A DNA stretch of 64,000 nt, from positions 744,001 through 808,000 of the forward strand of contig NZ_VANU01000001.1 of NCBI RefSeq assembly GCF_005771535.1, in the 5' to 3' direction. The position numbers were made by a program, and so were the translations under genes. Below the pieces are notes generated by a model. It saw only the letters and a program-made list of their open reading frames with translations. It had not been told where the DNA came from and did no database searches. Shown piece after piece: positions 1 to 64,000 of the stretch; within the stretch, counting starts at the first letter, position 1, and the number at the start of each line of letters is the position of its first letter. The stretch comes from Arcobacter arenosus. Lineage in GTDB: Bacteria > Campylobacterota > Campylobacteria > Campylobacterales > Arcobacteraceae.

Positions 1-152
1 TACTCGTTGTATTGATTCCATTGTTCTGTTTTTTCTATACCAGAATTGTATTGAGTGACTTGAGGCTCTCTATTACCTGCACAACCATTAAGTAAAAAAC
101 CTAATAATGTTATAGTAAAAATTAACTTCAGTGAAGATTTTATATTTTTCAT
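1..152 (-). CDS. Lipoprotein, N-terminal part (runs off the window)
   Basis: The ATG at 150-152 is preceded by an AAGGA ribosome site (AAGGACAAAAAATG). The product begins with a charged n-region, a hydrophobic stretch and a lipobox of the form LLNGCAG, so it should be cleaved and lipidated at that Cys and exported. After the Cys comes a polar, Gln/Asn/Glu-rich stretch. Only about 50 residues are visible because the gene continues off the left edge, so no function can be given. Confidence 0.7.
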   Translation of the reverse strand, partial: MKNIKSSLKLIFTITLLGFLLNGCAGNREPQVTQYNSGIEKTEQWNQYNE

Positions 153-345
153 TTTTTGTCCTTCTTTAAAAATATAAAAAATTATAACGAAATAATGTCT
201 CAGAACGGTCTCATCTAATATATTTATTGCTTTCTAAAATTCCTGTGAATAATTTTAGGCTCAATAAATATATCTTTTTTAAAACCTATATAATTTATAT
301 TAAAAGATTAACAAAATAGTATTAGTTAATTAATTTGTTGTATTA
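153..345. other. Intergenic region with a long two-part hairpin
   Basis: An outer 12-bp perfect inverted repeat (218-229 with 262-273) encloses an inner 8-bp one (234-241 with 251-258), with short internal loops between. A T-run (275-280) follows on the + strand. On the minus strand the structure lies between the methyltransferase stop and the lipoprotein start, so it could be a 3'-end hairpin or a 5' leader element. No gene is visible here. Confidence 0.5.
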
Positions 346-1044
346 CTATATTTTTCTACAAATGTAGATTAGTTTATCAGCTTCATCAAAACCATGAAGA
401 TTAAACTCTTTTATCTCTTCAACTTCAAAACCTGCTTTTTTTAATAACTCTGTTAAACTCTTTTTATCATGGTAGTATTGAGTGATTTTATCTTTCTCTT
501 TTTGGTATTTTCCATTTTCATCTTTTGAAAATAGTGTTAAAGATGTAATTAGTTTTCTATCTTCATATATTGCATCAATAGCAATAAATTTATCTTTTCT
601 ATCAATAGTAATGCACCCTTGAGCAACCTCATCAAAACCAAATAATGAATTTACATCAAAGATAAAATAAGCATTATCATTTAAAACCTTAGAAGTATCC
701 ATAAAAAACTTTTTTAGTTCATTTTTTGGAATATAGTTTATTACATCAAAAATTGCTGTTGCACAATCATATTTTTCTTTTACATCTTCAAGTGCAAGAC
801 AAGAGGTATTTTCAATACCTTTTTCCTTACAAAAGTCAATTTGAGATTGGCTTAAATCTATTCCAAAAGCTTTTTTATTATTAAGTGCAAGATTTTGAAG
901 AAAGTATCCTTGACCACACCCTATATCTAGGATATTATCAAGTTCTTTTTCCATAACATGAGACATAAACTCATTATGCAGATTATAAACCTCTTCATCA
1001 AAATCAAGATATGGTTCTATTTTAGCATAAAGGTCTAAGCCCAT
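346..1044 (-). CDS. SAM-dependent class I methyltransferase
   Basis: This 232-aa protein has a glycine-rich SAM-binding motif I (LDIGCGQGYF) near residue 40 and a 'FDVINYIP' motif near residue 100, as in small soluble Methyltransf_11/25-type enzymes. The substrate cannot be told from sequence. Its ATG abuts the stop of hisG (single-base overlap), so it is the last gene of a coaX-hisG operon and probably translationally coupled. A role in histidine or CoA metabolism is not implied by the family. Confidence 0.75.
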   Translation of the reverse strand: MGLDLYAKIEPYLDFDEEVYNLHNEFMSHVMEKELDNILDIGCGQGYFLQNLALNNKKAFGIDLSQSQIDFCKEKGIENTSCLALEDVKEKYDCATAIFDVINYIPKNELKKFFMDTSKVLNDNAYFIFDVNSLFGFDEVAQGCITIDRKDKFIAIDAIYEDRKLITSLTLFSKDENGKYQKEKDKITQYYHDKKSLTELLKKAGFEVEEIKEFNLHGFDEADKLIYICRKI

Positions 1045-1652
1045 TAAAGAACTGCCTCTAACTTAGTTCTTAAATCAAAAATTAAATCTTTTTTTGCATA
1101 ATATGAGTTTTTATTTGCAATTAAATGTGCTGAACTTTCCATAATAGTAGGTCCCACTTCAAGGCCGTTTTGTTTCATAGTAGTTCCAGTTTCAACAATA
1201 TCAACAATACAATCACAAAGTCCAACTAAAGGTGCAAGTTCAATTGAACCATATAGTTTGATAATTTGAACAGCCATTGCTCTTTCTTCAAAATATCTTT
1301 TTGCAATTTTTTCATGTTTTGTTGCAACAGTAATTTTACTTTTTGACATATCAAGTTCTTCACCACGTCTAAGACCAAAAGCAACTTTACATTTTCCTAA
1401 CTGTAAATTTAACAATTTAATTAAATCATACTCTTTTTCTTCAAGAACGTCTAAACCAACAACTCCAAGATCTGCAGCACCATGCATTACATATGTTGGT
1501 ACATCTTGATTTCTTACATTTAAAAATCTGAATCCACTTTTTTCTAAAATTAATTTTCTATCTTCGAAAATAAATTTTTCACCAAAAGCTTTCTCAAATT
1601 TATCAAGAGTCTCTTCTGCAATTCTACCCTTAGGCAATGCAATTGTTAGCAT
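1044..1652 (-). CDS. hisG: ATP phosphoribosyltransferase catalytic subunit, short form
   Basis: It catalyses the first step of histidine biosynthesis, ATP + PRPP to phosphoribosyl-ATP. The N-terminus (MLTIALPKGR), the 'GAADLGVVGLDVL' segment and the PRPP-binding 'DIVETGTTMK' loop are characteristic. At 203 aa it lacks the C-terminal regulatory domain, so it is the HisG_S type that normally needs HisZ. No hisZ is visible in this window. The ATG at 1652 is preferred over an upstream TTG because AAGGA lies 6 bases before it. It overlaps the end of coaX by 23 bp. Confidence 0.93.
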   Translation of the reverse strand: MLTIALPKGRIAEETLDKFEKAFGEKFIFEDRKLILEKSGFRFLNVRNQDVPTYVMHGAADLGVVGLDVLEEKEYDLIKLLNLQLGKCKVAFGLRRGEELDMSKSKITVATKHEKIAKRYFEERAMAVQIIKLYGSIELAPLVGLCDCIVDIVETGTTMKQNGLEVGPTIMESSAHLIANKNSYYAKKDLIFDLRTKLEAVL

Positions 1653-2256
1653 CAATTATCCTTTTCATGTTCTCAAATATTAAATCTTTTTTATAAATGC
1701 TATTTTCAAAATGTTTACTTAATAGCTCTCCATCTCCACCTGTGAAGATAATTCTTCTATCTTTGCTTACTTCTTTGATTGGTAAAATGATTGATTTCAT
1801 CATAGCATATGTTATAGCATCTTTTGTTTGAAGCGGTATTTTATCTAAATTTATATTTTTTTCAAAATCAAACTTTAGTTTTTTAGAAATTTTTGGATAA
1901 GTTTTCATAAATGCTCTAAATCCAGGTAATATAAAACCACCTTTATGAATACCATTTTCCATAATATCAACTGTAATTGCACTACCTGCATCAACAATTA
2001 CGGCATCCTTTTCAAAATAACTCGCAACTGCTCTATCTATTCCTAATCCAACATAAGAGGTTTCAAAATTCATTAATTTTTTTATATTTTTTGCCTGAGG
2101 ATTAATTTGCTTTAATTTTTTAGTTGCAGTTTTATTTACGGATATATAAAAAATATCATCATTAAATTTTGGAAGATTTTCTTCAAGAAAGTATCTTTTG
2201 TGTTTTTCCTCTATTAAAAAATGAAATGTAGTGTTTCCAATATCACACAAAATCAA
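1630..2256 (-). CDS. coaX: Type III pantothenate kinase
   Basis: It phosphorylates pantothenate in the first committed step of CoA synthesis. The N-terminal phosphate loop (CDIGNTTFHF), the central 'GIDRAVASYF' and 'VDAGSAITVDI' motifs and 'GGFILPGFRA' identify the ASKHA-fold CoaX family. The longest frame starts with GTG at 2265, but that codon overlaps the Shine-Dalgarno GGAG. TTG at 2256, 8 bases after GGAG, is the better start and gives the usual short N-terminus. It is about 208 aa, somewhat shorter than many CoaX proteins. Confidence 0.88.
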   Translation of the reverse strand: MILCDIGNTTFHFLIEEKHKRYFLEENLPKFNDDIFYISVNKTATKKLKQINPQAKNIKKLMNFETSYVGLGIDRAVASYFEKDAVIVDAGSAITVDIMENGIHKGGFILPGFRAFMKTYPKISKKLKFDFEKNINLDKIPLQTKDAITYAMMKSIILPIKEVSKDRRIIFTGGDGELLSKHFENSIYKKDLIFENMKRIIDANNCIA

Positions 2257-2575
2257 TTCGTACACTCCATTTATTTTCTTGTAAAAACTTTTTAGCTTTT
2301 GAGCATAGTGGGGAAGAGATTAAAAGCTCTTTTTCTTTAAAATTATGACCTTGCTTATCAACAAGTTTATTAAAAAGTTCCAATAAATCATTCGCATTTT
2401 TTCTAATAAATCTACTTTTACCATCAACAATAAATATTGCATAATATGAGTTGTTAGTTGCCGTTGCCTTGTAGATTTTAATTTTTTTTCTACTTCCTAA
2501 ATCTTTGGGATTAATTTCAATTAAATCTTTGAATAAAACATCTTTGTTTAAAAAGTATTTTGTTAATTCTTTCAA
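2243..2575 (-). CDS. Conserved-looking hypothetical protein, about 110 aa
   Basis: First gene of the coaX-hisG operon, overlapping coaX. The product is small, lysine-rich and soluble, with no signal peptide or membrane segment; I do not recognise a family. The GTG at 2581 shares its first base with the Shine-Dalgarno (CAGGAG), so it cannot be the start. TTG at 2575 sits 5 bases after GGAG and is chosen. Tight coupling to coaX supports it being a real gene. Confidence 0.65.
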   Translation of the reverse strand: MKELTKYFLNKDVLFKDLIEINPKDLGSRKKIKIYKATATNNSYYAIFIVDGKSRFIRKNANDLLELFNKLVDKQGHNFKEKELLISSPLCSKAKKFLQENKWSVRIDFV

Positions 2576-2599
2576 ATACACTCCTGAAAATTATTTGAG

Positions 2600-2629
2600 A
2601 TTATAACAAAAGTTTGTTTTAGCTATAAT
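2600..2629. promoter_or_regulatory. Divergent promoter pair
   Basis: A TATAAT -10 box reads leftward at 2600-2605 for the hypothetical-coaX-hisG operon, and another TATAAT reads rightward at 2624-2629 for the histidine kinase gene. Neither has a clear -35, as is usual for Campylobacterota sigma70. The two -10 boxes are only about 24 bp apart, so the polymerases probably compete. Confidence 0.6.
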
Positions 2630-2658
2630 TTTCTCCAATTTTAATAGCTGGTATAGTA

Positions 2659-5442
2659 ATGTTCACACAAAAAATATTTTTAAAAACAATTGTTTTATTC
2701 TTTTTTATATTTTTGCTTCAATCAAATGCTAATCAAACACAATTTAAAGTTTCTTATGACCCAGACTATGCTCCTTTCTCCTATGAACTAAACGGAAAAG
2801 CAGAAGGTTTATTTGTTGATTTTTGGAGGCTTTGGGCAGAAGAAAATCATTATAATATAAAGTTTATAAATGGAGTTACTTGGGATAACTCAATAAATCT
2901 TGCAAAAGAAAAAAAAGTTGATTTCTTTTTAGGAACAAATGCTTATGAAGATTGGATGAAGAGTTCAAAAAACTATTATGAACTTGCTACTTCACTGTTT
3001 ATTCATAAAGAAAATGACAAAGGCTTTAGTAAAGATGCTTCATATATAATTGGAATCATAGGAAGTGACTATGAAGAGTTATTAAAGGAAAATTTTAAAA
3101 ATTCTGAGATTATTATTTATGAAAATTATTTAGAAGCTTTTAAAGACTTTAGCTCAAGAAAAATTGATTTAATCTATGATGATAAAGTTGCCATTGAATA
3201 TTTTGCCTTACAAAATGGATATTTTCATTTAATACGTTCAATAAAACTTTTTTCTAACACTTTTAAAATAAGCGCCATATCTGAAAATGAAAATCTTGTA
3301 AAACTCTTTGATGAGGGTTTTAAAAAATTAAAACCTGAAGATTTAGCTTCAGTTGAGAGTAAATGGATTATACATAATGAACAAAGAATTTATGAAGATA
3401 TTGAAAGTTTAACTCAATTAACACAAGAGGAAAAAGATTTTATAAAATCTAAAACTTTTAAAATATCCCTTTCAAGATCATGGGAACCTTTCTCTTTTCT
3501 TTCAATAAATAAAGCAGGGGGTATTTCAACTGAAATTTGGGAACTTATTGCAAAAAAACTTGGTTTAAAATATGAATTTTTTGTTAGTAATAATTTTAGT
3601 GAACAACTCTCTTCAATAAAAAATAAAGAAAAAGATTTAATCTTTAGTGTTGGTGAAACAAAAGATAGAAAAAAGTATGCAATATTTACAAAATCATATA
3701 AATCTTTCCCTTTATCTATAGTAACTTTAAAAGATGAAAACTTCATAGAAAATATGAATTATCTTTTTAACAAAAAAATTGCTGTTGGGGAAAATTTTAC
3801 TGCACACAAAATATTAAGAGAAAAATACCCAAAACTAGATTTTTTATTAGTAAAAAGTATAAAAGAGGGATTAGCAGCTGTTGATGAAAAGAAAGCTTAT
3901 GCCTTTGTTGATATCAAACCAGTACTAGCATACAATATTAAAAAATTAAATTTTGATTCCCTAAAAATAACAGGGAATACTGGCCTAAGTTTTGATATGA
4001 GTATTATGATTAGGGATGATTATCAAATTTTACAATCAATACTTAATAAAGCCATACTCTCTTTAAATGAGAATGAAGTAAATTCTATAATAAAAAGATG
4101 GGAAAATGTACAATTTGAAAAAAACTTTGATTATAAAACCCTATGGGTTTTACTTGGTTTAACGAGTTTATTTTTTATTCCTCTAATCTATTTTAATCAA
4201 CAAAATTTACGAAAAAGTAAAAACTTAAAGATTCTTGTAAATGAAAGAACTAAAGAACTTAAAATTTTAAATGAAGAACTAGAAGAAAGAATTGAAGAGA
4301 AAACAAAAGAATTAAGAAGAGCCAATTATCTACTTGATGAAGCACAAACAATTGCAAAACTAGGAAGTTTTGGTTACAGTATAAAAAAGAAAGAATTAAA
4401 ATGGAGTAATGAACATTATAAAATTTTTGGACTTTTTGTGGGTGAAATTAAACCATCATTGGCAACTTTTTTCTCTTTTATACATCCTGATGATAAAAAA
4501 AGGGTTAAAAAAGAGTTTTTAAAATCTTTTAGAATAAAAAGAAAATACTCTTTTGAATTTAAAATATTACTAAGAGATGAAACCATTAAATATATTCAAT
4601 TAACCTCAAAAATAACAAAATTTTCAAATGAAGGCAAACCTTTATTTGTCATTGGAACTATACTTGATTTAACAAAAATAAAAAAACTTGAACTTGAAAA
4701 AAGGGAACAAGACACATTACTTGCTCAACAATCAAAAATGGCGGCAATGGGGGAGATGTTAGAAAATATTGCCCACCAATGGAGACAACCACTTTCAGTA
4801 ATTTCAACTGCCTCAACAGGTATGCAATTACAATTAGAGATAAATAAAAAAGTGGATGAAAAGTTTTTACTTGATAGTATAAATTCTATAAATAAACAAT
4901 CCCAATATCTTTCAAAAACAATTGAAGATTTTAGAAACTTTTTTAATCCAAATAAACTTGTTCAATATTTTGATATAAAAGATTGCATTGAGAAATCTTT
5001 ATATTTGGTTGATTCCAGACTAAAAAAATATAATATTGAAGTTATAAAAGACATGGAGAATATAAAAGTAAAAACTTTAGAAAGTGAACTTGTACAAATT
5101 TTACTAAATATTTTAAATAATGCAATTGATGCAATTGAATCAAATAAAATATCAAGACCTGTAATTTGTATTAATACTTATAAAGAGAATGATTCACTAA
5201 TTATTGAGATAAAAGATAATGCAGGTGGAATCCCAAAAAATATTATAAATAGAATTTTAGAACCATACTTTACAACTAAACACAAATCCCAAGGTACGGG
5301 GATAGGACTTTATATGTCTAATGAAATAATTACAAAACATTTAAAGGGTAAAATTTTAGTATCAAATTGTACTTTTTTAGTTGATGATAGCCATTATAAA
5401 GGTGCACTTTTTACACTATCTCTTCCAATAGAGGCAAAATGA
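2659..5442 (+). CDS. Hybrid-sensor histidine kinase with two periplasmic solute-binding domains and a PAS domain
   Basis: The 927-aa protein has a signal/anchor helix (about 5-23) and two tandem Bac_3-type solute-binding domains (about 27-245 and 265-490). These are followed by a membrane helix (about 495-515), a long coiled coil, a PAS domain (about 575-690), a phospho-acceptor helix 'MLENIAHQWRQPL' and a HATPase_c domain with N box (LNNAIDAIE), G1 (DNAGGIP) and G2 (GTGIGLYMS). Ligands are probably amino acids or other small polar molecules bound in the periplasm. No receiver domain or adjacent response regulator is present, so the partner is elsewhere. It overlaps the next gene by 4 bp (ATGA). 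Confidence 0.9.
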   Translation: MFTQKIFLKTIVLFFFIFLLQSNANQTQFKVSYDPDYAPFSYELNGKAEGLFVDFWRLWAEENHYNIKFINGVTWDNSINLAKEKKVDFFLGTNAYEDWMKSSKNYYELATSLFIHKENDKGFSKDASYIIGIIGSDYEELLKENFKNSEIIIYENYLEAFKDFSSRKIDLIYDDKVAIEYFALQNGYFHLIRSIKLFSNTFKISAISENENLVKLFDEGFKKLKPEDLASVESKWIIHNEQRIYEDIESLTQLTQEEKDFIKSKTFKISLSRSWEPFSFLSINKAGGISTEIWELIAKKLGLKYEFFVSNNFSEQLSSIKNKEKDLIFSVGETKDRKKYAIFTKSYKSFPLSIVTLKDENFIENMNYLFNKKIAVGENFTAHKILREKYPKLDFLLVKSIKEGLAAVDEKKAYAFVDIKPVLAYNIKKLNFDSLKITGNTGLSFDMSIMIRDDYQILQSILNKAILSLNENEVNSIIKRWENVQFEKNFDYKTLWVLLGLTSLFFIPLIYFNQQNLRKSKNLKILVNERTKELKILNEELEERIEEKTKELRRANYLLDEAQTIAKLGSFGYSIKKKELKWSNEHYKIFGLFVGEIKPSLATFFSFIHPDDKKRVKKEFLKSFRIKRKYSFEFKILLRDETIKYIQLTSKITKFSNEGKPLFVIGTILDLTKIKKLELEKREQDTLLAQQSKMAAMGEMLENIAHQWRQPLSVISTASTGMQLQLEINKKVDEKFLLDSINSINKQSQYLSKTIEDFRNFFNPNKLVQYFDIKDCIEKSLYLVDSRLKKYNIEVIKDMENIKVKTLESELVQILLNILNNAIDAIESNKISRPVICINTYKENDSLIIEIKDNAGGIPKNIINRILEPYFTTKHKSQGTGIGLYMSNEIITKHLKGKILVSNCTFLVDDSHYKGALFTLSLPIEAK

Positions 5443-6197
5443 AGATGAAGAGAATTCTTCTCATAATTTTAATTTTTAGTGGTTTAGTTCAAAATATGTT
5501 GGCAAAAGAGATTATAATTTCAAAAATTCAAGAAGCCTCTGGTATCACTTACTCAGAAAAATCAAATACCTTGTTTGTTGTTGCAGATGAGGGTTCAATC
5601 TATGAATTAACTTTAGAGGGAAAAATTCTAAGGCAAAAAGAGATAGGAAAATATGATTTTGAAGGTGTTGCAGTTGATGATAAAAAAGATATATTATTAG
5701 TTGCAATTGAAGGTAAAGATAAAATTTTAGTTCTATCAAAAAAAAATTTCAAAAAGAAAAAAGAGATTTCAATAAAAAGAGAATTTAATGGAATTAAAGT
5801 TTTAAAAAAAGGTGATGATGGAATTGAAGCTATTGCTATATTAAAAGATAAAATATATTTATCAAACCAATCTGATAAACCTTACCCAAAAGAAGACTCT
5901 TCTGTAATTGTAGTTATTGATTATGATTTAAAAAAGAAAAAACAAAAAATTAAAGAGATTATAAACCATGGATATAAAGATATTGCGGGATTAACTTTTT
6001 ATAAAAACAACCTTTTTATGGTAAGTGATGACCATTCACTTTTAATTGAATATGATTTAAAAAAACAAAAAACAAAAAAAGAATACAAACTAACAAACTA
6101 TTATGCCCAAGAAGGAATCACCTTTGATAAAAAAGGTAATCTCTATATTGCTGATGATGGTGGAAATATACTAAAAATAAAAGATTTTAAAAAATAA
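5439..6197 (+). CDS. Exported beta-propeller protein, SdiA-regulated-like (YjiK) family
   Basis: A 252-aa protein with a signal peptide (MKRILLIILIFSGLVQNMLA). It carries repeated propeller motifs such as 'EASGITYSEKSNTLFVVADEG', 'DFEGVAVDDKKDILLVAIEG' and 'YAQEGITFDKKGNLYIADDGG', typical of the SdiA-regulated/YjiK family, whose function is not settled. It probably acts in the periplasm. The 4-bp overlap with the kinase and GAGG before the start indicate coupled translation, so it could be an accessory to that sensor; this is inference. Confidence 0.75.
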   Translation: MKMKRILLIILIFSGLVQNMLAKEIIISKIQEASGITYSEKSNTLFVVADEGSIYELTLEGKILRQKEIGKYDFEGVAVDDKKDILLVAIEGKDKILVLSKKNFKKKKEISIKREFNGIKVLKKGDDGIEAIAILKDKIYLSNQSDKPYPKEDSSVIVVIDYDLKKKKQKIKEIINHGYKDIAGLTFYKNNLFMVSDDHSLLIEYDLKKQKTKKEYKLTNYYAQEGITFDKKGNLYIADDGGNILKIKDFKK

Positions 6198-6988
6198 TGG
6201 AAGAGATACAAACACAACTAACTTACGAAGAACAAACAAAAATCACTAGAGCAGTAATAAAAGCTGCTGTATTGATGCTTGAATATGGTGCAGAAAGTAG
6301 ACTTATTGAACAAACTGCTCAAAGATTAGGAAAGGCTTTAGGTGTTGATTCTGTTGAACTTTCTTTAATCCCTTCTGCCATTGTTTTAACAACACTAACA
6401 AACAATCAAACACACTCTGTTACAACAACAAGAAGAGCCTACCACAAACCAATAAATATGTCCATTGTATGTGATGTTCAAAGGATGTGTCATCAAACAG
6501 AAAAAGAAAAAAGAGATGTAAGTTTTGTATTAAAAACAATGAAAGAGATTCAAGCAAACTACTATAATAGATGGCTTGTAGTTTTTATGATTGGATTATC
6601 ATGTGCTTCATTTGCTTACTTAAATGGGGCAGATTTAATCTCATTTTTTGTCACTTTTTTTGCATCTGGTATTGCTATGTTTACTAGACAAGAGTTAGCA
6701 AAAAGAAAGTTTGTAATGATTATAACCTTTGCTGCAACTGCTTTTGTTGCAACATTAATATCTGGACTTGCACATATATATGAATTAAGTGATAAGATAG
6801 ATATTGCTTTATCATCAAGTGTAATTTTACTTGCTCCGGGTTTCCCTTTTATCAATTCTGTTTTAGATGCTGTAAAAGGTTATCTAGCCATGGGTTGGGG
6901 TCGTTGGATGCAAGCTGTTTTATTAACAGTAGCAACTGCAATTGGGATTGTTTTTGCCTTTGTAGTTTTAGATTTAAAAGGTTGGTAA
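6197..6988 (+). CDS. Threonine/serine exporter, ThrE N-terminal-domain protein
   Basis: A 263-aa membrane protein of the ThrE/DUF1212 family. It has an N-terminal cytoplasmic domain with the typical 'LMLEYGAESRLIEQTAQRLG...LIPSAIVLT' segment, then about five hydrophobic helices ending near 'LAPGFPFINSVLDAVKGYLAMGWGRW'. It pairs with the next gene, which supplies the second half of the ThrE transporter. It starts on the last base of the previous gene's stop. Substrate (threonine/serine) is by family; direction and physiology are inferred. Confidence 0.82.
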   Translation: MEEIQTQLTYEEQTKITRAVIKAAVLMLEYGAESRLIEQTAQRLGKALGVDSVELSLIPSAIVLTTLTNNQTHSVTTTRRAYHKPINMSIVCDVQRMCHQTEKEKRDVSFVLKTMKEIQANYYNRWLVVFMIGLSCASFAYLNGADLISFFVTFFASGIAMFTRQELAKRKFVMIITFAATAFVATLISGLAHIYELSDKIDIALSSSVILLAPGFPFINSVLDAVKGYLAMGWGRWMQAVLLTVATAIGIVFAFVVLDLKGW

Positions 6989-6989
6989 T

Positions 6990-7460
6990 ATGGGTACTGA
7001 ATTAATTAATTATATTATAAATGCAATTTTTGCTGCCATTCCAGCTATTGGCTTTGGTATGGTTTTTAATGTTCCTAAACACACACTTATGTATTGTGGT
7101 TTTGGTGGAGCAATTGCATATACTTCAAGAACTATTTTAATGGATATAAATTTTAGTATTGAACTTGCAACATTTTTAGCTTCTACAATTGTAGGTTTAG
7201 TTGCTTTATATTGGTCAAGAAAATATATTATTCCAAGACCTGTTTATACGATTGCTTCAATTATACCTTTGATTCCTGGAACATATGCTTTTAATGCTGT
7301 TATAAATCTTATAAATATGAGTGCCCATGGAGTTAACCCTGAACTTATTACTATTTTTGTTGAAAATGGTTTAAAAACAATTACTATATTAGGGGGAATT
7401 GGTTTTGGACTTGCAATTCCATCAATTTATTTTATGAGATACAATAGGCCAATTGCCTAA
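6990..7460 (+). CDS. Threonine/serine exporter, ThrE C-terminal-domain protein (ThrE_2)
   Basis: A 156-aa integral membrane protein with about four to five helices. It contains the family motifs 'AIPAIGFGMVFNVPKHTLMYCGFGGAIAY' (split here over two helices) and 'IPLIPGTYAFNAV'. In other bacteria this unit is fused to the C-terminus of ThrE; here it is separate, one base after the partner gene. The two probably form one transporter. Confidence 0.82.
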   Translation: MGTELINYIINAIFAAIPAIGFGMVFNVPKHTLMYCGFGGAIAYTSRTILMDINFSIELATFLASTIVGLVALYWSRKYIIPRPVYTIASIIPLIPGTYAFNAVINLINMSAHGVNPELITIFVENGLKTITILGGIGFGLAIPSIYFMRYNRPIA

Positions 7461-7469
7461 TTGTATCTT

Positions 7470-8630
7470 TTAAAAATCTCCCTTATACCCAGCAAGTCTC
7501 ATTAAAGTTTTACTAACGGGTGATATTAATTTATCATTAAAATCATAATGAACATTATGACAAGCTTTTTGATGTTTTTCAACTCCATCATCACTTCCAA
7601 TAAGTGCAAAAGCTCCCGGAATGGTGTTTAAATAATAGCTAAAATCTTCACTTGCCATAATAGGCGTTGGAATATCACTTTCCCAATTTTCACCCAATTG
7701 ATTTTTTAACTCTTCTCTAACCATTGCTGCTTGAGTTTTGTGGTTTATTGTTGCTCCATACCTATCTCTTAATTCAACCTCAACATCAACATCATAAGTT
7801 TTAGCAGTTGCTTTTACAATCTCATCTATTTTATTAAAAACAAAACTTTTTAATTCATCAGTTGGAACTCTAATGCTTCCTTCAAGTTTTACAAAGTCTG
7901 GTATTGTAGTTAAATCACTTCTTCCATCAATTGAAGTTACAGAAACAACTGCACTATCTTGAGGTGAAACGTGTCTACTTATTATTTGTTGTAGATTTAA
8001 AGTCATAGCACTTGCTGCTAAAACTGGGTCACGACATAATTCAGGTTGTGATGAGTGTCCACCTTTTCCTTTTATATCTATATGAAAAGTTCCATTTCCA
8101 GCCATAACAGTACCATCAGGGCATACTGCTTGACCAAATTTAATAGCAGGCCAATTATGCCAACCAAAAATCATATCAACACCATCTAAACAACCCTCTT
8201 CTATCATTTTTTTAGCCCCATGACCACCCTCTTCGGCTGGTTGAAATAAAAGTGTTACTGGATTTTCAAGTAAGTGTTCATTTTGTTTCAACCAAATGGC
8301 AGCTGTCATTAATGTTGCTGTATGTCCATCATGCCCACAAGCGTGCATACACTGCTTTTTTGTTGACTTATATGGTACATCTGTTTTTTCCTCTAAAGCT
8401 AATGCATCAATATCACCTCGTATTGCAATATGAGGGCCTTTTTTATCTTGTGCTAAAAGTCCACAAGTTCCTGTATTTGCATAGGTTTTATAAGGGATAT
8501 TATACTCATCTAAAATATCTCTAATAGATTTTGCAGTATCGGTTTCTTCCCATTTCAACTCTGGATTTTTATGTAAATTATGTCTAAAATCTATTGCAAA
8601 GTTTACAACTTCTTCAAATTTTTTTAACAT
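7470..8630 (-). CDS. M20 family amidohydrolase, probable N-acetyl-diaminobutyrate deacetylase (DoeB2-like)
   Basis: A 386-aa metallo-aminoacylase/amidohydrolase. The metal-binding motifs are 'IRGDIDAL', 'HACGHDGHTATL', 'QPAEEGGHGA' and 'MASEDFSYYL'. By itself the family says only that an amide such as an N-acetyl amino acid is hydrolysed. As the last gene of a cluster carrying an ectoine hydrolase, it is the only candidate for removing the acetyl group from N-acetyl-2,4-diaminobutyrate, the job of the unrelated DoeB/EutE elsewhere. AAGGAG precedes the ATG at 8630. The role is context-based. Confidence 0.75.
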   Translation of the reverse strand: MLKKFEEVVNFAIDFRHNLHKNPELKWEETDTAKSIRDILDEYNIPYKTYANTGTCGLLAQDKKGPHIAIRGDIDALALEEKTDVPYKSTKKQCMHACGHDGHTATLMTAAIWLKQNEHLLENPVTLLFQPAEEGGHGAKKMIEEGCLDGVDMIFGWHNWPAIKFGQAVCPDGTVMAGNGTFHIDIKGKGGHSSQPELCRDPVLAASAMTLNLQQIISRHVSPQDSAVVSVTSIDGRSDLTTIPDFVKLEGSIRVPTDELKSFVFNKIDEIVKATAKTYDVDVEVELRDRYGATINHKTQAAMVREELKNQLGENWESDIPTPIMASEDFSYYLNTIPGAFALIGSDDGVEKHQKACHNVHYDFNDKLISPVSKTLMRLAGYKGDF

Positions 8631-8648
8631 AAATTCTCCTTTTTTATC

Positions 8649-9692
8649 TTATTCAAGTACATTGGTTAATTCATTTAAAGTATCTAAATGATTAAGCATT
8701 GAATCATCACAATTGATATAAATATCTTGTTTACCTATGATATAACTTTTACCTGAAATTTTGTTGTTAATAACATTGTAGTTTTTTTGTTTTTCAACAC
8801 TTTCAAAAACTCCAATAAATTTTGTATCTCTTAAGGAAATAGTTTCTAATTTATCTCCTTGTTTTATTTTGTTTTCATAATATAAATATGCAAGTCTAGC
8901 TGAAGTTCCTGTTCCTGTTGTACTTCTACAAATAACCCTAGGGTGTACATAAGTAGTTGAAGGGGAACTATAAAAACCTTCCTCTTTTTTTGTAAGGTCA
9001 CCCATAAAATGTAAAAAAGGAACAGGTCCTACATCACCTAAACTATAATGTTTAAAACTCTCTTTTTTTCTAATTGCTTCAATTATCATATATGCAGTTT
9101 TAGACAATTCTTCCTCTTCACTCTTATTTAATTTAAAACCAAATTGAGAAGCTTCAACTAAAACATAAAACCCACCACTATAAGCTATTGAATAAGTAAC
9201 TTCTCCTAAATTTGGTACCTCAATTATCTGTTTATAAGAGTGAATATAACTTGGTAACCCTTGACAAGTTACAGATTCAACAATACCATTTACAATATTT
9301 GCTTCAATATCAACTAAACCTGCTGGGGATTCAAGTTTAAAACTTATAATCCCCTCTTTTTTAGCTACTAAGCCTTTTTCAATAACTGCAGTTGCAGTAC
9401 ATAAAGTATTAGAACCTGAATAAATAGGATATCCCATAACCTCCATTATAATATATCCTGCAACTGCTTCTCTTTGGGATGATGGAACTATTAAGTCAAT
9501 TGACATTTCCGGAACGCCATAGGGTTCAAAAAGTAATGTTTTTCTTAAACCATCTCCATGTTTTTGTAAATATTCCATTTTTTCTCTTACTGTTTTTCCC
9601 GGAAGATTTTTTACTCCAGAAAAAACAATTCTACTTACATCTCCTCCAGCATGGGTATCAATTAAACCTATTTTATGAAATTTTGAATTCAT
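8649..9692 (-). CDS. Proline racemase superfamily protein with Ser/Thr at the catalytic positions
   Basis: A 347-aa member of the proline racemase / hydroxyproline epimerase / trans-3-hydroxyproline dehydratase superfamily: 'IDTHAGGD', 'YSGSNTLCTATA', 'GGFYVLVEA', 'CRSTTGTGTSAR'. True racemases have Cys in both catalytic loops (MCGHG and DRSPCGTGTSA). Here they read Ser92 and Thr259, and the usual His after the first is Ser94, so simple racemase activity is unlikely. Dehydratase branches carry substitutions at these sites. Its place in the ectoine operon suggests action on a hydroxylated intermediate such as 3-hydroxy-diaminobutyrate from hydroxyectoine; that is inference. It overlaps the upstream oxidoreductase by 4 bp. 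Confidence 0.75.
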   Translation of the reverse strand: MNSKFHKIGLIDTHAGGDVSRIVFSGVKNLPGKTVREKMEYLQKHGDGLRKTLLFEPYGVPEMSIDLIVPSSQREAVAGYIIMEVMGYPIYSGSNTLCTATAVIEKGLVAKKEGIISFKLESPAGLVDIEANIVNGIVESVTCQGLPSYIHSYKQIIEVPNLGEVTYSIAYSGGFYVLVEASQFGFKLNKSEEEELSKTAYMIIEAIRKKESFKHYSLGDVGPVPFLHFMGDLTKKEEGFYSSPSTTYVHPRVICRSTTGTGTSARLAYLYYENKIKQGDKLETISLRDTKFIGVFESVEKQKNYNVINNKISGKSYIIGKQDIYINCDDSMLNHLDTLNELTNVLE

Positions 9693-10849
9693 AAAGAATC
9701 CTTTAGAGCAAACTCTTTCCCATATTCATCCCATTTTGAATCAGGAACTACAACAACTTTTCCAAGATAGTTATTTGACCTATTTGCAAAATACTCTTCA
9801 CATTTATGAAGGTTGGAAAGCTTAAATGTTGCATGAAGCATAGGTTTTAATTTACCCTCTCTAATCCATTTCATTAATTGTTTTACTTCATTTCTAGTTC
9901 CATGGGAAACACCATGAATCTCTATTTGATATAGATATATTTTTGACCACATAATTTGTGTTATATTATCTCCACTTGCCCCTGCAATACTAAGTCTTGG
10001 ATAATCATCTTTGTTTTTCATATCTGTAATCATACAGTCTAAAAAAACATTTGTGTAATCTCCACCAACCATATCCATAACTGCATCAATGGCTTTCCCA
10101 TTTGTTGCTTCTAAAACTCTTTGGTTTAAACTATTTATATCAGCCCTATCAATTACTTTTTCGGCTCCTATTTTTAAAAGTTGAGCCTCTTTTTCTTTAC
10201 TACTTAAGGCATAAGGAATTGCTCCTAAGATTCTACACATTTGAATTAAAGCAGTTCCAACTCCACCACTTGCCCCAGAAACTAATACTAAATCCCCCTC
10301 TTTTACCCTAGAAGCATTTAACATTCTAAGTCCAGTTTGATATGAACACATACCTAAACTTGCAAGTTGGGCATCACTTATATCTAAATTTGACATATTA
10401 TAAAAATTTTCATCTGGAACTACTACATATTCAGCAAAACCTCCATTACATCCATGACCTATATAATCAGGGGTTAAATTTAGATTATCATTTTTTTCAG
10501 GGTCTAAATAGATATTAAAATCAATTAAACCTTTTTTTCCAATTCTACTAGTTGAAACTCCAAACCCAACCTCTACTATAGTTCCTACTATATCTGCACC
10601 TTGAATTCTAGGAAATGTAAAAGTATTATTCCCACTCATATCAAAGGAAGTAATTTCATCTTTATTTTTATCATCCACCCCATAAACACCAATTCTAGCT
10701 TTTCTATCGGTGTTGTTTTTGGCAGTTGCGTGAACCTCAACTAATACCTCGCCTTTTTTTGGTTTTGGTATTGCAACATCTTTGTACTCTATTTTATTAA
10801 TATCACCATGTCCTGTTAAAACCATAGCTTTCATTGTTTTATTTTTCAT
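9689..10849 (-). CDS. MDR-family NAD(P)H-dependent oxidoreductase (zinc-type alcohol dehydrogenase-like)
   Basis: About 386 aa with a GroES-like N-terminal domain (MVLTGHGDINKIEYKDV, KNNTDRKARIGVYG) and a Rossmann domain with the nucleotide motif 'VSGASGGVGTALIQMC'. The catalytic zinc Cys is not evident, so it resembles the quinone-reductase/crotonyl-CoA-reductase side of the family. In this operon it could reduce an enamine/imine or ketone arising from hydroxyectoine breakdown, replacing EutC; this is inference. ATG at 10849 follows TTGGAC. It is separated from the upstream usp gene by about 150 bp of palindromic DNA and overlaps the next gene (ATGA). Confidence 0.78.
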   Translation of the reverse strand: MKNKTMKAMVLTGHGDINKIEYKDVAIPKPKKGEVLVEVHATAKNNTDRKARIGVYGVDDKNKDEITSFDMSGNNTFTFPRIQGADIVGTIVEVGFGVSTSRIGKKGLIDFNIYLDPEKNDNLNLTPDYIGHGCNGGFAEYVVVPDENFYNMSNLDISDAQLASLGMCSYQTGLRMLNASRVKEGDLVLVSGASGGVGTALIQMCRILGAIPYALSSKEKEAQLLKIGAEKVIDRADINSLNQRVLEATNGKAIDAVMDMVGGDYTNVFLDCMITDMKNKDDYPRLSIAGASGDNITQIMWSKIYLYQIEIHGVSHGTRNEVKQLMKWIREGKLKPMLHATFKLSNLHKCEEYFANRSNNYLGKVVVVPDSKWDEYGKEFALKDSL

Positions 10850-11002
10850 TTTTTTGTCCAATTAAGAATTTATTTAAATTATTTATAAAATATTGCAGGA
10901 TTAAAAACTTTAATCCTTATAATATGGACGAATAAGCTACCTTTGAATAGACTCTATTAAAACAATAGATACTATTGATTTTTCTGATATCAAATAAAAT
11001 CA
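10850..11002 (-). promoter_or_regulatory. Palindrome-rich intergenic region inside the ectoine operon
   Basis: Three inverted repeats lie between the usp gene and the oxidoreductase gene: a 9-bp stem 10897-10905/10909-10917, AATAGA/TCTATT at 10946-10951/10953-10958, and CAATAG/CTATTG at 10963-10968/10972-10977. They could be a processing or termination site, or operators for a second promoter. No convincing -35/-10 pair is visible. Confidence 0.4.
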
Positions 11003-11458
11003 TCATATAACCATTACTGGGATTTTTGAAAGACCTGTAACTTTATGTGAAACTCCACCTAAAAGATAACCACTTAAATCCCCTCTTCCTTGCTTTCCAA
11101 TTACAATTAAATCGACATCCTCTTCTTTTATAAAATCTAAAATCTCTTTTGCTACTTGTCCAACTCTAATAAAACCTCTTACTCTATGTTTCTCTAGTCC
11201 ATATTCAATAGCAACCTCTTTTGCCTTTGCAACTAACTCTTTTGCATAAGCTCTCATAACCTCATCTAAATTTGCAGCTTCATCATCTATTTGGCGTGGC
11301 AGCATTGATAAAGAAGCCTCAGTAAAACTGTGATGTCTAAAAACTGACAATATATTTATTTGAGTTTGGTCATTTTCCATAGCCATTTTACAAGCTAAAT
11401 CTAAAGCTTTATTAGCTTGCCCTGAGCCATCAGTTGGTACTAATATTTTTTTAAACAT
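11003..11458 (-). CDS. UspA-family protein, TeaD-like
   Basis: A 151-aa universal-stress-protein fold with 'ILVPTDGSGQANKAL' at the N-terminus and the ATP-binding 'GKQGRGDLSGYLLGGVSHKV' near the C-terminus. The segment 'RHHSFTEASLSM' is strongly reminiscent of TeaD, the Usp protein encoded beside the Halomonas ectoine transporter TeaABC, which is reported to modulate uptake. Here too it directly follows the TRAP large subunit. Start ATG 11458 has AAGGAG 6 bases upstream. Confidence 0.85.
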   Translation of the reverse strand: MFKKILVPTDGSGQANKALDLACKMAMENDQTQINILSVFRHHSFTEASLSMLPRQIDDEAANLDEVMRAYAKELVAKAKEVAIEYGLEKHRVRGFIRVGQVAKEILDFIKEEDVDLIVIGKQGRGDLSGYLLGGVSHKVTGLSKIPVMVI

Positions 11459-11481
11459 GACATCTCCTTTTTACTTAAAAA

Positions 11482-13242
11482 TTATTCTATAACTTGTGCA
11501 CCAAAACCAAATAGGTTTTGAAAATAGTCAATCACACTTAAATCCCTAAAGGCAACATCCCTTAAAAACAGTGCAATATCTGGGAAAAAGATTAAAGCAA
11601 CTGATACACTTAAAAGGATAATAATAAATGGTGGAGTGCCTTTAATTACTTCTAGATATGGTCTTTTAAATACAGCAATAGCTGTAAAAATATCACAACC
11701 AAAAGGTGGTGTTGCAGAACCAATTGCTACTTGTAAGGTGATAATTGTCCCCACTAAAACAGGGTCTAAGCCAACTGAATTTACAATTGGTGCAAAAATA
11801 GGAACTAAAACTAATATAACTACAATTGGATCAACAAACATACATCCAACAAAAAAAGCAATTGATATTACAAATAAAACCTCATATGGTCCCATTTCTG
11901 TAATCCCTATAGAACTTAATATTTCTTGAGGAATTTGAGCAAAAGATAAAACCCATGCAAATCCAGCTCCAGCTCCAACTAATATAAATACAACAGCAGT
12001 TACTAATCCAGTTGATTTAGCAGTTGCATATAAATCTTTTAATTTCATTGTTTTAAAAACAATACCTTCTAGAAAAATTGCATAAGCAACACTAACAGCA
12101 GCTGCTTCAGTTGGAGAAAAAATTCCCCCAAAGATACCACCAACAATAATTGCAGGGAAACCTAAAGGCCATAAAGCATTTAATAAAGCAGTACCCCTTT
12201 CTTTCCATGAGGCTTTTGGTTCAGTTGGGATATTATGTCTATAGGCATAAATAATACTATAGATTGAAAAAAGAAAAAGAATTAATAATCCAGGTCCAAT
12301 CCCAGCAATAAAAAGTTCAGGAATAGATGTTTTAGCAACAATCCCATAAATAATCATCCCAATACTTGGTGGAATTAAAAAAGCGATATCACTTGAGTTT
12401 ACAATTAATGCTAAAATAAATGATTCTTTATATCCACCTTTTTTAAGTCTTGGTCTTAAAGGGGATCCAATTGCAACAACAGTTGCTTGGGTAGAACCTG
12501 AAACCGCACCAAACATAGCACAAGCACCTGCCGTACTTACTGCAAGTCCACCCTTAATATGTCTTACAAAAGCCATTACCAAATCAATAAGCTTTTCAGC
12601 ACTTTTTCCTCTAGTCATAATATCAGCAGAAAGGATAAACATAGGAACAGCAATTAATGCAGCTGGCCTAATACCTCCCATCATCTGTTGAATAAGAAAC
12701 TCCATTTTTGAAAAATCACCATCAAAAAGTAAAAAAATACCTAAAGAGGTTCCTGCAATTAAAGGAATCATCATAGGAAAACCAAGTAATAATAAAATCA
12801 CCATTAAAGAAAAAATAGATGCAGATAGATGATTTTTTAAAAATTCAGTTATTTTAAAACTTGTATCTTTTATGGTACTTGTATCAATTAATGAAGCTAA
12901 AAGTGCACCCTCTTCTGAAATCATTTTCACTTCAATATTAAGCTTTCCATCACTCAAATCTTTTATATCAATATTTTCTACTTCCCAAAAACCATTTTTG
13001 TCGGACTCTGTACTAAAAGAAAGTTCTTTATTTTTTTTATCTTTTATTTTTAAATTTATAATTTGCCATTTATGGGAAGAAAAATCTTCTGATTCTGCTG
13101 AACCATAAATAAAAAGATTAACCTTATCCTCAATGGCAATTTCATCAAAATATAAAGTTACATTCTCTTTAGAAAAAGCGGATATGGAAAATCCCATTAA
13201 AATTGTTAAAATTATTAAAAACTTTTTTATAAACTTTTGCAT
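11482..13242 (-). CDS. TRAP transporter large permease (DctM/TeaC-like) with an extra N-terminal exported domain
   Basis: The C-terminal ~440 aa are a standard DctM permease: 'GFPMMIPLIAG', 'GKSAEKLIDLVMAFVRHIKGGLAVST', 'GSTQATVVAIG', 'IPPSIGMIIYG'. About 140 residues precede it, beginning with a signal peptide (cut after about 'FSISAFS') and continuing as a polar beta-rich domain ('WQIINLKIKDKKNKELSF', 'GFWEVENIDIKDLSDGK') before the first permease helix near residue 143. Ordinary DctM proteins are about 430 aa, so at 586 aa this is a fusion. The extra domain should face the periplasm. AAGGACACAAA precedes the ATG. It carries ectoines inward with the Q and P subunits, by context. Confidence 0.85.
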   Translation of the reverse strand: MQKFIKKFLIILTILMGFSISAFSKENVTLYFDEIAIEDKVNLFIYGSAESEDFSSHKWQIINLKIKDKKNKELSFSTESDKNGFWEVENIDIKDLSDGKLNIEVKMISEEGALLASLIDTSTIKDTSFKITEFLKNHLSASIFSLMVILLLLGFPMMIPLIAGTSLGIFLLFDGDFSKMEFLIQQMMGGIRPAALIAVPMFILSADIMTRGKSAEKLIDLVMAFVRHIKGGLAVSTAGACAMFGAVSGSTQATVVAIGSPLRPRLKKGGYKESFILALIVNSSDIAFLIPPSIGMIIYGIVAKTSIPELFIAGIGPGLLILFLFSIYSIIYAYRHNIPTEPKASWKERGTALLNALWPLGFPAIIVGGIFGGIFSPTEAAAVSVAYAIFLEGIVFKTMKLKDLYATAKSTGLVTAVVFILVGAGAGFAWVLSFAQIPQEILSSIGITEMGPYEVLFVISIAFFVGCMFVDPIVVILVLVPIFAPIVNSVGLDPVLVGTIITLQVAIGSATPPFGCDIFTAIAVFKRPYLEVIKGTPPFIIILLSVSVALIFFPDIALFLRDVAFRDLSVIDYFQNLFGFGAQVIE

Positions 13243-13251
13243 TTTGTGTCC

Positions 13252-13821
13252 TTATACTTCCATATCATTATTACTATCGCTATAACCATCTCTTACATTT
13301 GTTGAAAGAAATACATCATCTTCTCTTATATTCTTAACAACTGTAAAAAAGTATTGAAGTCCAGTAACGGTAAATCCAATTGGTACCCACAAATATACAT
13401 AAAATACAGGGATTCCAATAGCGGGTAAAATTCTTCCACTTTCATATACTTCAACAATATACCCATATGAATATTTTGCTAATATAAACATAAAAATTGA
13501 AGTGATTAAAGAGATAAATATCATAAAGACTTTTCTAATTTTTGTAGGGAGAGCATCATATATTGCAGACATTCTAATATGTCTTCCATTTCTAGCGGCG
13601 TAACTTAAACCTGCAAAGGTAACTATTACAATAAAAATCATATTTAATTCATCGGTTATTGTTAATGCATCATTAAAAATAAACCTTGTAATAACTGAAA
13701 GTATAGTTATAATTGCCATTGCAATTACACCTAATGCAAGCATAACACCTTCAAATTTACTTAACATTTTGTCTATAAAATCTAAGGCTTTTAGTATTGG
13801 GTTTTTTGTACTAGTGTCCAT
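13252..13821 (-). CDS. TRAP transporter small permease (DctQ/TeaB-like)
   Basis: A 189-aa protein with four hydrophobic helices. The usual DctQ features are 'VITRFIFNDALTITDELNMIFIV', 'TFAGLSYAARNGRHIRM' and a C-terminal 'YLWVPIGFTVTGLQYF'. It bridges the binding protein and the large permease. It lies 9 bp before the large subunit gene and is separated from the binding-protein gene by a hairpin region. Confidence 0.88.
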   Translation of the reverse strand: MDTSTKNPILKALDFIDKMLSKFEGVMLALGVIAMAIITILSVITRFIFNDALTITDELNMIFIVIVTFAGLSYAARNGRHIRMSAIYDALPTKIRKVFMIFISLITSIFMFILAKYSYGYIVEVYESGRILPAIGIPVFYVYLWVPIGFTVTGLQYFFTVVKNIREDDVFLSTNVRDGYSDSNNDMEV

Positions 13822-13831
13822 AATCTTTCCT

Positions 13832-13892
13832 TTTACTATAGTAGGTTACAACACTTTGTAATCTACTATAGTAAATCCACATAAAGTGGATT
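13832..13892 (-). promoter_or_regulatory. Paired hairpins between dctP and dctQ
   Basis: A 13-bp perfect inverted repeat (13832-13844 with 13863-13875) and a second stem (AATCCAC 13874-13880 with GTGGATT 13886-13892, extendable through 13867-13898 with one bulge) share the same middle strand, so they exclude each other. Hairpins at this place usually stabilise the binding-protein message and lower expression of the membrane subunits. Confidence 0.55.
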
Positions 13893-13907
13893 ACTATAAT
13901 TTATGAA

Positions 13908-14915
13908 TTATTTAGCATTTTTCTCAGCTTGGTCTAAATCTTTCATCATTTGTGTCATTATCTTTTTATTTGAATCACTTTTTGAAGCAAATGATTCTTG
14001 TACCGCTTTTGCTTTTTCTTTAAATACCTTTCTTTCATCTTCAGTTAAAGTTACAATTTTATAATTAGGATTTGTTCTTACAATTCTTCCTAATCCATAA
14101 GCATCAAGTTTTTGAGCCTCTTGTAAAATTGTTTTATGGGCAAATTCAGCAGCTTCTTGAACTAATTTTTTATCTCTTTTTGATAATCCATCATAGAACT
14201 TTTTATTTGCACTAACTGATGCGTTAAAGTGTCCATGACCAGTGTATGTTAAAACTTTTGTTAAATCATCTAAACCATAAGCTTCAATCCATACTGTTGG
14301 ATTTTCTTGTCCATCAACCATTCCTGTTTTAAGTGCACCAACTAAATCACCCCATGACATAGGTTGAGGAGATGCTCCAAAAGCTTTATATGTTTCAACT
14401 AAAATAGGTGAACCTGGCATAACTCTCATCTTTTTACCCTTTAAATCTTCAGGGGAATGAAACTCTTCAAATGTTGTAACAGCCATCTCTCCTTCAGGGA
14501 AAATAGATAATAGTTCTAATCCATGTTTATGGAAAATTGTTGGAAGCATCTCATTAACTACTTTAGAGTTTTTAAAGAAATAATCCAATTGTTTTGTATC
14601 TGTAGGCATTACATAAGGAACAGTAAAAATATCCATTTCAGGGATAGTTCCACCCATATATCCAGTTGATTGTCCTAAGAAATGAAGTAATCCAGCTCTT
14701 GTTTGTTCCATCATATCAGTTTCTTCACCTAAAGAACCAACCTTATATAACTCTATTTTATTTCTTGAATTATCTTCAATAAAACTCTTAAATGCAGTTG
14801 CATAAATACCTTGAGGGTCACTTGTACCTTCACCAAAAGCATATTTCCATGTTGCTGCACTTAAACTTGTAGCAGTAATTAAACCTGCTATTACCAATCC
14901 TTTAAATAATTTCAT
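13908..14915 (-). CDS. TRAP transporter substrate-binding protein, TeaA-like (ectoine/hydroxyectoine)
   Basis: A 335-aa DctP-type periplasmic binding protein with a signal peptide ending about 'SLSAA'. From memory of the family it aligns closely with ectoine-binding TeaA: 'GSLGEETDMMEQTRAGLLHFLGQS', 'FTVPYVMPTD', 'HGLELLSIFPEGEM', 'LVETYKAFGASPQPMSWGDL' and 'DGQENPTVWIEA' all have direct TeaA counterparts, including the segments that line the ligand pocket. With DoeA-type neighbours, ectoine or hydroxyectoine is the likely ligand. Confidence 0.88.
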   Translation of the reverse strand: MKLFKGLVIAGLITATSLSAATWKYAFGEGTSDPQGIYATAFKSFIEDNSRNKIELYKVGSLGEETDMMEQTRAGLLHFLGQSTGYMGGTIPEMDIFTVPYVMPTDTKQLDYFFKNSKVVNEMLPTIFHKHGLELLSIFPEGEMAVTTFEEFHSPEDLKGKKMRVMPGSPILVETYKAFGASPQPMSWGDLVGALKTGMVDGQENPTVWIEAYGLDDLTKVLTYTGHGHFNASVSANKKFYDGLSKRDKKLVQEAAEFAHKTILQEAQKLDAYGLGRIVRTNPNYKIVTLTEDERKVFKEKAKAVQESFASKSDSNKKIMTQMMKDLDQAEKNAK

Positions 14916-15009
14916 ATTAATTTCCTTTCTTTCTTTGGTTTACCACATCTTTCTCTGTTTAATTTTTTAAATATAAGCTTTTTTATTAAAACACCCCCTA
15001 TATTTAGTA

Positions 15010-16197
15010 TTATTTTAGAAATAATTGTCTTGGGAAATTACAAAAAGTCTCTACCCCATCTTTGGTGATATGTATACTTTCCGTAATCTCAACTCCCCAA
15101 TCCTCTTGCCAAATCCCTGGCATAAAATGAAAGGTCATACCGGGTTCAAGAACTGTTAAATCTGTACTTCTTAAACTACAAGTTCTTTCACCCCAATCCG
15201 GTGGATAACTAACTCCAATTGGATATCCATACCTTGCATTGTTTCTATCGATACCATATTTATTCATAACTTTTTGGGCTGCATTTGCAATATCAGCAGT
15301 TGTATTTCCTGGTTTTGCCATTTCAAGCCCAGCATCAATTGTTTCTTGAAGTGCTTTTTCAGCATCTAAAAACTTTTGATTTGGTTTTCCCATATAAATT
15401 GTTCTTGACATAGGAGCATGGTATCTTTTATAACATCCAGATATCTCAAAAAAAGTTGCTTCATTTTTTTTAAAAGGGCTATCATCCCAAGTAATATGTG
15501 AAGCTGAAGCTTCAGCTCCTGATGGAAGTAAAGGTACTATTGAAGGGTAATCTCCTCCATAACCATCAACTCCAGCAATTGCTGTTTCATAAATTTGTGA
15601 GACAACATGGGATTTTGGAATACCAGGTCTTACAATATCAAGTACTCTTTGATGAATTTTTTCGGTAATTCTTCCAGCAATTTTCATATATTCAATCTCT
15701 TTTGCAGACTTCTTACCCCTAACCCAATTTACTAAATTATTTGCATTTACAAAGGTTGCATTTGGCAAGGTTGCAGTTAATCTAAAATGAGCTTCTGCTG
15801 AGTAATAATAATTATCTCTTTCAGTGGCAATTACACATTTTTCCCATTTATTTTTTCTAAAAACATTTTCTCCTATCCAAGTCATTGGATGTTCGTCTAG
15901 ATTTTGTACATACATTTCAGGGTAGCCAATCATATTCTCTTTACTCATGTAACATCTAAGTAATGCCGCATTTACATCCATAAGTCTTCCAAACCAAATA
16001 GGTTCTTCATGGTCTAAAGAGATAATTACACCTTGGTGAACATAAAAAGACCATCCATCATATCCTGTTAGCCAATTCATATTTCCAGGGTCTGTTGCAA
16101 CTAAGACGTCAATTCGTCTTTGTTGCATTATAGATTTAACTCTTTTAACCCTTTGTATATATTCCTTTTTAGTAAAGGCAAGTTTTGTTTTACTCAT
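15010..16197 (-). CDS. doeA: Ectoine hydrolase (M24 peptidase fold)
   Basis: A 395-aa protein of the M24/creatinase fold that opens the ectoine ring to N-acetyl-diaminobutyrate in DoeA/EutD pathways. The signature 'DPGNMNWLTGYDGWSFYVHQGV' near residue 40 and 'IGYPEMYVQNLDEHPM' near residue 95 are typical of DoeA rather than of general Xaa-Pro peptidases. The C-terminal catalytic half contains 'PSGAEASASHITWDDS' and 'EPGMTFHFMPGIW'. ATG 16197 follows TTGGAG with good spacing; an upstream TTG is disfavoured. Known DoeA hydrolyses both ectoine and, as EutD, hydroxyectoine. Confidence 0.88.
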   Translation of the reverse strand: MSKTKLAFTKKEYIQRVKRVKSIMQQRRIDVLVATDPGNMNWLTGYDGWSFYVHQGVIISLDHEEPIWFGRLMDVNAALLRCYMSKENMIGYPEMYVQNLDEHPMTWIGENVFRKNKWEKCVIATERDNYYYSAEAHFRLTATLPNATFVNANNLVNWVRGKKSAKEIEYMKIAGRITEKIHQRVLDIVRPGIPKSHVVSQIYETAIAGVDGYGGDYPSIVPLLPSGAEASASHITWDDSPFKKNEATFFEISGCYKRYHAPMSRTIYMGKPNQKFLDAEKALQETIDAGLEMAKPGNTTADIANAAQKVMNKYGIDRNNARYGYPIGVSYPPDWGERTCSLRSTDLTVLEPGMTFHFMPGIWQEDWGVEITESIHITKDGVETFCNFPRQLFLK

Positions 16198-16212
16198 ATT
16201 TTTCTCCAAAAC

Positions 16213-17613
16213 TTAACTTTTAACAGGACCAACCCAAACTTGTTGAGTATTTACAAACATTTTAATTCCATGTGGTCCTAACTCTTTTCCAAGTCCAGAT
16301 TTTTTAACTCCACCACTTGGAAGTCTTGGGTCTGATTTAACTATCCCATTTATTGAAACTTGTCCGGTAACAATTCTTGAAGCTAGTTTTTTACCTTTTT
16401 CGACATCTCCTGTCCAAACAGAACCACCTAAACCATAATCTGTTGCATTTGCTATTTTTATAGCTTCCTCTTCATCTTTTACTTTTATAATTGAAGCTAT
16501 TGGTCCAAATGTTTCTTGACAAGAAACAACCATACCTGGCTCTACATCAGCTAAAATAGTTACAGGAAAGAAAAATCCTTGCATATCATCTAATCTTTGA
16601 CCACCAAGAACTAATCTAGCTCCTGCTGCTACTGATTTGTCAACTTGTTCATGCATCTCCTCAACCAACTCACGTCTTGCTATTGGTCCAATTGTTGTTG
16701 ACTCATCTTTTGGGTCTCCAAGTTTTAATTTCTCAAATCTTTCTTTTAATAAATCTATAAATTTTTCATAAATTGGCTCTTCAACAATAATTCTTTTAGC
16801 AGCAATACAAGATTGTCCTGCATTTATATATCTTGAAAGAACAACTACATCTGCGGCTTTTTCTAAATCTTGGGTATCAGCTAAAATAATAGCTGGGTCA
16901 CTACCACCAAGTTCTAAAACTACAGGCTTGATTTCACTTCCAGCAATAGCTCCAACAGCAGCTCCTGCTTTTGAAGAACCTGTAAGTGAAACTCCCATCA
17001 CATATTCATGTCTAATTACATCTTCAAGTAGTGAGTGTCCTACCATCAGATTTTGAACAACATTTGTAGGGAATCCAACTTTAGTAAAAGCTTCAACAAT
17101 TCTAAGTGCACATAATGGAGTATGTGAGTCATGCTTCATAATACAAGTATTTCCAGACATAAGAGCTGGTGCTAAATATCTAAAAGCTAACCAAAATGGT
17201 GCATTCCAAGGTAACACTCCAAGCGTCACTCCAAGGGGTAGATATTGAACATAACTTTCTGTTGCATCTGATTCTATATATTCAGTTTTTAAATACTCTT
17301 CAGCAAAACTTGCATAGTGTTCAGCGGCCCATGCAGCTTTATTAACTTCACCCCTTGCTTCATTTATTGGTTTACCCATCTCTTCAGTCATAGGAAGTGC
17401 ATAATAATCAAGGTTGTCTTTCATCTCTTTTGCCACTGCATTCAAAAGTTTTGCTCTTTGTTCATAATTTGTATTAATCCATTCGTTTATATATGCTTCT
17501 TGTGAATTTTGAACAATCTGTCTTGCTTCTTCTTTTGTATGCATTGGTACTTCACATACAATCTCTTCATTGTATGGATTTATTGATTTAAAGTGTGTTG
17601 GACTGTATCCCAT
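16213..17613 (-). CDS. NAD(P)-dependent aldehyde dehydrogenase (probable semialdehyde dehydrogenase of ectoine catabolism)
   Basis: About 466 aa with all ALDH landmarks: 'GVLPWNAPFWLAFRYLAPAL', the Gly-rich 'LTGSSKAGAAVGAIAG', catalytic Glu in 'VLELGGSDPAI', catalytic Cys in 'NAGQSCIAAKR' and 'QETFGPIASI'. The family resembles succinate-semialdehyde dehydrogenases. In DoeABCD pathways the partner of the transaminase is aspartate-semialdehyde dehydrogenase (DoeC), which makes aspartate; here either product is possible. ATG 17613 has AAAGGAG 5 bases upstream, so the longer frame to 17676 is rejected. The 16-bp gap to doeA indicates one transcript. Confidence 0.85.
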   Translation of the reverse strand: MGYSPTHFKSINPYNEEIVCEVPMHTKEEARQIVQNSQEAYINEWINTNYEQRAKLLNAVAKEMKDNLDYYALPMTEEMGKPINEARGEVNKAAWAAEHYASFAEEYLKTEYIESDATESYVQYLPLGVTLGVLPWNAPFWLAFRYLAPALMSGNTCIMKHDSHTPLCALRIVEAFTKVGFPTNVVQNLMVGHSLLEDVIRHEYVMGVSLTGSSKAGAAVGAIAGSEIKPVVLELGGSDPAIILADTQDLEKAADVVVLSRYINAGQSCIAAKRIIVEEPIYEKFIDLLKERFEKLKLGDPKDESTTIGPIARRELVEEMHEQVDKSVAAGARLVLGGQRLDDMQGFFFPVTILADVEPGMVVSCQETFGPIASIIKVKDEEEAIKIANATDYGLGGSVWTGDVEKGKKLASRIVTGQVSINGIVKSDPRLPSGGVKKSGLGKELGPHGIKMFVNTQQVWVGPVKS

Positions 17614-17631
17614 AATTTCTCCTTTAAAAAT

Positions 17632-17650
17632 GTCCCATTTTTTCAGGGAC
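17632..17650 (-). promoter_or_regulatory. Small hairpin before the aldehyde dehydrogenase gene
   Basis: GTCCC (17632-17636) pairs with GGGAC (17646-17650) over a 9-nt loop. On the minus strand it is followed by ATTTTT and then the Shine-Dalgarno of the aldehyde dehydrogenase gene. It is too short to be a strong terminator; an RNA-processing or weak attenuating role is possible. The rest of the gap (17651-17753) holds only a 6-bp ATGAGA/TCTCAT hairpin. Confidence 0.3.
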
Positions 17651-17753
17651 CTATATTTTTTAACTTCTTTTACCAATGAGAATAAATCTCATCTAAAGAA
17701 GCCTTGTACTTGTACTCTCTTTGAGAAATTCTAAAGAAAGTAACGAGTTGCTT

Positions 17754-18998
17754 TTAACCTAATACAGCTTCAACTGAAGCTTTAAATCTTTTTAATCCCT
17801 CTTCCAAAACTTCATCTTCGATTGTTAAAGGTGGAATAAACTTAATAATCTCACCAGTTGAACAAGCTCCAATAATTAATCCATTTTCATAACATTTTCC
17901 AGTAATCTCTTTAACAGTAGCAGCGTTATCAAAATTAATTGCTAACATCATCCCCTTTTGTCTTATTTCAGTAACTTGAGAATATTTGTCATTCATCTCA
18001 TCTAATAAAGCTCTAATCACTTTACCTTTTCTAATAGTCTCTTTGTTAAACTCTTCATCTTTAAAATACTCTAAGGCAACACGACCTGCTACAAAAGAGA
18101 TACCTTGTCCTCTAAATGTACCTGTATGTTGTCCTGGTCCCCAAGCTTTATCAACTTCTGGTTTATTTATTAACATACCAATTGGTGTACCAAATCCACC
18201 TAAACCTTTTGCACAAATATTAATATCTGGGTCAACATCTAAATCATCAAAACTAAAATAACTTCCACATCTACCATTTCCACATTGAATACTGTCAAGT
18301 ATAAATAAAGCACCAGTATCACGTGCAAGTTTTTGCACTGCTTGTAACCATTCTTTTGTTGCTGGTCTAACTCCACCTTCTGCTTGTACTGGTTCAACTA
18401 TAAATCCAGCTGGTGGTAACATCCCTGAACCTGCATCAAACATTTGTTCTCTCATTCTATCTAGAGCTTCCATGTCATTAAATGTTCCTCTAATAACATT
18501 ATTTAAAGGAACTCCTGACGAGCTTCTAAAGGCATTATTTGCTGTACAAGCAAGGGAACCTAAAGTCATACCATGGAAACCTCTATGGAAAGCTACAATC
18601 TCTGTTCTTCCAGTTACTTTTCTAGCAAGTTTAAGTGCAGCTTCAACTGCATTTGTTCCTGTTGGTCCTGTAAATTGTAGTTTGTAATCACCCATTCCTC
18701 TTGGTTTTAAAACAGTTTCAACAAATGTTGAGATAAAATCTCTTTTTACATCTGTAAACATATCAAGGGAATGAACAACTCCATCTCTTTGTAAAAATTC
18801 AATTACTGCATCTTTCATTTTTGGATTATTGTGACCAAAGTTTAAAACTCCAGCTCCTGCAAAAAAGTCTACAAATTCTTTATCATTTTCATCAATCATA
18901 ATTGCATTTTTTGATGATTTAAAAACAGTTGGTACTGCTCTACAATAAGCTCTAATTTCTGATTCATTCTCTTCAAATACTGTTTTATCGTTTAACAT
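17754..18998 (-). CDS. doeD: Diaminobutyrate transaminase (EctB/DoeD-type, class III)
   Basis: A 414-aa PLP enzyme very like EctB: 'ESEIRAYCRAVPTVF', 'DFFAGAGVLNFGHNNP', 'FTGPTGTNAVEAALKLARKV', 'HGMTLGSLA', 'EPVQAEGGVRP', the Schiff-base Lys in 'ICAKGLGGFGTP', and 'GQHTGTFRGQ'. EctB makes diaminobutyrate from aspartate semialdehyde; DoeD runs the reverse to break it down. As ectA and ectC are absent and a hydrolase and uptake system follow, the catabolic role is favoured. AAGGAAG precedes the ATG. It is the first large gene of the operon, 41 bases after the leader terminator. Confidence 0.85.
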   Translation of the reverse strand: MLNDKTVFEENESEIRAYCRAVPTVFKSSKNAIMIDENDKEFVDFFAGAGVLNFGHNNPKMKDAVIEFLQRDGVVHSLDMFTDVKRDFISTFVETVLKPRGMGDYKLQFTGPTGTNAVEAALKLARKVTGRTEIVAFHRGFHGMTLGSLACTANNAFRSSSGVPLNNVIRGTFNDMEALDRMREQMFDAGSGMLPPAGFIVEPVQAEGGVRPATKEWLQAVQKLARDTGALFILDSIQCGNGRCGSYFSFDDLDVDPDINICAKGLGGFGTPIGMLINKPEVDKAWGPGQHTGTFRGQGISFVAGRVALEYFKDEEFNKETIRKGKVIRALLDEMNDKYSQVTEIRQKGMMLAINFDNAATVKEITGKCYENGLIIGACSTGEIIKFIPPLTIEDEVLEEGLKRFKASVEAVLG

Positions 18999-19039
18999 AA
19001 TTCTTCCTTATATAATTTTAGATTTTTTAAAAAATAAAA

Positions 19040-19131
19040 AGACCCTGCTAAGCTACATAAATAATATATTCTTAAATATATTATTTATGTAGCCTACAAT
19101 TTATTACACACTAAATAAATTGCGAGGGTCT
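19040..19131 (-). terminator. Three-way-junction terminator/attenuator in the ectoine operon leader
   Basis: Three perfect helices form a branched structure. P1 is a 7-bp stem (19125-19131 with 19040-19046), P3 a 9-bp stem (19114-19122 with 19097-19105) and P2 a 19-bp stem (19075-19093 with 19052-19070, 4-nt loop). On the minus-strand RNA the 3' side of P1 (AGGGTCT) runs straight into TTTTATTTTTT, the layout of an intrinsic terminator. The stop codon of the leader ORF (19130-19132) overlaps the first bases of P1. The transaminase start is 41 bases downstream. Confidence 0.65.
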
Positions 19132-19279
19132 ATCTGGCAGTTAGTATAAAGTTTTTTTCTTGGATTAATAAATTTTGGATCTCTTTAATAGGTCTAAAAG
19201 AGATTTTGTATGCTCTATAAAGTTTTTGCAAGGCTAAATAAATAAAATGTTTTAGTTTTGAGCAAGTAGTAAAAAACAT
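19130..19279 (-). CDS. 49-codon leader ORF of the ectoine operon
   Basis: ATG (19277-19279) follows a strong AAGGAGG site (19288-19294) with 8-base spacing. The frame runs 49 codons to TAG at 19130-19132. The product is basic and partly hydrophobic (begins MFFTTCSKLKHFIYLALQK, ends NFILTAR); I recognise no family. The near-consensus promoter 25-60 bases upstream and the terminator starting at its stop codon make translation plausible, either as a leader peptide that controls read-through or as a genuine small protein. No aspartate-rich or Lys-rich control run is obvious. Confidence 0.6.
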   Translation of the reverse strand: MFFTTCSKLKHFIYLALQKLYRAYKISFRPIKEIQNLLIQEKNFILTAR

Positions 19280-19290
19280 TTTAATAGCCT
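19231..19290 (-). promoter_or_regulatory. Start-site-sequestering hairpin of the leader ORF
   Basis: On the minus-strand RNA, AGGCTA (19285-19290), which includes the end of the Shine-Dalgarno, pairs with TAGCCT (19231-19236). AAAATGTTTT (19273-19282), which contains the start codon, pairs with AAAACATTTT (19244-19253). Both helices are perfect, 6 and 10 bp. Closed, the structure would hide the ribosome site of the leader ORF. Confidence 0.5.
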
Positions 19291-19311
19291 CCTTTGAAAT
19301 ATCTATTGAAA

Positions 19312-19340
19312 ATATTAACTACTTTTTTTTACATTGTCAA
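19312..19340 (-). promoter_or_regulatory. Strong sigma70 promoter of the ectoine operon
   Basis: TTGACA (19335-19340 on the minus strand) and TAATAT (19312-19317) are separated by exactly 17 bases. A real -35 is unusual here, where most promoters show only a -10. Transcription should start near 19305, giving a short untranslated leader before the 49-codon ORF. Confidence 0.75.
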
Positions 19341-19353
19341 GTATGTGATGTAC

Positions 19354-19365
19354 ATTTATTACACA
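19354..19365 (-). promoter_or_regulatory. 12-bp repeat upstream of the ectoine promoter, candidate operator
   Basis: TGTGTAATAAAT on the minus strand (19354-19365) lies just upstream of the -35 box. The same 12 bases recur at 19099-19110, inside the P3 hairpin of the leader terminator. An exact 12-mer repeat within 260 bp could be a regulator site, or could be chance in AT-rich DNA. Confidence 0.35.
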
Positions 19366-19403
19366 AAAATTATTCTTTAATTGTATAATTTAAAATATGT
19401 TTT

Positions 19404-20039
19404 TTATTTTTTTTTAATCTCTAATCTTTGAGGGCGAACAGTGATTTCAGTTATAACCCCATCAAAGTTTAAAATATCTAAAACAGTATTTGCTATAGTT
19501 TGAGGTAACAAATGGGCATTCTTATTTTCACTAGGTTCAAAATTAAATTCATCAAAAAAGTTAGTTTTTGTAAGGTCAGGATTTATTGTAGTAACTTTTA
19601 CATCTGATTTTCTTAACTCTTCAAATAAAGTTAGAGAAAAATTCCTAAGTCCTGATTTTGTTGCTGTATAAAGTGCAGAGAATTTTGAATGTCTTGTTGC
19701 TTCAATTGAAGCAATATTTATTATATGACCTTTTGTTTTTTTAAGAGTTCTTAAAAGTAAACTTGAAAGGATAATTGGGGCAGTAAGGTTTATATTTATT
19801 AATTCTTGAATTTTTGGAATTGAGATCTCTTCATGGGGTTTGAATATCCCAAGACCAGCACAATTAACTAATAAATCAATATCATTCTCTTTTAATAGAT
19901 TTTTCACTTCTATTTCTAAAGCTTTTGTATCTTCAAGTCTAGATTTTAAAGTTAAAACCTTATAATTATTTTCTTCTAAAATTTCACAAATTGCTTTTCC
20001 AATTCCAGAAGAAAAACCAGTTACAATAGCCTTTTTCAT
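19404..20039 (-). CDS. Short-chain dehydrogenase/reductase
   Basis: A 211-aa classical SDR: the cofactor motif TGxxxGIG ('VTGFSSGIGKAICEIL'), 'NCAGLG', and the catalytic 'YTATKSGLRNF' (Tyr-x-x-x-Lys). Substrate unknown. It is translated just after the DedA gene (1-bp gap) and ends about 65 bp before the ectoine promoter, from which it is independent. Confidence 0.82.
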   Translation of the reverse strand: MKKAIVTGFSSGIGKAICEILEENNYKVLTLKSRLEDTKALEIEVKNLLKENDIDLLVNCAGLGIFKPHEEISIPKIQELININLTAPIILSSLLLRTLKKTKGHIINIASIEATRHSKFSALYTATKSGLRNFSLTLFEELRKSDVKVTTINPDLTKTNFFDEFNFEPSENKNAHLLPQTIANTVLDILNFDGVITEITVRPQRLEIKKK

Positions 20040-20040
20040 T

Positions 20041-20640
20041 TTATAAACCTTTATTTATTCTTTTATAATAAATAAAAGCCCCTAAGGCAATTAATCCTAA
20101 TAATAGATAAACAATAGTTGATAAATACTCTTTTACTAAATCTTCATTGTCCCCAATGTAATAACCAAGTAAAGTTAATATAACAACCCAAATAGATGCA
20201 CCTAAAGTTGTATAAACAGAAAAACTTACAATATTCATTCTAGCTAAACCAGCAGGGAATGATATAAGCTGTCTAACTGCAGGGATTAATCTTCCACTAA
20301 AAGTTGAGATATGTCCGTGGTTTTCAAAAAACCTTTCGGCTTTTTGGATTGTAGATTCTTTTATAAAAAAATATTTTCCATATTTTATTAAAACAGCTCT
20401 ACCAACATAAATAGCTAAGTAGTAGTTAAAAAATGCTCCAGCAAGTGAACCTGCTATTCCACAGAATAAAACTATAGCCATATTCATCTCACCTTTGTGA
20501 ACTAAGTAACCAGCAGGAATCATTACTACTTCACTAGGAAAAGGGAAGAAAGTACTTTCTAAGAACATCATTATAAAAATTCCTGTATAACCTAAAGTGC
20601 CAACTGTTTGAACGATAAAATCTACAATACTATGAAGCAT
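20041..20640 (-). CDS. DedA family membrane protein
   Basis: A 199-aa protein with several hydrophobic helices and DedA hallmarks: 'FLESTFFPFPSEVVMIPAGYLV', 'GSLAGAFFNYYLAIYVGR' and 'FSGRLIPAVRQLISFPAGLARMN'. The family works in the inner membrane; some members flip phospholipid or undecaprenyl-phosphate carriers. AAAGGGATAC precedes the ATG, and the SDR gene follows directly. Confidence 0.85.
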   Translation of the reverse strand: MLHSIVDFIVQTVGTLGYTGIFIMMFLESTFFPFPSEVVMIPAGYLVHKGEMNMAIVLFCGIAGSLAGAFFNYYLAIYVGRAVLIKYGKYFFIKESTIQKAERFFENHGHISTFSGRLIPAVRQLISFPAGLARMNIVSFSVYTTLGASIWVVILTLLGYYIGDNEDLVKEYLSTIVYLLLGLIALGAFIYYKRINKGL

Positions 20641-20713
20641 TTTTGTATCCCTTTTAAAAATTGGCGTATTGTATCATTTTATCTTTTAATAATGAAAAAA
20701 ATTAATTTATTTA

Positions 20714-23239
20714 TTAATTTAGGTTTATTTCATTTTTTCCTTTAAACTCTTTTTCATCTGCACTTGTAACAATTTGTTTAGAAATAGTATCTGTTTGAAG
20801 AGCAATATTGTTTGTATTTTGAGCGATAGCTGCATTTTCCTGTGTTTGTTTATCTAAACTTGCAATACTTTCATTTATTTGTGAAATTCCTATTTGTTGC
20901 TCTTTAGAAGAACTTGATACAGCATAAATAAGTTCTATTGTATTGTTTATATTTTTACTAAGACTACTATATCCCTCAATCATTGTATCAGAGATTTGTT
21001 TCCCTTCATTTGCTTTAATATTTGCACTTTCAACTAAATCTTTAATCTCTTTTGCCGCTTCAGCACTTCTTGCAGCTAAGTTTCTAACTTCTTGAGCAAC
21101 AACGGCAAAGCCTTTTCCTGCTTCACCTGCTGTTGCTGCTTCTACAGCTGCATTTAAAGATAAAGTATTTGTTTGGAAAGCAATTTGATCAATAACACTT
21201 ATTGCCTCATTAATAGCACTAACTTGTTCATTTATTTCATCCATTGCTTGTGTAGTTTTTTTAGCTAACTCTTCTCCTGTTTTAACAGATTTATTAACCT
21301 CTTGAGAATAAGAAGCCATTTTTTCAACATTTTCATTATTTGAAATAATATTACTATTTATCTCTTCTAAAGCAGCAGAAGTTTCTTCTATAGATGCAGC
21401 AGCAGAATTTGTATTATTTGATAAGATTTTTACACTTTCAATTAATCTATCTGAACTATCATCTAATTTTAATCCATTTGTTTTATTTTCAATAAGCATT
21501 TGAGTAATGGAATCTCCTAAAAGGTTTACCCCTTCGGCTAATTTTAAAAGCTGTTCTTTTAAATCTTTTGGATCAACTTTTTGGATATAGTTATATTGTG
21601 TATAAGTTTCTAAAACTTTTAAAATATTTTGAATATTTATTTCTAAATTATTCCCCATATTATTAATTACAGTTTTTAATTCCTCTAAAGAAGGATTTGA
21701 TGGTTTAGCTTTAATTCTTTGAGATAAATCACCCTTTTCAAATTCTGATAATATCATTACAGTTTCATTTATTAATTCTCTATCTTTTTCTATTCCATCT
21801 TTAGTTTTATTAATATTTTTATTAACAACTTTTGACATCTCACCTATTTCATCATTTTTAGAATCATCTAAATAAACAACTTCATTAATTTCATTATTTA
21901 AATATTTAAAAAATGACATAAGACCATTTTCAAAATTTTTGATAGGTTTAATAATTGAATTTCTTAAAATGTAAATTGAAATAAAAATTATCAAAATAAG
22001 TACAACAAATGAGATTGAAGCTAGTATAATATTTAACTTAATACTATCAGCTAAAGCCTCATCATTATCAATTTCAGAGATTATTCCCCATTGTTTATCA
22101 AAAACTTTAAGTCCTGAATAAGCACTTAAATATTTTTTACCCTCATTATCTTCTATTAATTTTGCCCCACTTTTATTTTCTAAAGCAAGTTTTGTTGCCT
22201 CTGTTTTTATTTCAAATAATGATATAGTTGTACCTGAATTTTTTACATGTTGATGGTCAAGATCTTTTAGGTATCTGTGATTATTTCTCATTTTATAATC
22301 ACTTCCAACTAAATAACTTTTACCACTTTTTCCTAAGCCTGCACTTTCATAATTTCCATTAAAATTCATAATTGAATCAATCACACTAATTGGAAACTGC
22401 ATAATTAAATTACCGATTCTTCTATTTTGATTGTTAAAAACAGGAATAGCTAGAAAAGAAGCAGGAGTATTATAACTTGGTTCATAAGGTTCAAAATCAC
22501 TAAATGCAACTTCACCTTTTTCTAATGTATATGCTTTTTCATTTACTTTAGCAATTCCACTATTTGCATAAGGTCCAGTTTTTAAATTAGTAGCAAAATC
22601 TTTTTCTTTAAAAGTACTATAAATAATTGTACCTTTTAAATCTACCAAAAAAATATCATATAATGAAAATTTTTCTAAAATTATATTAAAGGTCTCATGA
22701 AATCGTGTGTGAGAAAAAGCATAGTTATTAAAAAAAGTATTTGATTGAGTTAATTTATTCTTTTCACCAATTTTCTCTTCATTTTTTATAATATACATAT
22801 ATTGAGCTAAAATTCCATTATCATCTTTTGGTAAATATTCACTAGCTTCTTTTTTTGAAGAAACATTAGGTAAATTAAAATTTATTTTATTTATATAAAG
22901 ATCATTGTAATGATTTAAAAGTTCATTTTTTACTTTTGTCATATCAACTTCGCCACTTGATTGACTAGAAATAGTATAAAACCCTCTAATAAACTCATTA
23001 AAAGCCTCTTGAGTTGAAGCAGAATTTGCAATTGAAATAATTAAACCTTCAATGGTTTTAAAATACTCTTGAATATGTTGTTTTTTTGCATAAGTTGTTG
23101 ATTTAAGCTGAACAAGTTTCTCTTTTTCTGAGTGCTTTATACTTTCATTTACACTTATAGACAAAATAGTTACAGACATTAAAAGTAAACTACCAATAAT
23201 TAATAACATTAATTTAGCGTTAATACTAAAACTTTTCAT
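20714..23239 (-). CDS. Methyl-accepting chemotaxis protein with a dCache sensor
   Basis: About 841 aa: N-terminal membrane helix, a large periplasmic double-Cache domain (about 35-390), a second helix ('[21 protein letters not shown]'), a HAMP-like region and a cytoplasmic signalling hairpin with '[38 protein letters not shown]'. The hairpin tip differs slightly from the usual EAARAGE. Ligand unknown. The true start is ATG 23239; the longer frame begins within the Shine-Dalgarno. That site is in a hairpin (23243-23275). Confidence 0.9.
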
Positions 23240-23242
23240 TAA

Positions 23243-23275
23243 ATACTCCAAAGATATAAGTTATTTTTGGAGTAT
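23243..23275 (-). promoter_or_regulatory. Shine-Dalgarno hairpin before the chemoreceptor gene
   Basis: ATACTCCAAA (23243-23252) and TTTGGAGTAT (23266-23275) are perfect 10-bp complements. On the minus-strand RNA the downstream arm holds the GGAG ribosome site 6 bases before the ATG at 23239, so folding would block initiation. Confidence 0.5.
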
Positions 23276-23316
23276 ATAATAAAATAGTCTTCAAAAAGTA
23301 TTATTTTCTATTAAAT

Positions 23317-24162
23317 TCAAACAAACTTAAATAACATTAAACTAATTGACATAACAAACATCCCCAAAACTAAACCTGCAATCGTTGTATGGGCATTTCC
23401 ATAAACTCTAGCTGCTGGCAAAAGTTCATCAAAGGAGATATAAATCATAATTCCAGATACAAGTCCAAAAGTTATCCCTAAAGTAGCCTCTCCCATAAAA
23501 GGAAATAATATAAAAAATCCAATAATTGCCCCAATAGGTTCTGCAAAACCAGAAAGAGTTGCATACCAAAATGCTTTTTTCTTATTTCCAGTTGCATGAT
23601 AAATAGGTAAAGAGACTGCCATCCCTTCAGGAATATTATGAATAGCAATAGCCAAAGCGATGCTTAAACCAAGAGTTAAGTTATCTAAAGATGAAATAAA
23701 AGTTGCAAAACCTTCTGGAAAATTGTGAATACCTATTGCTAAAGCGGTAAAAACCCCTGTTCTTTTTAAACTATTATTTAAAACAACACTATTTTTATTA
23801 TTGGGTTTCAATTCTTGTAATTGTGCTTCTGATTTTGGTTCATGGGGATTAACATCTTTTGGAATAAGTCTATCAATAACTGCAATAATTGCAATACCTA
23901 AAAAAAAGCAAAATAATGCTAAAGATTCACCCTTTACTTCACTTGATACTAATTGAGTAAAAGACTCTGTAGATTTTTGTAGTATCTCCATAAATGATAC
24001 ATATATCATAACGCCAGCTGAAAAACCCAATCCTAAAGATAAGAATTTTTCAGTTTTTGTCTTTGAAAAAAATGCAATAACTGCACCAATACTTGTAGAA
24101 AGTCCTGCAAATAAGGTTAGTATGAAAGCTATAATATAATTTTCAAGACTCAAAGTTTCCAT
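23317..24162 (-). CDS. zupT: ZIP family metal transporter
   Basis: A 281-aa ZIP permease with eight predicted helices. The conserved metal-binding helices read 'ALAIGIHNFPEGFATF' and 'ALAIAIHNIPEGMAVSLPI', and a short polar loop lies between. ZupT-type proteins import zinc and other divalent metals at the inner membrane. It sits between the chemoreceptor and Dps genes; a link to the zinc ABC operon at 35-37.5 kb is possible but not shown. Confidence 0.88.
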   Translation of the reverse strand: METLSLENYIIAFILTLFAGLSTSIGAVIAFFSKTKTEKFLSLGLGFSAGVMIYVSFMEILQKSTESFTQLVSSEVKGESLALFCFFLGIAIIAVIDRLIPKDVNPHEPKSEAQLQELKPNNKNSVVLNNSLKRTGVFTALAIGIHNFPEGFATFISSLDNLTLGLSIALAIAIHNIPEGMAVSLPIYHATGNKKKAFWYATLSGFAEPIGAIIGFFILFPFMGEATLGITFGLVSGIMIYISFDELLPAARVYGNAHTTIAGLVLGMFVMSISLMLFKFV

Positions 24163-24182
24163 ACTAATCCTTAAAACTTAAA

Positions 24183-24620
24183 CTACTTAAGCATATTTCC
24201 AATCATCCATAAATCTTTTTCAAGTTTAGCAACTTTTTCATCAGCAAAAGCTTCTGTTGTTTTATCTCCTGCTTCTGATGCAATTTCACTTAAACTTCTA
24301 AATGATCTTAAAAAATAGTTGTAGTCATTTATAATTTTTTCAACAACCTCTTTAGACCTAAAATTTGAATTTGATTCTTCTTCTATATTTGTAGTGTTAA
24401 CTAAATCAGATAGAGTCAAATATGGTTTTTCACCTAATTGTAAAACCCTTTCTGCAAGTTCATCATACAAAGTTGAAAAGCTTGTATAAATCTCTTCTGT
24501 TTGATTATGTACAGGGAAGAAATCCATCCCTTCAATATTCCAGTGATAATTATGTACTTTTACATACATTGCATGGGCGTCTGATTGTAATTGTTTTAAA
24601 TTTTCTACTATATTTGCCAT
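24183..24620 (-). CDS. dps: Dps/ferritin-like DNA-protection protein
   Basis: A 145-aa four-helix protein with the Dps ferroxidase motif 'YNYHWNIEGMDFFPVHNQTEEIY' spread over helices A and B ('VHNYHWN', 'FYDELAER' equivalent 'LYDELAERVLQLG'). It binds iron and protects DNA under oxidative or starvation stress. ATG 24620 has AAGGA 7 bases upstream; the frame back to 24662 contains no better site. The next three small genes lie downstream on the same strand. Confidence 0.88.
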   Translation of the reverse strand: MANIVENLKQLQSDAHAMYVKVHNYHWNIEGMDFFPVHNQTEEIYTSFSTLYDELAERVLQLGEKPYLTLSDLVNTTNIEEESNSNFRSKEVVEKIINDYNYFLRSFRSLSEIASEAGDKTTEAFADEKVAKLEKDLWMIGNMLK

Positions 24621-24723
24621 CTTAAATCCTTTATTGTTTTCTAATGGATAATTTTTTTCCATTAGAAATTGTAAAGTATTTTAACTTAGACAAACATAAA
24701 TAAATTTTATTAGTGGATAAAAA

Positions 24724-24936
24724 TTATCTCTTACCCACTATTATTGCATCTGCAATTTTTGCAAGTTCTAATTGTGAAAGCTTTAATGTTTTTTCATTTA
24801 ATTCCTCTAAGGAAATTAAATTATCTTTCATAACCTGTGCAGCTAATTTGAAATCTTTTTTATATTTAACTAAATATAGTATTTGATGAATTAACTCATT
24901 GGTATTTAGATTATTTATAGTATTAGAACTCATCAT
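24724..24936 (-). CDS. Small helical protein, paralogue of the protein at 25148-25378
   Basis: About 70 aa, all-helical by composition, ending 'LSQLELAKIADAIIVGKR'. It aligns along its length with the product of 25148-25378 ('TNQIVELASKLISMR'), so the two arose by duplication. I recognise no family. It overlaps the end of the acidic gene by 14 bp; ATG 24936 follows GGA in the coding end of that gene. The longer Met-rich frame to 24978 is unlikely. Confidence 0.6.
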   Translation of the reverse strand: MMSSNTINNLNTNELIHQILYLVKYKKDFKLAAQVMKDNLISLEELNEKTLKLSQLELAKIADAIIVGKR

Positions 24937-25123
24937 CTTCATCCATATCATATTCATAGCTATAATCATCATAATCAACTGTGAAAACTTTTGGATAACC
25001 TAATTTTTCAAGTTCAATATCAATATTTTGTTCTGATATTCGATTTTTAACTTTTTCCATTATAAATTGAATATCATCTTCTTTGATATCGTTTGCTCTT
25101 AATTCATAAATAATTGAATCCAT
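24923..25123 (-). CDS. Small acidic protein
   Basis: A 66-aa protein with a charged helical N-terminal half and a very acidic, Tyr-rich tail ('VDYDDYSYEYDMDEDDEF'). No family recognised. AGGAAAGG precedes the ATG. It lies between the two paralogous small helical proteins, suggesting one three-gene unit. Confidence 0.6.
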   Translation of the reverse strand: MDSIIYELRANDIKEDDIQFIMEKVKNRISEQNIDIELEKLGYPKVFTVDYDDYSYEYDMDEDDEF

Positions 25124-25147
25124 TTTACCTTTCCTAATATATCTTTA

Positions 25148-25378
25148 TTATCTCATAGAAATTAGCTTTGAGGCTAATTCAACAATCTGATTCGTTTTAA
25201 GTCGTGCTGTATTTCTAACTATATTTTCTATATTTAGATTATTTGCTAATATTAATTTTATTGCTGAGTCATAATCATTATAAAATTTTATATGATTTGT
25301 TATTTCATTAACCAATATCTGTACTGGCTCATCAAATATATAGTTAGATATTAAATCATCAATAGATCTAGTAACCAT
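25148..25378 (-). CDS. Small helical protein, paralogue of 24724-24936
   Basis: A 76-aa soluble helical protein (starts MVTRSIDDLISNYIF). The last 50 residues resemble those of the gene at 24724-24936. Its own ribosome site is weak (CTAAG), but a 13-codon ORF with a strong site ends 8 bases before its ATG, so it may rely on coupled re-initiation. No family recognised. Confidence 0.6.
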   Translation of the reverse strand: MVTRSIDDLISNYIFDEPVQILVNEITNHIKFYNDYDSAIKLILANNLNIENIVRNTARLKTNQIVELASKLISMR

Positions 25379-25386
25379 CTTAGGCT

Positions 25387-25428
25387 CTATAAATTGACAA
25401 ATAACATATGTAGATAACCTATTTTCAT
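25387..25428 (-). CDS. 13-codon upstream ORF
   Basis: ATG at 25426-25428 follows TTGGAG with 5-base spacing. It encodes MKIGYLHMLFVNL and stops with TAG at 25387-25389, 8 bases before the next start codon. The strong site on such a short frame, beside a weak site on the next gene, suggests a coupling uORF; it could also be chance. Confidence 0.35.
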   Translation of the reverse strand: MKIGYLHMLFVNL

Positions 25429-25497
25429 TTCTACTCCAATTAACTAAAAACTAAGGTTATTGTGTTAGTATAAAAACACTCAATTTTGGGTACATCA

Positions 25498-25552
25498 TTT
25501 CTGAAAATCTTAAAAAAATGCACGGCCAAATGCTTTGATAGGTTTTCAGAAA
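25498..25552 (-). ncRNA. Structured leader element, copy A
   Basis: A 10-bp perfect stem (25498-25507 with 25543-25552) encloses a 23-nt core (25519-25541) that recurs at 26441-26463 with two differences. Read on the minus strand it lies about 120 bases upstream of the small-protein gene at 25378. The core contains GCATTTGGCCGTGC, which can form a 3-bp stem with a GGCC-bearing loop. The stem sequence differs from copy B at the same relative place, which argues for RNA structure. Class unknown. Confidence 0.6.
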
Positions 25553-25662
25553 TTCTCATTTTAACTTTTAATTACATAATTATAATCTATAAAAAAAAGA
25601 AAAAATCTAAAAAAAAACTTAAAAAATAAGCAACACCTACCAAAGCCCTATTTCATGGGCTC

Positions 25663-26085
25663 TTACTGGGAATTTTTAGGGCTTGCAATCTGTTTATGCA
25701 AAGTTGCAAGATCTCCTAAAACCCAAATATTTGAAATCTTTTCATCTCTAAATTTAAAAAAAGATGCCCCATTGTATTTTATTCTATTATTAGAAGCTTC
25801 ATAATCGAATAGTTTACCACTATGAGTTCCATTATAAATAGCTCTTACAGCAATTGTTGCATTTTCCTCTAAAAGAATTTCAATTCCATGGTGCAAATTA
25901 GGTATACCTTTTAATATTGCATCCATATAATTTTCAAACTCTTTTTTACCTTTTGTATCGATATTCAAAGAACCATGAAACTCAATATCATCAGTGAAAA
26001 GCTCTTCAATCATCGCTTTTGACTTTTTATTCCATAGCTCTTCGTAATATTGTCTTACAAGTTTTTTATAGATGTTTGTTTTCAA
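25663..26085 (-). CDS. NTF2/SnoaL-like protein
   Basis: A 140-aa protein of the ester-cyclase/SnoaL-like fold: 'YYEELWNKKSKAMIEELFTDDIEFHGSL', 'FENYMDAILKGIPNLHHGIEILLEENATIAVRAIYNGTHSGKLF' (quoted from separate segments of the same region) and 'FFKFRDEKISNIWVLGD'. Such proteins include small isomerases, cyclases and proteins of unknown role, so no reaction is assigned. The start is TTG at 26085, 7 bases after AAGG; no ATG is available. It follows the Cys-rich protein gene by 9 bp. Confidence 0.7.
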   Translation of the reverse strand: MKTNIYKKLVRQYYEELWNKKSKAMIEELFTDDIEFHGSLNIDTKGKKEFENYMDAILKGIPNLHHGIEILLEENATIAVRAIYNGTHSGKLFDYEASNNRIKYNGASFFKFRDEKISNIWVLGDLATLHKQIASPKNSQ

Positions 26086-26094
26086 ATATTGACC

Positions 26095-26370
26095 TTATTG
26101 ATTACTATTTGATTCTTCTACTACTTCTTGTTCAACTTTTTCACTAGATTCATCTAATTCTTTATCAACTTTTTCATTACATTGATAAAATAAGTCTTCA
26201 CATTTTGCACCACACTCTTCTACATTCGTATTAGACTCTTCACATTTTACTAAACATTGTTCATAGCTTTCACTACATGCATTGTATTTATCTTCTAAAC
26301 TCATTTGCTCATCTTGAGCATAAGCAAAAGCTGAAATTAATAAAACAGATAATGCAATTTTTTTTAACAT
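26095..26370 (-). CDS. Small periplasmic Cys-rich protein with symmetric twin CX3C motif
   Basis: A 91-aa protein with a signal peptide (cut after about 'SAFAYA'). Six cysteines lie at 32, 39, 43, 53, 57 and 64, spaced X6-X3-X9-X3-X6: a symmetric helical-hairpin pattern with two CX3C pairs, followed by an acidic Glu/Ser/Val tail. Disulfide-stapled helices are likely in the periplasm. No named family recognised. ATG 26370 follows TGGAGAAT; the longer frame to 26451 is rejected. Copy B of the structured element lies upstream. Confidence 0.7.
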   Translation of the reverse strand: MLKKIALSVLLISAFAYAQDEQMSLEDKYNACSESYEQCLVKCEESNTNVEECGAKCEDLFYQCNEKVDKELDESSEKVEQEVVEESNSNQ

Positions 26371-26426
26371 TTTTATTCTCCAGTTGTTCACAACTAATAA
26401 TATAAACGTACCTTTAGTACAACAAA

Positions 26427-26473
26427 TAAAGAAATCAATTTGCACGGCCAAATGCTCTAATAGAGTTTCTTTA
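26427..26473 (-). ncRNA. Structured leader element, copy B
   Basis: An 8-bp perfect stem (26427-26434 with 26466-26473) encloses the same 23-nt core (26441-26463) as copy A, in the same orientation. It lies about 60 bases upstream of the Cys-rich protein gene. The stem sequence is unrelated to that of copy A but begins at nearly the same distance from the core, so the pairing rather than the sequence is kept. Confidence 0.6.
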
Positions 26474-26659
26474 AACTTTTATCGTTTTGAGAGCGAAATT
26501 ATAAATCAAAAAAAAATTAATTTTCTTAAAATTTTCTTAATTTATTTTCATTTAAAAAAAAGTGGCTTTTTTAGGCTTTTTATTTATAAAAAAATTTATT
26601 TATTGGATTTCTTTTTTTTATTTTTTCGATTTTTTTTGGGTAGATTTTTTTAGAATTTT

Positions 26660-27421
26660 TTATATTTTAGTTAGTATCTCTTTTGCTTTAATATAGCCTT
26701 GTTCTAAAACAAAATCAAAACTTTTAAAATCAAATAGTTTTATTTCTGAAATACTATCTATATTAATAAAAAAGTCTGCTCTTTTTTTTGCTCTTTTCAT
26801 TGCACTTTGGGTTAATATAAAAAGAGACCTTCTATGTAATGAGTCTTTTTTATGGGAAAAGTTTTTAGGTAGATTATTAACATTTACACTAATATTTGGA
26901 TAATTTAATTTATAGAGTTTTTTATTTGGTAAATTATCACTATATCCACCATCAACAAAAAACTTTTTATTTATCTCTATGGAAGAAAAATAAGGAAGCA
27001 AAGAACAAGAAGCTATAGTTGATTTAATCAAATCACCTTTTATATGGTATTCAGCTTTTCCTGTTTCAATATTTGTAACACATATTTGTATTGGTATTTT
27101 TTGTTCTTTATTTTTTATAAAAGCTCTTAGTTTTCTTTCTATTTTATTTAAACTAAGAATTGAATTAAATCTAAATTTAAAATTGAACAAGTCCCATTTG
27201 TTTATTGTAAAAAAAAACTCTTCTATCTCTTTTATGGAAAATCCATGGCCATATAATAAAGCAATAATTGCTCCTCCACTAGTGCCAGATATCATCTTTA
27301 CTTCATAATTGTTTTCTTCTAAATATTTAATTACACCCAATGAGGCGGCGGTTCTAATTCCACCACCTGAAAGGGTTAATGTTACTTCTTTTAAATTTAA
27401 ATCTTTTTTATCTTTTGCCAT
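26660..27421 (-). CDS. Patatin-like phospholipase/acyl hydrolase
   Basis: A 253-aa patatin domain: oxyanion loop 'LTLSGGGIRTAASLGV', nucleophile Ser in 'SGTSGGAIIALLYG', and the catalytic Asp in 'FVDGGYSDNLP'. It should hydrolyse acyl esters of lipids through a Ser-Asp dyad. No signal peptide is seen, so it is probably cytoplasmic or membrane-associated. The region upstream on this strand (27422-27490) is short and separates it from hcp. Confidence 0.85.
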   Translation of the reverse strand: MAKDKKDLNLKEVTLTLSGGGIRTAASLGVIKYLEENNYEVKMISGTSGGAIIALLYGHGFSIKEIEEFFFTINKWDLFNFKFRFNSILSLNKIERKLRAFIKNKEQKIPIQICVTNIETGKAEYHIKGDLIKSTIASCSLLPYFSSIEINKKFFVDGGYSDNLPNKKLYKLNYPNISVNVNNLPKNFSHKKDSLHRRSLFILTQSAMKRAKKRADFFINIDSISEIKLFDFKSFDFVLEQGYIKAKEILTKI

Positions 27422-27490
27422 TTAACCTACTTAGATAATATTATGATGATATTTTATCATCTGTAGGTTACTAAACTTTTACATTATGTT

Positions 27491-28816
27491 TTATGCAATT
27501 TTTTTAATCAATAATTTTTCCAAGTCCTCTTTTGCGTCACCAGTTAAATGTAGGTTAAAAGTTTGTGCCAAGAAATTAAATATATCTTCATTTACAAATT
27601 GTGGTGGTTTTGGTCCTAAATAGATATTTTTAACACCTAAACTAAATAAAGCTAAAAGAATAATCACAGCTTTTTGCTCCATCCATGACAATACAATAGA
27701 AATAGGTAAATCATTTATTGGTGTATTAAGTGCAGAACTTACTGCTTTTGCAATCTCAACTGCTCCATTTGAATCATTACATTGACCTAAATCTAAATAT
27801 CTTGGTATCTCAGTTCCTGGAATATTTCCAAAATCAATATCATTAAATCTGAATTTTCCGCAACTTGATGTGATAATTACACAATCATCTGGAAGATTTT
27901 CAGTTAATTCTCTATAATAATTTCCTGCCTTTCCTGGTGCATCACAACCTGCAACTACAAAAAATTGACTAATTTTCCCATCTTGAATAGCTTCTAAAAT
28001 TTGTGGAGCTAATGTTAAAATAGTTTTATAATGATGTCCTGTTACTAAGCTTAGATTATCATCAATATTTGTATCTTCACATTGTAAAGTTTTTTCAATT
28101 AATTCATCAAAATTATCATCAATAATCTGATTTCCACCTTCAATTCCAACAATTTTATATGTAAAAACTCTATCCACATAATCAGCATTAGATTTTGGAG
28201 GAACAATACAGTTAGTATTTACTACAAAAGTTCCATTAAACCTTTTCATAAGTTGAGCTTGGTCAAACCATGCTTTCCCAACATTTCCTTTTAAATGTAC
28301 ATATTTTTTTAACTCTGGATATGCATGAGCTGGTAACATTTCAGAATGGGTATAAACATTTATACCTTTATCTTGTGTTGCAATTAAAAGTTTTTCTAAC
28401 ATCTCAAGATTGTGTCCTGAAACTAGGATTGCTTTACCCTCAACTTTATTTTGTGTAACTTTAACGGGACTTGGAATACCAAATTTATTAGTGTGTGCAT
28501 TTGAAAGTTTATCCATAACCTCAACACCAGCACTTCCTACTTTCATTAGTTGACTAATATGGTCATCAAAATTGAAATTTACATTAGTAAGGGTAAAATA
28601 TAATGTTTCACTTATTACATCATCAACATTTTTTGTTGCTTTCTCATCTAACTCATTTAAGTGTTCTCTATATGCACTTAAACCTTTTAAACCAAAAATC
28701 ATAATATCTTGCAATCTAGCAAGATTTTCATTTTTACCACATACTCCTATAGTTGCTCCATTTGAACCACATCCATCAGGTGCACTCATTTCACATTGAT
28801 AACAAAACATACTCAT
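27491..28816 (-). CDS. hcp: Hybrid cluster protein (hydroxylamine/NO reductase), short form
   Basis: The N-terminus carries the Fe-S Cys cluster 'CYQCEMSAPDGCGSNGATIGVCGK'. Later motifs include 'VSGHNLEML', 'NTNCIVPP', 'VAGCDAPGK' and 'TSSCGKFRFND'. At 441 aa it is about 100 residues shorter than the common Hcp, fitting the class III type that lacks an N-terminal helical insertion. Hcp removes NO/hydroxylamine under low oxygen. A perfect FNR-type box lies 60 bases upstream. Confidence 0.88.
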   Translation of the reverse strand: MSMFCYQCEMSAPDGCGSNGATIGVCGKNENLARLQDIMIFGLKGLSAYREHLNELDEKATKNVDDVISETLYFTLTNVNFNFDDHISQLMKVGSAGVEVMDKLSNAHTNKFGIPSPVKVTQNKVEGKAILVSGHNLEMLEKLLIATQDKGINVYTHSEMLPAHAYPELKKYVHLKGNVGKAWFDQAQLMKRFNGTFVVNTNCIVPPKSNADYVDRVFTYKIVGIEGGNQIIDDNFDELIEKTLQCEDTNIDDNLSLVTGHHYKTILTLAPQILEAIQDGKISQFFVVAGCDAPGKAGNYYRELTENLPDDCVIITSSCGKFRFNDIDFGNIPGTEIPRYLDLGQCNDSNGAVEIAKAVSSALNTPINDLPISIVLSWMEQKAVIILLALFSLGVKNIYLGPKPPQFVNEDIFNFLAQTFNLHLTGDAKEDLEKLLIKKIA

Positions 28817-28848
28817 TTTTTCATTTCCTTTAAAATTTACTTGGTGGA

Positions 28849-28890
28849 ATCTTAATAAAAAATGAAAACTGATTCATTGATATAAATCAA
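28849..28890 (-). promoter_or_regulatory. hcp promoter with FNR/CRP-family box
   Basis: TTGATATAAATCAA at 28877-28890 is a perfect TTGAT-N4-ATCAA palindrome. TAAGAT (minus strand, 28849-28854) fits a -10 with the box near -41.5, the class II activator position. A Crp/Fnr-family NO or oxygen sensor (NssR/NnrR type) is the natural candidate. Confidence 0.65.
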
Positions 28891-28931
28891 CTAATTTATA
28901 TCATTTCAGTAGTTTTTATTGTTTTTTTTCC

Positions 28932-28937
28932 TATAAT
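28932..28937 (+). promoter_or_regulatory. -10 box for the 137-aa gene
   Basis: TATAAT lies 17 bases before the ATG at 28954, with AAAGGA between. No -35 is evident. Confidence 0.5.
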
Positions 28938-28953
28938 GAATTAAAGGATTTAA

Positions 28954-29367
28954 ATGAATATTGATAATATTTCCCAGAAGACTTACTCTGAAAATGAAAT
29001 ATCTAAGAAAATTTTTGAGACTCCAACAATAGAAAAAACAATTGATACTGAACACAATGAGGATGCAATTCTTTTTGATTCTATGCCAGAAGAACAATTA
29101 GAACTTTTATCTTTTCAAGCTGATATAGTTGATGAGATTAAAGCTATTGAATATAATGAAATTCAAGAATCAGGAAAATTAGCTAGTGAAGATATTATAG
29201 CTGCCGCTGTAGAAAATATATCAGATTTAGCTGATGGAAATGCAGACAAATTCAATATTGCAATTAGTTTTATTGAAAATAGTATGCAAGATAACCCAAA
29301 CAATGCTAATGAAGTAAAACAAGGTATTGTTAGCTTAATTAAAGACAAAATAGAATACTTAGACTAA
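28954..29367 (+). CDS. Hypothetical acidic protein, 137 aa
   Basis: An acidic soluble protein with no signal peptide. The N-terminal half is low in structure and rich in Glu, Ser and Thr; the C-terminal half looks helical ('EDIIAAAVENISDLADGNADKFNIAISFIENSM'). AAAGGATTTAA precedes the ATG and a TATAAT lies upstream. No family recognised; it stands alone between hcp and the adhesin gene. Confidence 0.65.
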   Translation: MNIDNISQKTYSENEISKKIFETPTIEKTIDTEHNEDAILFDSMPEEQLELLSFQADIVDEIKAIEYNEIQESGKLASEDIIAAAVENISDLADGNADKFNIAISFIENSMQDNPNNANEVKQGIVSLIKDKIEYLD

Positions 29368-29491
29368 TAAGTTTCTATTTTAAACTCTTTTTTATTACTC
29401 TTTTTCCACTATTATCTAAAAATACATTTAAATTTTGTTATTTTTCATTTACTTTGGATATAATGGGTTAAAATAACATTTAGGGAAGATA

Positions 29492-31309
29492 ATGAGAAGT
29501 TCATTAAGTGCATTGGTTATTATTACTTTATTTGGATATTCAAATGTTTTTGCTGCAGATGCAAGTGGAGTTGATGACTATACAATCCAAGTTGATTCTA
29601 ACCAAGATAATATTGGAACATTTTTTGTTGAAGATTATAACAATGCAACTTCATCATATGATTATATAATTGCTTCTAATCTAACCCTAACAACAATTAA
29701 TTCTACAAATATAAATCTTAATGGTAATTTACTTAGTACCTCAGGAAATGTAACAATTACAGATAATGTAGATATTAACGGTCAAGTTACAACTGACGGT
29801 ATTTCAGATTCTGTTGGAATATCAACTACAGGTACTATGTCAGCACTTACTGCTGATATTGGAACAGGTGGATTAGATGTTGATGGAATGACAAACACTG
29901 ATGGTATTTCAAATGTTGGGAATATTACAAATACAGGAAATATCACAACAACTGGTAACTTAGCTGTTGATGGAACAACAAACCTTGATGACTTAAATGT
30001 AGAAGGAACTACAAATATTAACACAACAGTAGATGCAGCAACAACAATAGGTTCATCATCTAATACAAGTGCTGTTTCAATAGTTTCTGGAAACAGCTCT
30101 ATTGTTACAGATAATTCTGATGTTACAATTCAAGGTTCAACAACTAATATAAATACTACAAGTGGGGATACAAATATTGGTAATGGTAGTGCAACAAATA
30201 CTATTACAGGTGATACAAATACTATAACAGGTACTACAAATAATATTGTAAGTACTACTACTAATATAAATATTGCAGGTGGCGATACTAACATTGGTAA
30301 TAGTACATCAACTAATACAATACTTGGAACAACAAATATAAATACTACAGGAACAGCTGATACAACTATTGGTAACTCATTAAATGATACAACAATTAAT
30401 AGTGCATCAACAACAATAAACAGTACAACAATTGATATTGGTACTACAGCTAATGCAACTACAACAACAATTGGTAACACAAATACTTCAAGTAGTACAC
30501 TAATATATGGGGGAAATAGTTCTATTATTATTCAAGATGGAAGTGCATCAATCTCTTCTAGTAATACAAGTGGATTTACTGCATATAGTACTCCTCAAAC
30601 AGCAGGAACAGATTATATTCTTATAAATGGTGATGCAACAAGTCAAGGTTTAGTTTCAGGTAATACAGTTAATAATATTATTGTTGGGGACACTTTAGTT
30701 GATGGTAATATGTATGTTAATGGTACATTAACATACACTTCAGATACAGCAGCAACTACAACAGTAAGTAGCGGTTCTTCTAATGTATCTGGTTCTATGG
30801 ATATTTCATACACTGGTGGAGCTTATGTAGATGAAAATGGCGCATTATATAATAATGGTGCAACGGAAGCAACTGCATCTTTAACATTAACAAATGATTT
30901 AGGAAATACCCACGGTATAGTTGTAACAACTGATCAAACAACTATTTCAGGTGGTACAACTTCAAGTAGTTTAACCCTAAATGATAACGGAGCAACTTTT
31001 AGTGATTCATCAACAGGGAAGCCTGTACAAGTTCATGGTGTAGCAGATGGAACAAATGATTTTGATGCAGTTAACTTAAGACAATTAGGTGGAGCAATAG
31101 CAAGTGTTACTGCAATTGCAAATATTCCTCAAATTGAACCAAATAAAAAGTTTTCATTAGGTTTAGGTTTTGGTAACTATGATGGATACAATGGTTTTGC
31201 ACTTGGTGCTAAATATAGAATAAATGATAATCTTATCTTACAAACTAGTGCTGCAAAATCAGGAAGTCAAAGACATACTATTGGAGCGGGATTATCTTAT
31301 TCATGGTAA
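29492..31309 (+). CDS. Trimeric autotransporter adhesin (YadA-like anchor)
   Basis: A 605-aa secreted protein: signal peptide ending about 'SNVFA', then about 480 residues of Thr/Asn/Ser/Gly-rich short repeats of the type 'TTNINTT..DTNIGN' and 'TTIGN', and a C-terminal YadA anchor ('KKFSLGLGFGNYDGYNGFALGAKYRINDNLILQTSA', in separate strands, ending 'GAGLSYSW' with the terminal aromatic). It should form a trimeric outer-membrane barrel with a surface stalk used for adhesion. The repeats make length variation likely. The PpiC-like gene follows by 20 bp. Confidence 0.85.
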   Translation: MRSSLSALVIITLFGYSNVFAADASGVDDYTIQVDSNQDNIGTFFVEDYNNATSSYDYIIASNLTLTTINSTNINLNGNLLSTSGNVTITDNVDINGQVTTDGISDSVGISTTGTMSALTADIGTGGLDVDGMTNTDGISNVGNITNTGNITTTGNLAVDGTTNLDDLNVEGTTNINTTVDAATTIGSSSNTSAVSIVSGNSSIVTDNSDVTIQGSTTNINTTSGDTNIGNGSATNTITGDTNTITGTTNNIVSTTTNINIAGGDTNIGNSTSTNTILGTTNINTTGTADTTIGNSLNDTTINSASTTINSTTIDIGTTANATTTTIGNTNTSSSTLIYGGNSSIIIQDGSASISSSNTSGFTAYSTPQTAGTDYILINGDATSQGLVSGNTVNNIIVGDTLVDGNMYVNGTLTYTSDTAATTTVSSGSSNVSGSMDISYTGGAYVDENGALYNNGATEATASLTLTNDLGNTHGIVVTTDQTTISGGTTSSSLTLNDNGATFSDSSTGKPVQVHGVADGTNDFDAVNLRQLGGAIASVTAIANIPQIEPNKKFSLGLGFGNYDGYNGFALGAKYRINDNLILQTSAAKSGSQRHTIGAGLSYSW

Positions 31310-31328
31310 GATAATTTAAAAATCTATT

Positions 31329-31976
31329 TTGAAAATTTTATTTCCTGTAATACTAGTTTTTTTTAGTCTATTAAATGCTAATCCTATTTTTACTAATGAA
31401 CAAATTGAGAAATTAGAACAAAAAGCTTATTCAAAATATAAAAATAATAATGATTTTAAAAAAGTTATAGAACCAAATATTAAAAATCTAGCCTTACAAT
31501 ATTGGCAAAGTGAAATACTAAAAGAAATTAAAGTCTCTGAAAAAGAAACCAAAAATTGGTATAGTAGAAATAAAGGTAAAATAAAAGTTTTACCTCAAAT
31601 TAGATTAAGAAATATTCTAGTTGATAATAAACTAGCAGCAACTGATTTATTTAAAAGATTAAGTGCTACACCTATGAAAGAGAGACTATCATCTTTTTTA
31701 TATGCAGTAAACACTTACTCAAAAGATGGCAATAAAAAAAATGGTGGTGATAATGGATGGCTTACAAGTATTCAATTTCAAAAATTATTTAATGTTAGCC
31801 TTGCTTCAAAAAAAGCTGGAGATTTATTTGTTGTTAAAAATAATTTTGGCTGGCAAGTAGTTCTTGTTGAAGCTACAAAACCTCAGAAAATAGCTAATTA
31901 TAATGAGGCAAAAAAAGAGATTGAAAATATTTTAAAAAGAGAGAAATTATTTGAGCTATTAAAGAAACAACTTTAA
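31329..31976 (+). CDS. Periplasmic PpiC-type peptidyl-prolyl isomerase/chaperone
   Basis: A 215-aa exported protein with signal peptide (ILFPVILVFFSLLNA). The parvulin-like domain holds 'KVLPQIRLRNILVDN', 'YSKDGNKKNGGDNGWL' and 'GDLFVVKNNFGWQVVLVEATKP'. SurA/PpiD-like folding help for outer-membrane proteins is likely, and its place right after the adhesin suggests that client. It starts at TTG 31329 without a clear Shine-Dalgarno, so translation is probably coupled to the adhesin gene. Confidence 0.78.
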   Translation: MKILFPVILVFFSLLNANPIFTNEQIEKLEQKAYSKYKNNNDFKKVIEPNIKNLALQYWQSEILKEIKVSEKETKNWYSRNKGKIKVLPQIRLRNILVDNKLAATDLFKRLSATPMKERLSSFLYAVNTYSKDGNKKNGGDNGWLTSIQFQKLFNVSLASKKAGDLFVVKNNFGWQVVLVEATKPQKIANYNEAKKEIENILKREKLFELLKKQL

Positions 31977-32021
31977 TAGCTAATTTGATACAATTAAACA
32001 ATTTTAACTAGAAGGTCCACC

Positions 32022-32378
32022 TTGAAAAAACTTTTACTTTTTTTCTTTATATTTATTGTTGCAACTAATTTAAGTGCACAAAAAACTTCAGATATATGGA
32101 TAAGAACATCTCAACCTGATTACACTAAAATGACTGTTGTTGACACAAGTGCTAGCACCACAACTGTATTAAAAATAAAAAAAGTTAATGGCAAAAATAA
32201 ATATGTTACTTTGACAGAAGCTTTTAAAGAGTTTCATTTAAGAAATATCTCAACAATTCAAAAATTTATTCAAAAAAATAAATATGATGGTGTTTGTAAT
32301 CTTAAAATTGAATTCAATATCACAAAAGATGGGTACTATTTTTTAAGTACTTATGATGCATATGTTTATAAAAAATAA
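32022..32378 (+). CDS. Hypothetical exported protein, 118 aa
   Basis: A signal peptide (KKLLLFFFIFIVATNLSA) precedes a small periplasmic domain ending 'FNITKDGYYFLSTYDAYVYKK'. No family recognised. The start is TTG at 32022, 6 bases after GAAGG. It lies just before the copper-chaperone group, but nothing in the sequence shows metal binding. Confidence 0.65.
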   Translation: MKKLLLFFFIFIVATNLSAQKTSDIWIRTSQPDYTKMTVVDTSASTTTVLKIKKVNGKNKYVTLTEAFKEFHLRNISTIQKFIQKNKYDGVCNLKIEFNITKDGYYFLSTYDAYVYKK

Positions 32379-32390
32379 AAGGCTATGTTT

Positions 32391-32849
32391 ATGAAAAAAA
32401 TCACTTCTGTGTTGTTACTTAGTGTAATGTCAATATTTGCTTCAAATTTAGTTGTTGAAGATGCTTATGTTAGAGCAACTCCTCCAAATCTTCCAAATTC
32501 TGCGGCATTTATGATATTAAAAAATAGTTCTAATGAAAATATTTCTGTACTAAAAGCTACATCAGATGTTTCAAAAGCTGTAGAATTACATACCCATGAT
32601 ATGCAAGATGGCGTTATGAAAATGTATCAAATTCAAAAAATTGATATTCCAGCAAAAGGGGAAACTGTTTTAAAACCAGGCAGTTTGCATATTATGTTTA
32701 TAGGATTACATAAGCCTTTAAAAGTTGGTGAAAAAATCACTTTTACTTTAGAACTTTCAAATGGCGAAACAAAAACAATCACAGCTCCAATTAAATCTGT
32801 AATGTCTGGAATGAAACACCACGGTCATAACATGAAGCATAATAACTAA
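32391..32849 (+). CDS. Periplasmic copper chaperone, PCu(A)C family
   Basis: About 152 aa with a signal peptide. The copper site is recognisable as 'VELHTHDMQDGVMKMYQ' with His and Met ligands, plus 'PGSLHIMFIGLHKPL'. A His/Met-rich tail (MSGMKHHGHNMKHNN) may also bind copper. PCu(A)C proteins deliver Cu(I) to cytochrome oxidase. The second Met (32391) sits 8 bases after the AAAGG and is preferred over 32385. It is grouped with SCO1 two genes on. Confidence 0.85.
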   Translation: MKKITSVLLLSVMSIFASNLVVEDAYVRATPPNLPNSAAFMILKNSSNENISVLKATSDVSKAVELHTHDMQDGVMKMYQIQKIDIPAKGETVLKPGSLHIMFIGLHKPLKVGEKITFTLELSNGETKTITAPIKSVMSGMKHHGHNMKHNN

Positions 32850-32852
32850 AAA

Positions 32853-33338
32853 ATGTCTGAAGAAAAAACTAATATTAAAAACTTAATTTTCCCAACCTTA
32901 GGGATTGTTTCTATTGTATTAGGATACTTTTTAATTGATTTTAATGCCCTATACCAGTCTTTTAAAGGTGAAGTACAATTTACAACTCAAGATAAAACTT
33001 GTGATTTACATAAAAATTCTTGTAAAATTATGCTTCAAGATGGTACTAGTTTTGAATTAGGTGTAGAACCAAAAACAATTCCATTAATGAAACCTTTGAT
33101 ATTTACAATAAAAAGCAATAATCAAAATTTAGAAAATCTTCATTTAAATATATATGCAACAAATATGTTTATGGGAGAGTTTACACTTCCAATTAAAAAT
33201 CTTGGTAATGGAAACTATGAAGCTAAAGGTACACTTCCAACTTGTCCTATAGGGGACATGCAATGGAATGCAGAGATTAGAATTGAAACTATAGATAAAA
33301 CAATTGGTGCAAGATTCCAATTTAAAACAGATAAATAA
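32853..33338 (+). CDS. Membrane-anchored hypothetical protein of the copper/oxidase group
   Basis: A 161-aa protein with one N-terminal membrane helix ('LIFPTLGIVSIVLGYFLI') and a beta-rich periplasmic domain with Cys residues in 'DKTCDLHKNSCKIML' and 'GTLPTCPIGDMQW'. It is sandwiched between PCu(A)C and SCO1 genes, with a 1-bp overlap to the latter, so a role in copper or oxidase assembly is likely by context. No family name is assigned. Confidence 0.7.
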   Translation: MSEEKTNIKNLIFPTLGIVSIVLGYFLIDFNALYQSFKGEVQFTTQDKTCDLHKNSCKIMLQDGTSFELGVEPKTIPLMKPLIFTIKSNNQNLENLHLNIYATNMFMGEFTLPIKNLGNGNYEAKGTLPTCPIGDMQWNAEIRIETIDKTIGARFQFKTDK

Positions 33339-33913
33339 TGAATAATATAAAAAAAATCTCCCTTGTAATTTTTATAGCAGTTGTAATAATACTCATAATA
33401 AAACCTTTTGTAGATGATTATAAAGAAGAAAAAAAATATGATTTTAAAGTAAATACAATAGATGGAGAACTAACAAAAAAAAGCTTGGAAGGAAAAGCTT
33501 TAGCTGTTTATTTTGGATATACATATTGTCCTGATGTTTGTCCAACTTCTCTAAGTAGTTTAGCCCAAGCATTAAATAGTTTTGATAAAGCAAAAACAAA
33601 AGACTTTGTAGGATTATTTATTAGCGTTGACCCAGATAGAGACACACTTAAAAACTTAAATGAATATTCAAAATATTTTCATTCAAATTTTATAGGGGCA
33701 ACTTCAAATAAAACAAATATTGATGATATTACTAAAAGATACGAATCTTATTATAAAAAAATACCTTTAAATGATTCTGCCATGGGTTATTCTGTTTCAC
33801 ATACTTCATTTATTTATTTCTTTGATAAAAACGGAAAGTTTATCTCAAAAGCCGATCATTTCTCAGATCCTAAAAAACTAAAAGAAACATTAAAATTAAT
33901 TTTAGAGGATTAA
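33338..33913 (+). CDS. SCO1/SenC family cytochrome oxidase assembly protein
   Basis: A 191-aa membrane-anchored thioredoxin-fold protein. The copper motif CxxxC ('YTYCPDVCPTSLSSL') is followed by 'ISVDPDRDTLKNL' and the distal His in 'VSHTSFIYFFD'. It hands copper to, or reduces, the Cu site of cytochrome oxidases. It overlaps the previous gene by one base (TAATG). A hairpin begins at its stop codon region. Confidence 0.88.
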   Translation: MNNIKKISLVIFIAVVIILIIKPFVDDYKEEKKYDFKVNTIDGELTKKSLEGKALAVYFGYTYCPDVCPTSLSSLAQALNSFDKAKTKDFVGLFISVDPDRDTLKNLNEYSKYFHSNFIGATSNKTNIDDITKRYESYYKKIPLNDSAMGYSVSHTSFIYFFDKNGKFISKADHFSDPKKLKETLKLILED

Positions 33914-33925
33914 GATTAATCCTCT
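33904..33925 (+). terminator. Terminator hairpin after the SCO1 gene
   Basis: AGAGGATTAA (33904-33913) and TTAATCCTCT (33916-33925) form a near-continuous palindrome followed by TCTTT. It lies between convergent genes, so it may act on both strands. Confidence 0.5.
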
Positions 33926-33949
33926 TCTTTATGTTCATCTAACATTTAA

Positions 33950-34627
33950 CTACATAAAATCTAAAGTTAATACCAAACGCTTTTCATTAGTTATCAATTC
34001 TGGTGAACGGTGTACTAAGCCTGCATTTTCATTACCTTCCCAACGGGTACCTTTAATCAATGCAACATCGCCACAATCTAATTGTTGAATATCACTTTCA
34101 CTTTGATAAAGCCCAGATTCACAATCCGGTAAGCCGTTACAATCCCATCCCAATTTTGTTTGATCAACTAAGTCATGAGGTAGCCATTCTGTAGCCATAC
34201 CTTGATAGGTCGTCACAAGACGACAAGGTACTTTGTCCACATGAAACTTAGGGCACATCGCTTTATCTAAAACTTTCAAACGCATACCTACTTCTTTAAG
34301 TTCAAATAAATAACAAAACATATCCACAAGCTCAGCAATATCTTCGCTAAGCTCGGTCATTTTGTTAGCAAAAGATTCGCTAACACGTGCAAATGCATCT
34401 TGTGGTGTTAATATCATTTCCTTTTTAAAAGTAGGATTCAATGATAAAAACTCTTTTACCGAATATTCCAAAGTATCAGATTTCTCACGTCGCCAAATGG
34501 CTATATTAGTCTCTGCCTGATAGATATCACTCAAAACTGTTGGCTGTTTATCCTGAGACATATGTCGAGACATATTTCCCTCTTGAGCCCATTTTTCAGC
34601 AAGAGTAAAATTTTTTTCATTCATCAT
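33950..34627 (-). CDS. DUF1826 family protein, compositionally foreign
   Basis: About 225 aa with the DUF1826 look ('TNIAIWRRE', 'CRLVTTYQGMATEWLPHDLVD', 'GDVALIKGTRWEGNENAGLVHRSPE'). DUF1826 genes often sit with zinc-starvation genes in gammaproteobacteria; function unknown. Codon use (CGT, ACC, GGT, more G/C thirds) and a visibly higher G+C than its neighbours point to transfer from outside the lineage. ATG 34627 follows AAAGGAG by 6 bases; the longer GTG frame is rejected. It ends next to the zinc ABC operon. Confidence 0.75.
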   Translation of the reverse strand: MMNEKNFTLAEKWAQEGNMSRHMSQDKQPTVLSDIYQAETNIAIWRREKSDTLEYSVKEFLSLNPTFKKEMILTPQDAFARVSESFANKMTELSEDIAELVDMFCYLFELKEVGMRLKVLDKAMCPKFHVDKVPCRLVTTYQGMATEWLPHDLVDQTKLGWDCNGLPDCESGLYQSESDIQQLDCGDVALIKGTRWEGNENAGLVHRSPELITNEKRLVLTLDFM

Positions 34628-34680
34628 TATTTTCTCCTTTATCACTTATTGAAGTATAATGTGCGTTGGATTTAATAGTA

Positions 34681-34944
34681 TTAATGTTCATGTTCATCAA
34701 TCATATTCCTTATTTTTTTATACATATCTCTTGCATCATTATTAGATAATTTCTTTTCTTCAATAAGTTTTAAAATTTGATTTAATTCTTCTAAAAAAGA
34801 TTCAACATCTTTCTTTGCTTCAATAATCTCTTTTTCTTCATTTCCCTTATTAATCTCTTCATTTAATTCATTTAAAAAAGCTTGTGATTCTGGTAGCATT
34901 ACATTAAATATTATACTTTCTAATTCTTTTTTTATTTCTTCCAT
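34681..34944 (-). CDS. Small coiled-coil protein
   Basis: An 87-aa, highly charged, helical protein (Glu and Lys in heptad-like spacing, 'FLEELNQILKLIEEKKLSNNDARDMYKKI') ending 'DEHEH'. No family recognised and no membrane segment. It follows the DksA-like gene by 26 bp on the same strand. Confidence 0.6.
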   Translation of the reverse strand: MEEIKKELESIIFNVMLPESQAFLNELNEEINKGNEEKEIIEAKKDVESFLEELNQILKLIEEKKLSNNDARDMYKKIRNMIDEHEH

Positions 34945-34970
34945 TTTTTCCTATTCTTCTATTTTTTAAT

Positions 34971-35330
34971 CTATGAGTTTTGCTCTTTTTCAAAAGCAGT
35001 TCTACATTCAATACAATATCTTGCATGGGGCTTAGCCCTGAGCCTTTTTAAGCCTACTGGATCATCACACATTTCACAAATATCATAAGTACCGTTTTCA
35101 ATCTTTTTTAAAGCATGTTCAATCTCTCTTAACTCTTCAATTTGCTTTTCTCTTAAAAGACTCAGATTGTATGTATCAGAAGATATTTCTGCAATATCAA
35201 CTTCATCACCTTTTGTATCACTATGAAGTTCTTTAATAAATTTTTGGCTTATTGTGGATTCTTGAAACAATTTTTGTTTTTTATGCAAAAGTTTGTTTTT
35301 TAATTCTTCTATATGTTCTTTTTTTAACAT
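34971..35330 (-). CDS. DksA/TraR-type zinc-finger protein
   Basis: A 119-aa protein: an N-terminal coiled-coil and a C-terminal C4 zinc finger 'CEMCDDPVGLKRLRAKPHARYCIECRTAFE' (Cys-X2-Cys ... Cys-X2-Cys, here within about 25 residues). This matches canonical DksA/TraR, which binds the RNA polymerase secondary channel. The four Cys are kept, so it is not the zinc-free DksA2 seen in some Zur regulons. It sits downstream of ribA and the zinc transporter genes. Confidence 0.8.
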   Translation of the reverse strand: MLKKEHIEELKNKLLHKKQKLFQESTISQKFIKELHSDTKGDEVDIAEISSDTYNLSLLREKQIEELREIEHALKKIENGTYDICEMCDDPVGLKRLRAKPHARYCIECRTAFEKEQNS

Positions 35331-35352
35331 ACTATTATCCTTTATCCTTAAT

Positions 35353-35952
35353 TTAAAGTAGATGACCTAATTGATCTTTTTTTGTTTTTAAATAGTTTTC
35401 ATTAAATTTATTTGTTTGTGTAATTGCTGGGATTCTTTCAACAATTTCAATTCCAGTTTTTTCAAAAAAATTGATTTTTCTTGGATTATTTGTAATTAGC
35501 CTCATCTTCTTTAAACCTAAATCTTTTAGAATATATTCTACTGCACTATAATCTCTTTCATCCTCTTGAAACCCAAGTTTTAAATTTGCTTCTACTGTAT
35601 CATACCCTTGGTCTTGTAAGTTATAGGCATTTATTTTATTTACTAAACCTATATTTCTTCCTTCTTGTCTGTGGTAAACAACTAAACCACCCTCTTTTGA
35701 AATAAGTTTTAAGGCTAAATCAAGTTGATTACTGCAATCACATTTTAAACTGCCAATTGCATCTCCTGTCAAACACTCACTATGTACCCTAACCAACGGC
35801 TCTTCTATATCTTTAAAATTCTTACTCATAATTGCAAGATGCTCTTGAAAGCCATCTTTATAAGCTTTTACATCAAATGTTCCATATCTAGTTGGAAGAT
35901 TTGCAATTTTTGACTCAATTATTTTATTTATATTTTCTTTTTTCATATTCAT
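35353..35952 (-). CDS. ribA: GTP cyclohydrolase II (stand-alone RibA)
   Basis: A 199-aa enzyme that opens the GTP ring for riboflavin synthesis. The zinc motif 'HSECLTGDAIGSLKCDCSNQL' (Cys-X10-Cys-X-Cys) and 'VYHRQEGRNIGLVNKINAYNLQDQG' identify it. ATG 35952 has AAAGGA upstream and overlaps the znuB stop (ATGA), so it is co-translated with the zinc transporter. That neighbour is unusual for ribA and suggests a zinc-regulated copy. Confidence 0.88.
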   Translation of the reverse strand: MNMKKENINKIIESKIANLPTRYGTFDVKAYKDGFQEHLAIMSKNFKDIEEPLVRVHSECLTGDAIGSLKCDCSNQLDLALKLISKEGGLVVYHRQEGRNIGLVNKINAYNLQDQGYDTVEANLKLGFQEDERDYSAVEYILKDLGLKKMRLITNNPRKINFFEKTGIEIVERIPAITQTNKFNENYLKTKKDQLGHLL

Positions 35953-36752
35953 CTTTTTATTCCTTTGTAAATAAAAACCATTAATGCACAAATTGAACTA
36001 GCCATAATAATTGATGGCCCTGAACTTAAATCATATTGATAAGAAATACTTAGTCCAATTATTGTAAACAATATAGAAAGTAATCCAGATACTATCATCA
36101 TAGATATCAAACTTCTACAAAAAAATCCTGAGATGTAAATAGGAATTGTAAGTAGTGCGATTACTAAAATTAAGCCTACAACTTTTATGGAAATAACAAT
36201 AGTCAAACTTGATAAAATCAAAATAAGTGTATAAAAAAATCTTGTTTTTATACCCCTTAAATTTGCATATTCACTATCATAGGATACAGCTAAAATATCC
36301 CTGTAAAAAATTGCTACGATTAAAGAAATAGAAAATAAAAGTGCTCCCATGTAATATATATCTTCATTATTAACAGCAAGTAGTGAACCAAATAGATAAC
36401 TCATTAAATCTGTTTGGTACCCTGGAGTTAAATCAACCAGTAAAATACCAAAGGACATTCCAACTGCCCAAATAAGACCTATCATAATATCAAGATTTTC
36501 TCTATTTTTATAACTAGCTAAGGCGATTATAATTGCAACAAAAATACAAAAAACTGAAGTTGTTAAAAGCATAGGGAGCGAAAAAAACATGGCTAGTCCA
36601 ATTCCACCATATGCACTATGGGCAATTCCCCCTGAAAGGAATACCATTTTATTTACAACAACTAATGTGCCTATTATTGCAGTGATTGCACTTACAATAA
36701 TTCCCGCTAATAAAGCATTTTGAATAAATTCATATGAAAGTATCTCTAGCAT
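35949..36752 (-). CDS. znuB: Zinc/manganese-type ABC transporter permease
   Basis: About 267 aa with eight or nine helices of the ABC-3 family ('GGIAHSAYGGIGLAMF', 'DLTPGYQTDLMSYLFGSLL', 'VSIKVVGLILVIALLTIP'). ATG 36752 follows AGGA by 8 bases and overlaps the znuC stop. With ZnuC it imports a divalent metal, most likely zinc; the binding protein gene (znuA) is not in this window. Confidence 0.85.
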   Translation of the reverse strand: MLEILSYEFIQNALLAGIIVSAITAIIGTLVVVNKMVFLSGGIAHSAYGGIGLAMFFSLPMLLTTSVFCIFVAIIIALASYKNRENLDIMIGLIWAVGMSFGILLVDLTPGYQTDLMSYLFGSLLAVNNEDIYYMGALLFSISLIVAIFYRDILAVSYDSEYANLRGIKTRFFYTLILILSSLTIVISIKVVGLILVIALLTIPIYISGFFCRSLISMMIVSGLLSILFTIIGLSISYQYDLSSGPSIIMASSICALMVFIYKGIKR

Positions 36753-37495
36753 CTGCATTTTCCTAACATCTCTAAAAGTTCAATTTCACAAACATGAGAA
36801 TCAATAGATTTAAACTCATCTTTCATTTTGCTCAAGTCATGTTGAGTCATTTTTTTATTTATATAAAAAGCTTTTGAGGCATATTTTAAAATCACAGAAA
36901 TATCATGACTTACAACAATTATTGGTATCTTTTTATTAAGTTCTTGAAGTGTTAAATAAACTTGTTCACACCCATTTATATCTATATTTGAAGTTGGCTC
37001 ATCCAAAAGTAAAATTTTAGGATTAGAGAAAAGTGCCCTTGCTATTAAAACTCTTTGCCTTTGTCCCCCTGAAAGATTTGATATTCTATTATTAGCAAAA
37101 TCTTCCATTGAAACTTTTTTTAAAACCTCTAAAGCCTTTTGTTTTTCATCTTTTTTATAACCAAACATCCTTTTAATAAAACTATTTTGTCCCATCATTA
37201 CAACTTCTAAAACAGTGATTGGGAATTTTAAATTTACATTTGTATTTTGAGGAACATATCCAATATTTTGTATTTCTTCTAAATGATTTTTTCCAAAAAC
37301 TTTTATAAAACCATTTTGAAGTTTATTTATTCCTAAAATAAGTTTTAATAAAGTAGATTTACCTCCACCATTTGGTCCAATAATAGTTAAAAAGTCATTT
37401 TTTTCAATAGTAAAATTTATATCTTCTAAAACTTTTTGTTTTTCATAGGAAAAATTTAAGTTTTTTACTTCAATTATATTTTTTTGAAATTGCAT
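36746..37495 (-). CDS. znuC: Zinc/manganese-type ABC transporter ATP-binding protein
   Basis: A 249-aa ATPase: Walker A 'GPNGGGKSTLL', signature 'LSGGQRQRVLIARAL', Walker B 'ILLLDEPTSNID' and the switch His in 'VVSHDISV'. The short C-terminal tail has His and Cys residues ('SHVCEIELLEMLGKCRC') that could touch metal. First gene of the operon, preceded by AAAGGA and by twin operators. Confidence 0.88.
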   Translation of the reverse strand: MQFQKNIIEVKNLNFSYEKQKVLEDINFTIEKNDFLTIIGPNGGGKSTLLKLILGINKLQNGFIKVFGKNHLEEIQNIGYVPQNTNVNLKFPITVLEVVMMGQNSFIKRMFGYKKDEKQKALEVLKKVSMEDFANNRISNLSGGQRQRVLIARALFSNPKILLLDEPTSNIDINGCEQVYLTLQELNKKIPIIVVSHDISVILKYASKAFYINKKMTQHDLSKMKDEFKSIDSHVCEIELLEMLGKCRC

Positions 37496-37522
37496 TAAAA
37501 ACTTATCCTTTGTTAATAATTA

Positions 37523-37582
37523 TGCAACTTAATTGCAATTTGGAATTTTATCAGATAAATATTAAGTGCAACTTAGTTGCAA
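37523..37582 (-). promoter_or_regulatory. Twin 16-bp operators and promoter of the znuCB-ribA operon
   Basis: TGCAACTTAATTGCAA (37523-37538) and TGCAACTTAGTTGCAA (37567-37582) differ at one base and are 44 bp apart, about four helical turns. They have the palindromic form of Fur-family operators. Between them, minus strand, lies an extended -10 (TGATAAAAT), so one site would cover the -35 side and the other the start region. Repression by a Zur-like protein is the likely logic. Confidence 0.7.
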
Positions 37583-37750
37583 ATATGAGTTTTTTTGTAT
37601 TGTTATTTTTAAGTTTAGAATGGTTTACTTTGAAATCACTGAGTTATAAGGATTTTTCTAATATAAATATTACATCTTATTGAGCAATTTTATTTTCTTG
37701 TCTCTTCAATCATATTTTTAGATATATTAAAATGACATAAATGAGATTTA
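37583..37750. other. Intergenic stretch without a recognised gene
   Basis: About 170 bp upstream of the znu operators and downstream of the radical SAM gene. It is AT-rich and has a few weak -10-like boxes (for example around 37668). I see no ORF or clear hairpin. Confidence 0.4.
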
Positions 37751-39010
37751 TTATTTATTTTGATTTATTTTATTCATATAACTCATCTTCATAAACTCTT
37801 CCATTTGATTATTGCTTGAGTATTCATATCCAAAGCACTCTTTCCATAAACTTTGGTCTTCCATACAAAGATAAAAATACACATCTTTATGCCAAGGCTT
37901 AAAAGCTTCATAAGCTGACTTAAACATCTCTCTTTTTATCTCAAGGGGATATGATTGTTTTCCATTCGCATCAGATAAAGGCATTTGAAGAATCTTTGAT
38001 TTGAAGTTTCTACTTCTAATCTTATTTATAACGGGTTTAATAAAAGTTAAAGTTCCAAAAGAAACCAAAGCAACTTTTTTAGCATCAAAGGTATTAATTA
38101 ATCTTTTATAAACCTCTTCATACTCAGTTAAATAGTTTTCATAATGAACAATTGGATGAAAATGAAAACCAACTAAAATTCCTTTTTCACTAACTTTTTT
38201 AGCTGCTTGAATTCTTTGATCTAAAGATGCTGCTAAATGTTCCTCATTTTCAATTATTGTTGGGGTATTTAAAGACCAAGTACAAATTATATTTTTAGGT
38301 ACTTCGTTTTCTAAAAAATACTTTATATTATTTGATTTTGTTTTAAACTCTAAAATTACATTAGGCCATTTTTTAGCAAAATCAAAAAGAGCATCTAAAA
38401 TACCCTCTTTATTTCCCCACATCAAAGAATCTGAACTTTGTCCTGTACCTATATGATAAGTTTCATTGGAATCTAAAACAATATTCTCAAGATTTTTTTT
38501 AAAATTTTTATCAAACCCTATTTTATCTTCATTATAAAAACTTTGAATAGAACAATATGAACAATCAAAACCACAAGATTGAACAGCATCTAAAGTTAAA
38601 AGATTACAACACCTAGTCCCAGGACTAGCAACAGGACATGAACCAAAACCAGTTTTTTCACCCTCAAACTTAGTAAATGAAAACTTTCGTATATCATCTT
38701 TATATAACTCTTTTGAAAACTTTGAGTATGAGTTTGGTTTATTTCTTAATTCCTGCCATTTATTTCTAATATCATTAAAAGCAGCTTTTCTATTTGGATA
38801 TTCATCCTTAAAAAGTTTTGTTATATCTTCTTCATGCCACATTCTAAAATCAATTGCAAAATCAATTAGTTGTTTTAATTCTTGGAAAGAAAACTCATAT
38901 AAAAAAGCTTTTTCTTCTATAAACTGTCTTTCTTCTTTTGAAAGTTTCTCAAAATTTGTTTTAGATATAGAAGATTCAAATTTTTCCAAATAGTTAAGGG
39001 GTGAACTCAT
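37751..39010 (-). CDS. Spore-photoproduct-lyase-like radical SAM protein
   Basis: About 419 aa. The radical SAM cluster is 'SCGFDCSYCSIQSFY' (Cys-X3-Cys-X2-Cys), preceded by 'SPGTRCCNLLTLDAVQ', as in the SPL family, which repairs UV dimers in spores or acts on unknown substrates in non-sporulating bacteria. Spores are not expected here, so the real substrate is open. ATG 39010 overlaps the nucleosidase stop (ATGA), making the two genes a coupled pair. Confidence 0.8.
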   Translation of the reverse strand: MSSPLNYLEKFESSISKTNFEKLSKEERQFIEEKAFLYEFSFQELKQLIDFAIDFRMWHEEDITKLFKDEYPNRKAAFNDIRNKWQELRNKPNSYSKFSKELYKDDIRKFSFTKFEGEKTGFGSCPVASPGTRCCNLLTLDAVQSCGFDCSYCSIQSFYNEDKIGFDKNFKKNLENIVLDSNETYHIGTGQSSDSLMWGNKEGILDALFDFAKKWPNVILEFKTKSNNIKYFLENEVPKNIICTWSLNTPTIIENEEHLAASLDQRIQAAKKVSEKGILVGFHFHPIVHYENYLTEYEEVYKRLINTFDAKKVALVSFGTLTFIKPVINKIRSRNFKSKILQMPLSDANGKQSYPLEIKREMFKSAYEAFKPWHKDVYFYLCMEDQSLWKECFGYEYSSNNQMEEFMKMSYMNKINQNK

Positions 39011-39543
39011 AAAAACAATTTCCATTTCTCTTTATTTTTTTCAATCAATTCAATCACAAAAGATTTCTTAGGAATTGTTGCATCTAAATAATCTGAAACA
39101 ATTTTAAAACTATAAACTTCTTTTGTATATTCTTTTGCTTTCTCTAAAAAATATTTAGCTTCCATATCCACAAGCACAGTTTGTAACTCTTCATCAGTTT
39201 CGAGGGGTTTCTCAACAGTGGTAATAGGAGCAAAATTTATATTTGGTAGAAGTCTATTTATACAAAAAAAAGTTCCTATTTTAATAGATGAATCACTACA
39301 TCCAGCAATTCCTATATTTATCGCCTTTTGTATTTCATAATTTTGATATATAAAATCCATAGATTTAAGTGTGTTTTCTTTTCCTATTCCAGATACTATT
39401 AATATATATTTATTATCTTCATCAAAAAAAAGTTTATTACCCTTTGGTAAATTCTCAATTGTTGTATCTTGTTTTAGTTTTAGGAAGTTAATTAAGCTTT
39501 GTGCTTCGCAAAGAAGTGCAGTGTGTATAAATGTCTTAGACAT
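39007..39543 (-). CDS. Short nucleoside phosphorylase/nucleosidase-like protein
   Basis: A 178-aa member of the PNP/MTA-SAH nucleosidase fold: 'HTALLCEAQSLINFL', 'LIVSGIGKENTLKSM', 'AINIGIAGCSDSSIKIG', 'VDMEAKYFLEKAKEY' (the ribose-binding Met-Glu segment). It is about 50 residues shorter than typical MTAN, so activity needs testing. It is translationally coupled to a radical SAM gene, which suggests removal of 5'-deoxyadenosine; that is inference. Confidence 0.7.
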   Translation of the reverse strand: MSKTFIHTALLCEAQSLINFLKLKQDTTIENLPKGNKLFFDEDNKYILIVSGIGKENTLKSMDFIYQNYEIQKAINIGIAGCSDSSIKIGTFFCINRLLPNINFAPITTVEKPLETDEELQTVLVDMEAKYFLEKAKEYTKEVYSFKIVSDYLDATIPKKSFVIELIEKNKEKWKLFL

Positions 39544-39585
39544 GGAAGTAAAACTAAGACCTTAGTCTTAGTTTTTAAGCTTTTA

Positions 39586-39942
39586 TTATTTTCTAAGCTC
39601 TTTAATTTTAGCTTTTTTACCAGTAAGACCTCTTAGGTAATGTAATTTAGCTCTTCTTACTCTACCTCTTCTTACTACTTCAAAAGATTTTAATGACTCA
39701 GAGTATAGTGGGAAAATTCTTTCAACACCAACTGAGTTAGCTCCGATTTTTCTTACTGTAAATGTAGCGTCAATACCATTTCCGCTTCTAGCAATTACAA
39801 CACCTTCGAAAGTCTGAACTCTTTTTTTCTCACCTTCTTTAATCTCAACACCAAGTCTAACAGTATCCCCTGCTCTAAACTGAGGAATCTCTTTTTCTGC
39901 AATTTGCGCTGCTTCAAAGCTCGCAATATATCTATTTTTCAT
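39586..39942 (-). CDS. rplS: 50S ribosomal protein L19
   Basis: 118 aa with '[29 protein letters not shown]' (in two strands) and the C-terminal '[23 protein letters not shown]'. ATG 39942 follows AAAGGGAAAT; the longer frame to 39993 is rejected. It follows trmD, the usual order. Confidence 0.95.
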
Positions 39943-39997
39943 TGTATTTCCCTTTGGTGAAAGTGCCCGCATTTGCAAGTTGCGGGGTATCACACTT

Positions 39998-40687
39998 CTA
40001 TTTTGTTTTTTTCTTCGTAACTAAACCTGGTCTAAAATATTTTGTTTTGCAAATAGCCAGATTATTTTTTAGGTCGGCAATTTTACTATGATTTCCCTTT
40101 AAGAATTCTTTAATTACACTTAAATTTTCAAATTTTTCAGGTTTTGTAAAAGAGGGAGCTTCTAAAAGATTATTTTCATAACTCTCCATAGTTAAAGAAT
40201 CAGCATTTCCAAGAACACCTTCTACATTTCTTGAGATTGCATCTGCCATAACCAAAGATGGGAGTTCTCCCCCTGTTAAGATAAACTCACCAATTGAAAA
40301 AACCTCATTTGCATATTTTTCTATAACCCTTTCATCTATCCCTTCATACCTTCCACTAACAAAAACAATATTTTGTTTTTTTGCAAGTCTTTTAGCATCA
40401 TTTTGTCTAAAGGGCTTTGCTGCTGCTAGTGGGAAAATAATATAAGCATCAGGATTTTTCTTTTTAACCTCATCTAAACAATCAAAAAGCGGTTGGGGTG
40501 TCATAAGCATTCCAGCACCCCCACCTACCATTTGAGCATCTACTTTTAAGTGTTTATTTTTAGTAAAGTCTCTTGGATTATAAAATTCATAACTTATAAA
40601 ATTTGCTTCAACAGCTCTTTTTAAAATTGAGTCATAAAAATATGGTTCAATTAAATTTGAGAAAAGTGTTACAAATGTAAATTTCAA
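39998..40687 (-). CDS. trmD: tRNA (guanine37-N1) methyltransferase
   Basis: 229 aa. It methylates G37 next to the anticodon, using the trefoil-knot SPOUT fold: '[19 protein letters not shown]', '[15 protein letters not shown]', '[14 protein letters not shown]', '[20 protein letters not shown]'. It is just upstream of rplS; the rpsP-rimM genes that usually precede it are not found here. Confidence 0.95.
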
Positions 40688-40746
40688 AATCAGCCTTATG
40701 TTTTTGCGATTTTATCTAACTTTAAATTAAGTTTAGATTTTTCTGT

Positions 40747-40752
40747 TATAAT
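40747..40752 (+). promoter_or_regulatory. Extended -10 promoter for the small Cys-rich gene
   Basis: TATAAT with an upstream TG (CTGTTATAAT) lies 35 bases before the GTG start at 40787, with GAAAGGATT as ribosome site between. Confidence 0.55.
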
Positions 40753-40786
40753 TGCGATTCCTAAAAAATTTTATGAAAGGATTGTT

Positions 40787-41116
40787 GTGAAGTCACCAAA
40801 AGGTTTTGGAAAAAAATATTTTACATTTGCTAGTATTTTAGCCCATAGTGTACAAGTAAAACTAGAATCTCAAGTAACTATTGCGAAAAAGACTTTACAA
40901 TATAGACTATCTAAAGAGATAGATGAATTAGATGAAGATCCACCGGGACTTCTTCTTTCTACTACATCTATTGTTTCAAATAAACCTTGTCATTGTGATT
41001 GTCTGTTTAAATTAAAAACAAAAATAACAGTCTCGCTTTTCAAATTTATTCCTAGATGTCCATATTATACTACTTGTTTCGCATTTAGACGAACAGGAGT
41101 ACACCCACCACAATAA
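40787..41116 (+). CDS. Small Cys-rich hypothetical protein, 109 aa
   Basis: Starts at GTG with AAGGA 5 bases upstream and a TATAAT promoter. The product has a basic N-terminus, an acidic middle ('EIDELDEDPPG') and cysteines in 'KPCHCDCLFKLK' and 'PRCPYYTTCFAF', ending 'RRTGVHPPQ'. The Cys pairs could bind metal. No family recognised. Codon use is like that of its neighbours. It precedes metE by 53 bp. Confidence 0.6.
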   Translation: MKSPKGFGKKYFTFASILAHSVQVKLESQVTIAKKTLQYRLSKEIDELDEDPPGLLLSTTSIVSNKPCHCDCLFKLKTKITVSLFKFIPRCPYYTTCFAFRRTGVHPPQ

Positions 41117-41169
41117 CTTTAATATTTAAACACATAAAACAAATCAAAATAAAATATTAAAGGATATTA

Positions 41170-43449
41170 ATGTCTGTAAATTCATATGTAGTTGGTTTTC
41201 CAAGAATTGGAGAACAAAGAGAGCTTAAAAAAGTACTAGAAAGTTTTTGGACAAAAAATTGTTCATTCGATAAAGTAAAAAAAGTTGCAAGTAAATTAAA
41301 GAAAAGACACTGGGAATATCAAAAAGAAGCAGGAATTAAATATATAAGTTCAAATGACTTTTCCCTATACGACAATATATTAGATACTTGTATTATGTTA
41401 AACGCTATTCCTAAAAGATTTAGAAGTTTAAAAGATGAAGAGCTTTATTTTTCTATGGCAAGGGGTAATGACTCAAGTGTAGCTATGGAGATGACTAAAT
41501 GGTTTAATACTAATTACCACTATATAGTTCCCGAATTAAGTTTAGAAGATGAATATAAATTAAATGCCACAAAAATAATTGACGAATATAAAGAAGCTAA
41601 AAAGCTAGGGATAAAAACAAAAATAAATATCATTGGTCCTTTGACATTTTTAGGACTTTCTAAAAGAGTTGATAATGGTGATGTTTTTGAATTACATTCA
41701 AAAATTCTACCTATTTATAAAGAGTTGATTCAAGAGATTTCAAAATTAGATGATGAGATTTTTATACAAATAGATGAGCCTATTTTTGTAAAAGACAATG
41801 ACTCAAATTTATTAAATTTAATAAAACCAACATATGATTGTTTAGCAAATATTGCACAAAATATTAAAATCATTGTTACAACATATTTTGAACACTCAAA
41901 TGAAGCTACAAATATTTTAGTAAATACTCCTATTTGGGCTTTAGGTTTGGACTTTTTATATGGGAAAGAAAACATAAAATCTTTAGATGCAATTGCAAAT
42001 AGTGATAAAAAATTAATTGCAGGAGTTGTTGATGGAAGAAATATTTGGATAAATGATATTCAAAAAACTCTACTTTTACTAACAGAATTTAGTAAAAGAA
42101 TAAAAAAAGAAAATATCATTATTTCAACCTCTTGTTCCCTTTTGCATACCCCATTTACACTAAAATATGAAGAAAAACTTGATGAAGAGATAAAATCTTG
42201 GTTAAGTTATGCTTGGGAAAAACTTCAAGAATTAAGAGTAATTTCAAAGATTTTTTTTGAAGGTGTCATATCCTTAAAAAATAAAGATTTAATACACTAT
42301 GAAAAAAATATTTATGCAAACTATAGTAGAAGAAGTTCCCTAAGAATAAATGATAAAAAAGTACAAAAAAGGATTAAAGAGTTTAAAAATTATTCAAGAC
42401 AAGGGGAGTTTGAAGAAAGAATAAAACTTCAAAAAGAACTTTTAAAATATAAAAATTTAGCCACAACAACAATTGGTTCATTCCCTCAAACTCCTGAGAT
42501 TAGAAACTCAAGACGAGACTTTAAAAAAGCTTATATATCAAAAGAGCAATATGAAAAAGATATGAAAGAGTATATAGATTATTGTATAGCTTTTCAAGAG
42601 GAATGTGGCCTTGAAATTTTAGTACATGGTGAGCCAGAGAGAAATGATATGGTTGAATATTTTGGTGAACAATTAAATGGTTTTGCTTTTTCCCAAAATG
42701 GATGGGTTCAATCTTATGGTAGTAGATGCGTAAAGCCACCATTTATTTATGGTGATGTAAGTAGAGAAAAGCCTATGACAGTTGATTGGATAACCTATGC
42801 TCAAAGTAAAACAGACAAAATAATTAAAGGGATGTTAACAGGTCCAGTTACTATCTTAAATTGGTCCTTTGTAAGGGATGATATTCAAAGAAGTGAAGTT
42901 TCAAAACAAATAGCAGTTGCCCTAAGCGATGAGATTGATGACTTACAAAAAGAAGGAATCAAAATTATTCAAGTTGATGAAGCTGCTTTTAAAGAGGGAT
43001 ATCCTTTAAGAACAAAAAAAATAAAAGATTATGAGTCATGGGCTGTTAGAGATTTTAAAATATCTGTTAGTACAGCCTATAAAAAAACACAAATCCATAC
43101 CCATATGTGTTATAGTCAGTTTAATGATATTATAAAAACTATTGAAGAGATGGATGCAGATGTTATCTCAATTGAAACTGCAAGAAGTGGAAATGAACTT
43201 CTTAAAATATTCAAAGAAGTAGGATATAAACAAGAAGTTGGACCTGGAATATATGATATTCACTCCCCAAGAGTTCCAAGTGTAGAAGAGATGAAAACTC
43301 AAATAAAACTTTTATTAGAAGTTTTACCAAAAGAACAATTATGGATTAATCCAGATTGTGGACTAAAAACAAGAAAATGGCCAGAGACTAAACAAAGTTT
43401 AATAAATATGGTTGAGGCTGTAAAACAAATTAGAAAGGAGAATGGATAG
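41170..43449 (+). CDS. metE: Cobalamin-independent methionine synthase
   Basis: A 759-aa enzyme that moves the methyl group from 5-methyltetrahydropteroyl-triglutamate to homocysteine. It has two barrels: the N-terminal 'YVVGFPRIGEQRELKKVLESFW', then 'TTTIGSFPQTPEIRNSRRDF', 'HGEPERNDMVEYFGEQL', and the zinc ligands in 'HTHMCYSQF' and 'NPDCGLKTRKW'. AAAGGATATTA precedes the ATG. No cobalamin riboswitch is seen upstream. Confidence 0.95.
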   Translation: MSVNSYVVGFPRIGEQRELKKVLESFWTKNCSFDKVKKVASKLKKRHWEYQKEAGIKYISSNDFSLYDNILDTCIMLNAIPKRFRSLKDEELYFSMARGNDSSVAMEMTKWFNTNYHYIVPELSLEDEYKLNATKIIDEYKEAKKLGIKTKINIIGPLTFLGLSKRVDNGDVFELHSKILPIYKELIQEISKLDDEIFIQIDEPIFVKDNDSNLLNLIKPTYDCLANIAQNIKIIVTTYFEHSNEATNILVNTPIWALGLDFLYGKENIKSLDAIANSDKKLIAGVVDGRNIWINDIQKTLLLLTEFSKRIKKENIIISTSCSLLHTPFTLKYEEKLDEEIKSWLSYAWEKLQELRVISKIFFEGVISLKNKDLIHYEKNIYANYSRRSSLRINDKKVQKRIKEFKNYSRQGEFEERIKLQKELLKYKNLATTTIGSFPQTPEIRNSRRDFKKAYISKEQYEKDMKEYIDYCIAFQEECGLEILVHGEPERNDMVEYFGEQLNGFAFSQNGWVQSYGSRCVKPPFIYGDVSREKPMTVDWITYAQSKTDKIIKGMLTGPVTILNWSFVRDDIQRSEVSKQIAVALSDEIDDLQKEGIKIIQVDEAAFKEGYPLRTKKIKDYESWAVRDFKISVSTAYKKTQIHTHMCYSQFNDIIKTIEEMDADVISIETARSGNELLKIFKEVGYKQEVGPGIYDIHSPRVPSVEEMKTQIKLLLEVLPKEQLWINPDCGLKTRKWPETKQSLINMVEAVKQIRKENG

Positions 43450-43462
43450 GGAATTCTCCCTA

Positions 43463-43529
43463 TCTAAAAGTAGTTTGTATTTTCAATTGTTATGAAAAAC
43501 TATTCAAAGAAATACAAACTGTTTTTAGA
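43463..43529 (+). repeat. Long imperfect inverted repeat between metE and ilvA
   Basis: A 20-bp arm (43463-43482) matches its reverse complement (43510-43529) at 18 of 20 positions, with a 27-nt loop. The 3' arm contains GTTTTTAG. A separate 8-bp hairpin, GATAGGGA/TCCCTATC (43445-43464), lies just before it at the metE stop. Together they could terminate metE or regulate ilvA. Confidence 0.5.
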
Positions 43530-43564
43530 TATTATTCCAAATAATTTATATGAAAAGAAAAAAT

Positions 43565-44770
43565 ATGATTACTTTAAATGATGTAAAAGAAGCGAAAAAA
43601 AACTTAGAAAATGTAGCAAATAATACTCCAATTACAAAAGCTCCAATTTTAAGTGAAACCTTTAGAAGTGAAATCTATTTAAAAAAAGACAACTTACAAC
43701 TAACAGGAAGTTTTAAATTAAGAGGTGCTTTTAATAGAATTGCAAAACTTAGTGTTGAGAAAAAGGAAAAAGGTGTGGTTGCTGCAAGTGCTGGAAATCA
43801 CGCCCAAGGTTTAGCATTTGCTGCAAAATACTTTGATATAGAAGCAACTATTTTTATGCCAGAAGCTACTCCTCTTACAAAAGTTAGTGGTGTAAAATCT
43901 TATGGTGCAAATGTTGTTTTAGTAGGTGAAAACTTTGATGAAGCAAAAGAAGCTGCATATAAATTTGCAGAAGAAAATGATTGTGAATTTATTCATCCAT
44001 TTGCAGATGATGATGTTATTGCAGGTCAAGGAACTATTGCATTAGAAATTTTAGAAGAGATAAAAGATTTAAAACAAATTATTGTTCCAATTGGTGGAGG
44101 TGGTTTAATTTCAGGTATTGCAATAGCTGCAAAATCAATAAACCCAGATATAAAAATCATTGGTGTGGTTGCAAGTGGAGCTGCTGCTATGAAAGAATCT
44201 TATCGTTCACAAATGCCAATTGATTCAAGCTCAGTAAGAACTATTGCTGATGGGATTGCAGTAAGGGATGTAACACCAAAACTTCTAGATATTATTATTG
44301 ATTATGTTGATGATATTGTTGAAGTAAGTGATAATGAAATTGCAAATGCTATTTTATTTTTACTTGAAAAACATAAACTTGTGGTTGAAGGTGCTGGGGC
44401 AGTTGCAACTGCTGCAATTATGCATGAGAAAGTTGAAATTGAAGACTCAAAAGTTTGTGCAATAGTAAGTGGTGGAAATATTGATGTAACAATGCTTGCA
44501 CAAATTATAGAAAAAGGATTAGTAAAATCTAATAGAAAAATGAACTTAATTATCAAACTAATTGATAAACCTGGATCATTAACTAGATTAACAGAGATTT
44601 TTAAAGAATGTTCAGCAAATATTGTTCAAATAGATTATGATAGAGACTCAATTAAACTAGAATTTGGGGAGGCTCAAATTACAATCGCTTTAGAAACAAA
44701 AGGTGAGGAACACCAAAAATTAATACGTGAAAAATTGAAACAAAACGGATATAGATTCAAACAAATATAA
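43565..44770 (+). CDS. ilvA: Threonine ammonia-lyase (threonine deaminase) with C-terminal ACT domain
   Basis: About 401 aa. A PLP fold with the Schiff-base Lys in 'GSFKLRGAFNRI', 'AASAGNHAQGLA', the PLP phosphate loop 'PIGGGGLISGIA' and 'VVASGAAAMKES', plus a C-terminal ACT regulatory domain ('NLIIKLIDKPGSLTRLTEIF'). It makes 2-oxobutyrate for isoleucine synthesis; the single ACT type may be amino-acid regulated. Start Met at 43565 matches relatives; neither Met has a strong ribosome site. Confidence 0.9.
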   Translation: MITLNDVKEAKKNLENVANNTPITKAPILSETFRSEIYLKKDNLQLTGSFKLRGAFNRIAKLSVEKKEKGVVAASAGNHAQGLAFAAKYFDIEATIFMPEATPLTKVSGVKSYGANVVLVGENFDEAKEAAYKFAEENDCEFIHPFADDDVIAGQGTIALEILEEIKDLKQIIVPIGGGGLISGIAIAAKSINPDIKIIGVVASGAAAMKESYRSQMPIDSSSVRTIADGIAVRDVTPKLLDIIIDYVDDIVEVSDNEIANAILFLLEKHKLVVEGAGAVATAAIMHEKVEIEDSKVCAIVSGGNIDVTMLAQIIEKGLVKSNRKMNLIIKLIDKPGSLTRLTEIFKECSANIVQIDYDRDSIKLEFGEAQITIALETKGEEHQKLIREKLKQNGYRFKQI

Positions 44771-44811
44771 AAAGATTTTTTGCATTTATTAAAAATTTAG
44801 TAAACAAAATA

Positions 44812-44817
44812 TATAAT
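44812..44817 (+). promoter_or_regulatory. -10 box for atpB
   Basis: TATAAT lies 45 bases before the atpB ATG, with an AAGGAAGAC ribosome site between. The -35 region is only AT-rich. Confidence 0.55.
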
Positions 44818-44862
44818 GTGCGGTATATTTTAGTCAAAGTAAAGATTTAAAAAAGGAAGACA

Positions 44863-45549
44863 ATGGAAGGAAGACTGTTTACATTCTTGGGAATTATTAG
44901 CCATGACCAAGTATGGATTATCTTATCACACTTTGTTATAGTGGTAGGGATTGTTATGTTATTAGCTAGAGCTGCAACTAGAAAGATGCAACTAGTACCA
45001 ACTGGTTCACAAAATGCAATGGAAACATTTATTGGTGGAATCATCTCTATGGGTGCAGATACAATGGGAGAGGAAAATGCAAGAAGATATTTACCATTAA
45101 TTGGTTCATTAGCTTTAGTAATTTTCTTTAGTAATATGCTTGGTATTATTCCAGGTTTTGAATCTCCTACAGCAAATATCAACTTCACATTAAGTTTAGC
45201 ACTTATTGTTTTTGTTTACTATAACTATGTTGGTATCAAAATGAACGGTTTTGTAAATTACTTTAAACATTTTGCTGGACCTATGCCTATATTAGCTCCA
45301 TTAATGTTCCCAATCGAAATCATTTCTCACTTATCAAGAATCATCTCTTTATCATTCAGACTTTTTGGTTCAATTAGAGGGGATGATATGTTTACAATGG
45401 TTCTTTTAATGTTAGTTCCATGGATTGTACCAATGGCTGGTTTCTTTATGCTTGCTGCATTTGGATTCTTACAAGCATTTATTTTTGCAATCTTAACTTA
45501 TGTTTATATTGCTGGTTCAGTTATGATGGCTGAAGAAGATCACCACTAA
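44863..45549 (+). CDS. atpB: ATP synthase F0 subunit a
   Basis: A 228-aa membrane protein with six or so helices. The essential Arg lies in 'SHLSRIISLSFRLFGSIRGDDM', flanked by 'PIEIISHLSR' and 'FFMLAAFGFLQAFIFAILTYVYI'. It forms the proton half-channels against the c-ring. As usual in Campylobacterota it stands apart from the other atp genes and ends in a terminator. Confidence 0.95.
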   Translation: MEGRLFTFLGIISHDQVWIILSHFVIVVGIVMLLARAATRKMQLVPTGSQNAMETFIGGIISMGADTMGEENARRYLPLIGSLALVIFFSNMLGIIPGFESPTANINFTLSLALIVFVYYNYVGIKMNGFVNYFKHFAGPMPILAPLMFPIEIISHLSRIISLSFRLFGSIRGDDMFTMVLLMLVPWIVPMAGFFMLAAFGFLQAFIFAILTYVYIAGSVMMAEEDHH

Positions 45550-45573
45550 AAAACTATAAGAACTTTTAAACTT

Positions 45574-45602
45574 AAAGGGAAAGAATTTTATTCTTTCCCT
45601 TT
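45574..45602 (+). terminator. Intrinsic terminator after atpB
   Basis: AAAGGGAAAGAA (45574-45585) pairs with TTCTTTCCCTTT (45591-45602) over a 5-nt loop, followed by a run of T. A textbook Rho-independent terminator. Confidence 0.85.
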
Positions 45603-45669
45603 TTTTATGCCTAAAATTTAATATAATCTATTATAAAATCATTGAAACATTTTATTAGGAAAAAGATAG

Positions 45670-46236
45670 ATGAACAATGACTTGATTAGTTATTTGATAA
45701 CTGATCCTTTATATTACTCAAATAAAAAAGATACATTTGAGAAAAAACTACAAGAAGTATTAAATTCAAAAAAAGTTGATTTTGCTTGTTTTAGAGATGA
45801 TGAATCTGAAAACTTTGAAGAATTAGCAAAAAGTTTTGTGGATATTTGTAAAAAAAATAATGTTGAAAAGATATTAATTAATTCTGATTTTGAGCTAGCT
45901 TCTAAACTAGGTGCGGATGGGGTTCATCTTAAATCAACACAATTTGATAAAATCAAAGAAGCTAAAAAACTAGATTTATACACAATAATCTCTTGCCACA
46001 ACTACAAAGATATAGAAGAGGCTTTAAAGTATCATATAAATGCTATTACATATTCTCCTATTTTTGAAACTCCAAATAAAGGTGAACCAAAGGGAATAAG
46101 TAAGCTAAGGGAAACTATTCAAGTTTTCGAAGATCTAGATATAATAGCTTTGGGTGGAATTATAGATGACAAGCAAGTAGAACAAATAAAAAAAACTGAT
46201 GCCTTTGGCTTCGCTTCAATTAGATATTTTATTTAA
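45670..46236 (+). CDS. Thiamine-phosphate synthase-like protein (ThiE/TenI family)
   Basis: A 188-aa TIM barrel: 'DKLGADGVHLKS'-like 'SKLGADGVHLKST', 'TIISCHNYKDIEEAL', 'AITYSPIFETPNKGEPKGI' and 'IIALGGIIDDKQV' match the pyrophosphate and thiazole loops of ThiE. At the short end for the family, it could be the true ThiE or a TenI-type paralogue. Its end overlaps the converging helicase gene by 8 bp. Confidence 0.75.
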   Translation: MNNDLISYLITDPLYYSNKKDTFEKKLQEVLNSKKVDFACFRDDESENFEELAKSFVDICKKNNVEKILINSDFELASKLGADGVHLKSTQFDKIKEAKKLDLYTIISCHNYKDIEEALKYHINAITYSPIFETPNKGEPKGISKLRETIQVFEDLDIIALGGIIDDKQVEQIKKTDAFGFASIRYFI

Positions 46237-48970
46237 GCTCTACAAGTTTTGCTTCATCTTCATTTAAATAGATTATAAAAGCATATACCTCATCACTATT
46301 TTCAATTTTACTAATTGCCTTTTTATAGTGATTTACTTGGAGTTTATGCTCTTGTAATTCATCTTTAGTTGTCTTATAATCAAAGATATAATATTTATTA
46401 TCTTTAATAGCAAATAAATCAATAATTTTTAATTCACCTTTATAAAGTAAAGATTGTTCCTTATTAAAACTAGCATTTTCTATTAATTTTTTAAAGGTTT
46501 CATTTTCAATTAATTTTTTGATTCTTTTTTTAATGTTTTCAATATCATTATCATGTAAATAGCTAGAAAATCTATTTTTAACTAAAGAGATAGAATAATC
46601 TAAAGATGCTTGATCAAATTGATTCATCATCTCAAGACAATAGTGTGTGGCAATACCAAAATATCTTGAATACAAAGAATACTCTTTTTCATTTTCTTTT
46701 GATACAGGTTTTTCTTGAGTCCCTAAATCAAGTGGTTTATAAATAACCTTATTTGCTTTTTCATAGTTAATACTTTTTTCATCACTTTTTATTACTTCAC
46801 CAATAGCACACTTATTTAAAGATAATAAATCAAATACTGACTTATTCTGCTTTTTGAAGATTATCATATTTTTTTTAGCCCTTGTCATGGCAACATATAA
46901 AATATTTAATTCATCATCTTTAGCTAAAGCTTTTTCTTTTTCTTGTGCTTTTTTATACTGCTCATTGAAGCTTTCAATATTTGCAATTTTATAATAAATA
47001 TTTTTTAAATGTACATCATCATATTCAAATAGTAAAGAGTTTTTATCTGCATTCTTTTGTTTAATTCTATCAAGAAGTAATACTGTATGAAACTCTAGTC
47101 CCTTTGATTTAAAAATAGTTAATATTTGAAGACCAATTTGTTCAGAATTTTCAATGGAAGTTTCCATTTTATCTATTTCATAAATAAAATCAACAATATT
47201 TTTAAACTTACTACACTCTTCAATTAATTTGATAACATTATCATCGGTTAGCTTTAATAAATCTGCCGTTTGTAAAACTATTTCTTGAACACTTTGATTT
47301 TTTATATCTACATCTAAATCAAAACTTGTATTAGGTTCATTTCCAATTATTGCATTAAGATTTTCTTTATATAAATCCTCTTTAAAATAAAAATATTTAA
47401 TTGCATTAATTACAGCCTTTACATTTTCTTGATTTATTAATTTTGAGGTCATTTCTGTGGATATTTTTAAACTAGGAAACATCTTTTTTAAATAAGAGTA
47501 GATATTTAACACATCATCATTTGTATAGGTTAATATTGCAATATCATTACTATTAACGCCATTTTGCATAAGTTGTGATATTTTTTTTGCTATATTTTCA
47601 AACTCATTATCTTTTTTCTCTTTATTTGCTAAAAAATCATCTTCAAAAACTTCTACAAATCCACCTTTATAAATCGCATTTTGATCATGATATTCATAGT
47701 TTATTAACTGTGAAAATGAATTATTTACAAAATTTACTACATTTTCACAAGACCTAAAGTTTGTATTTAAAACCTCAACTTCAACTAAAGTGTTTGTTTT
47801 TAAAACATAATCAAAAAGTTCCCTTTTCCCACCTCTAAATCTATAAATTGATTGTTTAGTATCTCCAACATAAAAAAATGTTTTAAAACTATTATCTCCT
47901 GATAATATCTCTTTAATTAATGGCTCTAAAATTTTATACTGAAGTAAAGAGGTATCTTGAAACTCATCAATTAATATATGTGAAAACTTTGAATCTAATC
48001 TAAAATATAAAAACTCTTTATCAATTCTTGTACTTAATAACTCATATACCAAATTTGAAATATCATTAAAGTGTAAATAGTTTTTTGCCCTATTGTATTT
48101 TGTTTTATACTCTTTAAAAAGATTAAAAAGATAAAATAATCTGCTTAAAGAAAACCCTGCCCTAATTTTATAGTAAACTTCAATCTCATTTTTCAAATTT
48201 GAAAATATTGATTCAAGATGTTCGTTTGAACATTTTTTAAAATAGTTATATTCACTTGGACTATTTTTTGTTATCCAAGATTTTGTAATAAATTCATCAA
48301 AATTTTCAAAATCCACTGCTTTTAAAGCACTATTCGAAGCATTTGTACAATTAAGAATATGTTCTTTTACTTGGAATGCAAACTTCATACATTGCTCTTT
48401 TTGAACATTTATTAAACTTGCATCAATATTTAAAGGTTTAAAGGTCTCATTTTTTTCAAATAATTCACTAAAAACATCAAATAAAGAGGAATATTTCTTT
48501 TTCTCATAAAGTTGAAAATCAATTAATTTATCAAAATCATCTAAAGAAAGTGATTCTAAAAATTTAGCACTTAAATTTTCAATATCATCCTCTTTTATCT
48601 CAAAATCATCACTTATTCCTAAATATCCACAAAACTCCCTAAGTATTTTATTTACAAATTTATCAATTGTGAAAATTGATAAAGAAGCATTTGTAAAATC
48701 ATCAAGGATTTTTTCTTTTTTTTCTAGAATTTTCTCTTTACTAAAGCCAGAGTTTTTTATTATTTGCTCTAAATAAGCTTCATCTTCACCTAAGTTTTGT
48801 AAGGTTTTGAAGATTCTTTCACTCATTTCATTTGCAGCTTTATTTGTAAAAGTAAGGGTTAATATCTCTTTAGGTTTTGCACCTTTTAAAAGTAAGCTTA
48901 TATATCTAACAGTTAAGGCAAATGTTTTACCACTTCCTGCACTAGCTTTTAATGCCAAAAATTTTTTCAT
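46229..48970 (-). CDS. RecB-like UvrD-family helicase/nuclease
   Basis: A 913-aa protein for double-strand-break repair. Walker A is 'LKASAGSGKTFALTVRYISLL', motif II 'HILIDEFQDTSLLQ', then 'GDTKQSIYRFRGG' and 'VLLLDRIKQ'/'NILYVAMTRAKKNMII'. At the C-terminus 'IDLFAIKDNKYYIFDYKTTKDE' is a RecB-type nuclease site (Asp...Asp-Tyr-Lys). It fits the RecB-like/AddA type of Campylobacterota; no addB partner is adjacent. The ribosome site is weak. Confidence 0.85.
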   Translation of the reverse strand: MKKFLALKASAGSGKTFALTVRYISLLLKGAKPKEILTLTFTNKAANEMSERIFKTLQNLGEDEAYLEQIIKNSGFSKEKILEKKEKILDDFTNASLSIFTIDKFVNKILREFCGYLGISDDFEIKEDDIENLSAKFLESLSLDDFDKLIDFQLYEKKKYSSLFDVFSELFEKNETFKPLNIDASLINVQKEQCMKFAFQVKEHILNCTNASNSALKAVDFENFDEFITKSWITKNSPSEYNYFKKCSNEHLESIFSNLKNEIEVYYKIRAGFSLSRLFYLFNLFKEYKTKYNRAKNYLHFNDISNLVYELLSTRIDKEFLYFRLDSKFSHILIDEFQDTSLLQYKILEPLIKEILSGDNSFKTFFYVGDTKQSIYRFRGGKRELFDYVLKTNTLVEVEVLNTNFRSCENVVNFVNNSFSQLINYEYHDQNAIYKGGFVEVFEDDFLANKEKKDNEFENIAKKISQLMQNGVNSNDIAILTYTNDDVLNIYSYLKKMFPSLKISTEMTSKLINQENVKAVINAIKYFYFKEDLYKENLNAIIGNEPNTSFDLDVDIKNQSVQEIVLQTADLLKLTDDNVIKLIEECSKFKNIVDFIYEIDKMETSIENSEQIGLQILTIFKSKGLEFHTVLLLDRIKQKNADKNSLLFEYDDVHLKNIYYKIANIESFNEQYKKAQEKEKALAKDDELNILYVAMTRAKKNMIIFKKQNKSVFDLLSLNKCAIGEVIKSDEKSINYEKANKVIYKPLDLGTQEKPVSKENEKEYSLYSRYFGIATHYCLEMMNQFDQASLDYSISLVKNRFSSYLHDNDIENIKKRIKKLIENETFKKLIENASFNKEQSLLYKGELKIIDLFAIKDNKYYIFDYKTTKDELQEHKLQVNHYKKAISKIENSDEVYAFIIYLNEDEAKLVELK

Positions 48971-49101
48971 AGCTGATTGTACTATAATTTTATTAAGTAA
49001 AAAATAACATTTTCACTTAATTGATTTTTAGATATTAAACTAAATTATTTTTTTAAGAATATAAGTGTTACAATCTTATTTATTTTTTCGAAAGGAACTT
49101 T

Positions 49102-50943
49102 ATGAATTCAAAAAGAAAAATATCACTGTCTTTACTTCTAGTAATGTCTGTAATGTTTATTATCCTTATTATAAATATTCTTATCAACTTTAGAGAATAT
49201 GGAATACAAAGTGTTGAGAATAAAGCAAAAGCTATTGCCCAAACTGTTAAACACAGTTTAACTTCCCACATGGTTAATGGCGTAATAGATAACAGAAGTT
49301 TATTTTTAGAACAAATTGAGAATCTTGAAAATATTGATAATATTTGGCTATCAAGAGCTCCTGCCGTGATTGAACAATTTGGTAAGGGGAACAATAACGA
49401 AGTTGCTAGAGATAAAATTGATGAAGAAGTTCTAAATACAGGAAAAGAAAAAGCAGTAGTAGAAGAAAAAATCTTTGGAAAAAGTAGTTATAGAATAACT
49501 ATTCCATATATTGGAAACTCTGAAGGAAGTATAGATTGTTTATCTTGTCATACAACTGCAAAAGAAGGTGATACTTTAGGAGCAATTACTATATCAATGT
49601 CAGTTGATGATTTAAAAGAAGTAGGAATAACAACCCTAACAAATACAACTATTATTGCACTTATCTTGATTGTTTTCATTTTAATTTTTGTAAATAAATT
49701 AATTTCACCATTTTTAACACTTTTTGAATCAATTAATAGGGTTATGAAAAAAGCTCAAATTGGTGATTACTCAGATAGAATTGGTGAAACAAATGGAAAA
49801 GAAAGTGATGAAGTAGCAAGTTGGATTGACGGTTTATTAGAGAAACTTCAATCTACATTAGAAGATATTGAACATAAAATTAATGTGTTTTTAGTTCATC
49901 AAAAAAGAAAAAGAATTGATCCTTTAGTAGATGTAAAAACAACAGTAAATAGGCTTGCTGATATTTATAGATTTAGAAAAACAATTGAACATGATGAAAA
50001 TATAAATGAAGTTTATGAAAGATTAGCTTATATTTTAAGAGAGAAATTTAAAATAACAGATTTCAATTTTATTGAAGCAGATACAACCCATAAAAATACA
50101 AATGTTATTTATATAGAAAAAGAGATTCATTGTAATGCACAAGATGGTTGTAGAGCAGATAGAACAAATACAATAGTGGATTCTTGTCAATTTCATAAAA
50201 TGTGTGACAAGTTTAATTATGAAACAAAAAAATCTCATATCTGTATCCCTTATTCAATTTCTAATGATTTAGATTTTATTGTTTCAATTGTAAATGATAC
50301 AGAAGAGGAACACCAAAGAGTTAGAGATTTATTACCTTCTGTTCAAGACTATATTGATACTGCAAAACCAGAAATTGTAAGTAAAAAACTTATGTATAAA
50401 CTCGAGCTTACAGCAAGAACAGACCCATTAACTGGTCTTTATAATAGAAAATATTTAGAAGAATCATTAAAAACTATTGTTTCACAAGCAAAAAGAGCGA
50501 ATATAACTTATGGAATTTTAATGGCTGATATAGATTTCTTCAAAATGATTAATGATACTTATGGACATGATGTAGGAGATGAAGCGATTAAAATTGTGTC
50601 TCAAACACTTATTGAAAATACTAGAGAATCAGATATAGTAATTAGATTTGGAGGGGAAGAGTTTATTGTACTTCTTCACAATTGTAATGAAGATTTTGTA
50701 TTTGAAATTGCAGAAAAAATTAGAGTTGCATTTTCAAAAAAAGAGATACCAGTTGCTAGTACTTCTTTTAATAAAACTATTAGTATAGGTGCTTCAATCT
50801 TTCCTACTCATACAAACAATTTTTGGCAATGTGTTAAATTTGCAGATATCGCTTTATATAATGCAAAAGAGAATGGAAGAAATAAATCAGTTGTATTTTC
50901 AAAAGAACTTTTAAAAGATAAAGAATTAACAGATGAATATTAG
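49102..50943 (+). CDS. Diguanylate cyclase with periplasmic c-type heme sensor domain
   Basis: A 613-aa protein: membrane helix (about 8-29), periplasmic domain with a single CxxCH at Cys146-His150 ('SIDCLSCHTTAKEG'), a second helix (about 178-198), a HAMP-like linker, a Cys-rich cytoplasmic region ('CNAQDGCRADRTNTIVDSCQFHKMC') and a GGDEF domain with active 'RFGGEEF' and an RxxD inhibitory site ('RESD'). It should make c-di-GMP in response to redox, NO or another heme signal. AAAGGAAC precedes the ATG. Confidence 0.88.
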   Translation: MNSKRKISLSLLLVMSVMFIILIINILINFREYGIQSVENKAKAIAQTVKHSLTSHMVNGVIDNRSLFLEQIENLENIDNIWLSRAPAVIEQFGKGNNNEVARDKIDEEVLNTGKEKAVVEEKIFGKSSYRITIPYIGNSEGSIDCLSCHTTAKEGDTLGAITISMSVDDLKEVGITTLTNTTIIALILIVFILIFVNKLISPFLTLFESINRVMKKAQIGDYSDRIGETNGKESDEVASWIDGLLEKLQSTLEDIEHKINVFLVHQKRKRIDPLVDVKTTVNRLADIYRFRKTIEHDENINEVYERLAYILREKFKITDFNFIEADTTHKNTNVIYIEKEIHCNAQDGCRADRTNTIVDSCQFHKMCDKFNYETKKSHICIPYSISNDLDFIVSIVNDTEEEHQRVRDLLPSVQDYIDTAKPEIVSKKLMYKLELTARTDPLTGLYNRKYLEESLKTIVSQAKRANITYGILMADIDFFKMINDTYGHDVGDEAIKIVSQTLIENTRESDIVIRFGGEEFIVLLHNCNEDFVFEIAEKIRVAFSKKEIPVASTSFNKTISIGASIFPTHTNNFWQCVKFADIALYNAKENGRNKSVVFSKELLKDKELTDEY

Positions 50944-50960
50944 GAGTTGAAATCAACTCC
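50943..50960 (+). terminator. Hairpin after the heme-GGDEF gene
   Basis: GGAGTTGA (50943-50950) and TCAACTCC (50953-50960) form a hairpin starting at the stop codon. The following T-content is modest, so this is a weak terminator. Confidence 0.45.
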
Positions 50961-50991
50961 TAATAAATTTAGCAAATAAGCAAATTTTGAG

Positions 50992-50997
50992 TATAAT
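50992..50997 (+). promoter_or_regulatory. -10 box for argB-thrC
   Basis: TATAAT lies 43 bases before the argB ATG. No clear -35. Confidence 0.5.
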
Positions 50998-51040
50998 GCC
51001 AAATTTAAATTAAATTGATTACTCAAAAGGTTATAAGCCT

Positions 51041-51946
51041 ATGCAAAAAAAACAACACAAAGTTCAAACTCTACTTGATGCTATTCCACATATCAAGAAA
51101 TTTTATGGAAAGACTATTGTTATTAAATATGGTGGTTCTGCGCAAACAAGTCCTGAATTAAAAGAAAAATTTGCAGAAGATATTGTTCTTCTTTCACTTG
51201 TAGGTATTAAACCTATTATTGTTCATGGTGGGGGAGCAAGAATTTCTGAACTATTAGAAAAACTTGAGATTAAATCTGAATTTGTTGATGGACACCGAGT
51301 TACAAGTGAAGATACCATGAGAATAGTTGAAATGGTACTTTCAGGTGAAATAAATAAAAATATAACATCACTTTTAAATCACCATGGTGCAAAAGCAATT
51401 GGTATTTCAGGAAAAGATTCAGCAATTATTAAAGCAACACCAAAAGAGAATGGTAAATTTGGATATACTGGGGTTATAACAGAAGTTAATGGAACAATGA
51501 TTAATAAATTAGTTGAAGAGGGATTTATACCTGTAATTGCACCAATTGGTGACAGTGCAGAGCCTAATCATCCTGGGTTTAATATCAATGCAGATGTTGC
51601 TGCATCTAAAGTAGCTCAAGCAGTAAAAGCACAAAAAGTTCTATTTTTAACTGATACAGTTGGAGTTTTAGACAAAGAGGGAAAACTATTAAACTCTTTA
51701 GATAAAGATGATATAGAGAATTATAAAAAAGATGGAACAATTGCAGGTGGTATGATTCCAAAAGTTGATTCATGCATTGATGCAATTTATAATGGTGTAA
51801 ATAAAGCACACATTATTGATGGAAGAGTTGAACACTCTATTTTACTTGAATTATTTACAAGTGATGGAGTAGGAACTCAATTTTTAAGAAAAGACAATCC
51901 AAATAATGGTATTGATTTAGAGAAACTATTAAGTGAGGAAAACTAA
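51041..51946 (+). CDS. argB: N-acetylglutamate kinase
   Basis: A 301-aa amino-acid kinase for the second step of arginine synthesis: 'IVIKYGGSAQTSPELKEKF', 'PIIVHGGGARISELL', 'GFNINADVAASKVA' and 'IAGGMIPKVDSCIDAI'. The longer N-terminal helix ('QKKQHKVQTLLDAIPHIKKF') is the type found in arginine-inhibited hexameric enzymes. It overlaps thrC by one base. Confidence 0.93.
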   Translation: MQKKQHKVQTLLDAIPHIKKFYGKTIVIKYGGSAQTSPELKEKFAEDIVLLSLVGIKPIIVHGGGARISELLEKLEIKSEFVDGHRVTSEDTMRIVEMVLSGEINKNITSLLNHHGAKAIGISGKDSAIIKATPKENGKFGYTGVITEVNGTMINKLVEEGFIPVIAPIGDSAEPNHPGFNINADVAASKVAQAVKAQKVLFLTDTVGVLDKEGKLLNSLDKDDIENYKKDGTIAGGMIPKVDSCIDAIYNGVNKAHIIDGRVEHSILLELFTSDGVGTQFLRKDNPNNGIDLEKLLSEEN

Positions 51947-53421
51947 TGTTTATTGAAACAAGAGGTAATGATGGAGTTAAACCACAAGAAGTAACTTTTA
52001 GTGAAGCAATATTAAGTCCAAGTGCTTCATTTGGAGGATTATATGTACCTAAAGAATTACCAAAACTAGAAGAAAATTTTATACAAAATCATATAGACAA
52101 GAGTTATAAACAATTAGCTTATGATATTTTAAAAGCCTTTGAAATAGACATTGAAGAAGAGGAGATAAATAAAGCATTAGCACTTTATGATAACTTTGAT
52201 GATCCTTCAAATCCATGTCCTGTAGTTAAAGTAAAAGATGATTTATTTGTTCATGAACAATACCATGGTCCAACAAGAGCTTTCAAAGATATGGCTTTAC
52301 AACCATTTGGTTCAATTCTTTCTTCTATAGCAAAAAATAGAAATGAAAAATATTTAATACTAGCTGCAACATCTGGTGATACAGGTCCAGCAGCTCTTAA
52401 TACATTTAAAAATAAAGGTAATATTCAAGTAGCTTGTTTATACCCAGATGGAGGGACATCAGATGTTCAAAGACTTCAAATGGTTTGTGAAGATGGAGAC
52501 AACTTAAAAGTATTAGGGATTCATGGAAACTTTGATGATGCACAAACTGCACTTAAAAATCTACTTGCTTCAAAAACTTTTAAAGAAGAGTTGGAAAATG
52601 ATGGTATAAAACTATCTGCTGCAAACTCTGTAAATTTTGGTAGAATTATTTTCCAAATTATCTATCACTTTTGGTCATATATACAGCTTCTTAAACAAGA
52701 AGAGATTAGCTTTGGCGAAAAAATCTATTTAGTTGTTCCAAGTGGTAATTTTGGAAATGTACTTGGTGGTTTTTATGCTCAACAAATGGGTGTTCCAGTT
52801 GAAAAACTTTTAGTTGCATCTAATGAAAATAATATTTTAACAGAGTGGATTAACACAGGAGTTTATGATATTAGAAATAAAGAGTTGAAACTAACAAAAT
52901 CTCCAGCAATGGATATTTTAAAATCTTCAAATATAGAAAGAGTTATCTATTCATTATATGGAGCAGATAGAACAAAAGAGTTTTTTGATGACTTAAATGA
53001 GAAAAAAGTTTTCAAAATGACACAAGAAGAGACAAAACTGTTACAAAACTACTTCCATGCTGTAAATTCTGATGATGCTTATGGAGCTAAGAAAATCAAA
53101 GAGTTTTTAAAAGAAGATTATCTTATGGATCCACATACAGCAACATGTTTAAAAGCTTATGAAACATTAAAAGAAAAACCATTAAAAACTGTTATTTATT
53201 CAACAGCTGAATGGACAAAATTTTCACCAACAGTATTACAAGCTTTACATGAAGATAGTAAAACATACCCTGATAAAGAAGCTTTAGATATAATTTCTAA
53301 AGAATATAATGCAGTTCAACCTGATTCTATTAAAAAATTATTTACAGCAAAAATAAATCATGACACTGTAATTTCTAAAGAAAAAATAGAAGAAGAAATC
53401 ATAAAATTTATTAAAGACTAA
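51946..53421 (+). CDS. thrC: Threonine synthase
   Basis: A 491-aa PLP enzyme turning phosphohomoserine into threonine. The start 'FIETRGNDGVKPQEVTFSEAI', PLP Lys in 'GPTRAFKDMALQPFG', 'LAATSGDTGPAAL' and 'VVPSGNFGNVLGGFYA' identify the long ThrC family. It is coupled to argB by the TAATG overlap although the pathways differ. Confidence 0.93.
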   Translation: MFIETRGNDGVKPQEVTFSEAILSPSASFGGLYVPKELPKLEENFIQNHIDKSYKQLAYDILKAFEIDIEEEEINKALALYDNFDDPSNPCPVVKVKDDLFVHEQYHGPTRAFKDMALQPFGSILSSIAKNRNEKYLILAATSGDTGPAALNTFKNKGNIQVACLYPDGGTSDVQRLQMVCEDGDNLKVLGIHGNFDDAQTALKNLLASKTFKEELENDGIKLSAANSVNFGRIIFQIIYHFWSYIQLLKQEEISFGEKIYLVVPSGNFGNVLGGFYAQQMGVPVEKLLVASNENNILTEWINTGVYDIRNKELKLTKSPAMDILKSSNIERVIYSLYGADRTKEFFDDLNEKKVFKMTQEETKLLQNYFHAVNSDDAYGAKKIKEFLKEDYLMDPHTATCLKAYETLKEKPLKTVIYSTAEWTKFSPTVLQALHEDSKTYPDKEALDIISKEYNAVQPDSIKKLFTAKINHDTVISKEKIEEEIIKFIKD

Positions 53422-53530
53422 AAGGTCTTTAATAAGTTTAACTTATAATAATATTGTGTAATTTAAGCACAACTCTATGACAAAATCGTCACTTTTGACC
53501 AAAATCAAACTTTTTTAAGTAAATTCTAAA

Positions 53531-53536
53531 TATAAT
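53531..53536 (+). promoter_or_regulatory. -10 box for petABC
   Basis: TATAAT lies 32 bases before the Rieske ATG, with AAGGAAGC between. Confidence 0.55.
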
Positions 53537-53568
53537 GTAAAGATTTAATTTTAAAATAAGGAAGCTAA

Positions 53569-54069
53569 ATGTCTAACGAAACAAATAGACGAGATTTTCT
53601 AGGTTATACATTTGCAGCTGTTGCGGCAGTTGGTGGGGCGGCTTCACTTGTAGGTATGAAGCAAGTGTGGGATCCGTTACCAAGTGTATTAGCTGGTGGT
53701 TTTACAACTATTGATTTAAGTGCATTAAAAGCTGGTCAACCAGAAACATTTACTTGGAGAGGGAAACCAATTTTTGTTCTTAAGAAAACAGCTGAAATGG
53801 AAGATAACAAAAGAGATCTAGTTATTGGAGATGATAAATTTACAGTAGCTATTGGTCTATGTACACACCTTGGATGTATCCCTGCATGGAAGAAAACTCA
53901 ATGGAAATGTGCCTGTCATGGTGGAGAATTTAATGCTAGTGGTGAACAAATTTTTGGACCACCACCAAGACCACTTGATTTACCTCCATTTAGTGTTAAA
54001 GGAACTTCTATCGTACTTGGTGAAGAAGGTCCTGAATATCAAAAAATCGCTGCTGCGATGATGGCATAA
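53569..54069 (+). CDS. petA: Ubiquinol-cytochrome c reductase Rieske iron-sulfur subunit
   Basis: A 166-aa protein with a Tat-type N-terminus ('NRRDFLGYTFAAVAAVGGAASL') that stays as a membrane anchor. The 2Fe-2S site is 'CTHLGCIPAW' and 'CACHGGEFNASG'. It takes electrons from quinol in the bc1 complex. First gene of petABC. Confidence 0.95.
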   Translation: MSNETNRRDFLGYTFAAVAAVGGAASLVGMKQVWDPLPSVLAGGFTTIDLSALKAGQPETFTWRGKPIFVLKKTAEMEDNKRDLVIGDDKFTVAIGLCTHLGCIPAWKKTQWKCACHGGEFNASGEQIFGPPPRPLDLPPFSVKGTSIVLGEEGPEYQKIAAAMMA

Positions 54070-54079
54070 GGAGTTGTAG

Positions 54080-55330
54080 ATGGCAAAATTTGAAAAAGCA
54101 AACTCTGTTGGGGAATGGTTAGACCAAAGGCTTAACACTACAACTTTAAATAAAGTTTTAATGACAGAATACTGGATTCCAAAAGATATTAACTTTTTAT
54201 GGGCGATGGGTGTTCTTTTAGCTACTACATTTGGTATCTTAGTAATCTCTGGATTATTCTTAATGATGTACTACAAACCAGATGTAAACTTAGCATTTGA
54301 TTCAGTAAACTATACAATTATGCAAGAGGTTGCATTTGGTTGGTTATTTAGACATATGCATGGTGTTGCAGCTTCTGTTGTATTCTTAATTATCTATATT
54401 CACATGTTTACAGGTATCTACTATGGTTCTTATAAACAAGGTAGAGAAATGATTTGGATTTCAGGTATGTTATTATTTATGACATTCTCTGCTGCTGGAT
54501 TCTCTGGATATATGTTACCATGGGGACAAATGTCTTACTGGGCTGCAATGGTTATTACAAACTTATTTGGTGGTATTCCAGTTATTGGTGATGCATTAGT
54601 TGTATGGATTAGAGGTGACTTTAACGTTGCTGATGCTACTTTAACAAGATTCTTTATGTTACACGTATTCCTTTTACCTTTAGTTATTATGGGTATTATT
54701 GTATTACACTTCTATACATTAAGAATTCCTCACGTAAATAACCAAACTTCTGAAGATATTGATTTTGATGAAGAAGCTGAAAAATATTTATCAGGAAACA
54801 AAAAAGAGTCAAAAGTTATTCCTTTCTGGCCAGTGTTTATCTCAAAAGATTTAGCTGTACTTGGTATTTTCTTAATTTTCTATTTCTACTTAGTGTTCTT
54901 CCACTATAACTTTGCAATGGACCCAGTTAACTTCGATCCTGCTGATAACATGGTTACTCCTGCGCACATTTATCCAGAGTGGTATTTCTTATGGTCATAT
55001 GAAGTATTAAGAGGTTTCTTCTTTGATGTTGGTCCTATTAAAGCATTTGATATTGGTCTTGCTGCATTTGGTTTTGCTAATGCTATTTTCTTAGTATTGC
55101 CATGGTTAGATAGAGATTCAAAAATTTTACCAGCTCATAAAAGACCTAAATTCTTTATTTGGTTCTGGGTATTAATGGCAGACTTAATTGTATTAACAGT
55201 TTGGGGAAAATTACCTCCAACAGGTGTAAATGCATATATAGGTTTCGTTGCAGCAATGGTATTTATAATACTATTCCTAGCATTACCAATTATTACAAAA
55301 CTAGATGCTAAAAAAAGGGGTGACGCATGA
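54080..55330 (+). CDS. petB: Cytochrome b of the bc1 complex
   Basis: A 416-aa membrane protein with heme-ligand His in 'FRHMHGVAASVVFLIIYIHMF' and 'RFFMLHVFLLPLVIMGIIVLHFY', and the Qo-site 'PEWYFLWSYEVLRG'. GGAG precedes the ATG by 6 bases. Its end overlaps petC by 4 bp (ATGA). Confidence 0.95.
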   Translation: MAKFEKANSVGEWLDQRLNTTTLNKVLMTEYWIPKDINFLWAMGVLLATTFGILVISGLFLMMYYKPDVNLAFDSVNYTIMQEVAFGWLFRHMHGVAASVVFLIIYIHMFTGIYYGSYKQGREMIWISGMLLFMTFSAAGFSGYMLPWGQMSYWAAMVITNLFGGIPVIGDALVVWIRGDFNVADATLTRFFMLHVFLLPLVIMGIIVLHFYTLRIPHVNNQTSEDIDFDEEAEKYLSGNKKESKVIPFWPVFISKDLAVLGIFLIFYFYLVFFHYNFAMDPVNFDPADNMVTPAHIYPEWYFLWSYEVLRGFFFDVGPIKAFDIGLAAFGFANAIFLVLPWLDRDSKILPAHKRPKFFIWFWVLMADLIVLTVWGKLPPTGVNAYIGFVAAMVFIILFLALPIITKLDAKKRGDA

Positions 55331-56199
55331 GAGAATTAAAAATTTTAGCAGTTGTTGCTGCTTTAACACTTATTACATATTGGGGAGTTGAGCCATTTGC
55401 ACACTCTCAAATGCACCCACATGTTGCACCTGCAGATTATAAATTTAAAGATGTAGAGGGATTAAATGGAATGGCTGGTAATGCAGAGAATGGAGCTACT
55501 TTAGTTCAATCAAACTGTACTGCTTGTCACTCTATTGAAAAAGTTGGATTTCCACAATTGATGGATGATGCTAGCGCTGCAGCTGCATATGGAGTTGTAC
55601 CACCAGATTTAAGTACTGCTGGTAAACTTTATAATGCAGACTATTTAGCAGCATTTATTAAAAATCCTGCTAAGGCATCAAAAGTTGAGCATAAATTTGT
55701 AGATGGAAGAGTTCATCCAATGCCAGGTTATGATTGGATGCAACCTCAAGAGATTGCTGATATGGTAGCTTACTTACAATCTATTGCACCAAAAGAGATG
55801 ACAAATAAAGAAGTATTTACTGATGCTTGTCAAAGATGTCATGGAATTAAATATGGTGATATGATGAAAGGTACTATGGCAGCAAAAACACCTACTGCAA
55901 ATATCAAAGCATATATGGGTAAAATTCCACCAGATTTATCTCAATATATTAGATCAAGAGGTGCTGAGTATTTACATACATTTGTTAATGACCCTCAAAA
56001 ACACTTAGAAGGTACAGCAATGCCTAGAGTTGGTTTAACTGAAGAAGCTGAAACTCAAGTTATTGCATATATGGAAGAAGTTGGTGATTCTAAAAAAGCT
56101 GAAAGAGAGGCTTTAGGACCTAAGTTCTTAATCTACTTAGTTATTTTTGCTATCTTTGCATTTTTATGGAAAGCAAGTAAATGGAGAGAAGTACACTAA
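55327..56199 (+). CDS. petC: Diheme cytochrome c subunit of the bc1 complex
   Basis: A 290-aa membrane-anchored protein with two c-heme sites: 'CTACHSI' near residue 63 and 'CQRCHGI' near 168, each followed by a Met-ligand segment ('HPMPGYDWM', 'TAMPRVGL'). A C-terminal helix ('FLIYLVIFAIFAFLW') anchors it. The two-heme form replaces classical cytochrome c1 in Campylobacterota. Confidence 0.93.
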   Translation: MRELKILAVVAALTLITYWGVEPFAHSQMHPHVAPADYKFKDVEGLNGMAGNAENGATLVQSNCTACHSIEKVGFPQLMDDASAAAAYGVVPPDLSTAGKLYNADYLAAFIKNPAKASKVEHKFVDGRVHPMPGYDWMQPQEIADMVAYLQSIAPKEMTNKEVFTDACQRCHGIKYGDMMKGTMAAKTPTANIKAYMGKIPPDLSQYIRSRGAEYLHTFVNDPQKHLEGTAMPRVGLTEEAETQVIAYMEEVGDSKKAEREALGPKFLIYLVIFAIFAFLWKASKWREVH

Positions 56200-56232
56200 G
56201 AATGGTTATTCACTAGTGTTACTTTTACGCAT

Positions 56233-56257
56233 AAAGGGATGACAAAGTCATCCCTTT
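56233..56257 (+). terminator. Intrinsic terminator after petABC
   Basis: AAAGGGATGAC (56233-56243) pairs with GTCATCCCTTT (56247-56257) over an AAA loop, followed by T's. Confidence 0.85.
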
Positions 56258-56322
56258 TTTTATTATTTTAATATTATTAATACTATAATAGTTATTAATT
56301 ATTCAATAAGGGGAGTAATAGT

Positions 56323-56718
56323 ATGAAACTATTAAATATATTAACAGCAGCAGTTCTTACACTGTCAGTTGCATCTGCTGAGGATGTAATGAAGAAGTCA
56401 ATGTCTGTAATGACAGAGGGAATGACTCAAATTCAACAAGGTTTTTTACACAATAATCTTGAGTTGATCAAAAGTGGAGCGAAACTAGTAAAAGATGGAA
56501 ACACAATGTTTTCAGATAAAAAAGTAATTTCTGCTTATTTACCAAATGAAAAAAAACATATGGTAAATGTTGCAGAAAATGCAGCAAAAAGAATAGATCT
56601 TGATGTAAGTATTTTAGAACTAAACTTAGAAGGTAAAGCTTATATCAATGCAGCTAATGCATATTCTGACATTTTAAATGCCTGTGCAAGATGTCACTCA
56701 ATTGTAAGGTCTTGGTAA
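56323..56718 (+). CDS. Cytochrome c'-like periplasmic protein
   Basis: A 131-aa exported four-helix protein with a signal peptide (ending 'VASA') and a single CxxCH near its C-terminus ('NACARCHSIVRSW', Cys121-His125), the layout of cytochrome c'. Such proteins bind NO or carry electrons. A GGGGAG site lies before the ATG. It stands just downstream of the bc1 operon but has its own gap and terminator between. Confidence 0.78.
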   Translation: MKLLNILTAAVLTLSVASAEDVMKKSMSVMTEGMTQIQQGFLHNNLELIKSGAKLVKDGNTMFSDKKVISAYLPNEKKHMVNVAENAAKRIDLDVSILELNLEGKAYINAANAYSDILNACARCHSIVRSW

Positions 56719-56739
56719 TTTAAGAAGAGTAAACTCTTC

Positions 56740-57411
56740 TTAAATTAAAATCTTTGAAGCTAAAGAAATAGCTGCAGTTTCACTTCTTAATATTAAACTC
56801 GAATCAAATCCAACAATTTTTTCATCATCAAAAAGTTTTCTTTCATCAATAGAAAAACCACCTTCACAACCCAAAACAATAGTTTTAATATCATCTTTTT
56901 TTGATTCTATAGAGTTTTTTGAAAAATCTAAAGCATAACAATCATTGTTTTCTTCTAAGAACTTCTCTAAATCAGTACTAATTTCTAATTTGATAATTGA
57001 ACTTCTACCACATTGACTTGATGAATTAATTAATATTTTCTCTAATTTTTCTAAATTTAATTTAAAGTTTTTTTGTGAATATTCACAATATACAAAAGTG
57101 ATTTTTTTTACACCAATTTCATTTAAAGAAGCAATAGATTTTTCAACTGTTTTAGGGTCAACCATACACCATACAAGATGAAGCTCTTTTTGATTTTCTA
57201 TTATTTTTTCTTCGCTTGAAACTAGTTTTGCTATAGCATTCCGTCTATTTATTTCAACTAAAGTATAAAAATAAATTTTTGAATCTTTTAAATTTCTAAA
57301 AGCTATTTGGTCATTTTCTTTATGACGTCTTGCTTTAATTAAATATTTATATAAATCATTTTCAATTTCTAGGATCTCTTGACCACTATTTTCATGATAA
57401 GAGAATTGCAT
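56740..57411 (-). CDS. rsmE: 16S rRNA (uracil1498-N3) methyltransferase
   Basis: A 223-aa SPOUT methyltransferase: 'YLIKARRHKENDQIAFRN' at the start, 'SSQCGRSSIIKLE' and 'VLGCEGGFSIDERKLF' with the final 'LILRSETAAISLASKIL'. It methylates U1498 of 16S rRNA. Follows the membrane-protein gene after 1 bp. Confidence 0.88.
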   Translation of the reverse strand: MQFSYHENSGQEILEIENDLYKYLIKARRHKENDQIAFRNLKDSKIYFYTLVEINRRNAIAKLVSSEEKIIENQKELHLVWCMVDPKTVEKSIASLNEIGVKKITFVYCEYSQKNFKLNLEKLEKILINSSSQCGRSSIIKLEISTDLEKFLEENNDCYALDFSKNSIESKKDDIKTIVLGCEGGFSIDERKLFDDEKIVGFDSSLILRSETAAISLASKILI

Positions 57412-57412
57412 A

Positions 57413-57817
57413 TTAAAAAACTTTACTTATAATATAAACTGCAATTAAAACCATAATCTCAATAGTATATATTTTTTTCGCATAAACTAAAAACTCTTCT
57501 TGAAGTTTTACATCATCACTTTTTATAACTCTCATTTTTTTATATCTTTTAATCTCAATTACTAAAAGAAAAATAGATGCAGGAATCATCAGTCCTATTG
57601 TAAAAGAAAATGTTGTTGCATAAAAAGCAACAATTGCACCTGTATACATAATCACTGCATTTGAAAAATGGTATAAAGGAGTCATAAATTTTAATCTTTT
57701 TGCTAATTTTATAAAATCTTTTACACTAATAACTGAATAAAAATTAAAAATCATAATTATTAAAAATATATAAACAGCAAGTACATGTGTTTGTATTGCC
57801 CCACTCATCAATTCCAT
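57413..57817 (-). CDS. Small four-helix membrane protein
   Basis: A 134-aa protein with four hydrophobic helices ('HVLAVYIFLIIMIFNFY', 'FSNAVIMYTGAIVAFYA', 'IGLMIPASIFLLVI', 'IYTIEIMVLIAVYIIS') and no polar motif that names a family. The start could be 57817 or 57808 (GGA 4 bases before). It is co-transcribed with rsmE. Confidence 0.65.
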   Translation of the reverse strand: MELMSGAIQTHVLAVYIFLIIMIFNFYSVISVKDFIKLAKRLKFMTPLYHFSNAVIMYTGAIVAFYATTFSFTIGLMIPASIFLLVIEIKRYKKMRVIKSDDVKLQEEFLVYAKKIYTIEIMVLIAVYIISKVF

Positions 57818-57883
57818 ACGTTAATCTCACTTTTAAAAAATTTCGCTATTATATCCTAGTTGTCATAAAAAAAGGATAGGCAT

Positions 57884-59107
57884 ATGGCTATAGATGTAAG
57901 TGAAGCATTAAATAAAATCATAAATATAAATACAACTCTAAAATTTGAAATTATCCCCATTGAAGATGCACATGGAAGAATAAGTGCCCAAGATATTATT
58001 GCTAAAATCTCTTTACCTAGATTTAACAATTCTGCAATGGATGGATATGGAATAATTTATGAAAATAAAGATGAAGAGTTAAGTATTGTAGATACAATTT
58101 TTGCTGGAGATGATAATAGTACTTTGCTAAAAGATTCTCAAGCTGTTAAGATTATGACAGGAGCTAGAATTCCTGAAAATTGTACAGCAATTATCCCTAA
58201 AGAGGATTGCCAATACCTAGACAATGACAAAATTAAAGTACCAAATACAATAAAAAAGTTTCAACACATAAGATATATTGGTGAAGATATTAATGAAGAC
58301 GAACCTTTAATTAATATTGGAGATGAGATAAACTTTTCTAAAATAACCCTACTGGCAAGTCAAGGGATTTCACATATAAAAGTTTATAAAAAACCAAAAA
58401 TTGTAATCTTTTCAAGTGGTGAAGAATTAAAACTTCATTACGAAAAAGCAGAAGATTATCAAATATACAATTCTAACACGCCTACTTTTATGAGTAGATG
58501 TAAAGAGCTTGGATGTCAAGTTGATTTTACTGGACAAGCAAGGGATTCAATTGAATCAATTAAAGAATTAGTGACAAATTCATTGGATGCAGATTTAATA
58601 ATCACTTCAGGTGGAGTTTCAGTTGGAGATGCAGATTTTACAAAAGATGCTTTTAAAGAGTTTGACTGTCAAAATATTTTTGATGGGATTAAAATAAAAC
58701 CTGGAAAACCTACAGTTTTAGGGAAAATAAGAGATACATATATTTTAAACCTTCCAGGAAACCCCTTGGCAAGTGCATTAATTTTTGAATTTTTTGGAAA
58801 AATATTAATTCAAAAATTGATAGGTTCAAATAAAATACACCATAACTTTATAGTTGCAAAAATGGGTGAAGACTTTTATAACAAAAAAGGAAGAATCACT
58901 ATTGTCCCAGGATATTTTGATGGTGAATATTTTATAAGTGAGCAGAAAAGAAGCCCTGGTATGGTTTCAACTCTAAGTAGAAGTAATTGTTTAATTGTCT
59001 TAGATGAAAATGTTTCAAATATTAAAAAAGATTCAACAATAAAAATTTTACCAATAAATTGGAACTTCTTTGAAAAAAATAGTAAGGATTTTTTAACATA
59101 TGAGTAA
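57884..59107 (+). CDS. moeA: Molybdopterin molybdenumtransferase
   Basis: A 407-aa enzyme for the last step of molybdenum cofactor synthesis: 'PRFNNSAMDGYGI', 'KIMTGARIPENCTAII', 'TSGGVSVGDADFTKDAF' and 'NLPGNPLASALIFE'. AAAGGATAGGC precedes the ATG. The last 8 bp overlap queC. Confidence 0.93.
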   Translation: MAIDVSEALNKIININTTLKFEIIPIEDAHGRISAQDIIAKISLPRFNNSAMDGYGIIYENKDEELSIVDTIFAGDDNSTLLKDSQAVKIMTGARIPENCTAIIPKEDCQYLDNDKIKVPNTIKKFQHIRYIGEDINEDEPLINIGDEINFSKITLLASQGISHIKVYKKPKIVIFSSGEELKLHYEKAEDYQIYNSNTPTFMSRCKELGCQVDFTGQARDSIESIKELVTNSLDADLIITSGGVSVGDADFTKDAFKEFDCQNIFDGIKIKPGKPTVLGKIRDTYILNLPGNPLASALIFEFFGKILIQKLIGSNKIHHNFIVAKMGEDFYNKKGRITIVPGYFDGEYFISEQKRSPGMVSTLSRSNCLIVLDENVSNIKKDSTIKILPINWNFFEKNSKDFLTYE

Positions 59108-59780
59108 CAAATTAACTAAAAGAGCAGTTTGTATTTTAAGTGGAGGAATGGATTCTACACTTAGCTCTTATATAGCTAAAAATGAAGGTTATGAGATTAT
59201 TGCAGTTCATTTTAATTATGGACAAAGAACAGAAAAAAGGGAATTAAAAGCCTTTAGAGATATTTGTAATGATTTACAAATTGAAGAAAAATATGAAATC
59301 GATATCCCATTTTTCACTCAAATTGGAGCGAGTGCATTAACAGATGCTTCAATTGATGTACCAACGGGTGGTGTTGAACCAGGTGTTCCAATTACCTATG
59401 TACCCTTTAGAAATGGTATATTTTTATCAATAGCAACTGCAATTGCAGAAAAAGAGGAAGCCCAAGCACTATTTATTGGAGTTGTTGAAGAGGATAGTTC
59501 TGGGTATCCAGATTGTACTGATTCATTTATTTCTAAAATGACTAGTGCAATAAATGAAGGGACTAAAGAAACAACAAAAATAGAAATAAAAACTCCCCTT
59601 GTTAAACTTATGAAAAAAGATATTGTTAAAAAGGCAATTGAGTTAGATGTACCTTTAAAACATACATGGTCATGTTATAAAGAAGAAGATGAAGCTTGTG
59701 GAGTTTGTGATTCATGTAGATTAAGACTTAATGGTTTTAAAGAAGCAAATATAATAGACCCGATTCCTTATAAGGCTTAA
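59100..59780 (+). CDS. queC: 7-cyano-7-deazaguanine synthase
   Basis: A 226-aa adenylating enzyme making preQ0 for queuosine: PP-loop 'LSGGMDSTLSSYIA', 'FNYGQRTEKRELKAF', and a zinc knuckle 'CYKEEDEACGVCDSCRLRL'. It overlaps moeA and is 2 bp before queD. Confidence 0.95.
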   Translation: MSNKLTKRAVCILSGGMDSTLSSYIAKNEGYEIIAVHFNYGQRTEKRELKAFRDICNDLQIEEKYEIDIPFFTQIGASALTDASIDVPTGGVEPGVPITYVPFRNGIFLSIATAIAEKEEAQALFIGVVEEDSSGYPDCTDSFISKMTSAINEGTKETTKIEIKTPLVKLMKKDIVKKAIELDVPLKHTWSCYKEEDEACGVCDSCRLRLNGFKEANIIDPIPYKA

Positions 59781-59782
59781 TT

Positions 59783-60316
59783 TTGACTTGGAAAATTTCT
59801 AAATCATTTGACTTTTGTTATGGTCATAGAGTTTGGTCACAAGAACTAAACCCAGAGTTTTCATTAGACCCATGTTTAAAGTGTAGGCACCTTCATGGAC
59901 ATCAAGGTAAAGTTGTAATTTACCTTGAATCATCACAATTACAAAATGGAATGGTTACAGATTTTAAACACCTAAATTGGTTTAAAGCCTTTTTAGATGA
60001 GACATTAGATCATAAATTTATACTTGATTTAAATGACCCACTATTTGAAACTTTATTACCCCATTATAAAAAAGATGAGTTAATTAAATTTAATGAGGGC
60101 TATTATATTCCTGACTTAACAAAAATAAAAAATGAGCCAAAACATATTTTAGAGATGTATGAGGGTTATATATTAGTTAATTTTGTACCAACAAGTGAAA
60201 ATTTATCTGCTTGGTTTTTAGAGATTGCTCAAGAAAAAATGTCTAAAATAGGGATAAAAGTAGCAAGTGTAGAATTTGCAGAGACACCAAAAAGTAAAAG
60301 TCATGTATTTGCATAA
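59783..60316 (+). CDS. queD: 6-carboxytetrahydropterin synthase, long form
   Basis: A 177-aa PTPS-fold enzyme. Zinc His and catalytic Cys are seen in 'FCYGHRVWSQELNPEFSLDPCLKCRHLHGHQGKVVIYLE' (as separate motifs) and the Glu in 'ASVEFAETPKSKS'. It is about 50 residues longer than common QueD because of a central insert, typical of Campylobacterota. The start is TTG 59783, with AAGG 7 bases before. Confidence 0.88.
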   Translation: MTWKISKSFDFCYGHRVWSQELNPEFSLDPCLKCRHLHGHQGKVVIYLESSQLQNGMVTDFKHLNWFKAFLDETLDHKFILDLNDPLFETLLPHYKKDELIKFNEGYYIPDLTKIKNEPKHILEMYEGYILVNFVPTSENLSAWFLEIAQEKMSKIGIKVASVEFAETPKSKSHVFA

Positions 60317-60390
60317 GGTTGAAAAGACAATATCTTAGATTGAATCTTCAACTCTTGTGCTATAATTATTAATTGCAACAAGGATTGATT

Positions 60391-63099
60391 ATGAGATTAC
60401 TTTTCCTTGCTTTTATTTTTCTTTTTTCTCCATTTAATTTTTTATATGGAAAAAATAATGTCTCACTCCAACTTAAATGGAAACATCAATTTCAGTTTGC
60501 TGGATTTTATATGGCAAAAGAAAAGGGTTTTTATGATGAGTTAAATCTAAATGTAAAAATTGATGAACTGCAAGAAAAAAACCCAATTAATTCAATTATA
60601 AATGGAAGTTATGATTTTGCAGTTGGTGATTCTACAATAATTTTTGAAAAGATGAGTGGTAAAGAGATTACAGCTTTACTTTCAATTTATCAACACTCAC
60701 CAATGGTTTTAGTTGGACTTGAAAAAAATGGTCTTGATCACCCAAGAAAACTAGAAAATAAAATCATTGAAATACCAAAATATTCCGTTGGAAATATCGC
60801 AATTGAAAATCTATTAATTAATTCAAGAGTTAACTTTATTCACAAAAAACCAAGCTTTAAAATTGATGATTTAATAAATGGAAAAACTGATTTAATAAGT
60901 GGATATATCTCAAATGAACCCTTTAGATTAAAAGAAAAAGGTTTCAAATCTTTAATAATCAATCCAAAAGATTGGGGTATAGATTTTTATGGAGATATGC
61001 TTTATACTAGTAATAAATTTTTAAAGGAAAATCCAAAAATTGTTGAGAATTTTCATAATGCAACTATAAAAGGATGGATTTATGCCTTTGAACATATTGA
61101 GGAAACAGTAGATTTAATTTTAGAAAAATACAATACACAAGGAAAAAGTAAAAAAGCACTGATTTATGAGGCAACAAAACTTAAAAAATTAGCGGGAGAT
61201 TTAAAAAATTTTGGAAATTTAGATCCAATTAAAATTAGACAAATCGCTTCAAATTTTTCCTTACAATTTGAAAATAAATTTGATTTCAATAAACTTGATG
61301 ATTTTATTTATAAAAATACAAACAATAAAATGTTTATTTTAAACAAAGAAGAGGAACTTTTTTTATCTCAAAATAATGAATTTAATGTATGTACTCAATA
61401 TAATTTCTACCCCTTTGATGGTGTAAAATCAAAAAAAGTCATAGGTATAATGGGTGAATATTTAAATGATATTTCCAAATTACTAAATATAAAATTTAAT
61501 GGTATTGCCTCGAATTCAAATACGCAATTAAATGAAAAAGCAAAAAATGGTAAATGTCATTTAATCTCATCTGTATCACCAGAATCAAAAAGATTTAAAA
61601 ATTATGAAGTTACCACTCCATTTTTATGGGATGATTTTTGGATTATCTCATCAATAAAAGTACCGGTAATTAATGTACCTGATAAGATACCAAAAGATAG
61701 AGTTTTTTATGTACTTTTTGAGGTTCATAAAAGACTTATTAATGATGTTTATCCTGAATTAAATATTATTGTAGAAAAAGATATTGATAAAATTATGAAT
61801 ATTATTTCTAAAGATGAACATACATCATTTTTATCTTTAGGGATTTACGCAGAGAGAATAATACAAAAATACGGTTTTGATAAATTTAAAGTAAATGAAA
61901 TTTTAACAAATGCAAAAATTAGTGGGGGATTAGCTGTAAATAAAGATTTAGACTTATTAAAAAATATTTTAAATAAAACAATTATCTACCTTGAAAAAAA
62001 CAAAAAATTCAATCAAATTAGGCAAAGATATATTTTAAAAGAGTATAAAATTGAAAAAAGCAATACCCACTTAATATATATTCTTGGTTTTTTAATTTTT
62101 ATTTTGATTATAACTTTATATAAATATCACCTAACAAAAATGGAAAAATTAAAACTCCAAGAAAAGTTGAACAATAAATTAAATGCCGAAAAGTCTGCAC
62201 TTATTCAACTAAAAACTGCTGGGATTTTTCATGTAAAAAACAACCATTTTTTATGGACAAATGAAAAATTTACTAAAATGTTAGGATTTGAAAAAGATGA
62301 AATCATTGGACAAAATATAAAAAATATATACAAAAAAGATAAAATACTTGAAATAAAACTTTTCAAACAAATAAAAGAAAAAAGAACCTTTAGTGGTGAA
62401 GTAGTTTTAATAAAAAAAGATAAAACAAATTTAATTGTTGATTTTTCTGCAAATGCTTTAGAAAATAAGGATTTTAAACAAAAAGATGATTTTGAATTTA
62501 TTGGAATGATAATTGATATATCACAAAAGAAAAAACAAGAGATACAATTAAGAGAATTAAATGAAAACCTTGAACAAAAAGTAAAAGAACAAACACGAGA
62601 AATAAGAGAACAAGCATTAAGAGATTCTCTAACAAAAGCTTACAATAGAAACGCATATAATGAAAAAATAAATGAACTTTTAAATGAATACTCAAGATAC
62701 AATATCTTTTTCTCCATAATTTATGTTGATTTAGATGACTTTAAAAAAATAAATGACACCTTTGGACATCATAAGGGAGATGAAGTATTAATAAACTTTT
62801 GTGAAATAGTAAAAGAACATATTAGAGTAAATGATGAATTGTATAGAATGGGTGGAGAAGAGTTTGCAATATTACTTCCAAATACAAAACTTGAAACAGC
62901 AAAAATAGTTTCTAACAAATTGCTCGAGTTGTTAAGAGAAAATCTAAAAATCGATGATAAAACTCCAATAACAGTTAGTGGGGGACTTGTTCAAGTTCTT
63001 AAAAATGATACCGCAGAAACTATATATAAAAGGGTAGATGAACTTTTATACAAATCTAAAAAAAGAGGAAAAAATAGAATTACATTTTGCGATGAATAA
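60391..63099 (+). CDS. Diguanylate cyclase with NMT1-like and Bac_3 periplasmic domains and PAS
   Basis: A 902-aa sensor. After a signal helix come an NMT1/ThiY-like solute-binding domain ('LQLKWKHQFQFAGFYMAKEKGFYDEL'), a Bac_3 domain (about 325-550), a membrane helix ('THLIYILGFLIFILIITLY'), a PAS domain, a coiled coil and a GGDEF domain with active 'RMGGEEFAIL' and an RxxD I-site ('RVND'). The first domain binds thiamine-pyrimidine-like ligands in its relatives. AAGGATTGATT precedes ATG 60391; the longer TTG frame is rejected. It lies between queD and queE. Confidence 0.88.
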   Translation: MRLLFLAFIFLFSPFNFLYGKNNVSLQLKWKHQFQFAGFYMAKEKGFYDELNLNVKIDELQEKNPINSIINGSYDFAVGDSTIIFEKMSGKEITALLSIYQHSPMVLVGLEKNGLDHPRKLENKIIEIPKYSVGNIAIENLLINSRVNFIHKKPSFKIDDLINGKTDLISGYISNEPFRLKEKGFKSLIINPKDWGIDFYGDMLYTSNKFLKENPKIVENFHNATIKGWIYAFEHIEETVDLILEKYNTQGKSKKALIYEATKLKKLAGDLKNFGNLDPIKIRQIASNFSLQFENKFDFNKLDDFIYKNTNNKMFILNKEEELFLSQNNEFNVCTQYNFYPFDGVKSKKVIGIMGEYLNDISKLLNIKFNGIASNSNTQLNEKAKNGKCHLISSVSPESKRFKNYEVTTPFLWDDFWIISSIKVPVINVPDKIPKDRVFYVLFEVHKRLINDVYPELNIIVEKDIDKIMNIISKDEHTSFLSLGIYAERIIQKYGFDKFKVNEILTNAKISGGLAVNKDLDLLKNILNKTIIYLEKNKKFNQIRQRYILKEYKIEKSNTHLIYILGFLIFILIITLYKYHLTKMEKLKLQEKLNNKLNAEKSALIQLKTAGIFHVKNNHFLWTNEKFTKMLGFEKDEIIGQNIKNIYKKDKILEIKLFKQIKEKRTFSGEVVLIKKDKTNLIVDFSANALENKDFKQKDDFEFIGMIIDISQKKKQEIQLRELNENLEQKVKEQTREIREQALRDSLTKAYNRNAYNEKINELLNEYSRYNIFFSIIYVDLDDFKKINDTFGHHKGDEVLINFCEIVKEHIRVNDELYRMGGEEFAILLPNTKLETAKIVSNKLLELLRENLKIDDKTPITVSGGLVQVLKNDTAETIYKRVDELLYKSKKRGKNRITFCDE

Positions 63100-63159
63100 A
63101 AATCTAATCTAAGTTTAAAATGGTAGTATTGCAAAAAAATAAAAAGAGATGAAAATTTA

Positions 63160-63909
63160 ATGCTTGAAATAAATGAAATCTTTGGACCAACAATTCAAGG
63201 TGAAGGAAAATTAATAGGAACACCTTCAATTTTTATTAGAGTTGGTAAATGTAATATGAAATGTGTTGGCTTTAATGTTGAATATGAGACTCCAAGTGGT
63301 ATTAAAAAATGTTCATGTGACTCATATTATGCAGTTGACACAGCTTTTAAAGAGCAATGGCATAAAATGTCTTGTGATGATATTATAAAAAAAGTTGAAG
63401 AGTTAAAACCAAATTACAATGTTGATATTGTAATAACTGGTGGGGAACCACTACTTTATTGGCAAAATGAGGAATTCCAATCTTTGTTAAAATATTATGT
63501 AGAGAATAATTACAAAGTTACAATAGAAACAAATGCCTCATTAAATATTAATTTCACACAAGAATATCAAGAAAAAATACTTTTTTCAATGAGCGTAAAA
63601 TTATCAAACTCTTTAGAGCCCCTAAAAAAAAGAGTTAATATTGATACATTAACATCAATTATCAACAAATCAAAAGACTCATATTTAAAATTTGTTATTG
63701 ATAAAGATTTTAAAAATCAAGCAATTAAAGAGATTAAAGATATATTATCCAAAATTCCAAAGGTAGAAGTATATCTAATGCCTATGGGGGATACAGCCCA
63801 AGAGATTAATGCAAATTGTGAAACAGTAATTGATATGTCAATAGAAAATGGTTTTAAATATTGTGATAGACTTCATATAAGAGTTTGGGACAATAAAAGA
63901 GGCGTTTAG
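63160..63909 (+). CDS. queE: 7-carboxy-7-deazaguanine synthase (variant QueE)
   Basis: A 249-aa radical SAM enzyme for queuosine synthesis: 'EIFGPTIQGEGKLIGTPSIFIRVGKC', Gly-rich 'VDIVITGGEPLLY' and 'TIETNASL'. The cysteines are Cys31-X3-Cys35-X15-Cys51-X-Cys53, not the standard CX3CX2C, as in the Campylobacter type with an insert in the cluster loop. Which three bind the cluster needs structural data. Confidence 0.88.
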   Translation: MLEINEIFGPTIQGEGKLIGTPSIFIRVGKCNMKCVGFNVEYETPSGIKKCSCDSYYAVDTAFKEQWHKMSCDDIIKKVEELKPNYNVDIVITGGEPLLYWQNEEFQSLLKYYVENNYKVTIETNASLNINFTQEYQEKILFSMSVKLSNSLEPLKKRVNIDTLTSIINKSKDSYLKFVIDKDFKNQAIKEIKDILSKIPKVEVYLMPMGDTAQEINANCETVIDMSIENGFKYCDRLHIRVWDNKRGV

Positions 63910-63910
63910 A

Positions 63911-63916
63911 TATAAT
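63911..63916 (+). promoter_or_regulatory. -10 box for the last gene
   Basis: TATAAT (63911-63916) is 33 bases before the ATG at 63950, with AAAAGGAAAT between. Confidence 0.5.
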
Positions 63917-63949
63917 GTGCAAAATTAAATTTTTAAAAGGAAATAAAGT

Positions 63950-64000
63950 ATGAATTTTACAGGAACAAATGTACTTGTTACTGGTGCATCAAGGGGAATT
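63950..64000 (+). CDS. fabG: 3-oxoacyl-ACP reductase, N-terminal part (runs off the window)
   Basis: The first 17 codons read MNFTGTNVLVTGASRGI, the N-terminal beta strand and glycine-rich cofactor loop of FabG-type short-chain reductases. AAAAGGAAAT precedes the ATG. The remainder is outside the window, so the name rests on this motif. Confidence 0.65.
   Translation, partial: MNFTGTNVLVTGASRGI

Follow-up and report, generated by a model that had tools for sequence, protein, structure and literature searches.

The window, as we term the 64,000-nucleotide stretch of the Arcobacter arenosus genome analysed here, carries on its minus strand an operon that, judged by its gene content, serves the catabolism and uptake of ectoine. 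It opens with doeD, the diaminobutyrate transaminase gene and first enzyme gene of the series (17754-18998; Pfam Aminotran_3, and NCBIfam NF006733 above its cut-off), and continues with a doeC-like aldehyde dehydrogenase gene named by position and synteny (16213-17676; Pfam Aldedh) and with doeA, encoding ectoine hydrolase (15010-16209), whose match to TIGR02993 at 587.6 bits falls slightly below the cut-off of 613. The P, Q and M genes of a TRAP transporter follow (11482-14915; DctP, DctQ and DctM in Pfam), then a Usp gene assigned with Pfam and NCBIfam, genes for a zinc alcohol dehydrogenase and a proline-racemase-family protein (8649-10861) and, at the operon end, doeB2 for N2-acetyl-diaminobutyrate deacetylase (7470-8630; NF038260, 620 bits against a cut-off of 550). 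The order doeD-doeC-doeA-TRAP-Usp-ADH-racemase-doeB2 comprises a complete ectoine-catabolic set, and the Pfam and NCBIfam matches bear out a preliminary description of this DNA in which these genes were taken for an ectoine operon. Genes for the proline-racemase-family protein and the zinc alcohol dehydrogenase also lie inside the ectoine operon of several relatives (L103-L105). Within the sampled phylum doeA is confined to Arcobacteraceae, none having been found outside this family among 397 genomes of the phylum.

A minus-strand leader region occupies the interval from the end of an SDR gene at 19404 to the start of doeD at 18998. A 17-bp dyad, TGTGTA-N5-TGTACA (19349-19365), a probable regulator site, stands 8 bp before the -35 box of a promoter (19312-19340) in which TTGACA (19340-19335) and TAATAT (19317-19312) are spaced by 17 nt. 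A ribosome binding site recognized from the sequence, AAGGAGG (19288-19294), precedes an ORF of 49 amino acids, MFFTTCSKLKHFIYLALQKLYRAYKISFRPIKEIQNLLIQEKNFILTAR (19130-19279), which runs from an ATG at 19279 to a UAG stop codon at 19132-19130. This stop codon leads directly into a predicted three-way junction. Its closing stem, P1, consists of 7 bp between AGACCCU (19125-19131), which starts within the stop codon, and AGGGUCU (19040-19046), the A and G of the UAG being the first two P1 bases. Enclosed by P1 are the hairpins P2 (19096-19123; 19123-19114 paired with 19105-19096, 10 bp counting wobbles) and P3 (19050-19095; 19095-19075 paired with 19070-19050, 21 bp with wobbles); the perfect helices of 7, 9 and 19 bp first reported for this structure are reproduced if only uninterrupted Watson-Crick pairs are counted. 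The G+C-rich stem is followed directly by a U-run, UUUUUAUUUUUU (19029-19040), the first base of which is shared with the P1 pairing and which gives the tail after P1 7 U of 8, and then by the doeD ribosome binding site AAGGAAG (19003-19009), likewise read from the sequence.

The succession of promoter, 49-codon ORF with its ribosome site and branched structure thus stands in the sequence as originally described, coordinates included, as does the overlap of the stop codon with two bases at the start of P1. For the junction region a folding energy of -40.0 kcal/mol is predicted; dinucleotide-shuffled sequences give -17.5 +/- 2.9 (z -7.9; 0 of 200 shuffles reach the native value). A simple terminator scanner, which covers unbranched hairpins only, gave no report at the junction, and no Rfam match at the gathering threshold occurs in the window. 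A search of the genome itself for further copies returned chance-level matches only, besides the locus and the self-complement of P3.

Distribution of the leader among Arcobacteraceae

Twelve further Arcobacteraceae carry the ORF, its stop position and the junction in register before doeD, the same gene as in the window. This common register in 12 other species marks the combination of ORF and junction, on comparative grounds, as more than chance. When regions upstream of doeD orthologues were extracted, an ORF with a shared C-terminus, preceded by an SD-like sequence in 13/13, was found in 13 genomes from five genera, at a length of 49-51 codons in all except G071, where it has 34. In 104 Arcobacteraceae genomes, every convincing match to the leader peptide lay upstream of a doeD orthologue, and no convincing match came from outside the family among 399 genomes of the order. 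A covariance model returned exactly one match per genome in 12 genomes, always at the doeD leader position; having been built from eleven of those 12 sequences, it tests exclusiveness and is not an independent discovery. The model missed G071, in which inspection reveals the same arrangement. Relatives therefore keep both the ORF and the helices, on which the preliminary description had staked its proposal, together with the coupling of stop codon and P1 in all 13 orthologous leaders.

The tie to the head of the operon appears equally strict. All leader-bearing genomes examined have the order leader-doeD-doeC-doeA-...-doeB2, with or without transporter genes. Two genomes, G077 and G078 (L111 and L110), have the order doeB2-doeD-doeC-doeA, and in these the leader and junction are absent, which according to the doeD tree represents a loss within leader-bearing lineages; no replacement leader was seen before doeB2 in either. 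A lone doeD-like transaminase gene, 66-69% identical, is found without doeC, doeA or leader in genus g6 (L112-L114).

Conservation of the leader peptide

Codon comparisons indicate that the last 21 residues of the leader are under purifying selection. Mean pN across the final 22 codons is 0.178, against a pS of 0.580 (66 pairs from 12 species), with pN below pS in 64 of the pairs, whereas the N-terminal part is looser (pN 0.334, pS 0.551). Ten columns are invariant among the 12 species (M1, P30, K32, I34, Q35, N36, L38, Q40, I45 and A48 in window numbering), and the C-terminal consensus reads [RKH]P[IV]KxIQN[LI]L[IV]Q[ED]K..I..A[RSI]. This conserved stretch is the part that would occupy the exit tunnel of a ribosome positioned at the stop codon. 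The leader is, then, a short upstream ORF, predicted to be translated, with selection acting on its peptide, as expected of an arrest peptide. Such a peptide would not be expected to adopt a meaningful fold away from the ribosome tunnel. No Pfam or NCBIfam match was obtained for it. The 13 leaders have no conserved run of control codons, in accord with the initial remark that no run for a control amino acid is evident.

The end of the ORF is constrained in an unusual manner. The penultimate codon, for A48, is GCC in 12/12 leaders (the last two codons occupy 19133-19138 in the window), compared with 17 of 400 Ala codons, or about 4%, in the doeD genes. Inspection by eye found no base-pairing partner for this codon, and its constraint could possibly reflect a tRNA-specific effect or one on the mRNA path near the stop codon. 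The final residue is R in 8 of the 12 leaders, S in 2 and I in 2, and this variability suggests that it is less important than the Ala before it.

Conservation of the junction

The stop codon is UAG in all 13 leaders, and its G is in each the first base of P1 (GACCC...GGGUC); UAG-ACCC and GGGUC are themselves invariant in 13/13. Among long ORFs in the window, by comparison, TAA serves as the stop in 29, TAG in 6 and TGA in 6, and the conservation of UAG in the leaders is at least partly explained by its overlap with P1. The spacing from UAG to P1 is constant despite an enclosed sequence of 52 to 97 nt and a junction core that varies from 62 to 107 nt across species. Because P1 is invariant, covariation offers no support for it. 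P2 and P3, on the other hand, change in sequence and yet stay paired. With arms taken from the predicted fold of each sequence itself, native arms average -8.7 and -9.0 kcal/mol for P2 and P3, respectively, as opposed to -4.1 and -2.4 for arms exchanged between lineages, and 0 of 2000 arm-swap permutations reached the observed sum for the two helices. The enclosed sequence folded alone is more stable than its shuffles in 12/13 (z -2.7 to -7.7). A plain MAFFT alignment reveals changes on both sides of P2 and P3 pairs, with 88.9% paired cells against 32-43% in slid controls, counts of compensatory change and pairing that come from related species and are not independent events. RNAalifold did not find P3 on that alignment, since P3 is misaligned across species, and the arm-swap test was used instead.

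The tract following P1 is less uniform. In the window species its near-perfect U-run makes premature termination the simplest reading. In relatives it is a short pyrimidine stretch with 1-5 U of 8, reading AUUCC or ACUCC in G067, G068, G057 and G081, which is weak for intrinsic termination. On the doeD tree, the species with U-poor tracts are not gathered in a single clade. The original designation as an intrinsic terminator thus suits the window species well and is less apt for several of its relatives, so that termination is no more than a candidate for the output of the whole family. The output may differ between lineages or may be of another kind, such as RNA decay.

Promoter-level control

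Elements of the form TTGAC[AT] and TANNNT recur as -35 and -10 boxes in nearly all relatives, and in most species (the window and L043-L051) a dyad precedes the -35 box by 8-9 bp. It conforms to TGTAYA-N5-TRTACA with 0-1 mismatch in 8/13, in the same register. A DNA-binding regulator probably acts at the promoter as well, so that the leader need not be the sole control. The regulator EnuR (EutR/EhuR) controls the same pathway elsewhere, with alpha-ADABA and DABA as inducers and an operator consensus of ATTGT-N6-ACAAT (PMC8739950). EnuR is, unlike the leader, a DNA-binding MocR protein, and neither its operator nor its gene was recognized here: the promoter dyad does not fit the EnuR consensus, the best match to which upstream of the leaders has 2-3 mismatches of 10, no regulator gene lies inside the ectoine operon, and no MocR-sized GntR protein was found in the leader-bearing genomes G036 and G081. 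Elsewhere in the genome to which the window belongs lies a single GntR frame of MocR size, 519 amino acids long.

Discussion

Sequence comparison brings out a leader ORF with selection on its peptide, a structured junction, an invariant overlap of stop codon and P1, and a strict tie of the whole to the head of the ectoine operon. These features are, in our judgement, best explained by a metabolite-responsive arrest-peptide attenuator operating in the mode of TnaC and SpeFL, a reading that we consider probable. The arrest, its ligand, the output (termination or translation) and the transcript ends we infer along the following lines. Translation of the leader ORF would proceed alongside its transcription. 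If no signal derived from ectoine is present, the ribosome would terminate at UAG and depart, P1 would close the three-way junction, and either transcription would stop at the U-run, as in the window species, or translation of doeD would be held down, as possibly in some relatives. During ectoine degradation, an intermediate of the pathway, together with the nascent C-terminus in the exit tunnel, would prevent release at UAG. A ribosome halted in this way would cover the stop codon and some 9-10 nt beyond, including the whole 5' strand of P1, and with P1 blocked the operon would be expressed. By its established footprint, a ribosome with UAG in the A site covers the 5' strand of P1, and on positional evidence the leader stop is so placed that a ribosome stalled there would mask P1. 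Normal translation termination is fast, and the switch would therefore need an arrest. The best guess for the ligand is L-2,4-diaminobutyrate (DABA) or its N-acetyl form (ADABA). Diaminobutyrate differs from ornithine in having one methylene fewer; this likeness, its role as the substrate of DoeD and the induction of EnuR elsewhere make DABA or ADABA a reasonable candidate for the trigger. Weighing against the proposal is the closing stem, since intrinsic terminators do not usually have a stem of 5-7 bp that encloses 50-100 nt of junction. Because the stem includes the stop codon, single-base changes should allow the mechanism to be tested directly.

In its earliest form the idea was that a ribosome reaching the stop codon would cover the 5' strand of P1 and permit terminator read-through. 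The positional coupling on which this rested is conserved in 13/13, whereas read-through as a family-wide output is less certain, given the poor U-run of several relatives. A variant that overlaps with the arrest-peptide explanation, and could be driven by the same peptide, proposes that the doeD ribosome site is masked by the pyrimidines following P1 and freed when P1 opens. Pyrimidines do occupy positions 2-4 after GGGUC in 13/13; the AUUCC or ACUCC tracts of G067, G068, G057 and G081 are predicted to pair with GGAA or GGAG of the doeD SD at a probability of 0.85-0.98; a modelled block of P1 raises the exposure of that SD from 0.04 to 0.43 in L047 and from 0.03 to 0.75 in L051; and a comparable dual arrangement is known for Salmonella speF (PMC6386406). 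Against this, pairing between tract and SD is overall no better than in swapped pairs (1840 of 5000 permutations), blocking P1 clearly changes the predicted exposure in just those 2 of 13, and the window species has its near-perfect U-run, which together leave translational control in place of transcription attenuation somewhat unlikely. The swap test lends no support to a general anti-SD role for the tract, and no alternative partner for GGGUC upon blocking of P1 is common between species.

A further alternative dispenses with sensing altogether: any ribosome completing the leader would briefly open P1, so that the operon would follow translation capacity and the peptide would be incidental. 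The overlap of stop and P1 would by itself suffice for this, and a variable last residue agrees with it; strong selection on the C-terminal 21 residues, with its ten invariant columns, would however be superfluous for a mere road-block, and the rapidity of termination without arrest argues in the same direction, making simple coupling an unlikely account. The selection on the peptide bears likewise on the suggestion in the preliminary description that the junction itself binds a small molecule. Such a riboswitch, recognizing ectoine or a product directly, would accord with the conserved architecture and with the partial A/U conservation of the junction strands, but P2 and P3 vary freely in sequence, loops and length, the junction of G071 has almost no unpaired nucleotides, and Rfam offers no match. 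Because the conserved element is the C-terminus of the peptide and not P2 or P3, a nascent-peptide sensor within the ribosome is the better reading, and a binding junction seems very improbable. Scarcely credible, finally, is an independent small-protein gene, for instance one for a type I toxin or a peptide of the membrane, that stands beside doeD by accident. That the ORF has a promoter, a ribosome site and a terminator-like structure to itself would agree with this; yet in 13 genomes from five genera it lies directly before doeD whenever doeD heads an ectoine operon, and it is lost upon a change of gene order, is poorly conserved in its N-terminal half and has no match in Pfam or NCBIfam.

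More tentatively, the arrest-peptide explanation may be extended to a specific proposition, that the leader is the first nascent-peptide metabolite sensor of the Campylobacterota and of ectoine catabolism, in which the ribosome would sense DABA or ADABA and arrest at UAG, which arose independently of SpeFL, and whose output has drifted by clade between termination and masking of the ribosome site. A search of the openly accessible literature for ectoine in connection with leader peptides, attenuators, riboswitches or stalling disclosed no such leader, and a 2018 review and a 2026 paper on ectoine genes make no mention of Campylobacter, Arcobacter, leaders or attenuation. If correct, the proposal would explain the control of ectoine use, a common marine nutrient, in Arcobacteraceae without regulators of the EnuR type.

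Several known leader systems offer instructive parallels. The attenuators of trp, his and leu likewise place a translated leader before a terminator-like structure, but they switch at internal codons within a run of control codons, whereas here the peptide is conserved and the switch would lie at the stop codon. The macrolide leaders ErmBL and MsrDL resemble the proposed system in ligand-dependent stalling that alters downstream RNA structure; their ligand is a ribosome-bound antibiotic and their targets are resistance genes, in contrast to the catabolic genes considered here. Known metabolite-sensing leader peptides in bacteria are very few, TnaC and SpeFL being the worked examples in the publications consulted. 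The TnaC system works through masking of a Rho site. TnaC of the tna operon, like the present leader, precedes catabolic genes, and is induced by substrate through inhibition of a release factor at the leader stop, a property common to TnaC and SpeFL (PMC8429421); its peptide is different and RF2 is affected, while the UAG examined here directly overlaps a structured element.

SpeFL (orf34), the leader of speF in gammaproteobacteria, is in several respects the closer parallel, being also a leader ORF with a conserved C-terminus, placed ahead of the gene of an enzyme that acts on a diamino acid. In E. coli it is an ornithine-sensing arrest peptide that acts on RF1 (PMC8429421), arrest at its stop codon blocking that factor, and ornithine resembles diaminobutyrate. 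E. coli SpeFL ends in Ala(GCC)-Arg-UAG, as do 8/12 of the leaders described here, and its relatives keep an Ala near the end, with GCC or GCT as the codon; the Ala-Arg ending held in common may be due to chance, given the variation of the last residue among R, S and I. The HIRR..H sensor motif and F-rich effector region of SpeFL set it apart, HIRR being absent from the leader alignment, and a profile of the leader found no PDB chain, SpeFL included, although a SpeFL query itself finds 6tbv. Output differs as well, in that speF uses Rho and a helix at the ribosome binding site, whereas here the stop codon lies within a junction stem followed by a U-run, and SpeFL belongs to a different phylum and pathway. 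Were the proposal correct, an unrelated peptide in another phylum would sense a diamino acid that is not proteinogenic, or a derivative of it, and the two leaders would provide a natural comparison for the recognition of ornithine-like ligands in the ribosome tunnel.

What the first reader, a model, noticed from the sequence alone, without database searches (positions are those of the whole stretch)
25498..26473. Two copies of an unrecognised structured RNA element with compensating stems
A 23-nt core (25519-25541; 26441-26463) is 21/23 identical in the two copies. Each is enclosed by a perfect stem of different sequence at nearly the same distance, the signature of selected RNA structure rather than a DNA site. 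Both are in leader position and the same orientation ahead of small genes of unknown role. The GGCC in the loop could form a kissing or pseudoknot contact. It does not match riboswitch cores I know.
Basis: partly seen in the sequence, partly recalled or inferred. Interest (0 to 1): 0.75.

Follow-up and report, generated by a model that had tools for sequence, protein, structure and literature searches.

The report
New structured RNA leader in Arcobacteraceae
Two neighbouring genes in this Arcobacter-like bacterium begin with the same previously uncatalogued folded RNA, whose shape but not stem sequence is kept in related species; it is probably an on/off or fine-tuning element for a small operon of unknown proteins, and what it senses is not known.

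Summary
The 23-nt core is 21/23 identical in the two copies, each copy lies inside a perfect stem of different sequence, and both precede genes on the minus strand. The exact core occurs only at these two places in the genome. A covariance model finds 28 copies in 18 of 104 Arcobacteraceae genomes, plus one in another family of the order. Every copy lies in leader position of one gene neighbourhood: a small exported six-cysteine protein, a SnoaL-like protein and small helical proteins. The stems covary. The core resolves into a hairpin, GCAU[UUGGCC]GUGC, whose stem changes by compensation while the loop stays mostly UUGG(C/U)N. A second hairpin follows and is kept even where the first has been deleted; a weaker pairing frames the ribosome site. 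Rfam has no match. Tests did not support a kissing loop, an intramolecular pseudoknot, an intrinsic terminator, a CsrA-type GGA loop or a mobile repeat. Best reading: a 5'-UTR regulatory RNA whose hexaloop is read by an unidentified factor acting on translation or mRNA stability. Structure and gene association are well supported; mechanism and signal are inferred. It is a new member of a known kind (cis-regulatory leader RNA). A new riboswitch class is possible but unproven.

The parts
25579..25584 (-). Predicted -10 box (TATAAT, minus strand) of copy 1
   Evidence: Sequence; TATAAT after a T-rich stretch lies upstream of nearly every homologue; no transcript data
25497..25553 (-). Copy 1, P1 element: outer stem 25497-25507 with 25543-25553, asymmetric internal loop, terminal hairpin 25520-25533
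   Evidence: CM hit 25460-25567, 95 bits, E 6e-15 (copy 1 was in the training set)
25520..25533 (-). Copy 1 core hairpin GCAU[UUGGCC]GUGC
   Evidence: covariation of its stem across 28 copies
25476..25493 (-). Copy 1 P2 hairpin (GUACCC...GAGUGU, imperfect in this copy)
25428..25474 (-). Copy 1 candidate P4 pairing around the ribosome site: 25467-25474 (UUUAUACU) with 25428-25435 (AGUAGAAA), 7 of 8 pairs; GGAG at 25434-25437
   Evidence: Sequence; helix 2 in homologues; moderate support only
25387..25428 (-). 13-codon ORF after the copy 1 leader (MKIGYLHMLFVNL), probably a decayed remnant of the six-cysteine gene
   Evidence: similar truncated MLK... ORFs follow copy 1-type leaders in G054, G067 and G068; inference
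25148..25378 (-). 76-aa small helical protein, first intact gene after copy 1; no family above Pfam cut-off
24923..25123 (-). 66-aa protein (IIYELRANDIKEDDI family), conserved neighbour
   Evidence: no Pfam match
26498..26503 (-). Predicted -10 box (TATAAT, minus strand) of copy 2
26428..26472 (-). Copy 2, P1 element: outer stem 26428-26434 with 26466-26472, terminal hairpin 26442-26455
   Evidence: CM hit 26392-26489, 74.5 bits, E 5e-11 (also in the training set)
26442..26455 (-). Copy 2 core hairpin GCAU[UUGGCC]GUGC
26408..26420 (-). Copy 2 P2 hairpin (GUACU-AAA-GGUAC)
26382..26395 (-). Copy 2 P3 hairpin (AGUUGU-GA-ACAACU) directly before the ribosome site
26372..26406 (-). Copy 2 candidate P4: 26399-26406 with 26372-26379 (7 of 8 pairs) around GGAG at 26378-26381
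   Evidence: moderate support
26095..26370 (-). Six-cysteine small exported protein (91 aa, C-x6-C-x3-C ... C-x3-C-x6-C), gene downstream of copy 2
   Evidence: no Pfam or NCBIfam family
25663..26085 (-). SnoaL-like protein (PF07366, E 6e-27), second gene after copy 2

Best explanation
The two copies are 5'-untranslated leaders of two minus-strand operons. The RNA starts shortly after a TATAAT box and forms P1: a stem of free sequence (6-14 contiguous bp), an asymmetric internal loop, and a terminal hairpin of about 4 bp with a hexaloop UUGGCC. P2 follows, then P3 and a pairing that brackets the Shine-Dalgarno site, then the start codon. The conserved hexaloop, presented on a stem whose sequence does not matter, is probably the docking site of a trans-acting factor, most likely an RNA-binding protein. 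That factor would change translation or decay of the mRNA of the six-cysteine protein and the small helical proteins. Shown by comparative sequence: the fold, the orientation and the restriction to this gene neighbourhood. Inferred: that it is transcribed, that it regulates, that the loop is bound in trans, and that the effect is on translation or stability.
For: P1 and P2 pair counts: 80.8% of cells paired against 31-53% when slid by 1-3 columns; 23 double-sided changes against 10.2 in shuffles, 0 of 500 as high. The stem of the terminal hairpin is paired in 110 of 111 cells across 28 copies, with G-C to A-U, G-C to U-A, U-G to C-G and U-G to U-A changes, while the loop is UUGGCC in 20 of 28 and UUGGCG or UUGGUG in 4 more (most of these copies were found by the core sequence or a model built from it). 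Kept G-U pairs point to RNA rather than DNA. CM hits in 18 of 104 family genomes and one genome outside the family all lie in the same gene neighbourhood in leader orientation. P2 is found even where P1 is deleted. The pairing around the ribosome site has 91% of cells paired. No Rfam match. Complement to the loop within the leader is no better than chance, which leaves a trans-acting reader as the simplest use of a conserved loop.
Against: No transcript or expression data. P1 was lost by deletion in four species that keep P2 and the gene, and the core was lost in four more, so P1 is dispensable. In G084 the whole loop is inverted between the stem arms. Predicted access of the Shine-Dalgarno site is no different from shuffles on average (0.38 against 0.38), so a conserved sequestering switch is not shown. 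Several copies taken singly have P1 stems within the range of shuffles.
Confidence: 0.6

Rival explanations
1. A metabolite- or ion-sensing riboswitch: the P1 terminal hairpin and internal loop form a small aptamer and the P2/P3/P4 part is the expression platform.
For: Conserved short core on a covarying stem upstream of a platform-like region at the ribosome site; found only at one kind of gene, as many riboswitches are. In the window, copy 1 is followed on the same strand, after three small genes, by Dps-like and ZupT genes.
Against: The aptamer part is deleted in four species and remodelled in four others that keep the genes. P1 is small for a riboswitch and no pseudoknot was found. Site access is not biased. 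No biosynthesis or transport gene is shared by all loci.
Confidence: 0.15
2. A 5'-leader-derived small RNA: transcription pauses or stops after P2, giving an RNA of about 110 nt that pairs with other mRNAs through the UUGGCC loop.
For: P2 is followed by U-rich sequence in many species; two or three copies per genome share the same loop, as sibling sRNAs do.
Against: P2 has few G-C pairs and no terminator-like site was found in the window region. Every copy stays in front of the same gene set; a free sRNA would not need that. Loops such as UUUAGA and AGACC in orthologous leaders would change the targets.
Confidence: 0.1
3. An mRNA-stabilising or ribosome-standby 5' structure with no specific partner; any hairpin near the 5' end would do.
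For: In G079, G081, G082 and G085 a hairpin is present at the same place without the core; P1 arms are free in sequence.
Against: The loop sequence is kept across several genera and one other family although its stem changes; a generic hairpin needs no conserved loop.
Confidence: 0.22
4. A DNA-level element: a protein-binding inverted repeat or cruciform just downstream of the promoter.
For: The loop is inverted in G084, which a DNA site would tolerate; near-palindromic GCA...TGC.
Against: Loop lengths and arm sequences vary; U-G and G-U pairs are kept in the core stem; the orientation to the gene is the same in all other copies.
Confidence: 0.06

Closest known systems
CsrA-bound leader hairpins such as the flaA 5' UTR of Campylobacter jejuni (PMC4894983)
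   Same: Two short stem-loops with apical hexaloops in a 5' UTR of a related organism, supported by compensatory changes, one at the ribosome site
   Different: The CsrA loops carry ANGGA; the conserved loop here is UUGGCC/UUGGCG and no core-hairpin loop contains GGA
Translational riboswitch leaders and candidate motifs from genome-wide searches (Stav et al. 2019, PMC6429828, which analysed Arcobacter sp. L)
   Same: Conserved short core on covarying stems in front of one gene set
   Different: No ligand, no matching Rfam model. The exact core was not found in the genus I take to be that of A. butzleri (g2; taxonomy not checked); the supplement of that paper could not be read here
RNA thermometers of the fourU kind
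   Same: In some species U-rich sequence can pair with AGGAG next to the start codon
   Different: Not general: Shine-Dalgarno access is no lower than in shuffled leaders
mini-ykkC / guanidine-II riboswitch (recalled; tested only through the Rfam scan)
   Same: Small hairpins with conserved short loops that could kiss through a palindrome
   Different: Only one core hairpin per leader; several homologues have non-palindromic loops; no Rfam hit

Membership tests
Conserved structured cis-regulatory leader RNA | Covarying stems across species | tested here: met
Conserved structured cis-regulatory leader RNA | Consistent position and orientation upstream of one gene set | tested here: met
   the only further hit (G271, E 0.03) is inside coding sequence and taken as chance
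Conserved structured cis-regulatory leader RNA | Changes expression of the downstream gene | not testable with these tools
   No expression data held
Any of the 4227 Rfam 15 families | Score at or above gathering threshold | tested here: not met
   permissive search of 25000-26700 gave only chance-level matches
Riboswitch | Direct ligand binding that changes structure | not testable with these tools
   Needs in-line probing
CsrA-type binding site | ANGGA in the apical loop | tested here: not met
   Loop counts; motif from PMC4894983
Kissing-loop or pseudoknot element through GGCC | Loop self-complementary, or a complement conserved in the leader | tested here: not met
   UUGGCG, UUGGUG and AGACC homologues; complement search no better than shuffled loops
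Transcription attenuator with intrinsic terminator | G-C rich stem plus U run at P2 | tested here: not met
   None found in the window region; P2 usually has 2-3 G-C pairs. A weak terminator cannot be excluded
Mobile or dispersed repeat | Copies scattered without regard to genes | tested here: not met
   Two exact copies in the genome, both leaders
Small coding ORF / leader peptide | Frame with start conserved through the core | tested here: inconclusive
   Read by eye output: start codons and frames around the core are not kept across homologues; no systematic codon test was run

The most novel reading that the evidence does not exclude
A new riboswitch class, or a new protein-recognised hexaloop regulon, specific to Arcobacteraceae and a few relatives, that switches a possibly stress- or redox-linked operon (six-cysteine exported protein, SnoaL-like protein, small helical proteins; in this genome Dps-like and ZupT genes follow on the same strand) and that can be lost to give constitutive expression.
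Probability: 0.2. Interest if true: 0.75.

Novelty: new member of a known kind. Interest (0 to 1): 0.5.

Why it matters
Campylobacter and Helicobacter, relatives of this bacterium, lack Hfq (PMC3749233), and little is known of how such bacteria regulate genes through RNA. A lineage-specific leader with a conserved hexaloop on an exchangeable stem offers a ready assay for an unknown RNA reader. It also marks a small operon, with an unclassified six-cysteine exported protein, as worth studying.

Tried and rejected
Rfam at gathering and permissive thresholds: nothing. Exact-core scan of all genome contigs: the stretches found looked like chance hits and were not used further. GGCC kissing or pseudoknot: rejected. 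Pairing of GUGCA in the core with UGUAC of P2, checked by eye: not consistent. Alternative pairing of the P2 5' arm with the Shine-Dalgarno site, checked by eye: fits many species but fails in copy 2 of this genome and in G055, so not adopted. General Shine-Dalgarno sequestration: no bias against shuffles. Intrinsic terminator at P2: none. GTACTC...GAGTAC elsewhere in the genome: no match. CsrA loop motif: absent. T-box-like UGGN pairing with tRNA 3' ends: considered, but UCGGCC and UUUAGA loops break it and there is no specifier domain. S6:S18 leader motif, suggested by nearby RimK genes: dropped because the CCG is lost in UUGGCG homologues. Literature searches found no report of this element. 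(a literature search) failed on its wording and was not repeated. A structure prediction for the six-cysteine protein did not return in time.

Full report
OBSERVATION. On the plus strand, 25519-25541 and 26441-26463 agree at 21 of 23 bases. The 14-mer GCACGGCCAAATGC is present exactly twice in the window (0.04 expected at up to 2 mismatches) and exactly twice in the whole 3.13-Mb genome. The enclosing stems are real: 11 bp for copy 1 (25497-25507 with 25543-25553) and at least 7 bp for copy 2 (26428-26434 with 26466-26472). Taken singly, copy 1 stands out (p<0.003) and copy 2 hardly does (p=0.055) (folding z-scores -2.4 and -1.4). The case therefore rests on relatives.

RELATIVES. The exact core was found in 13 of 104 genomes of the family, often twice per genome. 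A covariance model made from 20 copies found 28 places in 18 genomes and one more in another family of the order. One further weak hit (G271, E 0.03) lies in coding sequence and is taken as chance. The other 29 places lie upstream, in the same orientation, of one gene neighbourhood: a six-cysteine small exported protein, a SnoaL-like protein (PF07366), small helical proteins of about 66-85 aa, and in several species RimK, a putative zinc protease and an M42 peptidase nearby. This excludes a scattered mobile repeat. The RNA sense is the minus strand of the window: a TATAAT box after a T-rich tract lies 25-56 nt before the core in the leaders measured, and the start codon of the six-cysteine gene 63-111 nt after it (the -10 picked by script for G072 is wrong, and G066 has two candidates).

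STRUCTURE. P1 and P2 covary: 80.8% of cells paired against 31-53% when the partner is slid by 1-3 columns, and 23 double-sided changes against 10.2 in shuffles, with 0 of 500 as high. The shuffle control in this tool keeps composition but not phylogeny, so this is strong but not formal proof. The conserved core is itself a hairpin, GCAU-UUGGCC-GUGC. Over 28 copies its four pairs are kept in 110 of 111 cells while changing type (G-C to A-U in G036 and G188, to U-A in G072; U-G to C-G in G061 and to U-A in G083; A-U to G-U in G035). The loop is UUGGCC in 20 copies, UUGGCG in 3, and UUGGUG, UCGGCC, UGGUC, AGACC and UUUAGA once each. Most of these copies were found by the core sequence or a model built from it, so loop conservation is partly ascertained; G072 and G083 were found through the protein and still show the loop. 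P2 (GUACUC...GAGUAC and variants such as GUAUUC/GAAUAC, UGCGCUU/AAGUGCA and CAUACUC/GAGUAUG) is present in nearly all leaders of the six-cysteine gene in the family, including four where P1 is deleted (G056, G057, G062, G063); it is not evident in genus g20. Downstream, UUUAUACU is complementary to AGUAUAAA between the Shine-Dalgarno site and the start codon: 91% of cells paired in an 18-sequence alignment, with the whole structure (P2 plus this helix) falling from 88.8% to 39-60% when slid. A second test with a looser definition gave only a small excess over shuffles (6.0 against 5.3), so this pairing is rated moderate.

WHAT IT IS NOT. No Rfam family matches at gathering threshold, nor convincingly at a permissive one. 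The loop has no conserved complement within the leader, and non-palindromic loops rule out a required GGCC kissing contact. P2 is not an intrinsic terminator by a simple scan of the window region. The Shine-Dalgarno site is not more hidden than in shuffled leaders (mean 0.38 against 0.38 unpaired). No core-hairpin loop carries the GGA that CsrA needs (motif in PMC4894983). By eye, frames and start codons around the core are not conserved; no systematic codon test was run.

HOW IT MOST LIKELY WORKS. Shown: a structured RNA element, kept in leader position of one operon type. Inferred: it is transcribed as part of the mRNA; the hexaloop on an exchangeable stem is read by a trans-acting factor, most likely a protein; the output is translation or decay of the message. 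A generic stabilising hairpin, a riboswitch, a leader-derived sRNA and a DNA site are the rivals, in that order. The loss of P1 in four species and its remodelling in four others suggest that regulation through P1 can be given up without losing the gene, which fits a tuning element better than an essential switch.

HISTORY AND ODDITIES. Copy 1-type leaders in G054, G067 and G068 are followed by a truncated MLK... ORF, and in this genome by a 13-codon ORF, which look like remnants of the six-cysteine gene. Copy 1 therefore probably arose by duplication of leader plus gene, with loss of the gene and capture of the next one (inference). In G084 the whole inner part is inverted between the P1 arms, and its sister G085 has lost the core. 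Inversion of a hairpin loop by template switching is a known mutational route (own knowledge), and here it suggests relaxed constraint in that genus.

NOVELTY. This is a new, apparently undescribed member of a known kind, the conserved cis-regulatory leader RNA. The five-genome survey of Stav et al. 2019 (PMC6429828) included Arcobacter sp. L. I take that strain's genus to be g2, where the exact core was not found, but I did not check the taxonomy, and the supplement could not be read here.

Noticed in passing
L159 (G084), bases about 1501-1596: The inner part of the P1 hairpin, core included, is inverted between perfect 12-bp arms relative to all other species; the sister genome G085 has lost the core.
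   Followed up: partly
window 26095-26370 (-): Small exported protein with a symmetric six-cysteine pattern (C-x6-C-x3-C ... C-x3-C-x6-C), found in 30 of 104 family genomes and in some other families of the order; no Pfam or NCBIfam family. Disulphide helical hairpin or metal binder are guesses.
   Followed up: partly
window 25387-25428 (-); L017, L021, L022: Short decayed ORFs after copy 1-type leaders, likely remnants of the six-cysteine gene after duplication of leader plus gene.
   Followed up: partly
leaders, just downstream of TATAAT: Conserved GTAGAATAAGGA right after the -10 box in most six-cysteine leaders (AGAATA in 25 of 30) but mostly not in copy 1-type leaders; could be an operator or a conserved 5' end.
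   Followed up: no
window 23317-24662 (-): Dps-like ferritin (24183-24662) and ZupT zinc transporter (23317-24162) lie downstream of copy 1 on the same strand, possibly in the same operon.
   Followed up: no
L008, L157, L012 and others: RimK, putative ATP-dependent zinc protease and M42 peptidase genes recur beside the SnoaL-like / six-cysteine genes in relatives.
   Followed up: partly
window 24724-25378 (-): The 76-aa and 84-aa helical proteins look by eye like paralogues of each other, without a Pfam family above cut-off.
   Followed up: no
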